Below the pieces are notes generated by a model, which was not told the origin of the DNA, did not search any database, and saw only the letters and a list, made by a program, of their open reading frames with translations. From NCBI RefSeq assembly GCF_004214795.1, contig NZ_CP035928.1, positions 2,418,001-2,482,000 on the forward strand: a DNA stretch of 64,000 bases, in the 5' to 3' direction. Below are positions 1 to 64,000 of the stretch, in pieces; within the stretch, counting starts at the first letter, position 1, and each line of letters opens with the position of its first letter. The position numbers and the translations under genes are program-made. The DNA comes from Malaciobacter pacificus (lineage in GTDB: Bacteria; Campylobacterota; Campylobacteria; Campylobacterales; Arcobacteraceae).

Positions 1-395
1 CTATGATACAAGAGATCATTAAATTTAAGATTAGTATCGTAGGGTTACAACTCTCCGATATTGATCTTTATCCTTCACAGATAAGTGGAGGTATGAAAAA
101 AAAAGCAGCTCTTGCAAGAGCTTTAGCTCTCGATCCAAAGCTTTTGTTTTTAGATGAGCCTACAAGTGGACTTGATCCTATCTCAGCAAGGGATTTTGAT
201 AGCTTGATCTTAAACTTAAGAGAACTGTTGGGATTAACCATAGTGATGGTATCACATGATCTAAAATCTATCTATGATACTTTGGATAGATTTGCGGTTA
301 TTGATAATAAAAAGATTATTTATGAGGGCTCATTTGATCATATAGACTCAGTGCAGAGTCCATTTATTGATAGATTTTTTAAAAAAGGTATTTAA
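1..395 (+). CDS. mlaF: Mla-type ABC transporter ATP-binding protein, C-terminal part (5' end outside window)
   Basis: This is the C-terminal part of an ABC ATPase; the Walker A region lies upstream of the window. The ABC signature appears in a variant form (SGGMKKKAALARAL), followed by the Walker B run LLFLDEPTSGLDP and the switch histidine in MVSHD. The SGGM form of the signature is common in MlaF-like ATPases. The next gene encodes an MCE-domain protein and the one after it a lipoprotein, so this is most likely the cytoplasmic motor of a phospholipid transport system that maintains outer-membrane asymmetry. The stop codon is one base before the downstream ATG, so the genes are translationally close. 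The reading frame is open to the window edge. Confidence 0.88.
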   Translation, partial: MIQEIIKFKISIVGLQLSDIDLYPSQISGGMKKKAALARALALDPKLLFLDEPTSGLDPISARDFDSLILNLRELLGLTIVMVSHDLKSIYDTLDRFAVIDNKKIIYEGSFDHIDSVQSPFIDRFFKKGI

Positions 396-396
396 G

Positions 397-1356
397 ATGA
401 ACAATAAGGTTAATTATACATTTGTAGGATTTTTAGTAATTATCGGATTTACGTTGATTTTTTCATTTTCTTATTGGTTACTTAAACCAGCCAAAGAAGA
501 TACAACACAACAATACCTTATCCGTTTTAATGAATCGGTCTTGGGGCTTAATATTGATTCAGTGGTAAAATATAGAGGTATTGATGTAGGAAAAGTTTCT
601 GATATTAGAATAAATCCAAAAAATACTGAACAAGTAGAAGTCCTGATCACTATTTTAAAAACCACCCCTGTAAAAGAGCAAACTGTGGCAAAACTTACCT
701 CCCAAGGGATCACAGGACTCAGTTATATCAATCTTGATCTAGGAGATAATAATGCTCCATTTTTAAAAACCAAAGAAGGGGAGGAGTATCCTATTATAAA
801 AACAACCCCTTCATTATTTAAAAATATTGAAAATTCTATGGGAAGTGTTTCTGAAAAGGTTGTCAATGTCTTAAATAAAGGGGAAGATCTTTTAAATGAT
901 GAAAATCAAAAACAAATAGCAATCCTTTTAAGCAAATCAGCATCATTTATGGCAAAACTTGAACAACTCCTTGATGAAAAGAGTATAAACCATTTTCATA
1001 GTATTTTAGAAAATGCAGACAATATCACTCAAAAAACTGATAATCTTATCCCAAGAATAGATCAACTAGTAAGTGACACAGGTGCTTTTGAAACAAGCTT
1101 TCTTCAAGATCTAGATTCGATCACACAAAGTTTTTTAGCCTTAAGAGCTACGATGAACGAACTGCAAAAAGCTATTGTAAATGGGGATTTTAATTTTAAA
1201 GAGATCACAAAAGACACCATACCAAATCTTAATAATACCTTGATACAGCTAGAGAGTCTTATGATAAAGCTTGAAGAGTCATTGAAGAATTATAATAGAA
1301 GCCCAGCTGATATTATTTTTAAAACAGAAGAGATTAAAAAAGGTCCAGGAGAGTAA
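397..1356 (+). CDS. mlaD: MlaD-type MCE domain protein
   Basis: The protein has one N-terminal membrane segment (about residues 8-28). An MCE domain follows at about residues 35-115, containing LGLNIDSVVKYRGIDVGKV and GITGLSYINLDLG, and then a long helical C-terminal region. In known Mla systems such proteins form the periplasmic lipid-binding ring attached to the ABC transporter. I chose the ATG at 397, just after the ATPase stop, rather than an in-frame TTG at 367. The TTG would overlap the upstream gene by 29 bases and would put extra residues ahead of the membrane anchor. The length of about 319 residues is usual for this family. Confidence 0.88.
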   Translation: MNNKVNYTFVGFLVIIGFTLIFSFSYWLLKPAKEDTTQQYLIRFNESVLGLNIDSVVKYRGIDVGKVSDIRINPKNTEQVEVLITILKTTPVKEQTVAKLTSQGITGLSYINLDLGDNNAPFLKTKEGEEYPIIKTTPSLFKNIENSMGSVSEKVVNVLNKGEDLLNDENQKQIAILLSKSASFMAKLEQLLDEKSINHFHSILENADNITQKTDNLIPRIDQLVSDTGAFETSFLQDLDSITQSFLALRATMNELQKAIVNGDFNFKEITKDTIPNLNNTLIQLESLMIKLEESLKNYNRSPADIIFKTEEIKKGPGE

Positions 1357-1359
1357 CCC

Positions 1360-1974
1360 ATGTTAAAAACTATTACAGTATTTGTATTTATCATTTTATT
1401 GACAGGATGTGCTGTAAAACAGCCATATATCACAGAGTATAAAATTGAGATAGAAAAGTTTCAAAAAGCCCAAGGTTCACAGCAGTGTAAAGAGAAAACA
1501 CTCAAAGTGAATCAATCCTTTAGTGATAATACTCTTATGAGTACACAAATGAACTATATTGAGGGAAAACATAAACAATACCCTTTTTCAAAAGCTAGAT
1601 GGAGCACACCCGTTAATCAAATGGTTTCATTTCATTTAACTAATATGATAAATCAATTAGATATTTTTAAAAGTGTACAAAGTTATAAATCTATAACTAA
1701 AGATGATTATATTTTACAAAGTAATATAATCGATTTTAAACAATATTTCAGTGAAGATTTAAAATCATCTTATGTAAAAGCTGTTATTCAAGTATCTTTA
1801 ATAGATAATCATACAAATAAAATTGTAGATTCAAAAACTTTTACATCCAAAATAGATACTAAAACTTTAGATTCATATGGTGGAGTCAAATCTCTAAATA
1901 ATGCATTATTTAATATATTAAATAATGTTTCACTTTGGCTTAATAATATTTGTAATAATAAAGAGCTTAAATGA
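1360..1974 (+). CDS. ABC transport auxiliary lipoprotein (PqiC/DUF330-like)
   Basis: The N-terminus is a lipoprotein signal ending in the lipobox LTGC (cysteine near residue 17), so the mature protein should be lipidated and exported. About 185 residues of mixed alpha/beta sequence follow. The position directly after an MlaD-type protein, and the size, fit the ABC-type transport auxiliary lipoprotein family, thought to link the MCE system to the outer membrane. The family call rests on context and general pattern because I see no invariant motif. It starts 3 bases after the mlaD stop behind a purine-rich AGGAGAG. Its stop overlaps the next ATG. Confidence 0.7.
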   Translation: MLKTITVFVFIILLTGCAVKQPYITEYKIEIEKFQKAQGSQQCKEKTLKVNQSFSDNTLMSTQMNYIEGKHKQYPFSKARWSTPVNQMVSFHLTNMINQLDIFKSVQSYKSITKDDYILQSNIIDFKQYFSEDLKSSYVKAVIQVSLIDNHTNKIVDSKTFTSKIDTKTLDSYGGVKSLNNALFNILNNVSLWLNNICNNKELK

Positions 1975-2552
1975 ATATAAATGAAAAATATATTATGCCA
2001 AAAGGTTTTGTAGTGATTTTAGCTATGCTAACTTCTATAACTCCTTTGGCTATAGATGTGTATCTACCCTCATTTATTCAGATGTCTGAATATTTTTATA
2101 CCTCTATAGATCAAATAGAGATAACTTTAAGCATATACCTTTTAGGTTTTGCCTTAGGTCAATTAATAGGTGGTCCACTTTCAGACAGATATGGAAGAAA
2201 AATATTTATTTTTTCAGGATTAGTTGTATATATTATTTTCTCATTTTTAATTAGTTTATCTTCTAGTGTTGAACAACTTTGGGTTTTTAGATTTTTTCAA
2301 GCCCTTGGAGGTGGATTTGCTGTTGTAAATACCAGTGCTATTGTAAGGGATATCTATCATGGAAGAGAAGGTGCAAAAGTATTTTCTGTCATATCTATGA
2401 TTATGATGATTGCACCTATGATAGTACCTATTATTGGGGGACTTATTAGTTCTATGATATTAACACTTTTAGTTGTTCCTGTTATTTATAAACTTATTAA
2501 TCCAGTTGATAAATTTTTTAGAAAATTTTATGAAGTAGGACAAGTGAAATAA
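1971..2552 (+). pseudogene. Chimeric remnant: N-terminal half of a Bcr/CflA MFS transporter fused to an RND pump C-terminus
   Basis: Residues 1 to about 160 are a clear Bcr/CflA-type drug-resistance MFS N-terminal half. They carry the motif ITPLAIDVYLPSF in helix 1, the MFS loop motif GGPLSDRYGRK, and FFQALGGGFAV. At about residue 155-160 the sequence switches to TLLVVPVIYKL plus a short basic tail, which is the typical end of the last helix of an RND efflux permease. The product of 193 residues has at most six or seven helices, instead of 12 for either parent, so it is very unlikely to transport. The open frame suggests a deletion that happened to join two genes in frame, probably around 2431-2452. 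That both parents were once neighbours is inference. Confidence 0.75.
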
Positions 2553-2564
2553 TAGGGATACTAA

Positions 2565-3431
2565 ATGAAAAAATATGCTTTGTTTTTAATTTGCTTTAAT
2601 TTAACTTTTGCCGACTCTTTTCTTTTTCATATGGAAAATGATGTTATCAATGATACTGATAGGCATTTAACAAATAACATGAAGTTGTCATGGATGTATG
2701 ATAATATGGACAGTGAGTATTATGATAGTTTTAATTTTTTAATAAATCATGATATATATACACCTGATGATATTAAAAGTAAAAATATTTCTGATTATGA
2801 TATGCCCTATGCTGGATACATAAAAACAGAGTATAATTTTTATAAATTTACAAATAACTATTATCATTCATTAGGTCTTATTTTAGGACATATAGGAAAG
2901 TATGCTTATGCACAAGAACTTCAAGAGGGACTACATTCAATTCTTCCTGCAAATGATCCACAAGGATGGGATAATCAAATAGGAGATAAAACTATTTATG
3001 GTGTCTCTTATGATTTTGGTCATAGGTTATATAAAAAAGAGTTTGAAAAAAACAAAATAGACTTTTCATACAATTTTTATACTGAATTAAGTAATGCAAA
3101 AAGGGATTTATTAACTATTTTGTCTTTTAGATATGGTAATAACTATCCAGATAATTTCATTAACTCACAAATAAATCTTCAAAAAACAAATGGTTGGGAT
3201 ATTGCTTTTAACATATATTATGAGTATCTGGATTATTTTTACATACTAGATGAGTATAAGGATCAATACAATATAAATAGAGATAAAGATTTTTTTGGAG
3301 AGGGGATAAAATTTAATTATTATAATGGTAATTCAATTTATTCTATAAAATTTGATCAGATGAATACAGCTTTACAGGATAAAGATTATGATAGATGGGT
3401 TGGTCTTTCTTATACTTATATCTTCGATTAA
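2565..3431 (+). CDS. LpxR-like lipid A 3'-O-deacylase (DUF2219)
   Basis: The gene encodes a 288-residue protein with a Sec signal peptide (cleavage near residue 16, TFA/DS) and beta-rich sequence typical of a small outer-membrane barrel. It has hallmark segments of the LpxR/DUF2219 family: HMENDVINDTDRHLTNNMKLS near the mature N-terminus, DMPYAGYI, and the later PQGWDNQI after a conserved histidine (LHSILP). LpxR of Salmonella removes the 3'-acyloxyacyl chain of lipid A. Here the role would be outer-membrane remodelling, which suits the adjacent Mla genes. The frame is intact although both neighbours are damaged. The start at 2565 gives a standard MKKYALF signal. Confidence 0.8.
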   Translation: MKKYALFLICFNLTFADSFLFHMENDVINDTDRHLTNNMKLSWMYDNMDSEYYDSFNFLINHDIYTPDDIKSKNISDYDMPYAGYIKTEYNFYKFTNNYYHSLGLILGHIGKYAYAQELQEGLHSILPANDPQGWDNQIGDKTIYGVSYDFGHRLYKKEFEKNKIDFSYNFYTELSNAKRDLLTILSFRYGNNYPDNFINSQINLQKTNGWDIAFNIYYEYLDYFYILDEYKDQYNINRDKDFFGEGIKFNYYNGNSIYSIKFDQMNTALQDKDYDRWVGLSYTYIFD

Positions 3432-3529
3432 ATTTAAAATAGATAATAAAAAGTATAAGAATAATTTTAACCCTAGTTTTAATAACAGTTTATTGTTATG
3501 CTCACAATCTAATTGAAGAGGAAAAATAT

Positions 3530-3781
3530 TTGAAAATAAAAGAAAGTAAAACTATATCATTAGCTTTAGGAAGTGGAGGTGCTAGAGGTTATGCTCATAT
3601 TGGAGTTATTGAGACTCTTGAATCACAAAGATATGAGATAAAATCAATAGCGGGTTCATCTATGGGAGCTTTAATTGGTGGACTTTATGCAGCAAGAAAA
3701 TTACAAGAGTTTAAAGAGTGGATATTAACTTTAAACTATTATGATATTTATAAGAGCCGCTTGCAAATTCCACCATCATAA
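3530..3781 (+). pseudogene. Patatin-like phospholipase, N-terminal stump cut by an IS
   Basis: The sequence shows the patatin oxyanion motif ([15 protein letters not shown]) and the nucleophile elbow GSSMGAL, with about 65 family residues in all. It then runs into the IS end at 3754 and stops at 3779-3781 within the element. The catalytic Asp and the rest of the domain are absent, and nothing resembling them lies on the far side of the IS. In-frame coding continues upstream of the TTG at 3530 to 3443 and reads as a good signal peptide ([18 protein letters not shown]). There is no ATG/GTG/TTG at its head, only ATA ATA. The gene is dead for phospholipase activity. Confidence 0.8.
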
Positions 3782-5246
3782 ACTAGTGAATTTGTAAACC
3801 TACTAAGCTTATCAAGCAGATCTTTTAAACTTTTAATCATTTTACCGCTTTATGGGTCAATTTTAGATAAAAAACTATTATTGGGTGCGTGCTTGATGGT
3901 TGAGTTTTAAAAATGGCTAATTTTTAGTGTTTTTAGCTAAAAGTTATGTTACCAGTTTCAAACTCTGATGAATACAAACTGATAAAATACCAAATGCTAA
4001 AACAGAAGCTACTTTTGTAGCTCCTTTATAATAAATATTACTGCATCCAAAGTCTTCTTTGAGGTATTTATTGACTCTCTCAACCATACTTCTTTGATTA
4101 TAGTGATGGGTATCTAAACTTTGAGTAAGGTTTAGAATTTTAAATTTCTTTTTTTCATCTTTTATAAGTTGAATTTTTTCTTTTAACTCTTTGGAGTTCT
4201 TCGGATTGATATCAATAAGCGGTCTATGATTTAGTTTTTTGGAAAAATCTCTGATAATATTGCTGTCGTATCCTGCATCTTGTAAGTCATAAAGATATGA
4301 TACTTTTTTGCTTGTCTCGTTTATAAGAGGAAGTGCTACTGAGCTATCATGAACATTTGCCCCTGAATAAATAGCAGTAATAGGGATATCTCCATCTACT
4401 ACACTGATATGGAGTTTCCCTCCTATCCATGTTTCAAAGTTGCCTTTGGAATTCTGTTTTCTTCCAACTCCACACTGCGTTGATACCAAAGATAGCATCT
4501 GCTTTGTGGTTTTCATATCTTCTTGTTGCTGCAAGATACTGGGTGTTTTAGGCTCTCTTGTTTCACCTTTTTTAGGTCGTCCTCTTCTTTTTGGTTTAAA
4601 CTTTTCTTTTTCTACTTTTACAGGTTTTTCTCTCAGTGGTATTTTTGTTGCATCACTTGCATTATAAAAAAAGAGTGTATCCCTTAGATACTCCTTCACA
4701 AACTGCTCATGCGTCTTTTGTGCAATTTTAAGCTCACTGAGCTCCTTAAAGACTCTACTAAATTTAGACTCACTTGGAATATCGTTTTTATATCTCCACC
4801 CACACAAGATCCTCAGCGTTCTATCACTATGAAGTCTATCGATAAGGTCTCTGGTTGTTTGGATATTGTAAACACTCTTTGCAATAAATGCTCGTGCAAT
4901 CTCTTCTCTATGCTTTGGAGTGTTTGTAATAGATACGACAGTGATATTTTTTTCAATCGCAGCAAAGTCTAATATCTTAATAAGCTTTTGCTCTTTATTT
5001 GACAACTCTTCTAATTGAAGCTCTCTTTTCAAAGAAGGAAAAAGTGAATTTTCAAGATTTAAAACCTTAGTCCACATTTTAGATAGACTTGAAGATATTT
5101 TTGGTAGAATAATTTCCATAAGTTGAATCGCTCTTCTGTTAAATTTTTGTAGTAAAAAATTATAACTTATCTGAAGTTTGATTCAACTTTTTAAAATTTA
5201 AATCAGCTTAAATTACGGGTTGTTTTTTATAATCTGCAAGTGGCTC
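3754..5246. mobile_element. Insertion sequence, about 1.49 kb, DDE transposase of the IS5/IS1182 type
   Basis: The ends are imperfect 16-bp inverted repeats: GAGCCGCTTGCAAATT at 3754-3769 and, read on the minus strand, GAGCCACTTGCAGATT at 5246-5231 (14 of 16 match). The single transposase gene runs on the minus strand. I see no convincing target duplication: the left flank ends in TTATAA and the right flank begins AATTAT. The right end lies 2 bases beyond the stop codon of the diguanylate cyclase gene. The left end truncates the patatin gene, whose 3' part is missing from the window. This points to a deletion next to the element rather than a simple insertion. About 190 bp between the left end and the transposase stop carry no gene. 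Confidence 0.75.
3944..5119 (-). CDS. IS transposase, DDE superfamily (IS5/IS1182-like)
   Basis: The protein has 391 residues. The likely catalytic acids are Asp in HISVVDGDIPITA, Asp in LQDAGYDS and Glu in RSMVERVNKYLKEDF, in the order and spacing of DDE_Tnp_1 enzymes. An N-terminal region (about residues 75-135) resembles the DUF772-type helical domain. Around residues 178-184 lies KRRGRPKKG, a textbook AT-hook core (RGRP) in the linker ahead of the catalytic domain. The frame is complete from ATG to stop, so the enzyme could be active. Exact family placement between IS5, IS1182 and unclassified groups cannot be settled by eye. Confidence 0.8.
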   Translation of the reverse strand: MEIILPKISSSLSKMWTKVLNLENSLFPSLKRELQLEELSNKEQKLIKILDFAAIEKNITVVSITNTPKHREEIARAFIAKSVYNIQTTRDLIDRLHSDRTLRILCGWRYKNDIPSESKFSRVFKELSELKIAQKTHEQFVKEYLRDTLFFYNASDATKIPLREKPVKVEKEKFKPKRRGRPKKGETREPKTPSILQQQEDMKTTKQMLSLVSTQCGVGRKQNSKGNFETWIGGKLHISVVDGDIPITAIYSGANVHDSSVALPLINETSKKVSYLYDLQDAGYDSNIIRDFSKKLNHRPLIDINPKNSKELKEKIQLIKDEKKKFKILNLTQSLDTHHYNQRSMVERVNKYLKEDFGCSNIYYKGATKVASVLAFGILSVCIHQSLKLVT

Positions 5247-5248
5247 AA

Positions 5249-6682
5249 TTATATACTCTCTATTTTATTTTTTCCTGTTCTTTTTGATCTATACATTGCT
5301 TGGTCTGCTCTGTTTATAATAGAATCGATTGAATCTTTCTCTTTTAATTGTGTAACTCCAAAACTAGCAGTTATATCAGAACCTGCAAGTTCAGTTAATA
5401 AATAATCACTTTGAATTAATCCTTTAATCTTTTCTATTGATACAATTGAATCTTCTAATGTACTATTTATGAAAACAATTATAAACTCTTCACCACCCCA
5501 TCTAGCAACTAAATCAGACTTTCTAACACTATTTTTTAAAATATTAGAGATTCTAATTAAAACCTTATCTCCTACTTCATGTCCAAAATTATCATTAATA
5601 GTTTTGAAATCATCTATATCAATAAAAACCAAACTTAAAGAGTTTTTATTTCTTTGATGTATTGATATTTGCCTACTTAGTTTTGATTTAAAAGATCTTC
5701 TGTTATTAAGACTTGTTAACATATCATAATCTGCTAAATGCTCTAATTTTTTATTATAATTTTTTATCAAATATACTAAAGTTATGATTATAAAAAAAGA
5801 GATAAACAATGAAATAATTAAGTTGAAGTAAAAAATATCTTTTACATGTACAAGAAAATCTTCTGTTTTTGCCTCAACCAAAAGATACAAGTCTAGTTCG
5901 GGAATGTATTTAGTGTTTAAGATATGTTCTTTACCATCAACTTGGTATTCAAAAGATTTTGATTCTTTTGATATTAAATCATCTTTAATACTATTTAAAT
6001 AATCTATCTCACTTAAGCTACTATACTTAAAATTATCTTTTTCAGATAAAACTATATCAGCATCTTTATTTATAAAAAACACTTTAAAATGATATTTTTG
6101 TCTAAAAGTTTTTAACATATCATTTATATAGGAAATTTTTATAGCAACACCTGTGCTTCCTAAAAAAGAGTAATCTCTATCAAATATCTTATAATTTATA
6201 AACATTATTAATGAATTTGAAAGATTTTTATTAAAATCTAAATTTATTTCATGGTTTTTACTTTTTTGTTTAAAACTAAAATACCAATTATTACTAGGAT
6301 TATCTCTAGTCATAGTTTCTATAAAACCATCTTGCGTATAGTAGTTTTTACTTTTATTTGAGACTAAATAAGTAGTAAACATTTGATACTTATTTTTTAT
6401 TGCACTTAAATAGTTCTCTATTTTTTTATAGTTTTCTTCATCATTAATTAACCAATCTTGAACAAATGTATCATTTGCCATCATTGATGAAACTAAATAT
6501 GGTTCTATTATATGTTTTTGTATTTCAGTATATATATTATCTAAAGATAGAGGCAATGCCTGATTTTTCAATTGTTGTTGAGTATTATTTAAAGAAACAA
6601 AATAATTAATACTTGTAATGGATATAGATAAAACTACTAATAATACACCTATAATAATTGCTATTTTATATTTCGAATTCAT
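5249..6682 (-). CDS. Membrane-anchored diguanylate cyclase with periplasmic sensor region
   Basis: This 477-residue protein has an N-terminal membrane helix (about 8-28), a periplasmic region of roughly 240 residues, a second helix (about 280-305) and a C-terminal GGDEF domain. The active-site loop is intact as RWGGEEF. The upstream DIDDFKTINDNFGHEVGD segment carries the metal and substrate ligands. An RxxD inhibitory site (RKSD) sits five residues before GGEEF, so product inhibition by c-di-GMP is expected. The periplasmic part looks Cache-like but I cannot name a ligand. The stop codon is only 2 bases from the neighbouring IS end, yet the C-terminus (GKNKIESI) appears complete. Confidence 0.9.
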   Translation of the reverse strand: MNSKYKIAIIIGVLLVVLSISITSINYFVSLNNTQQQLKNQALPLSLDNIYTEIQKHIIEPYLVSSMMANDTFVQDWLINDEENYKKIENYLSAIKNKYQMFTTYLVSNKSKNYYTQDGFIETMTRDNPSNNWYFSFKQKSKNHEINLDFNKNLSNSLIMFINYKIFDRDYSFLGSTGVAIKISYINDMLKTFRQKYHFKVFFINKDADIVLSEKDNFKYSSLSEIDYLNSIKDDLISKESKSFEYQVDGKEHILNTKYIPELDLYLLVEAKTEDFLVHVKDIFYFNLIISLFISFFIIITLVYLIKNYNKKLEHLADYDMLTSLNNRRSFKSKLSRQISIHQRNKNSLSLVFIDIDDFKTINDNFGHEVGDKVLIRISNILKNSVRKSDLVARWGGEEFIIVFINSTLEDSIVSIEKIKGLIQSDYLLTELAGSDITASFGVTQLKEKDSIDSIINRADQAMYRSKRTGKNKIESI

Positions 6683-6703
6683 TTTATAACTCTTTTAAAA
6701 ATG

Positions 6704-8380
6704 TTATGAAGAACAACTTACATGAGAAATACCTGCTATATCAAATAGCTCCAATGGTTTTTTCATATAAAACTTCTCTTCAATCTCTTTTGATTGTTCT
6801 TCGTATGGTTTTATCATAACTTCTTGCAATTCATGCACTAAACTGTAATCCCCATCATAAGCTTTTTCATAAGCATCTACTAAATGCCACTCTCTTAATG
6901 TATATTTAGGATTTATATTTTTTAATTGCTCACTTGTTGCTGTTAATTTTCTTTTCCAATTATCTAACCATATTGACCATTTTGATTTTAGATTTTCATC
7001 TAGGTTATGATAAAAACAAACTTCTAACGGTGAAATATCTTTTGGAATTTTTGATAATTCTCTAAAAAATATTGTATAGTCTGCACTTGACTCAATCATT
7101 AAAGCAATAAGTTGATTAAAAAGTCTTTCATCAAATTTTTCTAATCCTAGTTTTAATGCCCACATCTTATCCATCTTTTCATTCATCACTTTAGCAAAAC
7201 CATCTCTAATTCCTGCTAGATTCTCTAAAGCTTTTTGATTGCTTTCTAAAAGTGGCATAAGACTAGAACAAAACATATTAAAATTTTTTCTAGCAGCTTC
7301 ACTCTGATTAAAAAAGGAAAAGTGCATGCCTCCACCAGTCCAAGGCTGATATCTAGGGTCAAAGTCATCAATAAATCCAAATGGCCCATAATCTAAAGTG
7401 TATCCACCAACTGATGTATTATCACTATTAAAGTTTCCCTGACAATATCCAACTCTAATCCAGTTTGACACAAGTGATGTAAGTCTATCTCTAAATTTTA
7501 ATGCAAATAATATTATCTTCTCTTCAAAATCTAAATCTTCTTCTATCTCTTCACCATACTCTCTACTAATAGCATGTAAAACAATTTGTTTTAACTCTTC
7601 TTTTGCATTTGGATGTTCATTTTTTCTAGCTCTTCTTCCAAAAAGCTCTAGCTGGCCAACCCTTAAAAATGATGGGGCAACTCTAGTAGTGATAGCAACT
7701 GTCTCTTCTATCATAACTTCTGGATCTTTTGAATGTGAGTTTTCATTAAACCAAGGACGATTTACTGTCTCATCATTTGAAGTGTATAAAGTAAGTGACC
7801 TACTTGTAGGGATGTTTAATGCATGCATGTGTTCTTGTGCTAAAAACTCTCTAATACTAGAACGTAAAACTGCACGTCCATCTGCACCTCTACAATATGG
7901 AGTTTTGCCACCACCTTTTAGTTGCATTTCCCATCTTTTACCATTTAGTACAGCTTCTAAAACAGAAACTGCTCTACCATCACCATATCCATTTCCTGTG
8001 CCAAATGGACATTGAGCATAGTACTCTGTTCCATAAATAGATAAGGCATATCCAGTTGCCCAACCGATATTTTTAAGAGGTTTTGGAACACTTGAGATGT
8101 CACCACTAAACATTTTCATAAACTCTTCATCTAAAGCTAAAGAATTATCAAATCCAAGTTCTTCAAAGAAACTCTTACTATGAGAGATATAGATAGGATT
8201 TGGAATAGGTGTAGGATTTACAGGTACATAGTGTCCATTGAAAACTTCTCTTGGATAGTGATTTTTTCCATCACTTGAAGCCTGAGGGTCAGAAGTCAAA
8301 GTATCAATTAAAGAGTAATCGGCATATTGACTTAATTCTTTTAGTGAAGAAATCTTTTTTAATTTTTGTTCAATATTCAT
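6704..8380 (-). CDS. selO: Protein adenylyltransferase SelO (YdiU/UPF0061)
   Basis: The length of 558 residues, the N-terminal [16 protein letters not shown], the segment [28 protein letters not shown] and the later [14 protein letters not shown] identify SelO. This pseudokinase-fold enzyme transfers AMP from ATP to Ser, Thr or Tyr of proteins; in E. coli it is linked to the oxidative stress response. The [13 protein letters not shown] segment carries the DFG-like metal site. The C-terminus ends SCSS, where bacterial SelO has cysteine at the position of selenocysteine in eukaryotic forms. It stands alone between the diguanylate cyclase and a small cytochrome gene, 22 bases upstream of the former. 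Confidence 0.93.
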
Positions 8381-8433
8381 AATAACTCATCTTTTTTGAA
8401 TATGATAACATAGGAATTTAAAAAAACTAATTA

Positions 8434-8832
8434 TCAATAATCATCAATAAAATATAAATAATAATTAATATCTCTTATTTCATCATCGGTAACACTATTT
8501 TCAAGATTAGGCATTATATCTGGATTAAATGTATACTCAATCAAAAGTTCGCTTGTCTCTTCTAATTGAGTTTTAATAGAAGTATCCCTTCTAACTTTTA
8601 ATTTAAGCTCATTTAAAATCTGATTACCAGCTGGAGCTAAAAGCTTAAAAGTTTTGTCCCCATCTTTTAAAAAATCATCAAAGTACTCTTGCTTATAAGT
8701 AGATTTTAAATGACATGCAAAACATTTCTCTTCAAAAAGTTTCTCACCTAATTTATAACGTTCTTCATTGAACTCTTCAGGTAAAGCAAAAAGACAATTA
8801 ATATAAAAAATAATTAAAATTAAAAATTTTAT
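8434..8832 (-). CDS. Small periplasmic c-type cytochrome with apparent ATA start
   Basis: No ATG, GTG or TTG opens this frame, but coding is clear over 132 residues. A signal peptide begins KFLILIIFYINCLFA and is followed by LPEEF. One haem-binding motif CFACH lies near residue 40, and a C-terminal MPNLENSVTDDEIRDINYYL reads like the Met-ligand and last helix of a class I cytochrome c. The sequence AAAAAGGA is followed by exactly six bases and then ATA AAA TTT. ATA at 8832 therefore takes the place of the start codon in the spacing used by neighbouring genes. Start codon use is inference. The electron-transfer partner is unknown. Confidence 0.72.
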   Translation of the reverse strand: MKFLILIIFYINCLFALPEEFNEERYKLGEKLFEEKCFACHLKSTYKQEYFDDFLKDGDKTFKLLAPAGNQILNELKLKVRRDTSIKTQLEETSELLIEYTFNPDIMPNLENSVTDDEIRDINYYLYFIDDY

Positions 8833-8896
8833 GATTGATCCTTTTTAAATAATGATATTATATTTGAAAAGCCCTTTAAAAGTATAATTTTATAAA

Positions 8897-8934
8897 TAAA
8901 AAAAGGGAAGATAGTAAAACTACCTTCCCTTTTT
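8897..8934 (-). terminator. Rho-independent terminator of the cold-shock gene
   Basis: A hairpin with arms GGGAAGATAGT and ACTACCTTCCC (8905-8929, one G-T pair) has an A-run to its left, which is a T-run on the minus strand. It lies about 25 bases after the cold-shock gene stop. Confidence 0.85.
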
Positions 8935-8952
8935 GCCATATAAAATTAAATA

Positions 8953-9171
8953 TTATAAAGCAGTTACGTTCTGAGCTTGAGGACCTTTTTGACCTTCACC
9001 TATTTCAAATGATACTTTTTGACCATCTTCTAATGATACTCTTCCATAACCTGTGTTATTAATTTGTTTAAAGTGTACAAATAAATCTTTTCCACCATTA
9101 TCTGGTTGAATAAATCCAAATCCTTTTTCACTATTAAACCATTTTACTGTTCCATTTTCTAAATTTGCCAT
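8953..9171 (-). CDS. CspA-family cold-shock protein
   Basis: This 72-residue single cold-shock domain carries both RNA-binding motifs, KGFGFIQ (RNP1) and DLFVHF (RNP2), and the usual C-terminal KGPQAQNV. Family members act as cytoplasmic RNA chaperones that melt secondary structure. It is monocistronic, with its own terminator downstream and a roughly 140-base leader region before the tRNA-Cys gene. A GGGAAAAAAA ribosome site precedes the ATG. A long leader is typical for cold-regulated members, but I could not identify a specific thermosensor fold. Confidence 0.95.
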
Positions 9172-9310
9172 TTTTTTCCCTTATTTAATATGTTTTATAA
9201 TAAAAAACTCTAATTATAAATACATATTACCCTAATAGAATCTGGTCAAAGCCGGACAAAAATTAGCAAAAAATATTACATTTTTAATTATACTTGTTTG
9301 AATTATAAAT

Positions 9311-9386
9311 TGGAGGAGGTAGCCGGACTCGAACCGACGCATACAGGATTTGCAATCCCGGGCATTACCAACTTTGCTATACCTCC
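9311..9386 (-). tRNA. tRNA-Cys (GCA)
   Basis: The minus strand folds as a full cloverleaf. The acceptor GGAGGTA pairs with TACCTCC, the anticodon loop TTGCAAA gives GCA, the T arm is GTCGG-TTCGAGT-CCGGC, and CCA is encoded. It is the last of three tRNAs transcribed from the promoter near 9700. Confidence 0.96.
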
Positions 9387-9431
9387 AGCAAAATCATTTT
9401 AACAACAACAAGATAAAATGATTAAAAAAAG

Positions 9432-9520
9432 TGGCAGAGAGCAAGGGATTCGAACCCTCGGAGGCGTGAACCTCGCCGGTTTTCAAAACCGGTCCATTCG
9501 ACCAACTCTGGCAACTCTCT
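9432..9520 (-). tRNA. tRNA-Ser (TGA)
   Basis: This is a class II tRNA of 89 nt with a long variable arm. The anticodon loop TTTGAAA gives TGA, a GGTTCGAATCC-type T loop is present, and CCA is encoded. The acceptor AGAGAGT pairs with GCTCTCT, so the first pair is A1-U72 instead of the commoner G1-C72. Confidence 0.95.
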
Positions 9521-9537
9521 ACACAAAAATAAAAAAG

Positions 9538-9624
9538 TGGTGCGAATGGTGAGAATCGAACTCACACTCCGAAACCGGAATGGGATTTTAAGTCCCACGC
9601 GTCTACCTATTCCGCCACACTCGC
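9538..9624 (-). tRNA. tRNA-Leu (TAA)
   Basis: This is a class II tRNA of 87 nt. The acceptor GCGAGTG pairs with CATTCGC, the anticodon stem TGGGA/TCCCA holds loop CTTAAAA (anticodon TAA), and CCA is encoded. It is the first gene of the tRNA-Leu/Ser/Cys operon. Confidence 0.96.
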
Positions 9625-9671
9625 ACTTTTAAAGACAATTTTTGAAGATGTTCTTCTCAAATTGGACTGGA

Positions 9672-9700
9672 ATTATAATAGATTTTTTTTTCTTTGTCAA
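9672..9700 (-). promoter_or_regulatory. Sigma-70 promoter of the tRNA operon
   Basis: On the minus strand TTGACA (9700-9695) and TATAAT (9677-9672) are separated by 17 bases, a perfect consensus. The spacer contains a run of nine A. Such a match is unusual for Campylobacterota, where -35 boxes are usually poor, and fits strong constitutive tRNA transcription. Confidence 0.85.
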
Positions 9701-9760
9701 GAGTTTTTTAAAAAAATTTAAAAATTTTCTCATTTAATAAAAAATGAAAATCAAAAAATG

Positions 9761-9766
9761 TATAAT
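9761..9766 (+). promoter_or_regulatory. Probable -10 box of ilvD
   Basis: The hexamer TATAAT preceded by TG lies 36 bases before the ilvD start, with no clear -35 box. This is typical of sigma-70 promoters in Campylobacterota. The assignment is by position only. Confidence 0.45.
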
Positions 9767-9801
9767 GCATGCCATAAAAAAGCCGTAAAAAAGGATATAA
9801 A

Positions 9802-11490
9802 TTGAGAAGTGATGAAGTAAAAAAAGGGTTTGATAGAACGCCTCATAGATCATTATTAAGAGCTACTGGTTTAAAAGACGAAGATTTTGATAAACCATTT
9901 ATTGGAGTTGCAAACTCTTTTATTGAATTAATTCCTGGACACTTTTTCTTAGATAAAGTATCAGCAATTATAAAAGAAGAGATTAAAGCAAATGGTTGTG
10001 TACCATTTGAATTCAATACAATTGGTGTGGATGATGGTATAGCTATGGGACATGATGGTATGTTATTTTCTCTTCCATCAAGAGAATTAATTGCAAACTC
10101 TATTGAAACTGTAATGAATGCACATAAATTAGATGCAATGATTGCTATTCCTAACTGTGACAAAATTGTACCAGGTATGATTATGGGTGCATTAAGAGTT
10201 GATGTTCCTACTGTATTTGTATCAGGTGGTCCAATGGAAAAAGGTTATACAAAAGATGGAACTCCTATTGATTTAGCAACTGCTTTTGAAGCTGTTGGTA
10301 AACATGAAAAAGGTGATATGAGTGATGAAGAGTTAAAAGATATTGAGTGTAATGCATGTCCAAGTGGTGGTTCATGTTCTGGTATGTTTACAGCAAACTC
10401 TATGAATACACTTATGGAAGCAATGGGAATTGCACTTCCTGGAAATGGTACTATCTTAGCATTAACGCCTGAAAGAGAAGAGTTGTACAGAAAAGCAGCT
10501 AGAAGAATTTGTGAAATTGCAAAAGATGAACAATCAAGAGAAAAATACAGATTAACTAATATCTTAAATGAGAACGCTGTAAGAAATGCATTTGCTGTTG
10601 ATATGGCAATGGGTGGTTCATCTAATACAGTTTTACATATGTTAGCAATTGCAAAAGAAGCAAAAGTAAACTTCAATTTAGAAGATATTAATAGTATCTC
10701 TAAAAAAGTTTCTCATATTGCTAAGATTTCTCCATCTTTATCAACTGTTCACATGGAAGATATTAATAAAGCTGGTGGAGTTAATGCAGTTATGAAAGAG
10801 ATGACAAAAAGAGGTGATGATATCTTAATTGATAACTTAACAATCACTGGTGAGTCAACTTTAGAAAAAATTGCTGATGCATATATCAAAGATACAAATA
10901 TTATTCATACAATAGATAATCCATATAGTGAAGTTGGAGGATTAGCTATTTTATATGGTAACTTAGCAGAGCAAGGTGCTGTAATTAAAACTGCTGGTAT
11001 TACAGGGGATAGAGTTTTCACAGGAAAAGCTGTATGTTTTGATGGACAACCTGAAGCTATCAAAGGTATTGTAGAAGGTAAAGTAAAAGCTGGTGATGTT
11101 GTAGTTATTAGATATGAAGGACCAAAAGGTGGTCCAGGTATGCAAGAGATGTTAGCTCCTACTTCACTTATTATGGGAATGGGACTTGGAGATAAAGTTG
11201 CATTAATTACTGATGGTAGATTTAGTGGGGCTACTAGAGGTGCAAGTATTGGTCACGTAAGTCCAGAAGCAGCAGAAGGTGGTATGATTGGTTTACTACA
11301 AGATGGTGATGAAATTCATATTGATGTTGACCAATATATTTTATCGGTAAATTTAAGTGATGAAGAGATTGCAAAAAGAAAAGCAAACTTCAAACCTCTT
11401 AAAAAGCCTCTTAACTCTTCTTGGTTAGGACAATATAGAGCATTAGTTACAAACGCAAGTTCTGGTGCAGTTTTAAAAACTGATTTATAA
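9802..11490 (+). CDS. ilvD: Dihydroxy-acid dehydratase
   Basis: The 562-residue protein opens [23 protein letters not shown], read from a TTG start exactly six bases after AAGGA. Iron-sulfur cysteines are visible in IPNCDK and in [17 protein letters not shown]. The C-terminal [10 protein letters not shown] loop contains the serine region of the active site. IlvD dehydrates 2,3-dihydroxy-isovalerate and its homologue in branched-chain amino acid synthesis. It is a single gene followed by a strong hairpin terminator. Length and motifs are complete. Confidence 0.97.
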
Positions 11491-11495
11491 GATAT

Positions 11496-11521
11496 AAAAT
11501 AGGGCTTTAATGCCCTGTTTT
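11496..11521 (+). terminator. Terminator after ilvD
   Basis: The arms AAAATAGGGC and GCCCTGTTTT surround loop TTTAAT, followed by T-rich sequence. The symmetric AT ends would allow use in both directions, but only ilvD reads into it. Confidence 0.8.
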
Positions 11522-11608
11522 AGTTAACTTTTTATTAACTATTGATTGAAAAATAGTTTACTCTAATACTTTACAATCTAAAATATAAAAAATTTAAAAG
11601 GACGTGAA

Positions 11609-13027
11609 GTGAAAAAAATGCTTTTTATTGTTTCAACATTACTTGTTTCTCAACTATTTGCAGATTCAATAGATTTTGAAATAATGGATAAAAATCCACA
11701 AAGAGTTGTTCCAAATACACAAAATCAAATTTTATCGTTTAATGATAGTATAAAAGATTCTATTCATTCTATTGTAAATATCTCAGCAAAAAGACATGTA
11801 AATAATTCAATAAATAATCTGCCTTTACAAATGTTCAATGACCCATTTTTCCAAAGATTTTTTGGAGACCAATTTGGTCAACAATTTAAACAAAATAGAA
11901 TTCAAAGATCTTTAGGATCTGGTGTTATACTTTCAAAAGATGGATATATAGTTACAAATAATCACGTAATTGAAAACGCTGAAGAGATCACTGTAACAAT
12001 AGGTGATGATACAACAGAGTATAATGCAAAATTAATTGGTAAAGATTCTGATAGTGATTTAGCCGTTATAAAAATTGAAGGTAAAAATTTAACTCCAATT
12101 AAATTAGGTGATTCAACTGATTTAAAAATTGGTGATATGATTTTTGCTATTGGTAATCCATTTGGTATTGGTAGTACAGTAACTCAAGGTATTATTTCAG
12201 CCCTTAACAAAAATAAAGTTGGAATTAATAGATATGAAAACTATATTCAAACTGATGCTTCTATAAACCCTGGAAACTCTGGTGGTGCTTTAGTTGATTC
12301 AAGAGGTGCTTTAATTGGTATTAATACTGCCATCATCTCAAAATCAGGTGGTAATAATGGTATTGGATTTGCAATTCCAGTTGCTATGGTAAAAGATGTA
12401 GTAAAAAAACTTGTTGAAGATGGGAAAGTTACTAGAGGATACTTAGGTGTATCTATTAGTGATTTAGATAGTGATACAGCAAAAGTTTATAGAAAAAAAC
12501 AAGGGGCTTTAGTACTTGATGTAGCTGAAGATACTCCTGCTCATAAATATGGTTTAAAAAGAGGAGATTTAATCTACTCAGTTGATGGTAAAAAAGTAGT
12601 TGATAGAACATCTTTACAAAATATAATTGCTTCGTTTAAACCAGATCAAGAAGTTGAGATAAAATTAGAAAGAAATGGTAAGAATATTGAGTTAGATATT
12701 GTTTTAGGTGATAGAGCAGGTTTAATCAAAATTCAAAGTGATAATGGAAAAGTTTTAGGTGGACTTACATTAAGTGAGATTAATTTAGAAAATCAAAAGA
12801 AATATAGATTGCCTTCAGGAATAAATGGTATTTTAATCTCTTCAGTTGAACCTAAATCAAATGCAGAAAAAACTGGTTTCCAAGCAGGTGATATTATTAT
12901 TCAAATTGAAGATATTGAAGTTAAAAATTTTACAAATGTTGAAACAGCATTAAAAAAATATGCTAATAAACACAAAAGAATTTACGTAAATAGATATGGT
13001 CAAACAATTCTATTTGTAATTAAATAA
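11609..13027 (+). CDS. htrA: Periplasmic serine protease/chaperone HtrA (DegP/DegQ family)
   Basis: The 472-residue protein has a signal peptide (cleavage near LFA/DS), a trypsin-like domain and two PDZ domains. The catalytic triad is visible as His in TNNHVIENA, Asp in DSDLAVIKI and Ser in NPGNSGGALVD. PDZ1 starts near residue 275 (GYLGVSI) and PDZ2 near residue 375. HtrA degrades and refolds misfolded envelope proteins; in Campylobacter it also acts outside the cell. The GTG start lies six bases after AGGA. The next two genes form a two-component pair resembling CprRS, the same order as in Campylobacter jejuni, which points to envelope-stress control. Confidence 0.95.
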   Translation: MKKMLFIVSTLLVSQLFADSIDFEIMDKNPQRVVPNTQNQILSFNDSIKDSIHSIVNISAKRHVNNSINNLPLQMFNDPFFQRFFGDQFGQQFKQNRIQRSLGSGVILSKDGYIVTNNHVIENAEEITVTIGDDTTEYNAKLIGKDSDSDLAVIKIEGKNLTPIKLGDSTDLKIGDMIFAIGNPFGIGSTVTQGIISALNKNKVGINRYENYIQTDASINPGNSGGALVDSRGALIGINTAIISKSGGNNGIGFAIPVAMVKDVVKKLVEDGKVTRGYLGVSISDLDSDTAKVYRKKQGALVLDVAEDTPAHKYGLKRGDLIYSVDGKKVVDRTSLQNIIASFKPDQEVEIKLERNGKNIELDIVLGDRAGLIKIQSDNGKVLGGLTLSEINLENQKKYRLPSGINGILISSVEPKSNAEKTGFQAGDIIIQIEDIEVKNFTNVETALKKYANKHKRIYVNRYGQTILFVIK

Positions 13028-13040
13028 AAAAGGATTCCCT

Positions 13041-13724
13041 ATAATAAAAGTATTAATGATAGAAGATGATTTAGAACTTGCTCAAATCATCACTGACTAT
13101 TTAAAATCATTTGATATTGAAGTTACTAATATAGATAGCCCATATACGGGCTTATCTATGATAAGTGTAAATAAAGATTTTGAACTTTTAATCTTAGATT
13201 TAACTCTACCAGAAATTGATGGATTAGAATTAATCCCAAAAATTAGAGAAAAATCAGATATTCCTATTATTATCTCAAGTGCTAGAGATGATATTTTAGA
13301 TAAAGTTATGGGATTAGAGCGAGGTGCTGATGATTATTTACCAAAACCTTATAATCCAAGAGAATTACAAGCTAGGATTAAAACTATTTTAAAAAGAATG
13401 GATTCGAATTCTTCAAAATCAAAAGATGACAATACTCCTATTAGTATATTTGAAGTTAGAGAAAATGATATGCAAATATATTTTAAGGGTGAAGCCCTTA
13501 CTTTAACTTTAGCAGAATATGATATTTTAAAACTACTTATACAAAGAAATCATGGAGTAGTAGCTAGAGAAGATTTTATTTATGCAAGTGACAATATTGA
13601 AGATGATTCGTCTTTAAAAAATATTGATGTAATTATTTCAAGAATTAGAACAAAATTATCAAGAATTGATGATTCAAAAACATACATAAAATCTGTAAGA
13701 GGTATTGGATATCAGTTAATATGA
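13041..13724 (+). CDS. cprR: OmpR-family response regulator, CprR-like, with apparent ATA start
   Basis: The receiver domain has the acidic pair in LMIEDD, phospho-acceptor Asp in LLILDLTLPEIDG, Thr/Ser in IIISSARDD and Lys in YLPKPYNP. A winged-helix DNA-binding domain follows from about residue 130. Starting at the first ATG (13056) would remove most of the first beta strand and leave 21 bases after the AGGA. Reading from ATA at 13041 gives IKVLMIEDD behind the initiator residue, with AGGA exactly six bases upstream. I therefore annotate ATA as the start; this is inference. The stop overlaps the kinase start. The likely role is envelope-stress regulation with the adjacent HtrA. Confidence 0.88.
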   Translation: MIKVLMIEDDLELAQIITDYLKSFDIEVTNIDSPYTGLSMISVNKDFELLILDLTLPEIDGLELIPKIREKSDIPIIISSARDDILDKVMGLERGADDYLPKPYNPRELQARIKTILKRMDSNSSKSKDDNTPISIFEVRENDMQIYFKGEALTLTLAEYDILKLLIQRNHGVVAREDFIYASDNIEDDSSLKNIDVIISRIRTKLSRIDDSKTYIKSVRGIGYQLI

Positions 13725-14944
13725 TAAAAAATATCTCCATTTCTACTTTTGTTAATATTATATTTTCCCTAGCTTTTTTATCTATTTTTATAACATTTGC
13801 CATGTTTATGACTTATGATAAGCAAAAACATGAACTCTCTTTACAAAATAGATATGAACTAATTGCTGAAAATTTCTTAACCGCTTTTCAAAACCAACCT
13901 ACTAGCGATACTCTATTGGATTTATATAAAAAATTTAGAGTTTCTCCTGTACAAGAAAGAGAAGAGAAGTTAGAAATAATTAAAAAAGCCCAAGAATTAA
14001 CAATCACTCAAACCTATTTAGGAACATATAGAGTATATAAATATAATGAGGATTATTATATTTATGTTCAGCAATTTGGTTACAATATAATGCTAAAAGA
14101 TGCAAGAAATCATAGATATAGTATGGCTGTTATTATTATAGGATTTATTATTTCAATAATTACCTTCTTATTTTTGTATGAAATATTAAAAAGAAAATTA
14201 AAACCATTAAAAATATTAAATAAGCAAATTATCGAGTTTTCCAATGGAAAAAAAGATATAAAAATAAAATGTATAAGTAATGATGAAATTGGAACTATTG
14301 CTAAAAGTTTTGATGAAGCTATAAAAACTATAAATAATCAATCAAAATCTAAAGATCTGTTTATGCGTAATATGATGCATGAACTTAAAACACCAATTAC
14401 AAAAGCTATGTTTATTGCTGAAACACTTGATGATGATAAAACAAGAGAAAACCTTCAAAAAGCATTTAAAAGAATGGATGATATTATCAAAGAGTTAGCT
14501 ACGGTAGAAAAACTAACTTCTCAAAATACAATAATTTATAAAGAAGTAACAAGATTTTTTAATATTTATACTAAAACATTAGAAATTATGATGATAAATC
14601 CAGAAAATATAACAGCTAAAATCAGAGACTTTACATTTGAAGCTGATAGTTATATGTTCTCAATTGCACTTAAAAACTTAATAGACAACGCCATTAAATT
14701 CTCTCCGAATAAAAATGCAGTTATAAATGCAAATAAAGAAAAAATTGAGATTAGTTCACTTGGTGAACCATTAAAAAATGAATTGGAGTATTATACAGAA
14801 GCTTTTTCTCAGGAAGAAAAGAGGTCTGATGGATTTGGACTTGGATTATATATTGTAAAAACAATTGTAAATATGCATGGGTATAAATTACTACATAAGT
14901 ATGAAAATGGGAAAAACTACTTTATAATTGATATGACAAAGTAA
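13721..14944 (+). CDS. cprS: Sensor histidine kinase, CprS/ArsS-like
   Basis: The 407-residue protein has membrane helices near residues 10-32 and 130-150 enclosing a periplasmic sensor of about 100 residues. A HAMP linker is followed by HisKA with phospho-acceptor His in MMHELKTPITK and a HATPase domain with the N box NLIDNAIKFSPN and G box DGFGLGLYIVK. The HELKTPITK form is characteristic of the Campylobacterota ArsS/CprS group. It overlaps the regulator by 4 bases (ATGA-type coupling). The signal sensed cannot be read from sequence. Confidence 0.88.
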   Translation: MIKNISISTFVNIIFSLAFLSIFITFAMFMTYDKQKHELSLQNRYELIAENFLTAFQNQPTSDTLLDLYKKFRVSPVQEREEKLEIIKKAQELTITQTYLGTYRVYKYNEDYYIYVQQFGYNIMLKDARNHRYSMAVIIIGFIISIITFLFLYEILKRKLKPLKILNKQIIEFSNGKKDIKIKCISNDEIGTIAKSFDEAIKTINNQSKSKDLFMRNMMHELKTPITKAMFIAETLDDDKTRENLQKAFKRMDDIIKELATVEKLTSQNTIIYKEVTRFFNIYTKTLEIMMINPENITAKIRDFTFEADSYMFSIALKNLIDNAIKFSPNKNAVINANKEKIEISSLGEPLKNELEYYTEAFSQEEKRSDGFGLGLYIVKTIVNMHGYKLLHKYENGKNYFIIDMTK

Positions 14945-14961
14945 CTTTAGTTACCTTTGTC
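14935..14961. terminator. Bidirectional terminator between convergent genes
   Basis: A hairpin GACAAAGTAAC / GTTACCTTTGTC with one bulged base spans the stop codons of the kinase (+) and the Cys-rich protein (-), which are only 2 bases apart. Confidence 0.7.
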
Positions 14962-15381
14962 ACATCTAACTTTGTTCATAACTTCGAACCAATTTCGTGA
15001 AAAATGTTTTTTAATATATTTTTCCCTATGAGGAACAATACATCCAGAACAATTTTGATGAATATAATCATCACCAATATATTGAGAACCATCTTTTGAG
15101 TTTATTCCACAAGTTGAATATAAAGTTTTACCCTCAGGTGTTACTTCAAATCCCTCATCTTTAAATCTAAAGTTTGGACAGGCACATAAATAACAGTTTA
15201 GTTCTTCATAATCATGACACTTTTTATTCTCTTTATATAAAGGACAGAAATCTGGCTCATTTTTCACCATATTTTCAAATCTAAAATACTCGATTACCTC
15301 ATCAACGCTTTTATCAACAAGTTTCTTCATTACATCTGCATGAAGTTTACCTTGTTTTTCAAACCATTCATTATAAGTCAA
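14947..15381 (-). CDS. Cysteine-rich protein of the cobalamin locus, probable metal binder
   Basis: This 144-residue protein has eleven cysteines, mostly in the middle: CPLYKENKKC, CYLCACPNF, then STCG and CSGCIVPH, plus one near the end. The spacing suggests one or two iron-sulfur or zinc sites and resembles the small cysteine-rich domain family (PF04071), often found beside cobalamin genes. It overlaps the 3' neighbour cbiB by 4 bases and is co-transcribed with cobQ and cbiB, which suggests a role in corrinoid metabolism. There is no signal peptide. The biochemical function is unknown. Confidence 0.65.
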   Translation of the reverse strand: MTYNEWFEKQGKLHADVMKKLVDKSVDEVIEYFRFENMVKNEPDFCPLYKENKKCHDYEELNCYLCACPNFRFKDEGFEVTPEGKTLYSTCGINSKDGSQYIGDDYIHQNCSGCIVPHREKYIKKHFSRNWFEVMNKVRCDKGN

Positions 15382-16265
15382 ATTATAACTCCTAAAATCA
15401 ATATAACTATTATAAAAATATCTAATCGTTTTTTTAAATCGAGTGACTTTAATACATCACTTTTTTCAATATTTTCTTTTCCATCTCCAAAATAAGGTTT
15501 TTCCTTAACCTTACCAAAATATGAAGTGGGTCCTCCTAGTTTAACATTTATAGCTAGTGCCATTGCTGAGATAGGAAGTCCAGCATTTAAACTTTCATGT
15601 TTTTTACCATATTTACTAAACTTTTCAAATGCTTTTTTACTCTGTAATAAGATAGAAATTAAAACTGCTGTTATTCTAGCTGGTATATAATTTACTATAT
15701 CATCTAACTTAGCACTTACCTTACCAAACTTTTCATATCTATCATTTCTATATCCAACCATAGAATCAAGGGTATTAATAGCTTTATAAACAAAAGCTCC
15801 AACTATTCCAAAACATACTAAATAAAACAATGGTGCAATCACTCCATCACTTAGATTTTCTGCATATGTTTCAATAGCTGCTTTATTTACATCACTATCA
15901 CTTAAATCACTAGTATCACGACTAACTAGCATAGAGATCTTTTCTCTTTTTATATCAATTTTATCACTACTAATTACATCTTTTACTGTGTCAAAAAGCA
16001 TTTTATGTGAAATTGTAAAAGAGGCTAAAAAGCCCAATATAACTACATTATCAATAAGTGAAATAAAAAAACTAATAATAAATATTATTGAGACTAAACT
16101 GATAGTTAAAAAACTACCTTGAAGTATAGAATCTTTATAGAACTTCTTTTCAAACCACTTTATATAATCACCCATAAATATAATAGGATGCTTATATTTT
16201 ATCTGAGGAAATTCTGCAAATATAAAATCAATTATATAGGCAAATAATGCAATACTATAAAACAC
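15378..16265 (-). CDS. cbiB: Adenosylcobinamide-phosphate synthase
   Basis: The 295-residue polytopic membrane protein shows CbiB/CobD features: an N-terminal helix followed by the HPIIFMGDYIKWFEK segment, DLSDSDVNKAAIETYAENLSDGVIAPLFY, and NTLDSMVGYRNDRYEKFG. The enzyme joins aminopropanol phosphate to adenosylcobyric acid. It overlaps cobQ upstream by 11 bases and the Cys-rich gene downstream by 4, so this is a tight operon. Length and motifs look complete. Confidence 0.93.
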   Translation of the reverse strand: MFYSIALFAYIIDFIFAEFPQIKYKHPIIFMGDYIKWFEKKFYKDSILQGSFLTISLVSIIFIISFFISLIDNVVILGFLASFTISHKMLFDTVKDVISSDKIDIKREKISMLVSRDTSDLSDSDVNKAAIETYAENLSDGVIAPLFYLVCFGIVGAFVYKAINTLDSMVGYRNDRYEKFGKVSAKLDDIVNYIPARITAVLISILLQSKKAFEKFSKYGKKHESLNAGLPISAMALAINVKLGGPTSYFGKVKEKPYFGDGKENIEKSDVLKSLDLKKRLDIFIIVILILGVII

Positions 16266-17655
16266 TAGATATTATCCTATCAACATCAAGATGTTCTTCC
16301 ATTCTTTTTACAAAACTATCAACTCTATTTTTCTTATATTCACTAAAGTTAAAACCTATATACTCACTATTTATAGATTTGAAGTAATCATTTCTAAATT
16401 TATCATCATTAAATATTTCATGAACAAATGTACCTTTGAACTTCTCACCCTCATAAAACATCATATCTTTTTTAGAAACACCATGATGTATTTCAAATCC
16501 ATCAACTTTATATCCAAAAATTTCATAAGATTTTTTCTCTAAAATTTTAGTCTTCTCAAACACTATATCATCAGGAATAACTCCAAAACCATCTTCTACA
16601 ATTGGCTTGATATTTTCAATACATAAACTATCATCTAATTTTTCAAACATCATTTCATATCCACCACAAATAGTAAAAATATGTTTTTTATATTCATTAA
16701 TTTGCTCAAATAAGCCATTTTGTTTTAGCCATTGTAAATCTTTTATTACAAGTTTACTTCCAGGTAAAACTATTACATCAAATTTATCAAGTGAAATATT
16801 TGAACTAACAAACTCTACAAGTATTTCTTCATCAGCTATCAAAACCTCAAAATCATTGTAATTACTCATATGAGGATAAGCTATTACCCCTACTCTAATC
16901 TTCACTTCATTTTTACTTTGAACAAAGTTTTGTAAACTAGCACTATCTTCAAAACCTAAATTAAAAGGCTCATAAGGTAATACTCCTAAAACTGGGATTT
17001 TAAACTCTTCTTCTATGATTCTAACACCTTCATCAAAAAGTGTCATATCACCTCTAAACTTATTAACAATAACTCCTATTACATTGTTTCTTAACTTTTT
17101 AGGAAGTAGATTATAAACTCCCCAAATAGAAGCAAATACTCCACCTTTTTCTATATCAGCTACTAATATAATCTTTGTGTTGTAAGTATCTGCTATAAAA
17201 ATATTTGACAAGTCTTTATCCATAAGATTTAATTCTACTGGACTTCCAGCCCCCTCAGCTACTATACAATCATATTTTGAATCTAAGTATTCAAAACATC
17301 TTTTAACAGCAGGTTTTAGTAAGTCTAAGTCTCTATAATATTCTCTTACATCTTTATCGCTTACAACTTTACCTTCAACTATTAATGAAGCACTACTTCC
17401 TCTTCCAGATTTTAATAAAACTGGATTTAGATGATATGAAGTTTTTTCACCTAAAACTTCACTTTGAAAGTATTGAGCAATTGCTATTTCACTTTTGTCA
17501 TCACAAACATGAGAATTATTTGATACATTTTGTGCTTTAAAAGGAATTGTTTTATAGCCATTATTTTGTAGTATTTTTGCTATCACAAAAGTTAGTGTTG
17601 ATTTTCCAGCATCACTACTAGTACCTAGAATAGATATATTTTTTAGTTTCTTCAA
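16255..17655 (-). CDS. cobQ: Adenosylcobyric acid synthase (glutamine-hydrolysing)
   Basis: The 466-residue protein has an N-terminal P-loop-like ILGTSSDAGKST and the NNSHV, QSEVLG and NPVLLK segments of the amidotransferase ATPase half. A C-terminal class I glutaminase domain carries Cys in FTICGGYEMMF and His in GFEIHHG. CobQ amidates four side chains of adenosylcobyrinic a,c-diamide. It is the first gene of the minus-strand cobQ-cbiB operon. I find no cobalamin riboswitch in the roughly 130 bases between it and the divergent kinase gene. Confidence 0.95.
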   Translation of the reverse strand: MKKLKNISILGTSSDAGKSTLTFVIAKILQNNGYKTIPFKAQNVSNNSHVCDDKSEIAIAQYFQSEVLGEKTSYHLNPVLLKSGRGSSASLIVEGKVVSDKDVREYYRDLDLLKPAVKRCFEYLDSKYDCIVAEGAGSPVELNLMDKDLSNIFIADTYNTKIILVADIEKGGVFASIWGVYNLLPKKLRNNVIGVIVNKFRGDMTLFDEGVRIIEEEFKIPVLGVLPYEPFNLGFEDSASLQNFVQSKNEVKIRVGVIAYPHMSNYNDFEVLIADEEILVEFVSSNISLDKFDVIVLPGSKLVIKDLQWLKQNGLFEQINEYKKHIFTICGGYEMMFEKLDDSLCIENIKPIVEDGFGVIPDDIVFEKTKILEKKSYEIFGYKVDGFEIHHGVSKKDMMFYEGEKFKGTFVHEIFNDDKFRNDYFKSINSEYIGFNFSEYKKNRVDSFVKRMEEHLDVDRIISSVL

Positions 17656-17783
17656 TATTTATTTTTCCATATTAATTTATTATTTTTATATTTTATATAC
17701 AGTATTTACTTTATTTTTCTAGTATAAATTGTTATAATTTTGAGTTAAGTATATGTATTATTACTTAAAATAAAGAAAAAAAT

Positions 17784-18743
17784 ATGAAAAATTCTATAAA
17801 AAAAGTCTTTGACTTAAAAAATATCTATATTATTGTTTTTATAACTCTTGCTGGATGGTCTTTTTTTGCATATTTTACAATGACAAAAATGATTAATAGT
17901 CAAGAGATTTATGGAAAGATTATTAATTTAAGTGGTAAGCAAAGAATGTTATCCCAAAAGACTACATTAATTGCTAAAAGATATTTTGAATCAAAAGATA
18001 TACTTTTAAAAAACCACTTAAAAGAATTAATAGATTTAATGAAAAGTGATCATGAATATATTATAAAAAATCTAAATTCTGATGCTACATACAAGACTTA
18101 TTTTGATAAGCCTACTAATTTACATACAAAAGTTCAAAACTATGTTGGCCTTTTAAATAAATTTTATATAAATCCAAACTATATCTTACTAAAAGAGATA
18201 GAAAGTATATCTTATGATTTACTTCCTAAACTAAATGATGCCGTTTACTTATTTGAAAAAGAAAGTGAAGATAAAATAAAACAATTACATAATCGAGAGA
18301 GATTTATACTTTTTGGAACTTTATTGACCTTATTATTTGAAGCATTAATAATTGTAATTCCATCAATTAGAAGAGCTAATAAAAAAGAGAAAGAGCTTAA
18401 AGAACTAAATCAAACCTTAGAAGAAAAAATCAATAAAGCATTAAAAGAGAATAGAAAAAAAGATAAATTACTTGAACAACAATTTCATATAAAACAAATG
18501 ACTGAAATGATGTCTAATATTGCTCACCAATGGAGACAGCCATTATCAGTAATTTCAACAATTGCTAGTGCATTAAAACTAGAAAAAGAGTTAGGAATTA
18601 AAAATGAAAAACAAAACTTAACTCAACTTGATGAAATAATAAAAAAAACAAACTATCTATCTTCAACAATCAATAATTTTACTGATTTCTTAAAACAAGA
18701 AGAAAATTGTACAAATATTGACTTAGAAAATCATATAACTTAA
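17784..18743 (+). pseudogene. Sensor histidine kinase with PilJ-type sensor, 5' part (split by an IS)
   Basis: The 318 kinase residues comprise a membrane helix (15-35), a PilJ-like periplasmic domain starting INLSGKQRMLSQKT, a second helix (about 170-192), a coiled coil and the HisKA region with phospho-acceptor His in NIAHQWRQPLS. After codon ATA the IS end is entered and the stop at 18741-18743 comes from the IS. Joining 18738 to 20310, which removes the IS and one copy of the 7-bp repeat, restores one frame of 469 residues ending in a complete HATPase. As it stands, the 5' product lacks the ATP-binding domain and cannot autophosphorylate. Confidence 0.9.
18732..18738. repeat. Target-site duplication, left copy (pair 20303-20309)
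   Basis: CATATAA occurs directly against the left IS end and again at 20303-20309 against the right IS end, as expected for a simple insertion. Confidence 0.9.
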
Positions 18744-20302
18744 CTTTCGCACGTTAAATTGATTAAAATTGTAGCTAAATCTCCCTAAAACATTACTCCT
18801 TTAGTTAATAATCTTATCCTTGTTGACATAAAAATAATTTAGTTGTTTTTCTATGATATTTTTCTATTTTGAACTCTCAATAAAGCCCTTAAATAGGCAC
18901 TTTTAGCTATAATATCTATTATATTAAAGGGTAAGAATGCAGATAGAATCCAAGATCATCGGTATTATAAACGATAAGTTAAAAAATCCAATCTATGAAA
19001 CATTACGTTTGTTAAATATGAAAACTATTTTAACCAAGAGCAATTTTTCTAAAAAAGAGGGAGTTGCTGTTCATATGGTTGTATTACATTTTGTATATAT
19101 GCTGGTTATGAATAAAAAAATATCAACCTTTATGGATCAAAGTAATGATAGTTTCAAAAAAGATGTATATTATCGATTACTTTCCAATACTTCTTATAAT
19201 TGGAGAAAACTATTATCTCTTAGTTCTTTAAAGATCTTATCACTACTTCATAAAGTGCAAGATTCAAAGCTAGTAAGAGTTCTTATACTTGATGATACTG
19301 TTGAAGATAAAGTTGGTAAAAATATAGAGGGAAGTTGTGACAACCTTTGGAGCAATAAAGCAAAGAGAAAAATCAGAGGTGTAAATGTTGTATCACTAAA
19401 CTATAGTGATGGTTATTCAAATTTTATGTTGGACTTTGCAATTGCTATGAACAGTTATGCAAGGGTAAAGATAGAAGAGTTTACAAATATTATTGATCAT
19501 CGAACCAATGCACATAAGCGAAGATTGGAAAGCTTAAAAGGGAAATCACAAATTGCTATAGAGATGATTAAAAGAGCAGTAGCTAGTGGTATATATGCAG
19601 ATTATCTGCTTGTAGATAGCTGGTATTCTAAACCTGTATTTATAGAAACTATGAATGAACTTGGATTGCAAGTCATTTCAAGAATGGTAAACAATGACAG
19701 GATATGGAATTTTACAGGAGAGAAAAAGACCCTTGATGGCATCTATAACAAATTTAAAAAGCTTAAATCTATCAAGATGGGTCAATATGGCAAAAAGATA
19801 AAGTTTGAGTATTTTTCAACCATAGTTGAACATAAAAAAGCTGGTAAATTAAAAATTGTTTTTATAAAAACAAAAGAGAATTTAATACCAATCGTATCAA
19901 CCAATCTTATACTTAGTGATGAAGAGATTATAGATATTTATAAAAGACGATGGGATATAGAACAAGGGTATAAAGAACTTCGTGAACACTTTGGATTCGG
20001 AAAAGAAGAGAATCGAATCTATGAAGCTTTGATAGCCAGAATTACACTATCTTTTTTTACATACAATGTTGTTAGCTATATAAATCGTATCAGCAATGAA
20101 CCTAAAACAATTGGTGGATTGTTTAAAGATTTAGAATGTGAACTTCATACTCTAGCAATAGCTATGCAAGCATTTTTAGCTATTTTAGATGAGATTGCAA
20201 AAATTGAAGAAGTTGTCAATAGAAATGAGGATTTTACAGCTATCATTGATCTATTAAGAGATGTGACTGGAAAATTGCTTGGTTTTAGGTGCGAAAGTTA
20301 AG
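18739..20302. mobile_element. IS4-type insertion sequence, 1564 bp, flanked by a 7-bp target duplication
   Basis: Perfect 14-bp terminal inverted repeats are present: CTTAACTTTCGCAC at 18739-18752 and its complement at 20289-20302. A single transposase gene on the plus strand ends inside the right repeat, which supplies its TAA stop. Identical flanking repeats (CATATAA) and an otherwise undamaged host gene show a simple and probably recent insertion. Confidence 0.95.
18937..20301 (+). CDS. IS4-family transposase
   Basis: The 454-residue DDE transposase has catalytic Asp in LILDDTVED, Asp in LLVDSWYSKP, and Glu in YKRRWDIEQGYKELRE. The last is the Y-x2-R-x3-E-x6-K signature of the IS4 family. 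The frame is complete from ATG and no internal stop is seen, so it may be active. Its last codons (TGC GAA AGT TAA) lie in the terminal inverted repeat. The second IS in this window belongs to another family, so the two arrived independently. Confidence 0.93.
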   Translation: MQIESKIIGIINDKLKNPIYETLRLLNMKTILTKSNFSKKEGVAVHMVVLHFVYMLVMNKKISTFMDQSNDSFKKDVYYRLLSNTSYNWRKLLSLSSLKILSLLHKVQDSKLVRVLILDDTVEDKVGKNIEGSCDNLWSNKAKRKIRGVNVVSLNYSDGYSNFMLDFAIAMNSYARVKIEEFTNIIDHRTNAHKRRLESLKGKSQIAIEMIKRAVASGIYADYLLVDSWYSKPVFIETMNELGLQVISRMVNNDRIWNFTGEKKTLDGIYNKFKKLKSIKMGQYGKKIKFEYFSTIVEHKKAGKLKIVFIKTKENLIPIVSTNLILSDEEIIDIYKRRWDIEQGYKELREHFGFGKEENRIYEALIARITLSFFTYNVVSYINRISNEPKTIGGLFKDLECELHTLAIAMQAFLAILDEIAKIEEVVNRNEDFTAIIDLLRDVTGKLLGFRCES

Positions 20303-20764
20303 CATATAAATCAAACTCTACTGGTGTTAAAACATAATTTTAGACACAATAAAATAAAAATAACTAAAGAGATTATAGACTCAAAGCTATTTATTTTTGG
20401 TGATACTCAAAAATTTTCTTTAGTTCTTTTAAATATTATTTCAAATTCAAAAGATTTTTTACTATTAAATAAAAAAGAAGAGTTAAAAAAATGGATAAAA
20501 ATCAAAGTTTATAAAAATGAAAATTATATATGTATTGAAATAGAAGATAATGCAGGTGGAATAAAAGAAGAAGACCTAGAAAAGGTTTTTGATATATACT
20601 TTACTACAAAACACCAAAGTCAAGGTACAGGATTAGGTTTATATATTTCCTACGAAATTATAAAAAAATATTTTAAAGGAGATATAAAAGTAAAAAATAC
20701 TAAATTTGGAGCTTTATTTACAATTAAAATTCCAGTCTCTATGAGATTGAATATAAATCCTTAA
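20303..20764 (+). pseudogene. Sensor histidine kinase, 3' part (split by an IS)
   Basis: The frame carries the end of the dimerisation region and a whole HATPase domain: N box LLNIISNSKDFLL, G1 box IEDNAGGI, and G2 GTGLGLYIS. It continues the kinase interrupted at 18738. A run-on frame begins inside the IS (from about 20279), but no independent expression signal is obvious. The kinase stop overlaps the convergent SDR gene stop by 4 bases. No response regulator gene lies next to it. Confidence 0.88.
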
Positions 20765-21450
20765 TCCTTATAAATCATCTTCCTAGTCATCCCACCATCA
20801 ATAACTATATTTTCACCAGTGATGAAACCTCTATTTTTTAGTAAGAATTTTACAGTATCAACTATATCTAAAGGAGTTCCAACTCTTCCACTTAAGTGCT
20901 GTTCATCATCACTGTTGGTTGGTTTATAATTAACATCAGTATTTATCCAACCAGGACTTATAGAGTTTACTTTTACAGTTGGAGATAAGCTAACTGCAAG
21001 TGCGTGAGTAAGTGAACTTATACCACCTTTTGAAGCACTATAACTTTCTGTTCCACTTTCACTCATCAAAGCTCTTGTTGAAGAGATATTTATAATATGC
21101 CCTTTTGATTCTTTTAAAAGTGCTGAAAACTCTTTTGATAAAATATAAGGAGCAGTTAGATTTATTGCTATTATCTTTTCCCAATCTTCAATACTTTGAT
21201 TTTCCAAAGGAGTGAATTTTGCTAAAGCTGCATTATTAATAAGAGCAAAAATAGAATCATATTTAGATTTTATACTTTTTATTGTTTTTAAAAGTTCATC
21301 TTTTTGTGATAAATCACACTTGTAAAAATCTACTTTTTTCAAATCTTTCTTTTCAATATCTATATTTATAATATTATATTTTTTCCTCAAAGATTTAGCT
21401 ATTGCTTTTCCAATACCATTTGAAGCACCTGTTATTACTATATTTTTCAT
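20761..21450 (-). CDS. Short-chain dehydrogenase/reductase
   Basis: This 229-residue classical SDR has the cofactor motif TGASNGIG, then NNAA, and a catalytic Ser (NISSTRA), Tyr and Lys in the form YSASK. The segment SPGWINTDV follows. The acidic residue after strand 2 (IDIEKKD) suggests NAD(H) preference. The substrate is unknown. It is the last gene of the minus-strand operon that begins with cobT, 13 bases after the S24 gene, so it may be co-expressed with cobalamin genes without being part of the pathway. Confidence 0.88.
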   Translation of the reverse strand: MKNIVITGASNGIGKAIAKSLRKKYNIINIDIEKKDLKKVDFYKCDLSQKDELLKTIKSIKSKYDSIFALINNAALAKFTPLENQSIEDWEKIIAINLTAPYILSKEFSALLKESKGHIINISSTRALMSESGTESYSASKGGISSLTHALAVSLSPTVKVNSISPGWINTDVNYKPTNSDDEQHLSGRVGTPLDIVDTVKFLLKNRGFITGENIVIDGGMTRKMIYKD

Positions 21451-21463
21451 TAATAAACTTCCT

Positions 21464-21838
21464 TTAAAAGTTTGTAAAAGTTAACAACACTTTTGCAATA
21501 ATTCTTACATCATCTTTTTTATAGACTAAATGAGAATAGTCTTTATTTATAGAGACAAAATGCTCTTTACCATCAATTATTTTTGATTTTTTAATCCACA
21601 TTCTATTTTCATAATAAACTAAAAAAATACTTTCATCTATAAACTTATTTTGTTTTAAATCTGCAACTACCAATGATTCATCATTTATCACAGGCTCCAT
21701 AGATTTACCTTCAACTTTTGATACAAATAAAGATTCTAAACTGTATGGTTCTTTTAATAAATACTTAGAAAACTCTAACTTTTTATCTACTACATTTTCA
21801 TTTATAATTTCACTATAATCTAAACTAATTAATGACAT
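21464..21838 (-). CDS. S24/LexA-like peptidase domain protein without DNA-binding domain
   Basis: The 124-residue protein consists mainly of a LexA-type fold. Candidate catalytic Ser lies in VEGKSMEPVI and Lys in RMWIKKSK, spaced as in S24 peptidases. No helix-turn-helix precedes it, and the first 35 residues look unstructured. It could be a stand-alone self-cleaving or signal-peptidase-like protein, or a non-catalytic fold. It abuts the transglutaminase-like gene (1-base overlap) inside the cobalamin operon. I cannot give a function. Confidence 0.7.
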   Translation of the reverse strand: MSLISLDYSEIINENVVDKKLEFSKYLLKEPYSLESLFVSKVEGKSMEPVINDESLVVADLKQNKFIDESIFLVYYENRMWIKKSKIIDGKEHFVSINKDYSHLVYKKDDVRIIAKVLLTFTNF

Positions 21839-22446
21839 TATCTATACTCCAAGTTTTCTATAATAAGTTTTTTATTTTTAAATGGATCAATTATAGCTTC
21901 TATCTCATCAAGTCTATACTTCAATTTAAATCCAATCAAAGAGCCTTTAGCAGTACTTTCTAAAATATAATAAGGTTTATGATTTACCCATAGAGCTTTT
22001 TTATTAGGTATTTGTTTATTCATATTTATAATTACAAATATATGTTTAGGAACTAAAACAAAATACACATCATCATAAGCTTTTACTTTTAGCATGGATA
22101 TAAGAAGATTTGATTTATCATCACAATCACCAAAGTTTTGTTCAACAACTTGCTTTGAACTTCTGGCAATTGATTCATTGATTTTATAAGGAATCTCAGT
22201 TACAAAATCCAACATAGATTGAACTTCACAATAACTATTCCCTTTACAATCTTTTGTCAAATAATTTGCTAATCTCAAAGTATATTCATCAGTTCTAACT
22301 TGATTTACATAAGTTGAGTCACCAATATCTATAAACTGATTTTTAACTATAAAAAAAGAGCTTACTATTATATAAACTACATAAACAATAAATAAAAAAG
22401 AGATACCAAAAGAGATATATTTTAAATATTTATTATCTACTAACAT
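21838..22446 (-). CDS. Membrane-anchored transglutaminase-like protein
   Basis: The 202-residue protein has one N-terminal membrane helix (about 10-32) and a periplasmic domain with the transglutaminase-like catalytic pattern: Cys in NFGDCDDKSNLL and His in PKHIFVII. An acidic residue in ILESTAKGS is the probable third member (Glu where Asp is commoner). Such proteins may act as cysteine peptidases. It overlaps the aminotransferase-like gene by 7 bases and the S24 gene by 1. The role in this operon is unknown. Confidence 0.72.
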   Translation of the reverse strand: MLVDNKYLKYISFGISFLFIVYVVYIIVSSFFIVKNQFIDIGDSTYVNQVRTDEYTLRLANYLTKDCKGNSYCEVQSMLDFVTEIPYKINESIARSSKQVVEQNFGDCDDKSNLLISMLKVKAYDDVYFVLVPKHIFVIINMNKQIPNKKALWVNHKPYYILESTAKGSLIGFKLKYRLDEIEAIIDPFKNKKLIIENLEYR

Positions 22447-23453
22447 ATCTGCTTAAGTGCCTCTTTTAAAGCTTTATTTGCAAGGGAACTTTTAACTGCA
22501 ATTCGAACAAAACTATCATCTAAAAAATCAAAATTTGAACAATCTCTAATCATAATTTTATAGGGTTTTAATCTCTTTTGAAACTCTTTAGCATTGATAT
22601 TTTTTAATTTTGCTAAAATAAAATTTGCACTACTTTGATAAATATGCTCTATTAAGTTAGACTCTTTTAATATATTTTCTAATTCCAATCTATTTTTCAC
22701 ATTTATAGCTTTTGATATAGTTTTAAAACCCTTATCTTCTAATGCTTTTTGTAAATAAATTGAATCAAACTGAGATAGCTTCCATAGAGGTTCAAATCTT
22801 TTTAACTTCTCTATATTTTGTTCATTTGAAACAATAGTTCCTACTCGAATACCTGCACTTGAATAAAACTTAGTCATCGATTTTAAAATATATAATTTAT
22901 CATACTCTTTTATATATTTTATAGCTGATTCTCCTTCACAGAAATCTAAAAAACTCTCATCAATTAGAACTGTACAATTTTGTTTTATCCAATATTTCAT
23001 TAGCTCATCAATATTATAATAAGTACCATCAGGAGTAGAAGGGTTCACAAAAACTACTAAACTATCTTCCTTTAAGGGTAAAAATATATTTTCAAATCTA
23101 TTTATAGTTCTTAAATTGTATGCAAAGTTTACACAAGCTTTTTTATACTCTAAATAAGCAGGAGAATATATAGTACAATGACTTAAATCTAAATGCCTAA
23201 ATAGAGTAAAAATTGCACTACTTCCACCATTAAATAACTCTATTTGACTAGAAGTAACTTCATAGTTTTTTGCAATTTTTTCATATAATTTATCATAAGT
23301 TGGATAAGAAGAGATATCTAGTTCATTAAAATCTATATCAATTTTTGGTTTAATAAAATTAATATTTGAAGAGAGATCTATTACCTCACTTATTTTACAA
23401 TTTAATTCCTGTGCAAATTTTTCAATTTGACCACCATGTTCAAAAGTTTTCAT
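22440..23453 (-). CDS. PLP-dependent threonine-phosphate decarboxylase-like enzyme (cobalamin side chain)
   Basis: The 337-residue fold type I aminotransferase-like enzyme begins FEHGGQIEKFAQE, the typical start of CobC/CobD proteins (H-GG). The PLP lysine is in LKSMTKFYSSAGIRVG, with the substrate-binding Arg following, and a C-terminal DDSFVRIAVK holds the carboxylate-binding Arg. In Salmonella the equivalent CobD makes aminopropanol phosphate from threonine phosphate, the substrate of CbiB. It overlaps cobS by 4 bases. Histidinol-phosphate aminotransferase is the main alternative, but the context favours the cobalamin role. Confidence 0.86.
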   Translation of the reverse strand: MKTFEHGGQIEKFAQELNCKISEVIDLSSNINFIKPKIDIDFNELDISSYPTYDKLYEKIAKNYEVTSSQIELFNGGSSAIFTLFRHLDLSHCTIYSPAYLEYKKACVNFAYNLRTINRFENIFLPLKEDSLVVFVNPSTPDGTYYNIDELMKYWIKQNCTVLIDESFLDFCEGESAIKYIKEYDKLYILKSMTKFYSSAGIRVGTIVSNEQNIEKLKRFEPLWKLSQFDSIYLQKALEDKGFKTISKAINVKNRLELENILKESNLIEHIYQSSANFILAKLKNINAKEFQKRLKPYKIMIRDCSNFDFLDDSFVRIAVKSSLANKALKEALKQIC

Positions 23454-24196
23454 ACTACTAACACCAATGCAAAATTTAATAAAATCAATTCAACATGCTC
23501 TAAAGTAAAACCTAGGCAGTCACCATTTACAAAACCAAACTGTTTATTTAAAGTTCTTAAAATTATAAAAAAACTAAGAAGCGAAACAAAAAGTAAAATA
23601 AGAGAATTTGGAACAACAAAGAATGCAATTAAAATATAAACTAGACTATAAAGTTTTACTTTAAATACTCCAGCATCTGCAAAAGCTAAAGATAAAAAAC
23701 TATCTTTACTAAATTTAAAATATCCCAATAAATATATAAAATTAAGTCTTGAAAAAATACATATTATAAAAAACAACATATACTGTTTTTCATATAAAAG
23801 ATATGTAATTGCACCAACTTTTAATAAAACAAAACTAAAAGCATATAATGCTCCAATAGCACCTATTGTAGGTTCTTTCATGATTTTATAAGGATCTTTT
23901 CCTCCATGGGATGCAAACCAAGCATCTACCACATCACAAACAGCTTCTAAATGTAAAAACCCATATAAAGCCAAATACACAACTGCACAAACAAATGAAG
24001 CATATAAAGGATTAAATAATTCTACTAATCCTAAGTTAAGAAGTATTACAACAGATGCTAAAATCACTCCAACTAAAGGAAGTAAAGCTAAAGTATATTT
24101 ATATGTTTCATTATTTATTTCCATGTTTTTTACAAAAACAGGAATAATTGAAAAATATGAGAGTGCAAAATAAAAAGCATTTAAAATTTTATTCAT
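23450..24196 (-). CDS. cobS: Adenosylcobinamide-GDP ribazoletransferase
   Basis: The 248-residue protein has six or seven membrane helices. Its CobS signature includes ALSYFSIIPV near the N-terminus and acidic metal-binding residues in EAVCDVVDAWFASHGGKDPYKIM, followed by KEPTIGAIGALY. It joins the activated cobinamide to alpha-ribazole (phosphate) at the membrane. It overlaps both cobU and the PLP-enzyme gene by 4 bases, which indicates translational coupling. Confidence 0.93.
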   Translation of the reverse strand: MNKILNAFYFALSYFSIIPVFVKNMEINNETYKYTLALLPLVGVILASVVILLNLGLVELFNPLYASFVCAVVYLALYGFLHLEAVCDVVDAWFASHGGKDPYKIMKEPTIGAIGALYAFSFVLLKVGAITYLLYEKQYMLFFIICIFSRLNFIYLLGYFKFSKDSFLSLAFADAGVFKVKLYSLVYILIAFFVVPNSLILLFVSLLSFFIILRTLNKQFGFVNGDCLGFTLEHVELILLNFALVLVV

Positions 24197-24687
24197 TTTA
24201 ATCTTTTCTCCAAACCATATTTTGCTTCATAAACCTCATCACATAAGCTTACTAATTCTTGTCCAATTAAGCCAGAAAAATCTACGAATCTTCTTGACTC
24301 GCTATCAAAAGGAATTACTCCACAAGAGACATCATTTAATACAAAAACTATATTTGCTTCTTTATTGCAAACTGTTTTAAGTTGTTCCTTTAAATCTTCT
24401 TCTTTTTCTTGTAAATTATTAAAAAGCCACATAGAAACACAATCTACAATATATGTCTCACCTTTTTTTATAACTTTTGTTAAATCTTTTGGTTCTTCAA
24501 TAGAGTCAAATTCATTTTCTCTATCGTTTATATGTTTATCAATTCTATTTTGCATTGATTTATCACCAAATGAGTTATCATAAGTAGCCACATAAATTGG
24601 TTTTTTATTAGAAGACAACTCTAAAGCTTTTTTACTAGCAAGTGAACTTTTTCCGCTTTTTTGTCCACCAAAATACAATATATTCAT
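24193..24687 (-). CDS. cobU: Adenosylcobinamide kinase/guanylyltransferase
   Basis: The 164-residue protein has a P-loop GGQKSGKSS at its very start, a Walker B-like YIVDCVSMWLFN, and a C-terminal DEVYEAKYGLEKRLK. The guanylylated residue in Salmonella CobU is a histidine after the P-loop; here KHINDREN carries a His in the equivalent stretch. It phosphorylates adenosylcobinamide and adds GMP, which permits salvage of imported cobinamide. It overlaps cobS by 4 bases and touches marC. Confidence 0.93.
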   Translation of the reverse strand: MNILYFGGQKSGKSSLASKKALELSSNKKPIYVATYDNSFGDKSMQNRIDKHINDRENEFDSIEEPKDLTKVIKKGETYIVDCVSMWLFNNLQEKEEDLKEQLKTVCNKEANIVFVLNDVSCGVIPFDSESRRFVDFSGLIGQELVSLCDEVYEAKYGLEKRLK

Positions 24688-25286
24688 TATAATCCTAAGA
24701 AGTTTTTAATTCCTGTAAAAACTATTTGAGCTGAAAGTGCAGCTAAAAATAAACCTGTAATTTTAGATATTACAAGAAGTCCTTGTTTGCCTACAACTTT
24801 TTCTATAAAAGTTGAACTATAAAGCATCAAACCAATTACTAAAACAGCGCTTATAAGAGCTAAACTTCCTGTAAACATAGAAGATGTATTTTCAAAAGTA
24901 GCTCCCATTACAAGTAAAATACCTATTGTTCCAGGACCTATTGTAATAGGAATTGCTAAAGGAACTACTGCTAAATCATTTAAATCATCAGGATGAGCTT
25001 TTGTTCCCTCTTTACTTCCTTTGATTAAATCAACAGCAGATAAAAACAGCAATGCCCCTGCTCCTATTCTAAATGCATCTAAAGTAATACCAAATATTTC
25101 AAAAATATGCTTTCCAAAAAAAACTAAAATTAAACTCACAATAATTACAGAAATAGTAACCTTTATAGCTAAAGCTTTTTTCTCTTTTATAGTTGCTTCA
25201 TTAGTTACTGTTAAAAAAACTGACAACACAAAAAAAGGTGTCATAATAAAAAACATTTTTAAAAATATTGATACAAACTCTTCCAT
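24687..25286 (-). CDS. MarC family membrane protein
   Basis: The 199-residue protein has about six predicted membrane helices. It carries the MarC signature around RIGAGALLFLSAVDLIKG and PLAIPITIGPGTIGILLVMGA. The function of the family is unclear; the former link to multiple antibiotic resistance in E. coli has been withdrawn. It sits between cobT and cobU with a 5-base gap and a 1-base overlap, so it is transcribed with cobalamin genes. Whether it moves a corrinoid precursor is speculation. Confidence 0.88.
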   Translation of the reverse strand: MEEFVSIFLKMFFIMTPFFVLSVFLTVTNEATIKEKKALAIKVTISVIIVSLILVFFGKHIFEIFGITLDAFRIGAGALLFLSAVDLIKGSKEGTKAHPDDLNDLAVVPLAIPITIGPGTIGILLVMGATFENTSSMFTGSLALISAVLVIGLMLYSSTFIEKVVGKQGLLVISKITGLFLAALSAQIVFTGIKNFLGL

Positions 25287-25291
25287 TTAGT

Positions 25292-26356
25292 TTATCCTAA
25301 AAGAGTTTCTATTTTAGTAGTAATATCTTGTTTTGATAGACCATTAAGTGTAGCATAACACAATGCTCCACCACAGCCAACACCCTCTTTTGCTTCACCT
25401 TCATCATAAAGTTTTAAAGCTCCATGAGAAGATAAAGAAAAGTCAAAATCACTTGCATATGCATTTATTTTAAAATCTAATTGTTCTAATAAAGCTTTAA
25501 TATTTGAATTTTTATCTTTATTAACCCAACTTGTTGTACATAAAGCTATATTTGTAGAATCAATTTCTCCTTCCATACTTTGAAGAATTGAATTCACCAC
25601 TAAAAGTACAGCTGCCATTTGGGTACCACCAGCTAATATAATTTTACTATTTTTTGCTCTACTTCCCAAGATAAATCCGGCATTAAATAAAATCATATTA
25701 TCTGAGACTACCCCTAGTTTTGTGAAAATATCACTATTTGGATTTATAAAATTTAGTGCCCTTGAAATTACCTGAGATTTTATATCATTAGGATTATTCT
25801 TAAATGAACTAGAAAAATAACCTTCACATTCATATCCCAATACTTTAGCAACAGCATTTGCTGTTGTTGTACCACTTGGTACACTTTCAGCTAAAATTAT
25901 ATAATCATCATTTGTTACATAATATGAACCAAATTCTACACCTTTTTGAAATACTTCCATTGCATTAATATTAGCGCCTGTTTCTATATTTTCACTAGGT
26001 TCTAAATCAAAATTATGAACTTTAAAAAAATCAAGTTTAGGTTTTATTTGTAAACCTAAATCTAATATTTCAATATTTGAATAAGGATGTAATTCATGAA
26101 TAGCTCTTGTAATAAGAGCAGGAGTTGGTACACCTTTTGGTGTTTGAGCAATATCATCTAAGCTTCGCACCTCTTTTGTACATAAGAACTCAGAGTCAAG
26201 TGTAGGTGTAAGATATAATTTTCCAGGGATTCCAGCTTGAGATATGTTAGGAACTTCACAAGTTTTTGTTACACTACAAGAGAGTAAAAAAGTTGCTTTT
26301 TTACCTCTTAAATATTCTAAAAAATCTACACTTCCTAAAATAGTTTCATAATTCAC
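25292..26356 (-). CDS. cobT: Archaeal-type nicotinate-nucleotide-dimethylbenzimidazole phosphoribosyltransferase
   Basis: The 354-residue protein resembles the CobT-related family common in archaea and cyanobacteria (TIGR00303), not the classical Salmonella CobT. Recognisable parts are FLLSCSVTKTCEVPNISQAGI, a glycine-rich ESVPSGTTTANAV stretch, and LAGGTQMAAVL. It would activate the lower-ligand base as alpha-ribazole phosphate for CobS. It is the first gene of the minus-strand operon cobT-marC-cobU-cobS-(PLP enzyme)-(transglutaminase)-(S24)-SDR. A hairpin separates it from dsbD. Base specificity is not known from sequence. Confidence 0.86.
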   Translation of the reverse strand: MNYETILGSVDFLEYLRGKKATFLLSCSVTKTCEVPNISQAGIPGKLYLTPTLDSEFLCTKEVRSLDDIAQTPKGVPTPALITRAIHELHPYSNIEILDLGLQIKPKLDFFKVHNFDLEPSENIETGANINAMEVFQKGVEFGSYYVTNDDYIILAESVPSGTTTANAVAKVLGYECEGYFSSSFKNNPNDIKSQVISRALNFINPNSDIFTKLGVVSDNMILFNAGFILGSRAKNSKIILAGGTQMAAVLLVVNSILQSMEGEIDSTNIALCTTSWVNKDKNSNIKALLEQLDFKINAYASDFDFSLSSHGALKLYDEGEAKEGVGCGGALCYATLNGLSKQDITTKIETLLG

Positions 26357-26389
26357 GAATAATGCCTTTATTTTTTAGGAAGTATAACT

Positions 26390-26410
26390 AAAAGGGAATA
26401 AATCCCTTTT
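26390..26410 (-). terminator. Hairpin terminator after dsbD
   Basis: The arms AAAAGGGA and TCCCTTTT (loop ATAAA) lie at the dsbD stop, followed on the minus strand by T-rich sequence. It would limit read-through into cobT. Confidence 0.65.
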
Positions 26411-28178
26411 AAAAGTTTTTATTTAATATTTCTAAAAATTGTTCAGGATTTTTATACCCTACAATTTTTGCAGATTTTATTTCATTATTATTTGTATCAA
26501 AGAATACTAAAGCAGGAGGACCTACTATTCCATATTTTGCTTGCAATGCTTTATCATCATCATTATTATCAGTTACATCAGCTTTTAAAAGTGTGAATTT
26601 TTCAAGCTCTTTCATTACTCTTTCATCTTTAAAAGTAATATTATCTAACTCTTTACAAGAAACACACCATGTTGCCCAAAAGTCTAACATCACAGGTTTT
26701 GAAGATTTTTTCACGGCATCTTCTAATTGAGCAAGATTTTTGACTTTAATGAACTCTAATTTTTTAGAATCAGCTATTTTACCTGAAGTAAATTTTTCTA
26801 ATGGATTTAAAGGATTAGTTGCGCCACTAATCGCTCCAACTAATAAAACTGCTCCTAAAATCAATGACACAATAGAGATGATTTTCACTAAAATATGCTC
26901 ATATACTTTTAAATAAACAGCAAACCCTATAAATAATAAAGCCCATAAAGTCATTGTAATTGATGGATTTAAAACTCTATCAAGTAACCAAATAGCAACA
27001 GCAAGCATAACTATTCCAAAGATTTTTGTTACATTCTCCATCCATCCACCTGGTTTTGGCATAAATTTACCAGCCCCAAGTCCTATTAGAAGTAATGGAA
27101 CACCCATTCCTAAACTCATTACAAATAGTGCTAATCCACCTAAAACTGCATCACCAGTTTGTCCAATATAAACAAGTGCTCCTGCAAGTGGTGGAGCAAC
27201 ACAAGGACCAACAATAAGAGCTGATAAGAATCCCATAATTGCTATTCCAAAAATTCCTTGGTTCTCTTTACCATCAGTTGTTTTATTTATTTTTGCTTGA
27301 ATACTTTGAGGTAATTCTATTTGGTAGTATCCAAACATTGAAAATGCTAAGGCCACAAAAATTGCTGCAAATACAGATAACACCCATGGGTTTTGTAAAG
27401 CAGCTTGTAAGTTCGCACCAAATAAACCAGCTATTACTCCTGCTATTGTATATGCTAAACTCATTGCTAAAACATAAACAAGTGATAAGAAAAATCCTTT
27501 TGAAGCACTCATTTTCTCATTTGAACCAGCTTTTACAATAATTGAAGATAAAATTGGAATCATAGGGAAAACACATGGTGTTAAAGCAAGTAATAATCCA
27601 AATCCAAAAAATGTAGCTAACACTAAAACAATTGAGCCATCTTTTAGAGTATTTGCTATTGTATCTGTTTCATTTAACTCTATTTTTGATTCTTTAGTTT
27701 CTACTTTAGTAGCTTGAGCTTTAGATTCAATCTTTTTATCATCTGCTTTTAATTCAGTAGTATTTCCATCTAAATTTATTGTTGTAGTTTTACTCATTGG
27801 AGCGTAGCAAAGTCCTGCTTTTGAACATCCTTGGAACTTAACTTCTAATTCATACTCTTTTGAGTCAATTTTAGATTTCAATAAAGAGTGTGGAATAGTT
27901 ATATTTAAATTATCAAATTGTACAATCCACTCTTCATAAGGAATTGGTTCAGGGATATTAACTTCTTCTGTTATATCTATCTTTTCAGGTTTTGTGATTA
28001 AAACTTTTATCTTATCATCATATAAATAAATATCATTTCCTAAAACTAATGAAAATACAACACCATTAGCATTTTTCTCAAATTTTGTTTGAAATGCTTC
28101 ATCTGGTTCTAAAAAAGAGTTAAGTTGTAAGCCAAAGGCATAAATTGCTGTTAATAAAATTAAAACTATTTTCTTCAT
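26409..28178 (-). CDS. dsbD: Thiol:disulfide interchange protein DsbD
   Basis: The 589-residue protein has three parts. After a signal peptide, an N-terminal periplasmic domain carries the cysteine pair in GCSKAGLCYAP. A central eight-helix membrane domain has cysteines in TPCVFPMIP and GPCVAPPL, and a C-terminal thioredoxin domain has WCVSC. DsbD passes electrons from cytoplasmic thioredoxin to periplasmic substrates. I chose the ATG at 28178 (MKKIVLILL), which gives a clean signal peptide; an upstream GTG would add MGEF. Just upstream lies a periplasmic thioredoxin, a likely partner. Confidence 0.94.
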   Translation of the reverse strand: MKKIVLILLTAIYAFGLQLNSFLEPDEAFQTKFEKNANGVVFSLVLGNDIYLYDDKIKVLITKPEKIDITEEVNIPEPIPYEEWIVQFDNLNITIPHSLLKSKIDSKEYELEVKFQGCSKAGLCYAPMSKTTTINLDGNTTELKADDKKIESKAQATKVETKESKIELNETDTIANTLKDGSIVLVLATFFGFGLLLALTPCVFPMIPILSSIIVKAGSNEKMSASKGFFLSLVYVLAMSLAYTIAGVIAGLFGANLQAALQNPWVLSVFAAIFVALAFSMFGYYQIELPQSIQAKINKTTDGKENQGIFGIAIMGFLSALIVGPCVAPPLAGALVYIGQTGDAVLGGLALFVMSLGMGVPLLLIGLGAGKFMPKPGGWMENVTKIFGIVMLAVAIWLLDRVLNPSITMTLWALLFIGFAVYLKVYEHILVKIISIVSLILGAVLLVGAISGATNPLNPLEKFTSGKIADSKKLEFIKVKNLAQLEDAVKKSSKPVMLDFWATWCVSCKELDNITFKDERVMKELEKFTLLKADVTDNNDDDKALQAKYGIVGPPALVFFDTNNNEIKSAKIVGYKNPEQFLEILNKNF

Positions 28179-28193
28179 AAATTCACCCACTAA

Positions 28194-28553
28194 TTAAAAG
28201 TTTTCTTTTGATTTTTGAAGTAATCTTTTTGGACTTATTACTCCAACTGAAGAACTAACTAATTCTCCATCTTTAAAAAATAAAAGTGTTGGTAAACTCT
28301 TTACACCATACTTAAATGCTATATCAGCTTGTTTATCAAAATCAACTTTGTATATCTCTACATTATCAGGTTTTATAATATCAAACTCTTCTAAATTTTT
28401 TGCAACAATTTTACAAGGGGGACACCAATCTGCGTAAATATCAACTATTACATTTTTCCCTTTTATTTTTGAATCGAAATTTTCTACAGTAAGTTTCTCA
28501 AATGCAAAACTATATACATACGTCATCAGTAGTAAAATTAACACTTTTTTCAT
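28194..28553 (-). CDS. Periplasmic thioredoxin-like protein
   Basis: The 119-residue protein has a short signal peptide (cleavage near YSFA/FE) and a thioredoxin fold with active site DWCPPCK, followed by a cis-proline segment SLPTLLFF. WCPPC differs from the classical WCGPC and from WCVSC of the adjacent DsbD. Directly upstream of dsbD and exported, it is probably a reductase for periplasmic disulfides fed by DsbD. Confidence 0.88.
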   Translation of the reverse strand: MKKVLILLLMTYVYSFAFEKLTVENFDSKIKGKNVIVDIYADWCPPCKIVAKNLEEFDIIKPDNVEIYKVDFDKQADIAFKYGVKSLPTLLFFKDGELVSSSVGVISPKRLLQKSKENF

Positions 28554-28692
28554 AAGGCCCCTTATATTTTTTTGTTATTATAATCTATATTTGTAAAGAG
28601 TTTGTTTATACACTATTATAATTAGTAATTTTATTTAATATATAAGAATTTATTATATATTTAGATGATAAAATCTCTTCAAAGGATTTATA

Positions 28693-29049
28693 ATGAACCA
28701 ATTAGCAGATTTAAAACCAGTTATTGTAGAAAAAATGATTGATGATAATATTGTAATGATTGATATAAGAAGAGAAGATGAATTTAGAAGAACAGGTGTA
28801 ATTAAAAATGCACATCTACTAACTTTTTTTGATGAATATGGGCAATATGATATCGATAAATGGATGAGTGAATTTGAAAAACTTGTTACTTCAAAAGACC
28901 AAACTTTTGTTCTTATTTGTGCCCATGCAAATAGGACAAGAAATGTAGGAAACTTTTTAATTGAGCAAGGATATAAACATACTGCTCACTTATTGGGTGG
29001 AATGGCTTTATGGCAACAAGAATTAAGAGAGACAATTGAGTATAAATAA
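28693..29049 (+). CDS. Rhodanese-like domain protein
   Basis: The 118-residue single rhodanese domain has MIDIRREDEFRRTGVIKNAHLL near the start and an active-site loop opening with the catalytic Cys in LICAHANRTRN, followed by LLGGMALW. It is cytoplasmic and single-domain, the type that carries sulfur as persulfide. The start lies six bases after AGGA. It converges with the aspartoacylase-like gene with no gap. Confidence 0.9.
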   Translation: MNQLADLKPVIVEKMIDDNIVMIDIRREDEFRRTGVIKNAHLLTFFDEYGQYDIDKWMSEFEKLVTSKDQTFVLICAHANRTRNVGNFLIEQGYKHTAHLLGGMALWQQELRETIEYK

Positions 29050-30111
29050 CTACTCAATAACCTCTTCATTGTTTAACTCTACAAACTCACTTTGTTCAAT
29101 TGCATCTTCACTAAAATACTCTATTTTATTTTCGGCAACTTCTAAATCTTTTAATTTAGCAATATGAAAAACGGCATCACCCTCTTGAACTAATGGAATT
29201 TGAGACTTTCCAATAATTACACCATCAAAAGTTGCTTTTATCTCTAAACTATCATCATCAAGAGGTTCATCAATATATGCAATTATTTCACCTTGAGTTA
29301 CAGTATCACCTAAGGCTTTAACCGTTCTTAACATCCCGCTTCCATTTGCTCTAATCCAGTTACTATTTCTTGAGACAATTGGAGTTTTATATGCTCTTTT
29401 TTTAGTCATTTTTGGAAGCATATCAAACTCTCTTAGAACATTTACTATTCCTTTTACACCTATTCTAATTGATTTTTCATCAAATCTTAAAGCTTCCCCT
29501 GCTTCATATAATAATACAGGAGTATCATTCTCAAGTGCACTAGCTCTTAATGAACCATCTCTTAAATCAGAGTGTAATACGATTGGCGCTTCAAAGGCTT
29601 TTGCTAAAGCAAATGCTCTTTCATCTTTAATATTAGTTCTAACCTGAGGCAAGTTTGACCTATGAATAGCACCTGTGTGCAAATCTATTCCTAAATCACA
29701 TTTAACTAAAACTTCATCAAAAAAGATTTTAGCAATTCTACTAGCTAATGAACCTTTTGTACTTCCTGGAAAACTTCTATTTAAGTCTCTTCTATCTGGT
29801 AGATATCTAGATAAGGTCATAATTCCATATACATTTACAATAGGAACTAAAACTATTGTACCTTTTAGTCGATTTAAAATATTTAATTTTCTTAAGCGTC
29901 TAATGATTTCAATACCATTTAATTCATCCCCATGAATTGCAGCACTAATAAATACCATTGGACCATCTTTTTTACCTCTTATTACTCTAATAGGTAATTT
30001 TGTAGGAGTACTATATAGTTTTGGAAGCTCAAGGTTTATGGTAACTTTTTGACCTTTTTGAACTTCAACTCCTCCAAAAACATATTTGTTATCTATCAAC
30101 TTAGGCTCCAA
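29050..30111 (-). CDS. Succinylglutamate desuccinylase/aspartoacylase family protein
   Basis: The 353-residue M14-like zinc enzyme has zinc ligands visible in [17 protein letters not shown] (H, E) and a later His in [15 protein letters not shown]. The substrate Arg region is [11 protein letters not shown], and the catalytic Glu is in [15 protein letters not shown]-terminal biotinyl/lipoyl-like beta domain (from about 260) is typical of the family. It overlaps rimK by 11 bases and is followed by no further gene. With RimK and a retropepsin-like protease this makes a known type of glutamate-tail editing operon; a role in removing or processing glutamate tails is inference. Confidence 0.85.
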
Positions 30112-31036
30112 TATTATCTTTTCTTATTCTTCTTTTTCTTTTTGGTTCTTCTTCATGCGGGTGAGTTACATTTTGCTCAATATAATCCATTATTTTTGAT
30201 GCAATATCAATTCCTGTTGATTTTTCAATACCTTCTAATCCTGGACTTGAGTTAACTTCCATTACAAGAGGCCCTCTACTTGAAGGAATCATATCAACTC
30301 CACAAACACCTAGTCCCATAGCTTTAGCTGCTGCTAATGCTGTTGATTTTTCTTTTCTAGTTAATTTATAAGCAGTTGCACTTCCACCTTGGTGAAGGTT
30401 TGACCTAAAATCACCCTCTGCACCTTGTCTTTTCATAGCTCCAACAACTTCTCCATTTACAACGAATGCTCTAATATCAGCACCACCTGCTTCTTCAATA
30501 TATTCTTGAACTAATAAGTTTACATCCATACCATAAAATGCATCTAAAACTGATTTAGCTGCTTTTTCACTATCAACTAAAACAACTCCAACGCCTTGTG
30601 TTCCTTCTAAGATTTTAAGAACTAAAGGAGCTCCACCACTTAATTCAATAACATCTTTTGCACTAGATTTATTTGAAGCAAATACAGTCTTAGGCATATC
30701 TACACCTTGTTTTGAAAGAATTTGTAAACTTCTTAATTTATCTCTACTTCTTTTTATTGCTAAACTTCCAGTAACAGTAAATACATCCATCATTTCAAAG
30801 TGTCTCACCATTGCTGTTCCATAGAATGTTCTGCTTGCGCCAATTCTTGGAATAATTGCATCAGGAGTTGGTAATTCTTCACCTCGGTAATTGATTTTTA
30901 ACTCATTTTTCATAATTTCAATACTACATTTTAAATAATCAATTACTCTAATTTCCCAACCTCTTTGCTTACCTGCTTCAACTAATCTACTTGTAGAATA
31001 TAAACTTGCATTTCTTGATAATATATAAACTCTCAT
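30101..31036 (-). CDS. rimK: RimK-type alpha-L-glutamate ligase
   Basis: The 311-residue ATP-grasp ligase opens [20 protein letters not shown]-binding residues appear in [18 protein letters not shown] and [16 protein letters not shown], and metal ligands in [24 protein letters not shown]. RimK adds glutamates to the C-terminus of ribosomal protein S6 in E. coli and can also make poly-glutamate. A basic tail (KRKRRIRK) closes the protein. It lies between the aspartoacylase-like gene and the aspartic-protease-like gene in one operon. Confidence 0.94.
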
Positions 31037-31038
31037 AA

Positions 31039-31464
31039 TTACTTCTCTTCTTTTGATAAATACTCTTTTGATACATCAACTAAAAATCTTCTTGATAAAA
31101 ACTTTCTTCCTATTAACATTGGAAACTTCATATCTGACCTATCAGTTAATGATATGATAGAGTCATACTCTTTCCCAAAAAACTTTACTTTTACTTTTAT
31201 TGAGGCTCTTTCTTGAATCAAACCATTTGAACTCTTTACTCTTTTTATTTCATGTAATGGTAGTTTCATTTTTTTACCATGATATGAAGGGTGAACTTCA
31301 TCTAATAAAACAAAATGTACAAAATTATCATCATCAATATAAATATCATCACAATGTAATGCATTTGAGTCTGCGCCAGTATCCACTTTAGCATCTAAGT
31401 CAAATAACTCTAGATCCAGAATAGATATAATTTCTTTCCGTCCAACAATAGTCTTTTTAGACAT
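31039..31464 (-). CDS. RimB-like retropepsin-fold protease (PF05618)
   Basis: The 141-residue protein of the family once called ATP-dependent zinc protease has the retropepsin-like active site [15 protein letters not shown] near the N-terminus and [19 protein letters not shown] near the end. In Pseudomonas the related RimB acts with RimK on the glutamylation of S6. Placement 2 bases upstream of rimK supports the same pairing here. I follow the published aspartic-protease view of the family over the old name. Confidence 0.86.
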
Positions 31465-31539
31465 TTTAAATCCTTAAAAATAAAAATTATATCACAAAAA
31501 TTGAAGATAAGAAAAAAAATTGTAGTAAAAGTTAGAAAG

Positions 31540-31563
31540 CTGAAGCTTAAAAATAAGCTTCAG
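31540..31563 (-). terminator. Terminator hairpin after the small 31570 gene
   Basis: The perfect arms CTGAAGCTTA and TAAGCTTCAG surround a 4-base loop, followed on the minus strand by T-rich sequence. It separates the small gene from the rimB-like/rimK operon. Confidence 0.7.
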
Positions 31564-31569
31564 TAAAAA

Positions 31570-31797
31570 TTAGTCTTTTTTAGCGTCACTTGCTTTTTGA
31601 AGTATTTCAATTACTTCATCTAAATTCTCATATGGAATATGAGATTTCCATTGAATATCTTGCCCATTTAAAGAAATTCCAATACTTACAATATCTGGAG
31701 TATCTTTTCCATAAGGCTCAGTTACATTTGAAATTGAAATTTTCCCTTTTTTTGTACCAGCTAATGGTAATGTACCTAATTCAGTAATTGTTGACAT
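31570..31797 (-). CDS. Conserved small protein of unknown function
   Basis: The 75-residue soluble protein has no cysteine or signal peptide and a predicted mix of strands (SIGISLNGQDIQWKSHI) and a C-terminal helix. It starts ATG exactly six bases after AAGGA and ends at a strong hairpin, so it is a real single-gene unit. It lies upstream of the rimB-like/rimK genes but is separated from them by that terminator. I do not recognise a family. Confidence 0.7.
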   Translation of the reverse strand: MSTITELGTLPLAGTKKGKISISNVTEPYGKDTPDIVSIGISLNGQDIQWKSHIPYENLDEVIEILQKASDAKKD

Positions 31798-31858
31798 TTT
31801 ATATCCTTATTTTTTAACTTATTTAATTTTACAAAAATAAACTTTTGTTTAATTAAAA

Positions 31859-33916
31859 TTATTCAAGATTTGGACTAGGTTCTCCTAAATAAAAACCTTG
31901 GAATTCATCTACTCCTAATTCCATTACAGTATTAAATACCTCTTCATTATGAATAAATTCTGCAACTACTCTAATATTTAAAGCTTTTGTAAAATCAATA
32001 ATTGACTTCACCATTTCATAAGAGTTTTTATCTTCATTAATATTTTTAATCAAAGAACCATCAATTTTTATATAATCAGGTCTAATTTTTAATATGTGTG
32101 CAAAGTTTGAATAACCTGTTCCAAAATCATCAATAGCGATTTTAATTCCTTGGCTTCTATATGTTTTTATAAACTCTTCAAGAATTCTATAATCTGTTAT
32201 ATAATCACTTTCTAAAATTTCAAAAACTATTCTCTCTTTTGCATCACTATCTACTTTATCTAAGTGCTTATTTAAAGACTCATTAAAATCAGAATCCATT
32301 ATATCTTTAAAACTAAGATTTAAAGTAATCATCTTTTCTGTTTTTTGTAAATCTGCAAAAGCTTTAGAAATGACAACATTTGACAAAGATAAGTATTGTT
32401 TTGTTTTAATTGCTACATCAAAAAAGAAATAAGGTGAGAGATAAACAGTTTGTCCATTTTCATCAATATCCTCTATTCTCATCAAAGTTTCATATTTAAC
32501 AATCTCTTTTTGTCTATTAAGAATTGGTTGGTAAAAAGGCAGAACCTTATCATTTTGTAAGGCAAGCTTTATTTTTTCTCTCCAATACATAGACTTTTTA
32601 ATAATCTCTTTTGTATCTATTTCATTATTATATACAAAATAAGGCATATTATTTTTCTTGGCTTTTTTAAGTGCAATCCCTGCTGTTTTTAAAGGCTCAT
32701 CTTGTGCAATAGATATTCCTAATGTAATATTAATACTAATTTCTAAATCTAAATCTTTTAATAAAACGGGGTTATTTTTAAATAGTTTTGATAAATCTTC
32801 AATAAACTCATTATATCTTGAGAAGCCCATCATTTTCTTATCAACTAAAGCAAAAACATTCCCATAAATTCTATGTACTGCAACGCTGTGTTTATTCGCA
32901 AATTCACTTAACATTTTTGCTGTTTCAATTAAAACTAAATTTCCAGTTGAGAACCCATATAACTCATTAATATCATCAAATGCATCAATATCAATTAATG
33001 CAATTGATACAAAATCATTCTCTTTAATTTCATCTTTTAATGCTGTTCTATTTTTAAGATTAGTTAATTGGTCATAATAAAGTTTATTTTCAATCTCTTT
33101 TGTTTTACTTTCAACTTGTTCATCAATATTATGCTTATTAGCTTCAACTTGGTCTAATAAAGAGTTAAATTGACTAGCTAAAAATCCTATCTCATCTTTT
33201 GACTTAATACTTGAGTCAATGTTATTAATACTTGTAGGATTTACTTTTTGAACATTTTGGAACATTCTATTTAAAGGAACTATTACTTTTATTCCAATAA
33301 ACAATGCAATTACTGATAAAATACCAAACAGAAGCATTGAAATATTTAAAATTAAACCATTAGTTCCATCAACAAAACTTTTAAAATCCTCTTTATATAT
33401 CGATGAAACAATATACCAATCTAGCTTTTTATTATATTCCACCCATGAAATTTTTTTATAACTGTAGTTATATGGGTCATAAACTTTATTCCAATTATAT
33501 TCAAATGCTTGTCTTGATGCATGTGCATTTTTAATTTCATCAATTAAAAGTTTATTATTTGTACTTGGTAAGATTAATTTTGATAAATCTTGAGATTCAA
33601 ACTCTCCACTTGGGTCAATTATAACTTGACCTTGAGAATTAAAAACATAAATAAAACCACTTTTTCCAAGAGTAACACTAGAAAGAAGAATTCTCATATT
33701 ATCTGTAAATTTTTCTAAATAGTCCTCTTTTAGAGTTCTAGATTTATTATTTATTATTGTAACTAGTTTATTATATTGTGATCTTGCATTTTGAACCTCT
33801 GTTTCACTTAAATAACTATTCACTTTTGGTGATAGATAAAATACAACAAAAAGAAGGTAAGCTAATAGTCCAAGGATAAACATCCAGGCTATTTTTATAA
33901 ATATCTTATTATTCAT
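31859..33916 (-). CDS. Membrane c-di-GMP phosphodiesterase (Cache-HAMP-degenerate GGDEF-EAL)
   Basis: The 685-residue protein has two membrane helices (about 8-30 and 188-212) flanking a Cache-type periplasmic domain with GKSGFIYVFNSQGQVIIDP. A HAMP and a coiled coil follow. The GGDEF domain reads YGNVF at the active site, so it should not make c-di-GMP. The EAL domain has ETLMR in place of EALLR but keeps Asn (LNLS), Glu (FEILESD), the two Asp (IDDFGTGYS), Lys (YIKIDGS) and Glu (VAEFI). Phosphodiesterase activity is therefore likely. The Cache region hints at sensing a small organic ligand. Confidence 0.88.
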   Translation of the reverse strand: MNNKIFIKIAWMFILGLLAYLLFVVFYLSPKVNSYLSETEVQNARSQYNKLVTIINNKSRTLKEDYLEKFTDNMRILLSSVTLGKSGFIYVFNSQGQVIIDPSGEFESQDLSKLILPSTNNKLLIDEIKNAHASRQAFEYNWNKVYDPYNYSYKKISWVEYNKKLDWYIVSSIYKEDFKSFVDGTNGLILNISMLLFGILSVIALFIGIKVIVPLNRMFQNVQKVNPTSINNIDSSIKSKDEIGFLASQFNSLLDQVEANKHNIDEQVESKTKEIENKLYYDQLTNLKNRTALKDEIKENDFVSIALIDIDAFDDINELYGFSTGNLVLIETAKMLSEFANKHSVAVHRIYGNVFALVDKKMMGFSRYNEFIEDLSKLFKNNPVLLKDLDLEISINITLGISIAQDEPLKTAGIALKKAKKNNMPYFVYNNEIDTKEIIKKSMYWREKIKLALQNDKVLPFYQPILNRQKEIVKYETLMRIEDIDENGQTVYLSPYFFFDVAIKTKQYLSLSNVVISKAFADLQKTEKMITLNLSFKDIMDSDFNESLNKHLDKVDSDAKERIVFEILESDYITDYRILEEFIKTYRSQGIKIAIDDFGTGYSNFAHILKIRPDYIKIDGSLIKNINEDKNSYEMVKSIIDFTKALNIRVVAEFIHNEEVFNTVMELGVDEFQGFYLGEPSPNLE

Positions 33917-33985
33917 TACTTTTCCAATTTTAAAGCTGTTATTTATTCTATCAAAAATTTTATGAAATTTCTAAAAAAATAATTT

Positions 33986-34792
33986 TTATTTATATTCAGC
34001 TATTTTTTGACCAAATTTAACGTCTTGATTTAGCAAATTATCTAAATCAATAATATCTTTTTCCCAAATCATTACAACCGTTGAACCCATTTTGAAATAT
34101 CCCATACATTCACCTTTTGATATTTCAATATTATCATATTCATATACTTTTATTTCAGCTGTATCGATATTTGTTTCAACTCTTGGTTCAAATTCAAAAA
34201 CCATTTGACCAACATTTAAAGCCCCAACATAAACTAAATAAAATAGTTTTCCTTCCTGTTCACACTCTAAAATAACTCTTTCATTTTGAACAAATAAATC
34301 AAGCTCTTTATTTAAATATTTTAAATTTACGGGATAAAGTTTCCCTGGGACATGAATAAGTTTTTTTAGTATAAAATCACTTGGTGCATGGTATCTGTGA
34401 TAATCCTTTGGTGAAAGATAAAAATTCATAAACTCACCATTTTTAACTCTTTCATAATTATCTTTACAATAATAAGTTAATAGCTCTTCAACACTATACT
34501 CCATACCCTTAATTTGTAAGGCAATATCTTTTTCAATCTTTCCACACTGTGTAATTAAACTATCTGTTGGTGAAATGATTATTTTTTCATCTTTATCAAA
34601 TTCCCTTTGAATTATAAGCTCTCTTGTAAATAAAGCATTTAATGATTTATAAAATTTTGCTTTTTTAAACTCTTTTAAATCTAGCTTCATAAGTTTTGCA
34701 TAACTGTTATTTACAATTCTTTGAAAAAATGGAGGAAACTCTTTTGAGGCGAACTTTCCAAAATATTGAGAGATGATATTAGTAATATGCAT
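33986..34792 (-). CDS. psd: Phosphatidylserine decarboxylase
   Basis: The 268-residue proenzyme has the self-cleavage site GST in YFKMGSTVVMIWE (the usual LGST reads MGST here). The segment YLSPKDYHRYHAPSDF carries the catalytic His residues, and SPTDSLITQCGKI lies upstream. Cleavage before Ser creates the pyruvoyl group; the enzyme makes phosphatidylethanolamine at the membrane. The length matches epsilon-type Psd. It stands alone between the GGDEF/EAL gene and the small Cys-rich gene. Confidence 0.94.
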   Translation of the reverse strand: MHITNIISQYFGKFASKEFPPFFQRIVNNSYAKLMKLDLKEFKKAKFYKSLNALFTRELIIQREFDKDEKIIISPTDSLITQCGKIEKDIALQIKGMEYSVEELLTYYCKDNYERVKNGEFMNFYLSPKDYHRYHAPSDFILKKLIHVPGKLYPVNLKYLNKELDLFVQNERVILECEQEGKLFYLVYVGALNVGQMVFEFEPRVETNIDTAEIKVYEYDNIEISKGECMGYFKMGSTVVMIWEKDIIDLDNLLNQDVKFGQKIAEYK

Positions 34793-34907
34793 TATTTTCC
34801 TTATCTTAAATTAGTAACATTTTATCTATATTTTCTTCTTAAAACGCTTTAATGAAAATTTTGATATTCTTTCACTTCAAATACAAACAATTATTAAAAG
34901 GATTTTT

Positions 34908-35147
34908 ATGTACAAAGTAGTGGTTCAAAACCAATGCGGTTGTTTTAAAAGAAGTAATTTACAAGCTAATTTGCAATTTGAATCTAAAGATGATGCTTTA
35001 TTAAAAGCAATCGAAATGAAAGATAAAATGAATAATGAATTTTGTAAAAAACATGAATTTGAAGTTCAAGAAATGTATAACAATTTTGTAATTTCATTTT
35101 ATACTGAAGCAAGAGATAACTGCTGTGGAAATGGGTGTTGTTCTTAA
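34908..35147 (+). CDS. Small cysteine-rich protein of unknown function
   Basis: The 79-residue soluble protein has cysteines at both ends (QCGCFKR near residue 10 and CCGNGCCS at the C-terminus) plus one in the middle (NEFCKKH). The body looks like a helix between strands. A Cys cluster of this kind suggests metal binding. It has a good ribosome site (AAGGA). The last codons TGT TGT TCT TAA lie in a perfect palindrome shared with the convergent neighbour. I recognise it only as a type that recurs in Campylobacterota. Confidence 0.75.
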   Translation: MYKVVVQNQCGCFKRSNLQANLQFESKDDALLKAIEMKDKMNNEFCKKHEFEVQEMYNNFVISFYTEARDNCCGNGCCS

Positions 35148-35153
35148 CAACAC
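35133..35153. terminator. Bidirectional terminator overlapping two stop codons
   Basis: The perfect 9-bp arms GGTGTTGTT and AACAACACC surround loop CTT. It covers the 3' ends of both convergent genes, whose reading frames overlap by 4 bases. Confidence 0.75.
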
Positions 35154-35806
35154 CTATTTCTGATTCTATCTATTTTTATAAAAATAAACCACATAATCCA
35201 AAGTAGAATTGTTATAGAAACTGCAGCAATAATAGCAGGTATTGGGTTATCAAAATTACTAATAGATCCTGCATATGTAATTACAGTTATATAAGGTAAA
35301 GTACCAATCAACCAAGCAGTTATAAACCTTTTTAGACTCATATTACAAACTCCTGCCAAACAAGAAGATACTTCAGGAAGCATCGGTACAGCACGCGATA
35401 AAACTAATACTAAAACACCATGTTTATTAAATAGTTCTTTCATTTCAAGTTTCTGACTTTCTTTTGATGATAATTTATCTAAGACTTTTTCTCCATATTT
35501 CTTCGATAAGAAATAACCTGTTAAAGAGGCACTTAAAAGACCTATAAATGTATAAAATAACGCCAATTCAAAACCAATAAAGTATCCTGCTAATAGAATT
35601 ATTGTCATTGTTGGGACAGCAATAAATAAATCTATAAATAGTAGTATTACTATTAGCGAACCTAATATATATGAGGGTTGTGACTTTAAATTTGTAAATA
35701 TTTGTTTTATCTCTTCAACACTTAATAAACCACTAAACTTAATAATTAAAAGCATAGTAGTAAAAATGATAAATAATGTTAGAACTGTTTTAAATAGTAG
35801 TTTCAT
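35144..35806 (-). CDS. TVP38/TMEM64 (DedA-like) membrane protein
   Basis: The 220-residue protein has about six membrane segments. The family core is visible as AVPTMTIILLAGYFIGF, a soluble stretch SKKYGEKVLDKLS, and the reentrant loop LSRAVPMLPEVSSCLAGVCNMSLKRF. The proteins are related to DedA and VTT-domain lipid scramblases or transporters. The C-terminus ends CC, encoded in the terminator palindrome. The substrate is unknown. Confidence 0.88.
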   Translation of the reverse strand: MKLLFKTVLTLFIIFTTMLLIIKFSGLLSVEEIKQIFTNLKSQPSYILGSLIVILLFIDLFIAVPTMTIILLAGYFIGFELALFYTFIGLLSASLTGYFLSKKYGEKVLDKLSSKESQKLEMKELFNKHGVLVLVLSRAVPMLPEVSSCLAGVCNMSLKRFITAWLIGTLPYITVITYAGSISNFDNPIPAIIAAVSITILLWIMWFIFIKIDRIRNRCC

Positions 35807-35860
35807 TTTATAATCTTTATTTTTTAATGATTATAAACATAAAAAGTTAATGATTGGTAA

Positions 35861-36160
35861 TTACATCCCACATGAATTATTTGGAGTAGAATGGACTTCC
35901 TTCATACCACAATTTTTACAGCTATACTCCATATCAATTGCACCAGAACAACCATGATTTTTAAGTATTCTTGAGCTTATAACATCTTGTTTAAAAGTTG
36001 TATTTGTAGAGTTATCAGTAAATACCTTTGGTTTAGCACCACAAGTTGGGCATTCACCATTTTGTAATTTTTCTAATCTTCCATTTTTACTTTTAAAATA
36101 AAGTAGTACAGAAAATATAGAAATTAGAAAAAGTATTAGTATTAAAACTAAAGTTTGCAT
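35861..36160 (-). CDS. Membrane-anchored zinc-ribbon protein
   Basis: The 99-residue protein has one N-terminal membrane helix (2-22) and a cytoplasmic or periplasmic tail with two CxxC pairs (CPTCG and CKNCG) plus further Cys (NHGCSG, NSCGM). This pattern fits a zinc ribbon. The ATG follows directly after a perfect 9-bp hairpin that ends the dnaK gene, and no Shine-Dalgarno is visible, so translation may depend on dnaK. The function is unknown. Confidence 0.7.
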   Translation of the reverse strand: MQTLVLILILFLISIFSVLLYFKSKNGRLEKLQNGECPTCGAKPKVFTDNSTNTTFKQDVISSRILKNHGCSGAIDMEYSCKNCGMKEVHSTPNNSCGM

Positions 36161-36182
36161 GAAGTAGAGATTACTCTACTTC
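36161..36182 (-). promoter_or_regulatory. Hairpin at the dnaK stop, abutting the next start codon
   Basis: The perfect arms GAAGTAGAG and CTCTACTTC (loop TAAT) include the last dnaK codons and its TAA stop. The ATG of the next gene follows immediately on the minus strand. It has no U-tract, so it is probably not a classical terminator. It could stabilise the 3' end or couple translation. Confidence 0.55.
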
Positions 36183-38060
36183 TGCATCGATAACATCATC
36201 GTCATCTTTTTTAGCTTTTTGGTTTGGTTGAGCACCAGCACCACCTGCTTGTTGCTCTTTAGCATACATAGCTTCAGCTAATTTGTGAGATTTTTCAGTT
36301 AAAGCTTTAACTTTCTCTTCAATTTGCTCTTTTGTTGCATTTTCATCTTTTAGAATCTCTTCTAATTCAGCAGCTGCATCAATGATAGCTTTTTTCTCTT
36401 CTTCTGAAACTGCAGATTCATTCTCTTCTAAAGTTTTTCTAGTTGAGTGTAATAAAGCATCAGCTTGGTTTCTTACTTCAATTACTTCTTTTTTCTTAGC
36501 ATCTGCTTCTTTATTAGCTTCTGCTTCTTGTACCATTTTTTCGATCTCTTCATCAGATAATCCAGATGAACCAGAAATAGTAATTTTATTCTCTTTTCCA
36601 GTACCTTTATCTTTTGCAGATACATTTAAAACACCATTTGCATCAATATCAAATGTTACTTCAATTTGAGGAACACCTCTAGGAGCTGCAGGAATATCAG
36701 ATAATTCAAACATACCTAAAGATTTGTTATCTTTAGCAAACTCTCTTTCACCTTGACCAACGTGAATAGATACTGCAGGTTGGTTATCTTCAGCTGTTGA
36801 GAATACTTGAGATTTTTTAACAGGAATAGTAGTTCCTTTTTCAATTAATCTAGTCATAACTCCACCAAGAGTTTCAATACCTAATGATAAAGGAGTAACG
36901 TCAAGTAATAATACATCTTTTACATCACCTTTTAATACACCAGCTTGAACAGCAGCACCAGCAGCAACAACTTCATCTGGGTTTACACCTTTATTTAAAT
37001 CTTTTCCAAAGAAATCTTTTACAACAGAGTTTGCTTTTGGTAATCTTGTAGATCCACCAACCATGATAACTTCTTGAATTTCATCTTTAGATAAATCAGC
37101 ATCATTTAAAGCAGTTTTGATGTGCTCTAAAGTCTCAGCAATTAAGTGCTCAGTCATTGATTCAAATTTAGCTCTTGTTAATGATTTAACTAAGTGAACA
37201 GGTCCTGCACTTCCCATTGAAATAAATGGTAAGTTGATTTCTGTTGATTCAGCAGAAGATAACTCTTTTTTAGCATTTTCAGCTGCATCTTTTAATCTTT
37301 GTAATGCCATTTTATCATTTTTAATATCAAAACCATTCTCGCTTTGGAACTCTTTTGCTAACCAATCAATAATAGCGTTATCAAAATCATCTCCACCTAA
37401 GAATGCATTACCATCAGTTGAAAGAACTTCAAATGTTCCATCACCAATCTCTAAAACAGTAACGTCAAATGTACCACCACCTAAATCATATACTAAAACT
37501 TTTTCTTCACCTTTTTTATCTAAACCATATGCAAGTGATGCTGCTGTTGGCTCATTGATAATTCTAAGTACATTAAGACCTGCAATTGTTCCAGCTTCTT
37601 GTGTTGCTTTTCTTTGTGCATCATTGAAGTAAGCTGGTACTGTAATTACTGCATCAGTAACAGGTGCTCCTAAATACTCTTCTGCATCAGCTTTTAATTT
37701 TCCTAAGATTTTTGCAGAAATCTCTTGTGGAGTATAAACTTTATCTCCAATCTCGACTGCTGCTGCACCGTTTCTATCAACAATTTTGTATCCAACTTTT
37801 TCTTGTGCTTCTTTAGCATTCTCTTCATCCATCATTAAACCCATAATTCTTTTTACAGAATAAATAGTTTTTTCAGGGTTTGTAATAGCTTGTCTTTTTG
37901 CTGGATCACCAACTAAAACTTCACCTTTGTCAGTAAATGCTACGATTGAAGGAGTTGTATTTTTACCCTCTTTATTTGGTATTACTTTTGCTTCTCCATT
38001 CTCATATACTGCCATACAAGAGTTTGTTGTACCTAAGTCAATTCCGATTACTTTGCTCAT
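36171..38060 (-). CDS. dnaK: Chaperone DnaK (Hsp70)
   Basis: The 629-residue protein has a complete nucleotide-binding domain: [34 protein letters not shown] and [10 protein letters not shown]. The substrate-binding domain begins with [14 protein letters not shown], and the tail ends [11 protein letters not shown]. It is third in hrcA-grpE-dnaK, with an 83-base gap after grpE. No dnaJ follows. Control by HrcA through the CIRCE upstream of hrcA is expected. Confidence 0.98.
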
Positions 38061-38143
38061 TTTTCTTCCTTATCAGTTTTTTATTTTTTATTTAATTTAA
38101 ATTTGTTTATATCTTTTAGTTTTGTGACATTACGGTCAGCTAA

Positions 38144-38704
38144 TTAATTAGCGATTGAAACCATTGCTGGTCTTAGTAATCTATCTTTTAATAGATATCC
38201 TTTTTGCATCACTTGAACAATTTGCCCAGATTCATGATCAGCACTATCAACTTGCATAATTGCATTGTGAATATTTGGATCAAATTCACCATCTGTTTCA
38301 ACAATTGAAATGTTATGCTTTTCAAAAGCACTATAGAAATTTTTGATAGTTAATTCAACACCCTCTTTTAATTTTCCTAGTAACTCCTCAGCTGGTAAAT
38401 CAGCTGCTTCTTCAGCTGCTAGTGCCATCTCAAGTGTATCAATAGGCATTAATAAATCCTTAGCAAATTTCTCACTTGCATAATCAATTGCTGCATATTT
38501 CTCTTTTTCTAATCTTTTTTTAATATTTTCAAAATCAGCATGAACTCTTAAATATTTCTCTTGTTCATTTTTTAACTGTTCTTCTAAAGCTGCAATTTTT
38601 TCTTCAGCACTTAACTCTTTTTCTTCTATATTCTCACTAGAAGCTGTTTCTTGTGTTGTTTCAACTTCTTCTTGATTTAACTCTTCTTTAGTCTCTTCAC
38701 TCAT
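38144..38704 (-). CDS. grpE: Nucleotide exchange factor GrpE
   Basis: The 186-residue protein has an acidic, disordered N-terminus (about 40 residues), a long helix with LRVHADFENIKKRLEKEK, and the C-terminal beta domain containing FDPNIHNAIMQ and GYLLKDRLLRPAMVSI. It releases ADP from DnaK. It starts 9 bases after hrcA. The stop lies in the perfect palindrome GCTAATTAATTAGC. Confidence 0.97.
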   Translation of the reverse strand: MSEETKEELNQEEVETTQETASSENIEEKELSAEEKIAALEEQLKNEQEKYLRVHADFENIKKRLEKEKYAAIDYASEKFAKDLLMPIDTLEMALAAEEAADLPAEELLGKLKEGVELTIKNFYSAFEKHNISIVETDGEFDPNIHNAIMQVDSADHESGQIVQVMQKGYLLKDRLLRPAMVSIAN

Positions 38705-38712
38705 CTAATCTC

Positions 38713-39501
38713 CTAAAATGATGTAATTTTTCTATAAAAATATTCGTAATTTTTTGAAAGCTGTCCAACAACCAACATTTTTACATCTTCATTGTTTATC
38801 ATACAATTATGACAAATACCTAAATAGTCATCTGGCAATAAATTTTCAAAATATAAACCTTCCTTTATATCATCTAAAATATGACCTTTTAAGAATCTAT
38901 TTATAGTAAACTCATCAAAATTATAAGTTAATGCTAAATTTAAAAACTCTTTATAATTAAATATTTCAAAGTCATTGTTTTGAATGTTATTACTAATAGC
39001 TTCATAAAGTTCATAAGCTACAACATCTTTTGATATCTTTAAAATATCATTTAAACTAAGACTAATCATATCATTTAAAAATCTATGTAATGCATTTGTA
39101 TATTTAATACTAACTGCAAAAGATGTAAATTCTAAAATCATATATCTATTTTCTACATTTATGATATTTAGTAAAACATCAGATTTCTCTTTTTTAACAA
39201 AAACCGACAGTCCAATTTCAGATGCAAAATATTGTAATGCTCGTAAATTAATTCCCTTAAGTTTAAAATTAAGTTTAGTTTGCCAATATTGTTTTAAAGC
39301 TTCACTAGTAGGTGTTCTTCCACTACTTACATGTTCTTGAGCAAGATATCCTTCATCACCAAGTTTTTTAAAGTAACCTCTAATAGTGGCTGGTGAATAT
39401 GCTATATCATACATAGATTTTAATTGAGTTGAACCAATTGGTTCTAAATGCTCAATATAAGCTTTAATAATTGACTGTAATAAAAACTCTTTTTTATCCA
39501 T
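38713..39501 (-). CDS. hrcA: Heat-inducible transcription repressor HrcA
   Basis: The 262-residue protein has an N-terminal winged helix (KKEFLLQSIIKAYIEHLEPIGSTQLK, then YSPATIRGYFKKLGDEGYL and HVSSGRTPT) and a C-terminal dimer/GAF-like domain. I start it at ATG 39501 (MDKKEF). Upstream in-frame ATGs at 39516 and 39537 would add residues, and the latter lies inside the CIRCE operator. The repressor is shorter than Bacillus HrcA, as usual in Campylobacterota. It represses its own operon and responds to chaperone load. Confidence 0.95.
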   Translation of the reverse strand: MDKKEFLLQSIIKAYIEHLEPIGSTQLKSMYDIAYSPATIRGYFKKLGDEGYLAQEHVSSGRTPTSEALKQYWQTKLNFKLKGINLRALQYFASEIGLSVFVKKEKSDVLLNIINVENRYMILEFTSFAVSIKYTNALHRFLNDMISLSLNDILKISKDVVAYELYEAISNNIQNNDFEIFNYKEFLNLALTYNFDEFTINRFLKGHILDDIKEGLYFENLLPDDYLGICHNCMINNEDVKMLVVGQLSKNYEYFYRKITSF

Positions 39502-39526
39502 AATGTTTACAACCATTTTATATTTT

Positions 39527-39553
39527 TTAGCACTCATTATCTTAAACTGCTAA
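39527..39553 (-). promoter_or_regulatory. CIRCE operator (HrcA binding site)
   Basis: One arm is TTAGCACTC (39527-39535) and the other AACTGCTAA (39545-39553), with a 9-base spacer. Against the consensus TTAGCACTC-N9-GAGTGCTAA one half is perfect and the other has two mismatches. It lies just downstream of the promoter -10 box, where a repressor would block RNA polymerase. Confidence 0.9.
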
Positions 39554-39556
39554 AGA

Positions 39557-39586
39557 ATTATAACTTATTGAGTCTTTATTTGTCAA
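39557..39586 (-). promoter_or_regulatory. Sigma-70 promoter of hrcA-grpE-dnaK
   Basis: On the minus strand TTGACA (39586-39581) and TATAAT (39562-39557) are 18 bases apart. The consensus hexamers fit a strong promoter kept in check by the CIRCE operator that follows it. Confidence 0.85.
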
Positions 39587-39772
39587 GTAGTTTTAATTAA
39601 ATTAGCAATTTTTTAATAAATTGACAAATAATAAAAAATAAACTTTAAAATGTATACTAATTATAATATTTAGCTTTTTTTAAGTTTGATTAAATCTTTT
39701 ATATGATAAATTTTAATACATAAATAACTTTTATGTAATTAATAGTTAATTATTTATTCCAAAGGAGAAAAA

Positions 39773-40720
39773 ATGAAAAAAATTGCTACAGCAACACTAG
39801 TTGGACTATTATCAATTCCAGCATTTTCAGCAGAGTTTATTACAATTGGTACAGGTGGAGTTACAGGAACTTACTACCCAACAGGTGGTGCTATTTGTAG
39901 ATTAGTTAATAAATATAAAAAAGAAACAAAAATTAGATGTTCTGTTGAATCAACTGGTGGTTCAGTATACAATATTAACACAATTAAAAATGGTGAATTA
40001 GATTTTGGTATTGCACAATCGGATGTTGTGTACCAAGCTAGCAAAGGAACTGGTAAATTTGATGGAAAGGCTGTTCCAAAATTAAAATCTGTTATGGCAA
40101 TTTATCCTGAACTTTTAACTTTAGTTACTAGAAAAGATGCAAATATCAATGCTTTAACTGATGTAAAAGGTAAAAGAATTAATTTAGGAAATCCAGGTTC
40201 TGGAAATGAAGCAACTGCTTTAACACTATTTGATGCAAGTGGAATTAAAAAAGATGATTTATCTTTTGCAGGGGCTTTAAAAGCTTCAGAAATGCCTGAT
40301 GCATTAAGAGATAACAAAATTGATGGATACTTCTATATGGTAGGACACCCAACTGCAAATATCAAAGATGCTTCAAACTCAGTTGATGTGAAAATTACTC
40401 CAATTGCTGGAGAAAATGTTGATAGTTTAATTAAAAAATACCCATACTTTGCAAAAGCTGATGTACCAGGAGGAATTTACAAAGGAAATGAAAACCCTAC
40501 TCCTACATTTGGTGTTAAAGCAGTTTTAGTTACAAGTGATGATGTTAGCACAACTGCTGTTTATACAGTTGTAAAAGCTATTTTAGAAAATTTTGAAGAT
40601 TTCAAAAAATTACACCCAGCATATAGTAATATTACTAAAGAGTCTTTATTAGATGGACTTTCAGCTCCTTTACATGAAGGTGCTAAAAAATACTTCCAAG
40701 AAGCTGGTGTTTTAAAATAA
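39773..40720 (+). CDS. TAXI-family TRAP transporter solute-binding protein
   Basis: The 315-residue periplasmic protein has a signal peptide cleaved after AFSA, then ITIGTGGVTGTYYPTGGAICRLVN, the hallmark of TAXI binding proteins. LDFGIAQSDVVY and GKRINLGNPGSGNEATAL follow. It captures a substrate, often a dicarboxylate such as glutamate or 2-oxoglutarate, for the adjacent fused permease; the exact ligand is unknown. A strong AAAGGAG ribosome site precedes the ATG. Two hairpins follow the gene and may set the ratio of binding protein to permease. Confidence 0.94.
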   Translation: MKKIATATLVGLLSIPAFSAEFITIGTGGVTGTYYPTGGAICRLVNKYKKETKIRCSVESTGGSVYNINTIKNGELDFGIAQSDVVYQASKGTGKFDGKAVPKLKSVMAIYPELLTLVTRKDANINALTDVKGKRINLGNPGSGNEATALTLFDASGIKKDDLSFAGALKASEMPDALRDNKIDGYFYMVGHPTANIKDASNSVDVKITPIAGENVDSLIKKYPYFAKADVPGGIYKGNENPTPTFGVKAVLVTSDDVSTTAVYTVVKAILENFEDFKKLHPAYSNITKESLLDGLSAPLHEGAKKYFQEAGVLK

Positions 40721-40734
40721 TTTAAAACTTCTTA

Positions 40735-40759
40735 ATATTCAAGGGGTTCCCTTGAATAT
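40735..40759 (+). promoter_or_regulatory. Intercistronic hairpin 1 (binding protein to permease)
   Basis: The perfect 10-bp arms ATATTCAAGG and CCTTGAATAT surround a 5-base loop, 14 bases after the stop. There is only a weak T-run, so it may act as a partial terminator or an RNA-stabilising 3' end for the abundant binding-protein message. Confidence 0.7.
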
Positions 40760-40769
40760 ACTCTATTTT

Positions 40770-40806
40770 CATAATTCATTTAATAATTTTCATTAAATGA
40801 ATTATG
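40770..40806 (+). promoter_or_regulatory. Intercistronic hairpin 2
   Basis: The perfect 15-bp AT-rich arms CATAATTCATTTAAT and ATTAAATGAATTATG surround a 7-base loop. An ATG at 40804 lies in the second arm and is therefore an unlikely start. The permease ribosome site is 20 bases further on. Confidence 0.7.
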
Positions 40807-40836
40807 AGAAATCATTTAAAATCAAAAGGAAAAGAT

Positions 40837-42939
40837 ATGGCTATTTATGAAGAAAAACCTCATAAAATGTCCGAACTTGAGCAAGAGTCCCTTCATGAAA
40901 CTGAAGCTGTTGTAAATGAGCTTGAAGGACAAAGAGTTTTTGGTTCGCAACATTATGAGTTTTGGATTATATCTACTATTGCTCTATGTTGGTCAATGTT
41001 CCAATTATATATAGTAATAGAACCTGTTAATTCTACAATTAGTAGATCAGTACACTTAACATTTGCAATGGCTCTTGCATTTTTAATTTACCCAATGATG
41101 AGAAAACCGTACTTTTTAAAAAAAGTTAGGTGGTTTGGTTATGCATTTATGACACTTGGAATTATTACTGCATCTTACATAGCAGTAAATTATGAGGCTT
41201 TAGCTTTAAGACCAGGTGATTATACAACATTTGATATTGTAATGGCTATTTTAGCAATCATTATTCTAATTGAAGCAGGAAGAAGAGTTTTAGGTTTTGC
41301 ATTAAGTTTGATTGCCATCGTATTTTTAGCATATGACTTTTTAGGTCCTTATATGCCTGAACTTATTATTCACAAAGGTGCTAGTTTAAATAAACTTGCA
41401 GGACATATGTACTTAACAACAGAAGGGATATTTGGTGTTCCCCTTGGAGTATCAGCTGGTTTTGTTTTTCTATTTGTACTATTTGGTTCACTTTTAGATA
41501 AAGCAGGTGCTGGTGAATATTTTATCAATTTAGCATTTGCAATGCTTGGTAAATTTAGAGGAGGTCCAGCTAAAGCTTCTGTTGTAGCTTCTGGATTTAC
41601 AGGTATTATGTCAGGTTCATCTATTGCAAATACTGTTACAACTGGTACATTTACAATTCCATTAATGAAAAAAACTGGATTTAGACCCGAACAAGCAGGT
41701 GCAGTAGAAGTTGCTTCATCTACTAATGGACAATTAATGCCACCAGTTATGGGAGCAGCAGCATTTATTATTGCAGAGTTTTTAGGTATGGCGTATACTG
41801 ATGTAATAGTTGCAGCATTTATTCCAGCATTTGTTTCATATTTTGCACTGTTTTATATAGTTCATTTAGAAGCTTTAAAATTAGGTTTAAAAGGTATGGA
41901 TGATGAAGATTTACCTCCAAAATGGAAAACATTTGTTCAAGGTATTCATTACTTAGTTCCTATTTTCTTCTTACTTTATACTTTAATGGTATTAAGAGAG
42001 AGTGCTGCTAGTGCAGCTTTTAATGCAATTATGCTTTTAATGCTTCTTATGGTAGTACAACATCCATTTAGAGCCTTTTTAGCAAAAGAAAAAATTACTA
42101 AAGAGATTTGGCTTTCTGGATTTGTTGATATTTTAGCAGGTATGATAAGTGGTGCTAAAAATATGGTTCCTATTGCTATTGCAACAGCACTTGCTGGTAT
42201 TGTTGTAGGAAGTATTACATTAACTGGACTTGGTCAAGTATTACTTGAAGTTGTTGAAACACTTTCAGGTGGAAATATCTTTGCAATCTTAATTTTAGCA
42301 GGTATTATATCTCTTATCTTAGGAATGGGATTACCAACAACTGCAAATTATATTGTAATGGCATCACTTACTGCACCTGTTATTTTAACGCTTGCAGGTG
42401 ATAATGGATATTTAATTCCAGCGATTGCTGCACACTTGTTTGTGTTTTACTTTGGTATTCTAGCAGATGACACCCCACCTGTTGGACTTGCAGCATATGC
42501 AGCTGCTGGTATTGCAAAAGCAGATCCAATTAAAACAGGTATTCAAGGATTTAAATATGATATACGAACTGCAATTTTACCGTTCATGTTCTTCTTTAAT
42601 CCAGAGCTATTATTAATTTCAGGAGTTGATGAATTAAACCCTGCAAATCCAAGTGGATGGATATGGATTACTAATCCAGTTGAAATTTTAATTATATTTA
42701 CAACAGCATTTATAGGAATGGTATCATTCTCTTGTTTCACACAAGGATACTTTATAACAAAAACAAATGTTATAGAGAGATTTATATTCTTAGTTCCTGT
42801 TCCATTTATGTTCTTACCAAAAATTATGGAAGAGTATTTAAGTTTACCAACGCATTATATTTCATACTTAATAGGAATTGGAATTTTAGCAGGATTATAT
42901 TTAATACAAAAAAATAGAGTTAGAAAACAAAAGAGTTAA
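40837..42939 (+). CDS. TRAP transporter permease, fused small and large subunits (4TM/12TM)
   Basis: The 700-residue membrane protein has an N-terminal four-helix DctQ-like part (to about residue 160) joined to a DctM-like large part. The latter carries GFTGIMSGSSIANTVTTGTFTIPLMKK, LMPPVMGAAAFIIAEFLG and a second repeat with LGMGLPTTANYIVMA and DDTPPVGLAAYAAAGIA. Such fused permeases go with TAXI binding proteins. I start at ATG 40837, six bases after AAGGA; the in-frame ATG at 40804 sits in a hairpin arm. The gene ends at a convergent terminator. Confidence 0.93.
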   Translation: MAIYEEKPHKMSELEQESLHETEAVVNELEGQRVFGSQHYEFWIISTIALCWSMFQLYIVIEPVNSTISRSVHLTFAMALAFLIYPMMRKPYFLKKVRWFGYAFMTLGIITASYIAVNYEALALRPGDYTTFDIVMAILAIIILIEAGRRVLGFALSLIAIVFLAYDFLGPYMPELIIHKGASLNKLAGHMYLTTEGIFGVPLGVSAGFVFLFVLFGSLLDKAGAGEYFINLAFAMLGKFRGGPAKASVVASGFTGIMSGSSIANTVTTGTFTIPLMKKTGFRPEQAGAVEVASSTNGQLMPPVMGAAAFIIAEFLGMAYTDVIVAAFIPAFVSYFALFYIVHLEALKLGLKGMDDEDLPPKWKTFVQGIHYLVPIFFLLYTLMVLRESAASAAFNAIMLLMLLMVVQHPFRAFLAKEKITKEIWLSGFVDILAGMISGAKNMVPIAIATALAGIVVGSITLTGLGQVLLEVVETLSGGNIFAILILAGIISLILGMGLPTTANYIVMASLTAPVILTLAGDNGYLIPAIAAHLFVFYFGILADDTPPVGLAAYAAAGIAKADPIKTGIQGFKYDIRTAILPFMFFFNPELLLISGVDELNPANPSGWIWITNPVEILIIFTTAFIGMVSFSCFTQGYFITKTNVIERFIFLVPVPFMFLPKIMEEYLSLPTHYISYLIGIGILAGLYLIQKNRVRKQKS

Positions 42940-42951
42940 TCTCTTTTGTTT
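42925..42951. terminator. Bidirectional terminator, permease against response regulator
   Basis: The perfect 11-bp arms AAACAAAAGAG and CTCTTTTGTTT surround loop TTAAT. It spans the permease stop and lies at the 3' end of the convergent regulator gene. Confidence 0.8.
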
Positions 42952-43669
42952 ACATTGAAAGTGTTTTCTCGATTTTGTAACCAAAACCTTTTTGAGAGAT
43001 AATAAAATCATCCTCTTTTAGTTTATCTTTTAATCTTTTCATAACCGTTCTAAAAGATGAATCACTAATAGATAAATCATCCCAAACCTCTTTTTTAAAC
43101 TCTTCAAGAGTAATTAAATTTCCAATATTTTTAATTAAAACATCTAAAATATCTGATTCTTTTTTTGATAATTTTACTACTAAATTATTTTCATATAGAT
43201 TCTCACTATTTAAATCGTATGTAAAAGTATTATTTAATTTAAGTAAATTATTATTTTTTTGAGATTTTACTTTTTCTTCTGTAACTTCTTCTTTTGCTTT
43301 TTGTAATAATTCCATCATCGTGTCAATATTTAATGGTTTAACAAAATAACCAAGAACTCTAAGATTTATTAATTTAAGTAAATCATCTTCATTTTTATGT
43401 GCACTCACAATAATAAATCTTTGATTAGGTAAAATCTCTAAAATTTTATCAATCATACTCATACCATCAACATTTGGCATTTTTAAATCAGTCAAAACTA
43501 AATCAAAATTTGTATTGTTGTCATGATTCTCTTCAAAGATATTAAAACCCTCTTCTCCATCACAAGCAACAACAACCTCATCAAAGATTGTATTTAGATA
43601 AAACCCTAATGTTTTTCTTGCGATATCTTCATCTTCAACCAATAAAACTCTTGTAAATATATTTTCCAT
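42950..43669 (-). CDS. OmpR/PhoB-type response regulator
   Basis: The 239-residue protein has a receiver domain with VLLVEDED, phospho-acceptor Asp in LVLTDLKMPNVDG, Ser in FIIVSAHKN and Lys in GYFVKPLNID. A winged helix follows from about residue 145 (KLSKKESDILDVLIKN, RTVMKRLKDKL). It starts 55 bases after the kinase on the other side. Its place beside the TRAP genes suggests it may control transport, which is a common arrangement but unproven here. Confidence 0.9.
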   Translation of the reverse strand: MENIFTRVLLVEDEDIARKTLGFYLNTIFDEVVVACDGEEGFNIFEENHDNNTNFDLVLTDLKMPNVDGMSMIDKILEILPNQRFIIVSAHKNEDDLLKLINLRVLGYFVKPLNIDTMMELLQKAKEEVTEEKVKSQKNNNLLKLNNTFTYDLNSENLYENNLVVKLSKKESDILDVLIKNIGNLITLEEFKKEVWDDLSISDSSFRTVMKRLKDKLKEDDFIISQKGFGYKIEKTLSM

Positions 43670-43724
43670 TTTTTATCTTTCCATTTTTTGTGAATTAATT
43701 ATATCAAAAACTGCATTATTAATT

Positions 43725-46241
43725 TTATATAATGATTCTAAACTCTACTCCATCATCTACATTTTCAACTTCTATATGACCTTTCATATTTTTTTCAACT
43801 ATTAGTTTTGTCATATAAAGTCCTATTCCTGTACCTTGATTCTCAAACTTAGTTGTGAAATAAGGTTCAAAAATCCTATCAATAATATTTTCATCTATAT
43901 TTCCACAATTGTTAAATATAGTTATTTTTACTTTTTTATCCACTCTTTTTATATCAATATTTACTTTAGCTTTAAACTCTTTTTCTTTAATCTTAATTTT
44001 TCTAGCATCAACTGCATTACTTAAAATATTAACAATAACTTGTTCAAATTCATTTTCATAATTTTTGATGATTATCGATTCAGATTCAATTTTAAACTCC
44101 ATATCATTTTGTTCAAATGCAGTAGCAACTATTTTATAACTTTTTAATATTGACTCTTTTATATCAAATTCCATAATTTGTTTTGAAGGCTTATAAAAAT
44201 TTCTAAAATCATCAATTGTTTGTGACATGAACTCTAATTGAAGTTTTGCATCCTTAACATTTTCAATAAATTCATCTTTTGAAAGAATCCCATAGCTATC
44301 CCTTAAAAAGTGAATTATTAAGCTAATATTATTTAAAGGCTGTCTCCACTGGTGAGAAATATTACCTAGCATTTCACCCATTGAAGCTAATTTATTTTGC
44401 TGAACTAATAATCTATCCATTTCCAGATTTTTTTCAACTTCTTTTTTTACTTTTTGTTTTAACTCTTCTTCACTTGCTTTTATTTTTGTAATATCATTTA
44501 GATATCCATACAAACTTCTAACTTCTCCATAATCATCTTTAATCAAAATAGTTCTATTATAAACCCATTTTATCTGTTTTTGATTATCTAATATTCTAAA
44601 AATATTCGTAAATGAATTTTGATTCTCTTTGATTGCTTTTTCTATATTATTCTTAAATATAGATATATCTTCTTTATAAATGATATCTATAAAACTCTTT
44701 TTTTCACTTTCAAACTCTTCAACCTCATAATCGTATCTAGTTATACTTTTTGATATAAATTTAACACTTAAATTATCATTATTGTTTAATCTAAAGATTA
44801 CTATTCTTCCAAATTCAGTTAAGGATTCAACTTCTCTTAATTCTTTACTTAATTGAACCCTTTTATCAATATTCATTGACATCATAAGCATTCTATTAGA
44901 ATTAAACTCTTTCCCCCTTACAAGTACCCATTTATAGTTACCTTTTTTATCTTTTATTCTATATTCACAAATAAAATGTTGACTCTTTTTTTCTATATGT
45001 TTGCTATATTCTCTTAATACATTTTGTTTATCATCTTCATGGATAATATTGAGCCATTGATTAAAGTTACGAATTTCACCTCTTTTATATCCAAGCATGT
45101 CAAGCCATCTTTTTGAAAAAAATATCTCTTTTGTATTTAAATTCATATCCCACAAACCGTCATTAGATGCTATTATGGCTAATTCATATCTCTCTTTCCA
45201 TTTTTTAAAAAGAAAGTTTCTTCTCTCTAATCTTTTATTGTATCTATTGAAAATAGTATTAATAAAACGTCCAAAGAAATTTGCAGATAATATTAGTAAA
45301 AGAGCCACAAAAGAGACAATTAAATATCCAAATATTAACTTTTTACTAAATTCATTACTAATTTCTTCTATTTCTAAACTATCATCTAATTTTTTAATAA
45401 ATATTTCATAACGATATTTCTTAAATGTATGACTAATATCACCTTTAGTAAAATTTTTTAAATCATTTTTTTCTACAGTTTTTATTTCACCATTATTATC
45501 AAAATTTACTAACTTCTTATTCTCTTCATCATAAAAATAAAAATATGACCCTTGCATTGACTTACTTTTATTATAAATTGAATCCATAATTGATTTTAAA
45601 GTTAATGCTTTCATATCATCAACTTTTGAAAAGGATCCAATCATCCAATAAACATTTTTTAGCTTTCTAAAAAAACTTAATTTAATAGCCCTTTTATCAA
45701 CATCTAGCCAATACATAATATTATCATCACCAATATATTCAATATAATGTAAAATTTCATTAGTAAAATTATTAACTTGCATTTTAGAGTTAATCAAGCT
45801 TTCTAACTCTCGTATTATATTGTCACCATAAACTGCTTTATAATTAATAGTGTCAAAAAGTACAAAATCTATATTATACTGATGCTCTAATTTACGTAAA
45901 TAACCTTTTATAATTTCTATATCAATATATGTATTAACACCATTTGAATGAATAAATCCTATAACTTCAGATATTGAGTTACTTAACTCAATTTCAATAT
46001 CATCAAAATTTGAACTTGCATTATATTTTATATTTATAATATAATTTCTCAATAAATCTTGCTGTATAAAGTTATTATTCTGTTTTACAAACTCTATTTT
46101 TGATTGCTTTTGATAAGAAAAGAAAATATAAATCAATAAAAAAGAGACTATCAATAAGAAAAAAACAAATATTAAAGGTGTAAATACTATTTGATTTTTA
46201 ATATCACTTAAGGTATAAAATTTCTTTTTATTAAAAAACAA
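43725..46241 (-). CDS. PAS-containing sensor histidine kinase with periplasmic sensor
   Basis: The 838-residue protein has a membrane helix at about 18-40, a large periplasmic region (to about 300) of probable dCache type, and a second helix (about 302-325). Two PAS/PAC units follow (around YELAIIASNDGLWDMN and a second one before the KASEEELKQKV coiled coil). HisKA carries His in GNISHQWRQPLNN, and HATPase has NILSNAVDAR and GTGIGLYMTK. The start is TTG five bases after AGGA. It is the kinase for the adjacent response regulator. Confidence 0.9.
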   Translation of the reverse strand: MFFNKKKFYTLSDIKNQIVFTPLIFVFFLLIVSFLLIYIFFSYQKQSKIEFVKQNNNFIQQDLLRNYIINIKYNASSNFDDIEIELSNSISEVIGFIHSNGVNTYIDIEIIKGYLRKLEHQYNIDFVLFDTINYKAVYGDNIIRELESLINSKMQVNNFTNEILHYIEYIGDDNIMYWLDVDKRAIKLSFFRKLKNVYWMIGSFSKVDDMKALTLKSIMDSIYNKSKSMQGSYFYFYDEENKKLVNFDNNGEIKTVEKNDLKNFTKGDISHTFKKYRYEIFIKKLDDSLEIEEISNEFSKKLIFGYLIVSFVALLLILSANFFGRFINTIFNRYNKRLERRNFLFKKWKERYELAIIASNDGLWDMNLNTKEIFFSKRWLDMLGYKRGEIRNFNQWLNIIHEDDKQNVLREYSKHIEKKSQHFICEYRIKDKKGNYKWVLVRGKEFNSNRMLMMSMNIDKRVQLSKELREVESLTEFGRIVIFRLNNNDNLSVKFISKSITRYDYEVEEFESEKKSFIDIIYKEDISIFKNNIEKAIKENQNSFTNIFRILDNQKQIKWVYNRTILIKDDYGEVRSLYGYLNDITKIKASEEELKQKVKKEVEKNLEMDRLLVQQNKLASMGEMLGNISHQWRQPLNNISLIIHFLRDSYGILSKDEFIENVKDAKLQLEFMSQTIDDFRNFYKPSKQIMEFDIKESILKSYKIVATAFEQNDMEFKIESESIIIKNYENEFEQVIVNILSNAVDARKIKIKEKEFKAKVNIDIKRVDKKVKITIFNNCGNIDENIIDRIFEPYFTTKFENQGTGIGLYMTKLIVEKNMKGHIEVENVDDGVEFRIII

Positions 46242-46250
46242 ATTTATCCT

Positions 46251-46973
46251 TTAATACTTTATTCTAGCAAGATATAGGCCGTTTGGCTTTGCAGGAGTTT
46301 TAAAGATTTGCTTTTTTAATCTTAATTGTTTTTTTAAATCATCAATTGTTAATTTTCCACTTGATATATTTAATAAAAATCCAACCATTAATCTTATTTG
46401 AGATCTTAAATATGAGTTTGCTGTAAACTTCATAACATACACATCTTTATATTTATAAAAACAAGCATCAAAAACTTCTCTAACTGTAATATCCTTATCG
46501 CTACCCGTTTTATGAAAATATTTGAAATCAAAAACTCCAATAAACTCTTTTATTGCTTCTTTAATTATCTCTTCATTTATATTTGGTACATAAGTTATGT
46601 ATTTATCATTAAAAGGTGTTGTTAACTTAGTAGTCAAAAGATATCTATATACTCTTTTTGTAGCATGAAACCTCGAATGAAAATCACTACTTACATTTGA
46701 AATGTGTTTAACCATTACTGTGCTTGGAAGTTGATGGTTTACAATCTCTTTTAATTTCTTTAAATCATTAAAATGCTTTGGAATTTGACAATTAAAAACT
46801 TGTCCTGTAGCATGAACCTCTTTATCAGTTCTACCGCTTAATATGATTTTAGTATCAATATTTAGTCTTTTAAAAGCCCTTAAAAACTCATCTTCAACAG
46901 TCTTGCCATTTGGTTGTCTTTGACTTCCTTGATAAATACTTCCATCATAAGCAATAGTAAATTTCAAGTTCAT
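46251..46973 (-). CDS. truA: tRNA pseudouridine synthase A
   Basis: The 240-residue protein has the catalytic Asp in LSGRTDKEVHATGQVFNC, an N-terminal FTIAYDGSIYQGSQRQ, and FHSRFHATKRVYRYLL. It modifies positions 38-40 of the anticodon stem. The start overlaps the 3' end of the lptF-like operon closely (4-base gap). Confidence 0.95.
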   Translation of the reverse strand: MNLKFTIAYDGSIYQGSQRQPNGKTVEDEFLRAFKRLNIDTKIILSGRTDKEVHATGQVFNCQIPKHFNDLKKLKEIVNHQLPSTVMVKHISNVSSDFHSRFHATKRVYRYLLTTKLTTPFNDKYITYVPNINEEIIKEAIKEFIGVFDFKYFHKTGSDKDITVREVFDACFYKYKDVYVMKFTANSYLRSQIRLMVGFLLNISSGKLTIDDLKKQLRLKKQIFKTPAKPNGLYLARIKY

Positions 46974-46977
46974 TAAA

Positions 46978-47994
46978 CTAGTACTCTTTTTTGATTGTCT
47001 TAGAATATAAAATATATGTACTAAATACCCAAATAATTGGAATTATATATAATGCATGTAAAAAAATCTTATCAGAAATTGATTTAACTAAAATATAATA
47101 AAAAACAACAGAAATTAAAGAGTAAGCAACTGCTCTATTCTTTTCATATCTTGGATTAAAATATCCAAAAGTAATTACTAAGAACAAAGAGATTAAAGGG
47201 AATATTGAAGTTAATATAAAAAATGTTAAATCATCAATATTAGTTCCTCTTTTAATTTGTAGTTTCCAATAATCATAAACTGTACTAAAATTTTCTAACT
47301 TCGAATCAGCTATTGAATCATTTATATGCATTGATTCAAAATTTACCTGATTAAGTTCCTCATCATTAATAAAAAAGGCCTTCCCTTCTTTTAATTTAAA
47401 ACTTAATTCACCTTTATCATTATTTAAAACTGCACTTTGAGATAAAATAAATTGGTCTTTTTCATTTTCAGTTTTAAACAACTTAACTCCACTATAAGCT
47501 CTATCTTGTTCCTCACTAATATAAATTAACCAATCGCCAAATTTCTGTCCAAATTGACTTGCTTTAATATTAAAATTCGCTTCTTTTTTCTTTAAATCTA
47601 AAAACTGTTTTGTTAAAAATTTAGTTTTTGGGATTAATCCAACAGAAACAACCAAAAGAGTAATACTTAAAAGAAGCGTTATGGGAAAAAATATCTTTAA
47701 AATTTTAATTGGATTCAAACCAAAAGAAGTTATTACTGTTAACTCATACTCACTTGCAAGTTTTGATAAAGTCAAAACGAGTGCTATAAAAAAGGAAATT
47801 GGCATTGTATAAAACACAATTTGAGGTATTACATAAGTGTATAAAGTAAATAACTCAAAAAAGTTTATTGTAATAATTGATGTAAGTGAAGCTATTTTTA
47901 CCAAAAATACAATAGAAGTAATAAAATATAACCCTAAAAAAATTGGGAAAAATGTAATAGCTAATTGTGAATATAAGTATTGTTTTAATTTCAA
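46978..47994 (-). CDS. LptF/LptG-family lipopolysaccharide export permease
   Basis: The 338-residue protein has helices near the N-terminus (two, with a third around residue 100) and three at the C-terminus. Between them lies a periplasmic beta-jellyroll region of about 150 residues. N-terminal KQYLYSQLAITFFPIFLGLYF and VITSFGLNPIKILKIFFPITL are typical of YjgP/YjgQ permeases. It moves LPS from the inner membrane to the Lpt bridge. The start TTG overlaps the prepilin-peptidase stop. Whether it is LptF or LptG cannot be settled by eye. Confidence 0.88.
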   Translation of the reverse strand: MKLKQYLYSQLAITFFPIFLGLYFITSIVFLVKIASLTSIITINFFELFTLYTYVIPQIVFYTMPISFFIALVLTLSKLASEYELTVITSFGLNPIKILKIFFPITLLLSITLLVVSVGLIPKTKFLTKQFLDLKKKEANFNIKASQFGQKFGDWLIYISEEQDRAYSGVKLFKTENEKDQFILSQSAVLNNDKGELSFKLKEGKAFFINDEELNQVNFESMHINDSIADSKLENFSTVYDYWKLQIKRGTNIDDLTFFILTSIFPLISLFLVITFGYFNPRYEKNRAVAYSLISVVFYYILVKSISDKIFLHALYIIPIIWVFSTYILYSKTIKKEY

Positions 47995-48761
47995 TAAATA
48001 ACCTTTAAAAATCTCTCTAAATCAAAAAAGTACTCTGTAAAAAAGCCCATAACTAAATAAGGTATAAATGGAGTTTGGATATCTTTTTTTACAAAACTTG
48101 AATAAATAGAGGGTATTATAGCAAAAAAAGCTGCCAAAAATATAGCAATAAGTCCACCTTGAACCCCTAAAATCACTCCAATTGTTGCAATAATTGGAAT
48201 ATCACCCTCACCTAAAGCCTCTTGGTCTTTTAAACTTTCATCTTTTAAAATCTTTGCTTTTATATTTTGTATATAAAAGGTGATAATAAAATTTAGTAAA
48301 ACTAAAGCTCCACTAAATAAAAACGCATACTTGAATGCTTCTAATATTTCATAAGTTGTTGCCATAAAAGAAACAATAAAAGTAATCAATAATAAATAAT
48401 CAGGAACAGCCTTATATTTTAAATCTATAAATGATAAAACAATTAAAACATAAGTAAGTAAACACATAAAATAAAACTCTGTACTTATTCCTAATTTAGA
48501 AAATAGTAGGAAAGTTAATATACCACTAATTAGTTCTACAAAAAAATATTGAAAAGAAATCTTTGCATTACAATAAGCACATTTCCCTTTTAAAAAAAGA
48601 TATGATAAAAGAGGAATATTATAATACCACGAGATTATATGGTTACATTTAGGACAAGTACTTCTTGGTAGAACTACAGATTTATTTTGAGGTAATCTTA
48701 ATATTAATACATTTAAAAAAGACCCAATTACAACTCCAAATAAAAAACTAAACAGCTCCAA
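47991..48761 (-). CDS. pilD: Type IV prepilin peptidase (A24)
   Basis: The membrane aspartic protease of about 256 residues begins GVVIGSFLNVLILRLPQ and has the four-Cys zinc motif (CPKCN and CAYCN). The catalytic Asp residues are in LSFIDLKYKAVPD and in GEGD. It cleaves prepilin leader peptides. I start at TTG 48761 (ELFSFLFGV); a GTG at 48788 would extend into uppS and prepend polar residues. The 3' end overlaps the lptF-like start by 4 bases. No pilin gene is in view. Confidence 0.9.
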   Translation of the reverse strand: MELFSFLFGVVIGSFLNVLILRLPQNKSVVLPRSTCPKCNHIISWYYNIPLLSYLFLKGKCAYCNAKISFQYFFVELISGILTFLLFSKLGISTEFYFMCLLTYVLIVLSFIDLKYKAVPDYLLLITFIVSFMATTYEILEAFKYAFLFSGALVLLNFIITFYIQNIKAKILKDESLKDQEALGEGDIPIIATIGVILGVQGGLIAIFLAAFFAIIPSIYSSFVKKDIQTPFIPYLVMGFFTEYFFDLERFLKVIY

Positions 48762-49434
48762 ATCTTCTCTCTCTTGAATTAAAATCACTTATAATGTCAT
48801 CTAATTCTAGGGTATTAAAATCAGGCCATAATGTCTGAGTAAAAAACATTTCAGCATAGGCATTTTGCCACAGAAGATAGTTTGAAAGTCTAACTTCTCC
48901 ACTTGTTCTAATCATTATATCAACATCAGGAATTCCTGCTGTATCTAAACAAGATTCAATATTCTCTTCACTTACTTCTAAATTTTGCTCATTTAATTTT
49001 TTTACAGCTCTAACAATTTCATCTTTTGAACCATAATTTAATGCTAAGACTTGAGTAAGTCCACTGTTTTTTTCTGTTTGTTTTTCAGTGATTGATATTC
49101 TCTCTTGAAGTGATTTTGAAAACTTTGATAAATCTCCAATAGCTTTAAATCTTATATTATTTTTCATATAAACTTCTAGCTCTTTTTTTAAATACCTATC
49201 TAAAAGTTTCATAAGATAATCTACTTCAAGTTTTGGTCTTTTCCAATTTTCAGTTGAAAAAGCATACATAGTAAGATATTTAACTCCTATTTTTGCACAA
49301 TAAGTTGTAATATCTCTTACGACTTCTGCACCTTTTTCATGACCTGCAGTTCTTTTTAAACCTCTCTCTTTTGCCCAACGACCATTTCCATCCATAATCA
49401 TAGCTATGTGAACTGGTGCTTCATTATTATACAT
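48748..49434 (-). CDS. uppS: Undecaprenyl diphosphate synthase
   Basis: The protein of about 228 residues has the cis-prenyltransferase motifs HIAMIMDGNGRWAKERGL, YAFSTENWKRP and IMIRTSGEVRLSNYLLWQNAYAEMFF. It makes the C55 lipid carrier for peptidoglycan and LPS. I use ATG 49434, which overlaps the coaBC stop, over a TTG three codons upstream. Its 3' end overlaps the pilD start, part of a long minus-strand run. Confidence 0.95.
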   Translation of the reverse strand: MYNNEAPVHIAMIMDGNGRWAKERGLKRTAGHEKGAEVVRDITTYCAKIGVKYLTMYAFSTENWKRPKLEVDYLMKLLDRYLKKELEVYMKNNIRFKAIGDLSKFSKSLQERISITEKQTEKNSGLTQVLALNYGSKDEIVRAVKKLNEQNLEVSEENIESCLDTAGIPDVDIMIRTSGEVRLSNYLLWQNAYAEMFFTQTLWPDFNTLELDDIISDFNSRERRFGAV

Positions 49435-50698
49435 ATTGCCCAAACTCTTTTTGTAAATTTTCTAAAATTTTTAAGGACACATCTAGTTTATGTCCTGTTA
49501 TTTCATATGAACTATTTTTTAATATTAATTCAATATTGTTATTATCACTTCCAAAACTATTAGTTTCATTTAGGATATTTAAACAAACACCATCAAGTTT
49601 TTTTCTCTCAATCATCGATGTTGCACTATTTAATGCAGTTGCTTCATCCATCTCTGCTTTAAAACCAATTGATACAATATCTTTTTTATCTAAACAAGCT
49701 AATATATCCATATTTTGTTTCAACTCTAAGTTCCATGATGAGCCAATCATATCTTTTTTTAGTTTTCCATCTTGAGGGAAAGATGGTACATAATCACTAA
49801 TTGCTGCAACCATAAACAAATATGGTCTTTTTTGAATTAATTCAGGCTTACTATCATCCATTAGTGTTGGTTTTGTTAAAATTCCTTTTTTAGCAACTCT
49901 AATTGAATCAACTAAATATTCATACATTTCAGCACTACTTTGAACTTTGATTATATGAATATCTTTAGGTAAATTTTCATATCCTCTAGTAGAAACTAAA
50001 CAAACATTTGCACCTTTATAATAAAGTGCTTTTGCTAAACTTGAAGCCATTTTTCCTGATGAAAAATTTGAAATATATCTTACATCATCAATTTTTTCAA
50101 TTGTTCCACCACCGCTTAAAACAACTTTTCTATTTACCCAGTATTCATCTTTTAAAAGCTCTTTACAAGTTGCATCAAAGATATCTTCAACTTCAGCCAT
50201 AGCTCCATCACCAACATCTTTACATACTAACTCTTTTGATGTTGTATCAACTATTTCATAGTTACAAAGTTTTAGCATTTTTAAACTAGATTGAGTAATA
50301 GGATTTTTAATCATATTTGTATTTGCTGCAGGAGCAATAAGTTTCATCCTTGGATATGCAAGTGCTGTTTGAAGAAGTAAGTTATGACCTAGTCCATTTG
50401 CAATAGAGTTAATTGTATTAGCACTAGCAGGGGCTATTACAAATAAATCACTCCATTTTCCTATATCAATATGATTATAGTCTTGTGATTTATCCCAGTT
50501 TTCATTATCTTCAACTAATACTTTGTTTTGGGAAATTGCTTCAAATGTTATTGGATTTATAAACTTACAAGCAGCAGGAGTCATAATAACTTTAACTTTT
50601 GCACCTGCTTTTATATATAATCTAATTAATTCTAAAGCTTTATAAATAGCAATTGAACCCGTTACTCCTACAAGTATTTTTTTTTCTTTTAATAACAT
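49427..50698 (-). CDS. coaBC: Bifunctional phosphopantothenoylcysteine decarboxylase/phosphopantothenate-cysteine ligase
   Basis: The 423-residue protein has a CoaC flavoprotein half with ILVGVTGSIAIYKALELIRL, the active-site His in DYNHIDIGKW and PAANTNMIKNP. A CoaB half follows with VLSGGGTIEKIDDVRYISNFSSGKMASSLA. It carries out two steps of coenzyme A synthesis. It follows glmU with a 5-base gap and overlaps uppS. Confidence 0.96.
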   Translation of the reverse strand: MLLKEKKILVGVTGSIAIYKALELIRLYIKAGAKVKVIMTPAACKFINPITFEAISQNKVLVEDNENWDKSQDYNHIDIGKWSDLFVIAPASANTINSIANGLGHNLLLQTALAYPRMKLIAPAANTNMIKNPITQSSLKMLKLCNYEIVDTTSKELVCKDVGDGAMAEVEDIFDATCKELLKDEYWVNRKVVLSGGGTIEKIDDVRYISNFSSGKMASSLAKALYYKGANVCLVSTRGYENLPKDIHIIKVQSSAEMYEYLVDSIRVAKKGILTKPTLMDDSKPELIQKRPYLFMVAAISDYVPSFPQDGKLKKDMIGSSWNLELKQNMDILACLDKKDIVSIGFKAEMDEATALNSATSMIERKKLDGVCLNILNETNSFGSDNNNIELILKNSSYEITGHKLDVSLKILENLQKEFGQYV

Positions 50699-50703
50699 CT
50701 ATT

Positions 50704-52002
50704 TTATTTTCCAGCTTTATCAAAATGTTTATAAAAATACCCATCTATTTTTTTTGCTTTTGCTCTAGTTATGTATAATTCACCTGTTTTAACATCACCT
50801 GTTACAGTTGACCCAGCACCAATAATAACATCATCTTCAATATTAACAGGAGCTACAAATTGAGTATCACTTCCTACAAAAACATTTTTACCAATAATTG
50901 TTTTGTATTTATTAACACCATCGTAGTTACAAGTAATAGTCCCACAACCAATATTTGTACCTTCATCAATTTCACAATCACCTAAATAAGTTAAGTGTCC
51001 TGCTTTCACACCAGTTAGTTTTGCTTTTTTAGTCTCAACAAAATTTCCTAAATGAGTATCTTTGATTTCACTTCCTGGTCGCACTCTTGCCATTGGTCCA
51101 GCATCAGAGTCGATTAAAATTGCATCTTCAACTACAGTATTTGTTTTAATGTGAGAATTTATAATTTTAGAGTTTCCAAGTAGTGTTACACCATTTTCCA
51201 AAATTGATTCACCTTCAATCTGTACACCCTCTTCTATATAAATAGTATCAGGAAGCCTCATAATAACACCCTGCTTTAAAAACTCTCTTTTAATTCTATT
51301 TTGGTGAATTACTTCTGCTTCACTTAAGTCTAATTTTGAGTTTACACCTTTGAAGTTCTCTTCATTTACAGTAAGTGGTTTTAGCCCTAGTCCTTGATTT
51401 ATAGCCATTTCAACTAAATCTGTTATGTAGTACTCTTTTTGTGCATTATCATTTGAAAGTTTTGGTAAAGACTCTAATAAAAATTTTGAGCAAAACTGAT
51501 AAATACCAGCATTTGCAGTAGTTACAGCAAGTTCAGATTCATTTGCATCTTTTTGCTCAACGATTTTTTTAACTTCACCATTTTCAATTATAACTCTTCC
51601 ATAACCATCTGCATTATCTAGTTCAAGCACTGACATAACAATAGTTGCATCAACCTCAAATTTTTTAAGCTCATCTGCTTGAATTAAAGGCATGTCACCA
51701 TTTAAAACTAAAACTTTCTCATATTTTGGAATTATGTTCATAACTGCCCCACCAGTTCCTGGGTAGTTTTCGTGGTCTTGAATTACATAATTAATATTTT
51801 CAAAATACTTTTCCATCTCTTCTTGCACTCTTTGTGCTTGGTGGTATAAAACAACTGTTACATCATCACTTAACTCTAAAGCTTCTTTGATTGAGTAATA
51901 AAGCATTGGTTTTCCAGAGATTTTATGTAAAACCTTTGGAGTTGTTGATTTCATTCGGGTACCTGCACCTGCAGCTAAAATTATTATTGATTTATTTTTC
52001 AT
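50704..52002 (-). CDS. glmU: Bifunctional UDP-GlcNAc pyrophosphorylase/GlcN-1-P acetyltransferase
   Basis: The 432-residue protein has an N-terminal nucleotidyltransferase ([29 protein letters not shown]) and a C-terminal left-handed beta-helix with [40 protein letters not shown] and [10 protein letters not shown]. It supplies UDP-GlcNAc for cell wall, LPS and nonulosonate sugars. A clear AAGGA ribosome site precedes the ATG, 8 bases after the ankyrin gene. Confidence 0.97.
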
Positions 52003-52010
52003 TTTTATCC

Positions 52011-53936
52011 TTATAAAGCTTCATTTATTTCATTTCTTAAATTTTCTACTACATCATTTAATGCTTTTCGCATTTTATCATCACTAATATTATTCTTTAA
52101 CAACTCATTTAAGTTAGGTTCTTTCTCTTTAAAAAACTTTGCAACCTTCTTATTCTTTGGGTTTTTATTGTACATAAGAACCCCTGATGCAATTAGAGTC
52201 ATTACTAATTTGATATGTCCCAAAATAGCTGCATAATTTAATAATGTAAACCCTGATTTATCAGGTATGTTCATATCTGCCCCCGCAGCTATTAACCAAC
52301 GTGCAATTTTATAACTTCCATTCCATTGGGTATGATGTAAAGCAGTTCTACCATGCTTATCTTTTAGTGATAAATTAGCTTTTTTTGTAAGTAGTTTTTC
52401 TGTTACTCTTAAATCATCTGCAATTACTGATTTGTGAAAAACAGTTCGTCCTTCATTATCTTGAATATCAACATTTACTCTAAATTTAAGAAAAAAAATC
52501 AACCTTTCTATAAACTCATCTCTTAATTTATTATCATCAATTTTCAACCCATCTTCAATCATATGATGTAATGGGGTATTTCCATTTGAGTCTTTAATAT
52601 TTACATTGATTCCACTATTTATTAATATTTTTAAAGTTTCATAATCATTATATAAAACTAAATCAAAAAGTATATTTTTCCCATCTAATCTTTTTGCATC
52701 TATATTTGGTTTTTTAGATAAGACCTTTTTTAATAAAACATCATATTTACCATCTTTTACAAAATTTATTTTATATGTATTATCTGCTTCTTTAAAACCT
52801 CGTTCAACGGCTATATATTCAACTAAATCATCAACTACAGTTTTTTCATCTATATCTTTATGATTAAGGTCTATTCCATTTTCAATTAGAAAATCTATTA
52901 CCAAATAATTATCATATCCTTTAATAATCTCTTTTGATAACATTGTTCTTTCATCTAAATCTGTATAGTTTATATTTGCTCCACACTCAATTAAAAACTT
53001 AGCACTCTCTAAATCTTTTTTTTCAATAGCAATTTGTAAGGTAGTCTTTTCATCATTAACCTTGTCTATCTCAAAACCATTACTTATTAGAAGTTTCACA
53101 ATTTTTGTGTAATCATAACTATCTTTTATTAATTTATATTTGCCTTTTTTTGTTCTTCTTGGTTTTTGTAAATCAATGATATGCAGGATTTCATCTAAAA
53201 TATTTTTATTATTATTGTCTATAATATTTATATTTATCTCTTTTTTTATAAGAAGCTCGATTATTTCGAAATTTTTTTCACCTAAAATAACACTATTAAA
53301 AAGGACATTTTGTCCATTTTTATCGATAAAATTAACATTAATTCCATTTAAAATCAAACACTTAGCAATTTCTGGGTTTTCTAAAAGAACAGCTTCAAAT
53401 AGTGCTGTTTGATTATTTGAATCTAAAACATTTAAATTTGATAAATGATTTACTATATCTTTTAATATAACAATATTTGAACCTTTTATTGCATCAAATA
53501 GTATATGATTTTTTGAATCATCATAAATTGTAAAGTCAGGATTATATTTCATTAAAATTTCAAAAATTCTATAATTACCGTTTAGTGCGCAGTCTTGAAG
53601 AGGCGTTCTATTAGAACTGTTAAATCTATTTACACTAGCTCCATTTTCTAATAAAAACCTAATCATCATTCCATCAGATTTATCTATACAATGATCTAAT
53701 ACAGTTTTACCATAGTTATCTTCACTATTAATATCTAAATCAAATTTTAGTAAATATCTAATTGAATCAACTTTTCTTTTGGAAACTAGAGAGAAAAGGA
53801 TTGTTCTTCCTTTTTCATCTTTTTTATTTAAATCAATTCCTCTTAAAATAAATTTCTTGATTTTATTTACATCTAGTTCATCTTTTAGTAATTCATTGTA
53901 AAAGTTTTCTTCATTTGCTCTAAAAAAACCGAACAC
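52011..53936 (-). CDS. Large ankyrin-repeat protein
   Basis: The 641-residue protein is built almost entirely of ankyrin repeats (about 15, recognisable as [36 protein letters not shown] with the -ALLxxGAxx- helix pairs). It lacks a signal peptide or membrane helix, so it is probably cytoplasmic. A short lysine-rich and polar tail follows. The GTG start has AAGGA nine bases upstream. Ankyrin proteins bind other proteins; the partner is unknown. Lying between the Suv3-like helicase and glmU, it shares the minus-strand direction of the housekeeping genes. Confidence 0.88.
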
Positions 53937-53996
53937 GATGTAGTTTCCTTTGTAATAAGTGTTAAAGATAATTATTTTAACTAATTTTTAATTAAA

Positions 53997-55598
53997 TTAT
54001 TTTCTTCTTCTATCATTTCTTTCATTTCTTGAACCATTTCTATTGCCTGACCGTGAGTTTCTTCGTGGTCTTCTTTTATAATCATCAAACTCTTTTTTTC
54101 GTCTAAAATTTGTTTTGAAATCAATATCTTGGACTAAATTACTTTTTAATGATTGTTCAATAAAAGAGTTAAAACTATTTCTTAGAATATAAGCCTTATC
54201 ATGATCAGGGAAGAGTTCTGGAAGTTTATAAGAAATCCATAAATAAAGTGAAATCTTTTTAACTTCATCTTCAACTAAAAGTAAATCTTTTTGAGTAATA
54301 TCTTTTTTATTTGGCAGTGTAATTGAAGGTTTATAGTGACAAACTTTTTTCTTAATCACACTTGCAATATAAGATTGATATGCTTGAAGTATGATAGTTG
54401 ATTTTGTAGTAATTGGAGCTTGAGCAAGTAAATACTTTTCTTCTAGTTTCAAGTTTTTTCTTTGATCTACTATTTTAGCAGCTTCAATCATAGAAGATAT
54501 ATTAGCAGCTCTAAATGGTCCACTAAAATACATATTATCTGCAAAAAACTTTAGTACTTTTGTTAAAGAGTCTGTTTTTATGTGATTTGCTAAATTTACT
54601 AATTGATCTGCATTTATCTTAACTTTAAATGGTGGTTTAATTGTTTTAATTGGCGTTTCATACTCTTGAATAATATGTCTTAAAACATCCCTTCGTGTTG
54701 CCCCTAAAAACCCTGCTTCAAAGTGCCCATATCTTCCAGCACGACCTGCTATTTGAACTATTTCATTTACTGTAATTTTTCTTCTACTAACTCCATCAAA
54801 CTTTGTATCAGTTGTAAATAATATAGTTTTAATAGGAAGATTTAAACCCATAGCAATTGCATCAGTAGCAATTAAAATATCACTTTGTTTTTCTCTAAAT
54901 CTTCTAGCTTCATCACGCCTTACTTCAGGTGATAAATTTCCATAAATTACAGAAATTGAGTATTTTTTTTGAAGTTTTTGCTTTAATTTTAAAACATCAC
55001 TTCTTGAAAAAGCTATTAAAGCAGTACCTGGTTCTAAATCATTTAAAGCAATATGTTTAGCCATAACTTTTAATTCATTTTTTCTTTTATGTTTTACAAC
55101 TTTTAAATCTTCTTCTAAATAATCGGCTATTTTTTTAACCGCTTCAAGGGCATTTACACTTCCTGTCATAATAATCTTTTTAGCAGGACATCCAATAATT
55201 GCATTAACCCAAGCCCAACCTCTATCTGGGTCATCTAGCATTTGAACTTCATCAATAACTGCCACATCGACATCTAAATCAAAATCTAACATTTCAATAG
55301 TTGAACACACATGTGCAGCATCTTCATCAAATATTTGCTCTTCTCCAGTGATTAAAGTTGCTTCAATATTAGATGCTTTTAAATCTTCATAACCTTCTAA
55401 AGCTAGTAATCTAAGGGGAGCTAAATATAATCCACTATTAGCCTCTTTTAATTTTTGCATAGCATTATATGTTTTACCTGAATTTGTAGGTCCTACATAA
55501 AATTCTAGCTGTCTATTCATTCCTCTAGCAAGAGGGTATAAGGATTTTAAATCACAATTAAGTAGTGTTTGTAGTTGTTGTTGCCAATTTTCTTTCAT
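53997..55598 (-). CDS. Suv3-like DExH RNA helicase with basic RG-rich tail
   Basis: The protein of about 533 residues has Walker A VGPTNSGKTYNAM, the DExx box as DEVQML, motif III TGSVNA, and motif VI QIAGRAGRYG with GLNLPIKTILFTT before it. The order and the GPTNSGKT form match the Suv3 family, whose mitochondrial members work in RNA decay. A C-terminal Arg/Gly/Asn tail (from about 515) is probably an RNA-binding region. I start at ATG 55598; a GTG 11 codons upstream is possible. A TATAAT box ends only 6 bases before this ATG, so the transcript may be nearly leaderless. Confidence 0.85.
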   Translation of the reverse strand: MKENWQQQLQTLLNCDLKSLYPLARGMNRQLEFYVGPTNSGKTYNAMQKLKEANSGLYLAPLRLLALEGYEDLKASNIEATLITGEEQIFDEDAAHVCSTIEMLDFDLDVDVAVIDEVQMLDDPDRGWAWVNAIIGCPAKKIIMTGSVNALEAVKKIADYLEEDLKVVKHKRKNELKVMAKHIALNDLEPGTALIAFSRSDVLKLKQKLQKKYSISVIYGNLSPEVRRDEARRFREKQSDILIATDAIAMGLNLPIKTILFTTDTKFDGVSRRKITVNEIVQIAGRAGRYGHFEAGFLGATRRDVLRHIIQEYETPIKTIKPPFKVKINADQLVNLANHIKTDSLTKVLKFFADNMYFSGPFRAANISSMIEAAKIVDQRKNLKLEEKYLLAQAPITTKSTIILQAYQSYIASVIKKKVCHYKPSITLPNKKDITQKDLLLVEDEVKKISLYLWISYKLPELFPDHDKAYILRNSFNSFIEQSLKSNLVQDIDFKTNFRRKKEFDDYKRRPRRNSRSGNRNGSRNERNDRRRK

Positions 55599-55604
55599 AA
55601 GCGT

Positions 55605-55626
55605 ATTATAGTTAATTGAATATAAT
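55605..55626. promoter_or_regulatory. Divergent overlapping promoters, helicase (-) and trmA (+)
   Basis: TATAAT occurs on the minus strand (55610-55605) and on the plus strand (55621-55626), 10 bases apart. No good -35 boxes are seen. The minus-strand box would put the transcript start at or near the helicase ATG. Confidence 0.4.
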
Positions 55627-55665
55627 TCCACATTAAAAAATGAAGAATTATATTAAAGGTTGAGT

Positions 55666-56787
55666 ATGGATTGTAAATATTTTGGGAAATGTGCTTCTTG
55701 CGTTCTACATGATATGAATTATGAAGAGCAGTTAAATCACAAAATTAAAAGAGAAAAAGAGAGATTTTCTGATTTAACAACTATGGAATTTGACATAATA
55801 AAAAGTGAAGAAGAGCATTTTAGAAATAGAGCAGAATTTAGAATCTGGAAAAACTTTGATAATGAAGACAATCTAACACTTTCATATGCAATGAATGGAT
55901 ATGACAAAAATGTTGTTGAAATTAATGAGTGTAAAATAGTTAGCTCACATATATCTGATGTTATGCCAAAACTATTAGACAAAATCCAAAATGACCAAAC
56001 TCTTTCTTTTAAAATATTTTCCATAGAGTTTTTAGGCTCTACGATAGATGATTTATTAGTAACTATGATTTATCATAGAAAACTTGACTCAACGTGGATT
56101 GAAAAAGCAAAAGAACTAGAAAAAGAATTAAATATCAAAATCATTGGTAGAAGTAGAAAACAAAAAGAGATTTTGAGTGTTGATTATATCAATGAAGAAC
56201 TAGAAATTGATGGAAGAAATTATAAATTTGCCTATGAAGAAGGTGGATTTACTCAACCAAATACAAAAGTAAATATCAAAATGATTGAATGGGTTTTAGA
56301 AAATACTAGTGAGAGTTCAAGTGACCTTTGTGAGTTATATTGTGGTGGAGGGAATTTCACTATTCCTCTTAGTACAAAATTCAATAAAGTTCTAGCAACT
56401 GAGATTTCAAAAACTTCTATTAAATCAGCTCTTAGAAACTGTAGCCTAAATGAAATAGATAATATTGAGTTTATTAGAATGAGTGCCGAAGAGTTCACTG
56501 AAGCTTTAGAATTTAAAAGAGATTTTAGAAGATTAAAAGATGTTGATTTAAAAAGCTACGACTTTGACACAATATTTATGGATCCTCCAAGAGCAGGACT
56601 TGATGATATAACTAGAGATTTAGGAAAAGATTTCAATAAAATAATTTATATCTCATGTAACCCTGAAACTCTTCACAGAGATTTGCAAGAGCTTACAAAG
56701 ACTCACAAAATAGTAAGGTTTGCACTATTTGATCAATTTTCTTACACAAATCATATAGAATCTGGAGTTGTATTAGAAAAAAGATAA
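55666..56787 (+). CDS. trmA: tRNA (uracil-5-)-methyltransferase TrmA with extra iron-sulfur-type cysteines
   Basis: The protein of about 373 residues closely follows E. coli TrmA: FRNRAEFRIW, FTQPNTKVNIKMIEW, the SAM site LCELYCGGGNFTIPL, the nucleophile Cys in YISCNPETL and the base Glu in HIESGVVL. Unlike E. coli TrmA it begins MDCKYFGKCASC, a C-x5-C-x2-C set, with a later Cys at about residue 89 (INECKIV). This is the ligand pattern of the [4Fe-4S] cluster in RlmD (RumA). The target is probably U54 of tRNA. I start at ATG 55666, six bases after AAAGG. Confidence 0.9.
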   Translation: MDCKYFGKCASCVLHDMNYEEQLNHKIKREKERFSDLTTMEFDIIKSEEEHFRNRAEFRIWKNFDNEDNLTLSYAMNGYDKNVVEINECKIVSSHISDVMPKLLDKIQNDQTLSFKIFSIEFLGSTIDDLLVTMIYHRKLDSTWIEKAKELEKELNIKIIGRSRKQKEILSVDYINEELEIDGRNYKFAYEEGGFTQPNTKVNIKMIEWVLENTSESSSDLCELYCGGGNFTIPLSTKFNKVLATEISKTSIKSALRNCSLNEIDNIEFIRMSAEEFTEALEFKRDFRRLKDVDLKSYDFDTIFMDPPRAGLDDITRDLGKDFNKIIYISCNPETLHRDLQELTKTHKIVRFALFDQFSYTNHIESGVVLEKR

Positions 56788-56812
56788 TCTACTATAAGTG
56801 AATATTAAGAAT

Positions 56813-56832
56813 TATCTAACATTATTTAGATA
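56813..56832 (+). promoter_or_regulatory. Hairpin and probable promoter region of the first flagellin gene
   Basis: The perfect 7-bp arms TATCTAA and TTAGATA lie after the trmA stop. A TATAAC box follows shortly downstream (about 56837), so the flagellin transcript would have a short leader of about 20-25 bases. No sigma-54 motif is visible. Confidence 0.4.
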
Positions 56833-56866
56833 AAATATAACAAATACTTTTATGTAAAGGTAAGTC

Positions 56867-57709
56867 ATGAAAATCAATACAAATGTTTCTTCAATGGTAG
56901 CTCAAGAATCTGCAGTAAATACAAATAAAAATATAACTTCTTCTTTAGAGAAATTATCATCTGGTTTAAGAATTAATAAAGCATCAGATGATGCTTCAGG
57001 TTTAGCAATTGCTGATAAATTAAGAACTCAAGTTACATCTTTAAATCAATCAGTTGATAATGGTAACTCTGCAGTTGCTATGTTACAAATTGCAGATAAA
57101 GCAATGGCAGAACAATCTAATATTTTAGACACTGTTAAAGCTAAATTAATTCAAGCTTCTACAGATACTACTTCTACTGAAGGTAGAGAAGCTATTAGAC
57201 AAGATATTTCTAAACTTTTAAACCAGTTAGATAACATTGCAAAACAAACAAACTATAATGGTAGACAATTAATTTCTGCTGCTAACGGTACAGCTGCATC
57301 TTCTAACCACGTTTTCCAATTAGGTGAAAAATCTGGTAATGTTATTAGTGCTGCGTCTATTACGGCTAATACTACTGGTTTAGCAATGACTACCTTAAAA
57401 GGTTTAGCTGCAAATGCTTTAAGTTTATCAGCTGCTGCAAATCAACAATCAAAAGTTGATGCTGCTATTACTAAATTAAATAGTTATAGATCTACTGTGG
57501 GTTCTACTCAAAACCAAGTTGAATCTGCTGTTAGAAACTTAATGACTGCTTCTACGAATATTAGTGCAGCTGAGTCTGTTATTAGAGATGTTGATTACGC
57601 TGCTGAAAGTGCTAACTTCAACAAACAAAACATTATTTCTCAAGCTGGTTCTTATGCTATTTCTCAAGCAAATAATGTTTCTCAAAATGTATTAAGACTA
57701 TTACAATAA
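56867..57709 (+). CDS. Flagellin (first copy)
   Basis: The 280-residue flagellin consists of the conserved N- and C-terminal D0/D1 helices with only a small centre, lacking large D2/D3 domains. N-terminal NTNKNITSSLEKLSSGLRINKASDDASGLAIADKLR and the C-terminal SQANNVSQNVLRLLQ are diagnostic. It is subunit of the filament, exported by the flagellar type III system. A 491-bp stretch (56903-57393) is identical to the second copy. Ser/Thr-rich central residues are likely glycosylation sites, given the adjacent Maf and CMP-sugar genes. Confidence 0.96.
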   Translation: MKINTNVSSMVAQESAVNTNKNITSSLEKLSSGLRINKASDDASGLAIADKLRTQVTSLNQSVDNGNSAVAMLQIADKAMAEQSNILDTVKAKLIQASTDTTSTEGREAIRQDISKLLNQLDNIAKQTNYNGRQLISAANGTAASSNHVFQLGEKSGNVISAASITANTTGLAMTTLKGLAANALSLSAAANQQSKVDAAITKLNSYRSTVGSTQNQVESAVRNLMTASTNISAAESVIRDVDYAAESANFNKQNIISQAGSYAISQANNVSQNVLRLLQ

Positions 57710-57729
57710 ATATTATAAACTCTTTTTTT

Positions 57730-57758
57730 AGCTAGGAATAAAATCCTAGCTTTTTTTT
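57730..57758 (+). terminator. Terminator after first flagellin
   Basis: The perfect arms AGCTAGGA and TCCTAGCT (loop ATAAAA) are followed by a run of eight T, a classic intrinsic terminator. The two flagellin genes are therefore separate transcription units. Confidence 0.95.
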
Positions 57759-57809
57759 AAACTTTAAAATATTTAAACTAATTTTAAGAATTGGTGTGTA
57801 ATAATTTCA

Positions 57810-57932
57810 ATATAACTTATAGGGATTAATGGATTCCGAAGAGATTTATTCTCTATGCTTGTTAAAAATTACAAGAAGGTTCCCGGCTGTAAAAACTTTT
57901 TTACAATGTGTCATAATTAAAAAGGATTTATT
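57810..57932 (+). promoter_or_regulatory. Promoter and structured leader of second flagellin
   Basis: A TATAAC box (57810-57815) predicts a transcript start near 57822 and a leader of about 110 bases. It contains three hairpins: AGAGA/TCTCT (57840-57854), CTTGT/ACAAG (57858-57875) and TGTAAA/TTTACA (57888-57905). A GGGA (57822) and TCCC (57881) could close around the first two. ATGGATT near 57829 matches the ANGGA core of CsrA sites, and AAGGA forms the ribosome site. I match it to no known riboswitch. Confidence 0.5.
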
Positions 57933-58775
57933 ATGAGAATCATGACTAACGTTTCATCTTTAACTGCACAAGAATCTGCAGTAAATACAAATAAAAATAT
58001 AACTTCTTCTTTAGAGAAATTATCATCTGGTTTAAGAATTAATAAAGCATCAGATGATGCTTCAGGTTTAGCAATTGCTGATAAATTAAGAACTCAAGTT
58101 ACATCTTTAAATCAATCAGTTGATAATGGTAACTCTGCAGTTGCTATGTTACAAATTGCAGATAAAGCAATGGCAGAACAATCTAATATTTTAGACACTG
58201 TTAAAGCTAAATTAATTCAAGCTTCTACAGATACTACTTCTACTGAAGGTAGAGAAGCTATTAGACAAGATATTTCTAAACTTTTAAACCAGTTAGATAA
58301 CATTGCAAAACAAACAAACTATAATGGTAGACAATTAATTTCTGCTGCTAACGGTACAGCTGCATCTTCTAACCACGTTTTCCAATTAGGTGAAAAATCT
58401 GGTAATGTTATTAGTGCTGCGTCTATTACGGCTAATACTACTGGTTTAGCAATGACTACATTAAAAGGTTTAGCTGCAAATGCTTTAACTTTATCAGCTG
58501 CTGCAAATCAACAATCAAAAGTTGATGCTGCTATTACTAAATTAAATGGTCATAGATCAACAATAGGTTCTACTCAAAATCAAGTTGAATCTGCTGTTAG
58601 AAACTTAATGACTGCTTCTACGAATATCAGTGCAGCTGAGTCTGTAATTAGAGATGTTGATTACGCTGCTGAAAGTGCAAACTTCAACAAACAAAACATC
58701 ATCTCGCAAGCTGGTTCTTACGCTATTTCTCAAGCTAATGCTGCTCAACAAAATGTGTTAAGATTACTTCAATAA
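57933..58775 (+). CDS. Flagellin (second copy)
   Basis: This 280-residue flagellin is nearly identical to the first copy. Differences are confined to the first dozen residues (RIMTNVSSLTA in place of KINTNVSSMVA), a few central residues (ALTLS, NGHRSTI) and the C-terminal AAQQNV. The nucleotide tract 57969-58459 is identical to the first gene even at silent sites, which points to gene conversion or a young duplication. It has its own long leader and terminator, so the two subunits can be expressed at different levels. Confidence 0.96.
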   Translation: MRIMTNVSSLTAQESAVNTNKNITSSLEKLSSGLRINKASDDASGLAIADKLRTQVTSLNQSVDNGNSAVAMLQIADKAMAEQSNILDTVKAKLIQASTDTTSTEGREAIRQDISKLLNQLDNIAKQTNYNGRQLISAANGTAASSNHVFQLGEKSGNVISAASITANTTGLAMTTLKGLAANALTLSAAANQQSKVDAAITKLNGHRSTIGSTQNQVESAVRNLMTASTNISAAESVIRDVDYAAESANFNKQNIISQAGSYAISQANAAQQNVLRLLQ

Positions 58776-58785
58776 TCTTATCTCT

Positions 58786-58809
58786 AAGTAGTGACACTAG
58801 TCACTACTT
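58786..58809. terminator. Bidirectional terminator, flagellin against maf
   Basis: The arms AAGTAGTGAC and GTCACTACTT (loop ACTA) are flanked by T on the plus side. The stop codon of the convergent maf gene lies within the second arm. Confidence 0.85.
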
Positions 58810-60858
58810 TTTGTCTATAGTATTTAAAAACTCTATATAAAAATCTATCAACCTTCTTAATTGTATTTCAAAAACTTTTCTTATCTCCTTCATCTTATTT
58901 TTTTCATTTTTTAAAAATTTATCATTAAAATGATAATATAAATAAGGTACTATAGTACTATAATACCTACTAAATATTATTTTGATAAAGCTTGAATTAA
59001 AGGGAATATTAGAGTAAAGTTTTTCAGATAAGCTTAAATAAGTCTTTTCAAAATGTTCAAAATTATTAATCTCAAAATACTTTAACTTGTCAAATTCAAC
59101 TAAAAATGTTTCTAAATAAAATTGTTCACTTTTTATAAGTTCAACTTCTTCTTTTGTCATTTTTATTCTTGAAGTATCATCTAAAAACTCTTTCAAGTTT
59201 TCTTTAGAAATTTCAGTAGTTATATCTATGGGTACTAAATCTCTTTCTAAAAAACTAACTCCTTCAATAAAAGCTGCACCTTTAGATAAGTTATATACTT
59301 CCAAACTTGTTTGACTAGATAAATACTTTCCTAAGCTCATAGCAGATTGATAAAACTGTCTTGTAGTTAAAACTTCTTCTTTGTAGTTACCTTTAACTTT
59401 TATGATATCAGCATTTAAATCAAAAGTACTTTTTTCTAAAGATGATTTAAAGTTGTTTAAATCATATTTACTGCTAGTACTTGAAGAGCCAGAGATGTGG
59501 GTTTCTCCTGTTTCTTGATTTAAAGCAAAATCAATACCTAAAAGATATAACTTAGAAACACCTAAATATTGTAATATAGCACAAGTTACTTCCCCGATAC
59601 TAAATCCTTTAGGAGAAATATTATCTATGAAAAAAGGATAATCTAATGCATAAAGATAAGTATTGTCTTTTTCAAATTGTTCTAATACATTAAAGTGAGT
59701 ATGAATTGCAGCAATTAATGGAATATCTCCAAGTTTTTGTACATATTTTTTATCACTAAATTGTTTATCATATATTATTTTTGAAGCATCTAAACTTGTT
59801 ACTAAATCTATTTTTATATTATTATCAATCAGTTTTTTATAAGAAGCTCCCATTGCAATTATAAAAAAAGCATTTTGATTATCTTTAATCCAATCTATAT
59901 TTTCATCTAAAGAAGGTCCTGCTCCTAAAAATAAAACTTGTTTATCATCAAAATACTTTAATTTATTTTCTTTCAATAGAGTTAATATTTTATAATTATT
60001 AACTCTATGGAATGAATCTTTAGCTTGTTTAAATAGACTCATGATATAGTTAAATCCTGTTGGACTATTCTCAATTATAGAATTAAAAACCTTATCAAAA
60101 TAATCTTCAGAATTATAATTTGTAGCATAATATTTCATTGCTGCATTGTATTTATACTCATTAGTAAAAAACTTTTTAAAGCTATTATTAAAACTTATAT
60201 CATCTTCCATTATCGAGAAAACAACTGTTCTTTCATTTTCTACTAGTAAAGTATAATCAAATACAAAAAGTGAAAGTCTAAATATTTCTAAATTATGTTC
60301 ACATACAAAAAAATGTTTAGGATTATGTTTTTTCACAATTGATAAAATATGTCTTCCTAAAAGAGTACCTAGAAAAACAAATTTATTTATTTTCTTATAA
60401 TTCTTCTTATCCACATTTAATAAATTATCTTCTAAAATATTGGTAAATTCTTGTATCTCATTTAAAACTACCTTAACCGTATCAATAGAAGAGTCTAAGT
60501 TTAGATTATCATAATCAGTCTTTTCTAAAGCATGTTTTTTAAAATAAAAATTATTCAATGTAAAAAATTCAGATTTGCTATCAAGCTTAATACTATTTGC
60601 TGCTAAATTATTAAATCTTTTGGATTTTCTTTTATATAAATATTCACCTGTTCTTGAATCAAAAATATCAAAATCACCACACTCTTTTATAAATTCTAAG
60701 AAATATCTCTCTTTATACTCACCTTTCTCTATACTCTCAGATAAACCTACCAAACGATTGTATAAAGGATTGTCATACTCACTAAAAAATGCTAGATTTG
60801 CTAAAAAAGTTGTAACTAAAGCATTTTGAAGCTGTTCCTGTGCTTGTTCTTCATTCAT
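58804..60858 (-). CDS. Maf/DUF115 motility accessory factor, probable flagellin nonulosonate glycosyltransferase (1)
   Basis: The 684-residue protein has the DUF115 (MAF_flag10) core: VLFLGAGPSLDENIDWI, IKIDLVTSLDAS, and YLLGIDFALNQETGETHISGSS. An N-terminal domain (about residues 130-210, FLGTLLGRHILSIV) and a helical C-terminal domain flank it. Maf proteins of Campylobacter and Aeromonas are needed to attach pseudaminic or legionaminic acid to flagellin. It overlaps the second maf gene by 4 bases, and its end meets the flagellin terminator. The sugar specificity is unknown. Confidence 0.88.
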   Translation of the reverse strand: MNEEQAQEQLQNALVTTFLANLAFFSEYDNPLYNRLVGLSESIEKGEYKERYFLEFIKECGDFDIFDSRTGEYLYKRKSKRFNNLAANSIKLDSKSEFFTLNNFYFKKHALEKTDYDNLNLDSSIDTVKVVLNEIQEFTNILEDNLLNVDKKNYKKINKFVFLGTLLGRHILSIVKKHNPKHFFVCEHNLEIFRLSLFVFDYTLLVENERTVVFSIMEDDISFNNSFKKFFTNEYKYNAAMKYYATNYNSEDYFDKVFNSIIENSPTGFNYIMSLFKQAKDSFHRVNNYKILTLLKENKLKYFDDKQVLFLGAGPSLDENIDWIKDNQNAFFIIAMGASYKKLIDNNIKIDLVTSLDASKIIYDKQFSDKKYVQKLGDIPLIAAIHTHFNVLEQFEKDNTYLYALDYPFFIDNISPKGFSIGEVTCAILQYLGVSKLYLLGIDFALNQETGETHISGSSSTSSKYDLNNFKSSLEKSTFDLNADIIKVKGNYKEEVLTTRQFYQSAMSLGKYLSSQTSLEVYNLSKGAAFIEGVSFLERDLVPIDITTEISKENLKEFLDDTSRIKMTKEEVELIKSEQFYLETFLVEFDKLKYFEINNFEHFEKTYLSLSEKLYSNIPFNSSFIKIIFSRYYSTIVPYLYYHFNDKFLKNEKNKMKEIRKVFEIQLRRLIDFYIEFLNTIDKK

Positions 60859-62687
60859 TTTTTTACCTTTATAAAATTTATTATATTTTTAAAATCATTT
60901 TGAAATAATTCATTAGCTTTATTTTCATTAAACTCTTTTAAATAGTAATACCAAGGTAAAACTAACTTAAAATATTTATTCAAAATTTGTATTAAAAGAG
61001 ATGATTCATTTTTCTTCAAACTATTAAAGTTATTGTATATACTAGATAATTCTAATTTCTCAAACTTTTCTAAAACTGATAAGTCATCATTAATTATTTT
61101 ATTTTCTAATTCCGATAAATGATTTTTTGAAATATCTAATAAAGTTAAATGAATCTCTTCTTTTGCCAACTCTTTATTTAAAACTTCATTTAAGAAACAT
61201 TTTTTTACTTCAAGTGGTTTTATTCCAGGAAGAAAGGCTCCATTAGAAAGATTAAATGCTTCTATGACATAATTATCTTTAATTTCATCAAAACATTCAA
61301 TCATTCCTTTAAAGTGAGATGTAGTATTTACAAACTCTTTAAAATTACCAGCTACTTTTATTAAATGTGTTTCAGAATTAATCTTATCATCATTTATTAT
61401 ATCAAACTTTTTAAATTCTTTAATATCATCATTTGTTGAATGACTTTTGCCTTTCTTTGCATCAACACAAGCATCAAAACCTAATAAATAAATATTTTTC
61501 ACTCCAAGTTTTAAAAGAATTGAATACCCTATATTCCCTACATTTACACCTGTGTTTACTCCAGTGTTATCAAATATCTCTAAAGCATCATTAAATAAAA
61601 ATATGTTTTCTTTTGGTAATAACTCTACTACCTTTTCATCTGTTTTATTAGATAAGAGAACTATAGAATTTTTATAATATTTATCATCTACGTTGAATTG
61701 TTCTTTTATGATTTCACTACTATCAGAACTAATTATAATATCTGGTATAATTTCATTCTGTTCTAATATTTTAAGAACTGCGGCTACACAAACTATCAGA
61801 AACTTATTTTGGTTTTCAACTATAAAATCAATATTTTCCTTTAATGATAGTCCACCACCTAGAAATAGAACATTTTGATTTTCTAATATTTTATGATTTT
61901 GATTTAATTTTAAAAGTCTATATCCATTTTGAAGATATTTTATTCCCCTTAGATAACTAATTAAATACTCAGAAAAGGGGTAATTTAATTCATTTTTTTG
62001 TAAAAATAGATTTGATAATTCTTCTACTAAATAAATTTCATTTTTTGAAGCAACTTCAAATTTTATTTTGTGATTATCCTCAAATTTATAATTCAGAAAA
62101 TCATCTATAATAGATGATTTATTTTCTTCATTAATACAAAAAAAGAGTTTTTTATTTCTTGATAATTCTTCATAATCATTTAAAAACATTGATAATCTAA
62201 ATATTTCTAAACTATCTTCAACTATTAAGAATGTTTTGAACTCTGTTTTGTTTACAATTTCACTAATATGAAATCCTAAAATAGAACCTAAGAAAATGAA
62301 TTTTTCATTAGGCTGAATATTTTTTCCATCAATTTTTTCAATATATCTATTTAATATTTTATACGGGTCAATTCTTTCATCATAAGATTTTCTTAATTCA
62401 TATTTTGAATCTAATTTTATTAATAAAAAGTTACTCTCACTAGATAGATTATTAACTCTATGTTCTGCATCAAAATATGGATCACAATTATATGTTAGAT
62501 TTCTATTTGAATCAACTAATTCAAAGTGATTATTTATAAATTCTATTTCATATTTAAAAACATTTTGTTCTTCAAGTTTTAAGATTTTTTCATAAAGTGA
62601 AGGATAACAATTTATAAAAAAATTTATATTTTTTTTATAAATTGCCATCATAGTATTTTGAATTTCAGCTAATTCAATTTCAGTCAT
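60855..62687 (-). CDS. Maf/DUF115 motility accessory factor (2)
   Basis: The 610-residue paralogue of the preceding Maf has the same layout: FLGSILGFHISEIV in the N-terminal domain and VLFLGGGLSLKENIDFI with PDIIISSDSSE in the core. YLLGFDACVDAKKGKSHSTND follows. The usual GxGPSL motif reads GGGLSL, so the proline is lost. The two proteins are diverged well beyond a recent duplication, suggesting different acceptor sites or sugars. It overlaps the CMP-sugar synthetase gene by 8 bases. Confidence 0.85.
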   Translation of the reverse strand: MTEIELAEIQNTMMAIYKKNINFFINCYPSLYEKILKLEEQNVFKYEIEFINNHFELVDSNRNLTYNCDPYFDAEHRVNNLSSESNFLLIKLDSKYELRKSYDERIDPYKILNRYIEKIDGKNIQPNEKFIFLGSILGFHISEIVNKTEFKTFLIVEDSLEIFRLSMFLNDYEELSRNKKLFFCINEENKSSIIDDFLNYKFEDNHKIKFEVASKNEIYLVEELSNLFLQKNELNYPFSEYLISYLRGIKYLQNGYRLLKLNQNHKILENQNVLFLGGGLSLKENIDFIVENQNKFLIVCVAAVLKILEQNEIIPDIIISSDSSEIIKEQFNVDDKYYKNSIVLLSNKTDEKVVELLPKENIFLFNDALEIFDNTGVNTGVNVGNIGYSILLKLGVKNIYLLGFDACVDAKKGKSHSTNDDIKEFKKFDIINDDKINSETHLIKVAGNFKEFVNTTSHFKGMIECFDEIKDNYVIEAFNLSNGAFLPGIKPLEVKKCFLNEVLNKELAKEEIHLTLLDISKNHLSELENKIINDDLSVLEKFEKLELSSIYNNFNSLKKNESSLLIQILNKYFKLVLPWYYYLKEFNENKANELFQNDFKNIINFIKVKK

Positions 62688-63372
62688 TATCAGCCTTACT
62701 TTTCATTAATTCATTTGCGATAATAAAATCTAATTTTTCATCAATATCAATAGAAACATCATTTTCCATAATATAAGCAAATATATTTTCTTTTAGAAAA
62801 AAGCCTTTATTTTCTAAAAACTTTGAAGTATTACAAATATAAATAGCTCCATTTAATCTAAAATAATTGGGTAAATCTTGACTTCTTTTATTTAAAACCT
62901 CATCACTTAAAAAACTAATCATACTTAAATCATCATCTAAAGTATTAGACCATAAAGGAGAGTGTTCCATCTTACAAACACTAATAACAGCATCAGCATT
63001 CTTTTTTTCTAATAATTTAATTGCTTCATCTATATGTTTTTCATTTCTAAGTGGACTTGTAGGCTGAAGTAACACTACATATTCATACTCTTTCATATTT
63101 TCAATTGTGTGTTTTAAAGTGTCAAAAGTAGTTGCAGTATCACTTGCAAATTCTTGTGGTCTTTTTATAGTTTTTGCATTTGATTCTTTTGCAATTTCTA
63201 ATATCTCTTCATCATCACTACTTACTACAACATCAGATATATACTTACTTTTTAAACCAGCCTCAATACTCCATACAATCAAAGGTTTGCCACTTAAATC
63301 TAAAACATTTTTTCTAGGTAGTCTTTTACTCCCACCTCGAGCAGGAATAATTGCTAAAAATTTATTTCTCAC
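62680..63372 (-). CDS. ptmB: CMP-nonulosonate (legionaminate-type) cytidylyltransferase
   Basis: The protein of about 230 residues has FLAIIPARGGSKRLPRKNVLDLSGKPLIVWSIE at its start, VVSSDDEEIL, and VVLLQPTSPLRNEKHIDEAI, the hallmarks of the NeuA/PseF/PtmB family. It activates a nonulosonic acid with CTP. Beside a PtmE-like nucleotidyltransferase it is most likely CMP-legionaminate synthetase; pseudaminate is the alternative. I start at GTG 63372, six bases after AGGA, in place of a start 14 codons upstream, which would overlap the preceding gene by 53 bases. Confidence 0.88.
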   Translation of the reverse strand: MRNKFLAIIPARGGSKRLPRKNVLDLSGKPLIVWSIEAGLKSKYISDVVVSSDDEEILEIAKESNAKTIKRPQEFASDTATTFDTLKHTIENMKEYEYVVLLQPTSPLRNEKHIDEAIKLLEKKNADAVISVCKMEHSPLWSNTLDDDLSMISFLSDEVLNKRSQDLPNYFRLNGAIYICNTSKFLENKGFFLKENIFAYIMENDVSIDIDEKLDFIIANELMKSKADND

Positions 63373-64000
63373 TAAATATCCTAAAGTATTCACTTTGAGC
63401 TTGTTCAAAATCACTCATTCTTCCGATATCTAACCAATATTCATGAATAGGAAATGATGAAACCTTTTTTTGTTTTTCGATTAAAATATTAAAAAGTGTA
63501 GGCATATCAAAAAATTCATTTTCAGGAATATCATTAAATACACTCGGAGATAAAACATAAATACCTGCATTTACAAAAAACTTCTGAATAGGTTTTTCTA
63601 CAATAGATGTAATATCACTGTCTTTCGTTTGAATAACTCCATATGGAACTTGATACTCATACTCTCTAACACACATTGTTGCAGTTGAATTTCCAAATGA
63701 GTGAAAATCTAAAAGATGAGAGAAGTTAACATCAGTTAAAAGGTCTCCATTCATGACAAAAAATGGCTCATGTGGATTTTCTTTTAGTAAACTAAGTGCT
63801 CCAGCTGTTCCAAGTCTTTTATTCTCTTCAACATAATCAATATTAACCCCAAAATCACTTCCATCACCAAAGTAATCTTTAATCATATCACCCTTGTAAT
63901 TTAAACTTATAGTAATATTTACAAACCCATGTTCTGCAAAATTTCTTATAATTGTTTCTAGTATCGGTTTATTCCCTACTTTTAATAAAGGTTTTGGAAT
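63362..64000 (-). CDS. ptmE: PtmE-like sugar-1-phosphate nucleotidyltransferase (5' end outside window)
   Basis: Coding continues to the window edge, starting here IPKPLLKVGNKPILETIIRN. The nucleotidyltransferase core shows RLGTAGALSLL, FFVMNGDLLTDVNF, GVIQTKDSDITSIVEKP, VNAGIYVLSP and YWLDIGRMSDFEQAQSEY. In Campylobacter PtmE is the glucosamine-1-phosphate guanylyltransferase that starts the legionaminic acid pathway and carries N-terminal CBS domains, which would lie outside this window. Without them I cannot separate it from other hexose-1-phosphate nucleotidyltransferases. It overlaps ptmB by 11 bases. Confidence 0.82.
   Translation of the reverse strand: MPKPLLKVGNKPILETIIRNFAEHGFVNITISLNYKGDMIKDYFGDGSDFGVNIDYVEENKRLGTAGALSLLKENPHEPFFVMNGDLLTDVNFSHLLDFHSFGNSTATMCVREYEYQVPYGVIQTKDSDITSIVEKPIQKFFVNAGIYVLSPSVFNDIPENEFFDMPTLFNILIEKQKKVSSFPIHEYWLDIGRMSDFEQAQSEYFRIFSEK

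Follow-up and report, generated by a model that had tools for sequence, protein, structure and literature searches.

The window analysed here, a stretch of 64,000 nucleotides from Malaciobacter pacificus, carries on its minus strand a gene for a short c-type cytochrome with ATA in the position of its start codon (Table 1). The frame runs over 136 open codons from 8844 to 8434 (AAA GGA TCA ATC ATA AAA TTT TTA... TGA), with an in-frame stop just upstream, and an intrinsic terminator separates the gene from csp. A preliminary description of this DNA had stated that no ATG, GTG or TTG is available as a start, and indeed the first such codon is codon 97 counted from the ATA; an ORF finder restricted to these three codons keeps only 36 aa, in line with its prediction that standard gene finders would miss the gene. 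It had also placed AAAAAGGA six bases 5' of the ATA, with which the sequence agrees, and the ATA is the sole Shine-Dalgarno (SD)-spaced start candidate. Canonical starts in the genome most often have the AGGA-N6 spacing (83 of 273 AGGA-to-first-NTG distances), and the reported recurrence of this spacing in the window is seen at the TTG of ilvD (9802), the GTG of htrA (11609) and three further starts (ATG 39773, ATG 40837 and GTG 63372). A promoter of the gene's own at TATAAT is possible but unproven; a promoter scan listed another, weak site (8880-8852) and not this one. In the product, we take the Met of the Met-Pro pair to be the probable distal haem ligand, from what is known of cytochromes c. 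The match to Pfam PF00034 (Cytochrom_C) is borderline, at 20.7 bits for a gathering cut-off of 21.3, and an AlphaFold model of the 132 aa made without an alignment has a pLDDT of 40, too low to be informative.

Table 1. Features of the cytochrome locus and genes with AUH (AUA, AUU or AUC) starts
Feature	Position	Strand	Basis or remark
c-type cytochrome paralogue, 132 aa, periplasmic (predicted)	8434..8832	-	ATA start 8832-8830, TGA stop 8436-8434; open frame and alignment to 32 family homologues
ATA at start position	8830..8832	-	sequence; aligned with the conserved ATG of homologues
Shine-Dalgarno AAAAAGGA, 6 nt 5' of ATA	8839..8846	-	sequence; element common to homologues; commonest spacing in genome
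TATAAT, possible -10 box of the cytochrome gene's own promoter	8857..8862	-	sequence reading alone
Signal peptide IKFLILIIFYINCLFA	8785..8832	-	sequence; aligned to homologues' MK...FA leaders
CFACH haem c attachment motif	8710..8724	-	translation
Met-Pro, aligned with the family's invariant MP	8539..8544	-	alignment
Intrinsic terminator of upstream csp gene (8953-9171)	8900..8934	-	scan; separates csp from cytochrome gene
OmpR-type response regulator after htrA	13041..13724	+	ATA start, AAAAAAGGA-N6-ATA; AUA/AUU/AUC start conserved in family
HD-like protein, 560 aa, weak dGTPase/HD-like match	L155:14380-16062	-	AUH start
DEAD-box RNA helicase, intact, own genome	L229:9988-11262	-	SD-spaced ATC is the only candidate start

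We searched 104 genomes of the family Arcobacteraceae for homologues of the cytochrome, and most carriers have one strong homologue; homology to this family of cytochromes is clear (E=1e-28 to G098). The preliminary description had proposed that an alignment of homologues would show whether they begin at this codon with ATG, and they do: in all 32 that were read out at the start codon, AAGGA-~N6-ATG aligns exactly with the AAGGA-N6-ATA-AAA of the cytochrome gene. We conclude that the start is placed correctly and that an ATG has changed to ATA. An AUH start was found in none of these homologues. The alignment also bears on the suggestion that translation begins one codon upstream, at the ATC 8835-8833, or at another codon. 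The ATC is likewise an AUH codon and in frame, but it lies only 3 nt from the AGGA, and both the start of the family and the commonest SD spacing favour the ATA; we consider this very unlikely, the least probable of the alternatives.

The genome also encodes a full-length paralogue with an ATG start, a 162-aa c-type cytochrome (G000:C1:44031-44486) with 40% identity to the short one. The short cytochrome shares with this long Arcobacteraceae form the signal peptide, the CxxCH motif, the MP in register, the SD spacing and the start position, and is 39-43% identical to it. It differs in having ATA instead of ATG and in lacking 15 aa before the MP and about 15 aa at the C-terminus. The internal loss takes away 15 residues of which 8 are family-invariant in the alignment; both the K-T-C-L-G-V-H-F segment before the MP and the C-terminal N-V-N tail of the family are deleted, which identifies the short cytochrome as a divergent paralogue and not an orthologue, and the C-terminal LYF block is retained. 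The short form lies at the end of a very long branch. Every strong match in the 104 family genomes is the long ATG form, and peptide patterns found no close orthologue of the short form in GTDB contigs. Residues are conserved at 31 of 59 family-invariant sites and at 27 of 73 variable sites, a modest difference (p=0.053) that, taken with the lost segment, suggests that constraint on the short form has been relaxed or redirected. The earlier statement that the gene is complete thus stands as regards the intact frame, the signal peptide and the CFACH motif, but the product is a shortened, fast-diverging paralogue.

How long the frame has been maintained was assessed by simulating drift without selection, starting from the paralogue in the same genome or its closest homologue. 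Drift to 42% identity introduced 6.7-7.2 stops on average and left at most 1 of 400 runs stop-free; the cytochrome frame has 0 stops, which argues that it was under selection through most of its history. After 5% amino-acid drift, by contrast, about half of the simulated copies are still stop-free, so if the start change killed the gene, the event was recent. A recent start-loss pseudogene of this kind, a redundant and relaxed paralogue whose ATG became ATA too recently for any stop to arise, would agree with the full-length ATG paralogue in the same genome (G000:C1, ~44 kb), with the fast divergence and the losses inside the protein and at its C-terminus, and with the pseudogenes and insertion sequence nearby (a patatin fragment at 3443-3781, a transposase at 3944-5119 and a broken patatin at 2413937). 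We nevertheless consider it unlikely, although it is the main rival of our preferred reading. The frame is intact, the SD is unmutated, and other intact genes of the genome demonstrably tolerate or use AGGA-N6-ATA, which is also conserved in the family (see below), so that a gene could lose its ATG and still be expressed. We note that the patatin-like fragment (+ strand), cut short beside the IS transposase, reads TAG-ATA-ATA where a homologue (L083) reads TAG-ATG-ATT, and that another patatin copy, which lies immediately to the left of the window (G000:C1:2413937), contains two in-frame TAA codons.

The preliminary description treated the ATA as an isolated oddity, a view that does not hold: AUH starts recur in the genome and, in other genes, are conserved family-wide. 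The genome is a 2,657,991-base single contig (100% complete) from which 864 kb of stretches were sampled, and genome-wide totals are extrapolations. In this sample we counted in-frame codons that lie before the first NTG and have coding sequence behind them. AAGGA or AGGAG at a spacing of 5-7 precedes 7 of 236 ATA, ATT or ATC codons and 3 of 1901 other codons (p=1.7e-5). Among scrambled SD controls, motifs that keep an AGGA core also score, as expected, and those unrelated to the SD are not enriched in this genome. Genome-wide matches to AGGA-N-ATAAAA were set aside as evidence in themselves, as they number 87 against 132 for the reversed pattern and are thus not in excess, and were retained only when heading open frames that have no NTG start. 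The long intact genes in which an AUH codon is the only SD-spaced candidate before the first NTG are those for the response regulator (13041), the 560-aa HD-like protein, a DUF234 protein, a 262-aa membrane protein, a 146-aa protein and the DEAD-box helicase, the last with ATC; under looser criteria an ABC1 kinase and an NMT1/SBP histidine kinase join them. A prepilin-like gene (IKAFSLLEITVVVLLIGI, L156:6873-7304, + strand) apparently starts at ATT. Similar cases in the samples from relatives, with names that are putative readings of the sequence, are a flavoprotein in G097 and, in the related genome G005, an FtsK-like N-terminus (L254:12102-14342, - strand), the latter apparently starting at ATA.

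All 36 readable Arcobacteraceae loci of the response regulator have an AUH codon at the start (AUU in 18, AUA in 12, AUC in 6 and ATG in 0), and in every one the SD lies at a spacing of 6. Several of these loci have an in-frame stop one codon 5' of the AUH, which makes a longer frame impossible there. The differences among loci at codons 3-5 are synonymous or conservative (K/Q-V/I-L), which indicates that these codons are translated and that the start does not lie at the ATG of codon 6; annotation from that downstream ATG would cost the protein 5 residues. Of the 39 closest loci in GTDB-named contigs (Aliarcobacter, Arcobacter, Poseidonibacter, Malaciobacter, Halarcobacter and MAGs), 38 have AUH at this codon, whereas 37 of 40 more distant loci (Sulfurospirillum-labelled, Hydrogenimonas, Helicobacter, Sulfurovum and others) have ATG or GTG. 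The HD-like protein has an AUH start in all 29 family copies that could be read, 25 with AUA and the rest with AUU or AUC, with the caveat that in some copies an ATA one codon further upstream is the likely start and that in-frame NTG codons lie upstream in a few. Homologues of the ABC1 kinase and the DUF234 protein are mostly AUH, and four homologous copies of the SBP kinase that were read have ATG or GTG. Judged from these codons, the SBP kinase and the cytochrome, which has ATG elsewhere, look like recent recruits to AUH starts. The evidence for AUH starts across Arcobacteraceae is stronger than that for the cytochrome by itself.

These comparisons also weigh on a more trivial explanation, that a base-calling or assembly error hides a true ATG in the cytochrome gene. 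A single transition in one genome would suffice, but the genome is a complete single contig, the other genes of the window are full-length open frames save one IS-truncated fragment, and AUH starts occur in other genes here. Since dozens of other assemblies independently show starts of this class, the class is not an artefact of this one, and we regard such an error as very improbable. A count of interrupted genes was discarded as a control for errors, being too noisy, with tandem genes that share a frame making up most of the cases.

Our preferred reading, to which we assign a probability of roughly 0.7, is that the cytochrome gene is real and weakly translated from AUA. Here the 30S subunit would bind the AAGGA upstream of the ATA, and the normal fMet-tRNA (anticodon CAU) would recognise AUA by two cognate base pairs, with a mismatch at the third position and with support from the SD. 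IF3 normally penalises a third-position mismatch at the start codon, and this penalty would leave a small amount of preprotein, which would have Met as its first residue, be exported and receive haem c. We infer that initiation occurs at the AUA and that the product serves as a low-abundance periplasmic electron carrier. For the wider pattern, we think it likely that a set of Arcobacteraceae genes (the response regulator after htrA, the HD-like protein, the ABC1 kinase, the DUF234 protein and others) is selected for AUH and not AUG, as a family-wide translational throttle probably read by IF3, which new genes like that of the cytochrome can join by one G-to-A change. At the start of the response regulator the third position is A, U or C, with G in 0 of 36 family members, and AUG is usual outside the family, which suggests selection for weak initiation; avoidance of G at conserved AUH starts in turn suggests that low expression is wanted in these conserved genes. 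An altered IF3 or initiator tRNA was considered as the cause and rejected. Nothing unusual is seen in IF3 when it is aligned with 29 relatives, infC begins with TTG in nearly all Campylobacterota genomes read (L188-L217), unlike the AUU of E. coli, and the two fMet-type anticodon arms of the genome are both CAU, the UAU variant being absent; recoding is thus not indicated.

Gene finders limited to ATG, GTG and TTG would miss the cytochrome gene and would truncate or drop other AUH-start genes. The pattern also enables a direct test of near-cognate starts as conserved dosage control beyond autoregulation of the infC type. A search of the open-access literature found no published description of AUH starts in Arcobacteraceae (nothing relevant came up for ATA starts in Arcobacter), and AUA, AUU or AUC start codons go unmentioned in a Ribo-seq paper on C. 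jejuni.

The closest matches to the cytochrome gene are Listeria rsbW, in which an ATA start gives reduced protein (PMC13068326), and E. coli rpoS, in which ATG>ATA lowers RpoS up to 5-fold (PMC12864459). Each is a single ATG>ATA change that lowers the protein and does not abolish it, although both arose as laboratory mutants and are not wild-type genes. Initiation at AUA in E. coli is given as ∼1% in the figure of Hecht et al. 2017 quoted in PMC12864459. Because published AUA starts give reduced protein, expression of the cytochrome is expected to be low. The wider pattern resembles that of S. aureus, in which infC, ccpN and citZ start at AUA and cvfC1 at AUU (PMC13009471). There too an SD is followed by an AUA or AUU start and initiation is reduced, to ∼10-30% of AUG for ccpN and citZ in reporters, and the start codons of ccpN and cvfC1 are conserved (PMC13009471). 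The genes are different, however, and the cases per S. aureus genome are few, whereas here several such genes occur in one genome, and AUH starts are conserved across the whole family with A, U and C interchangeable at the third position.
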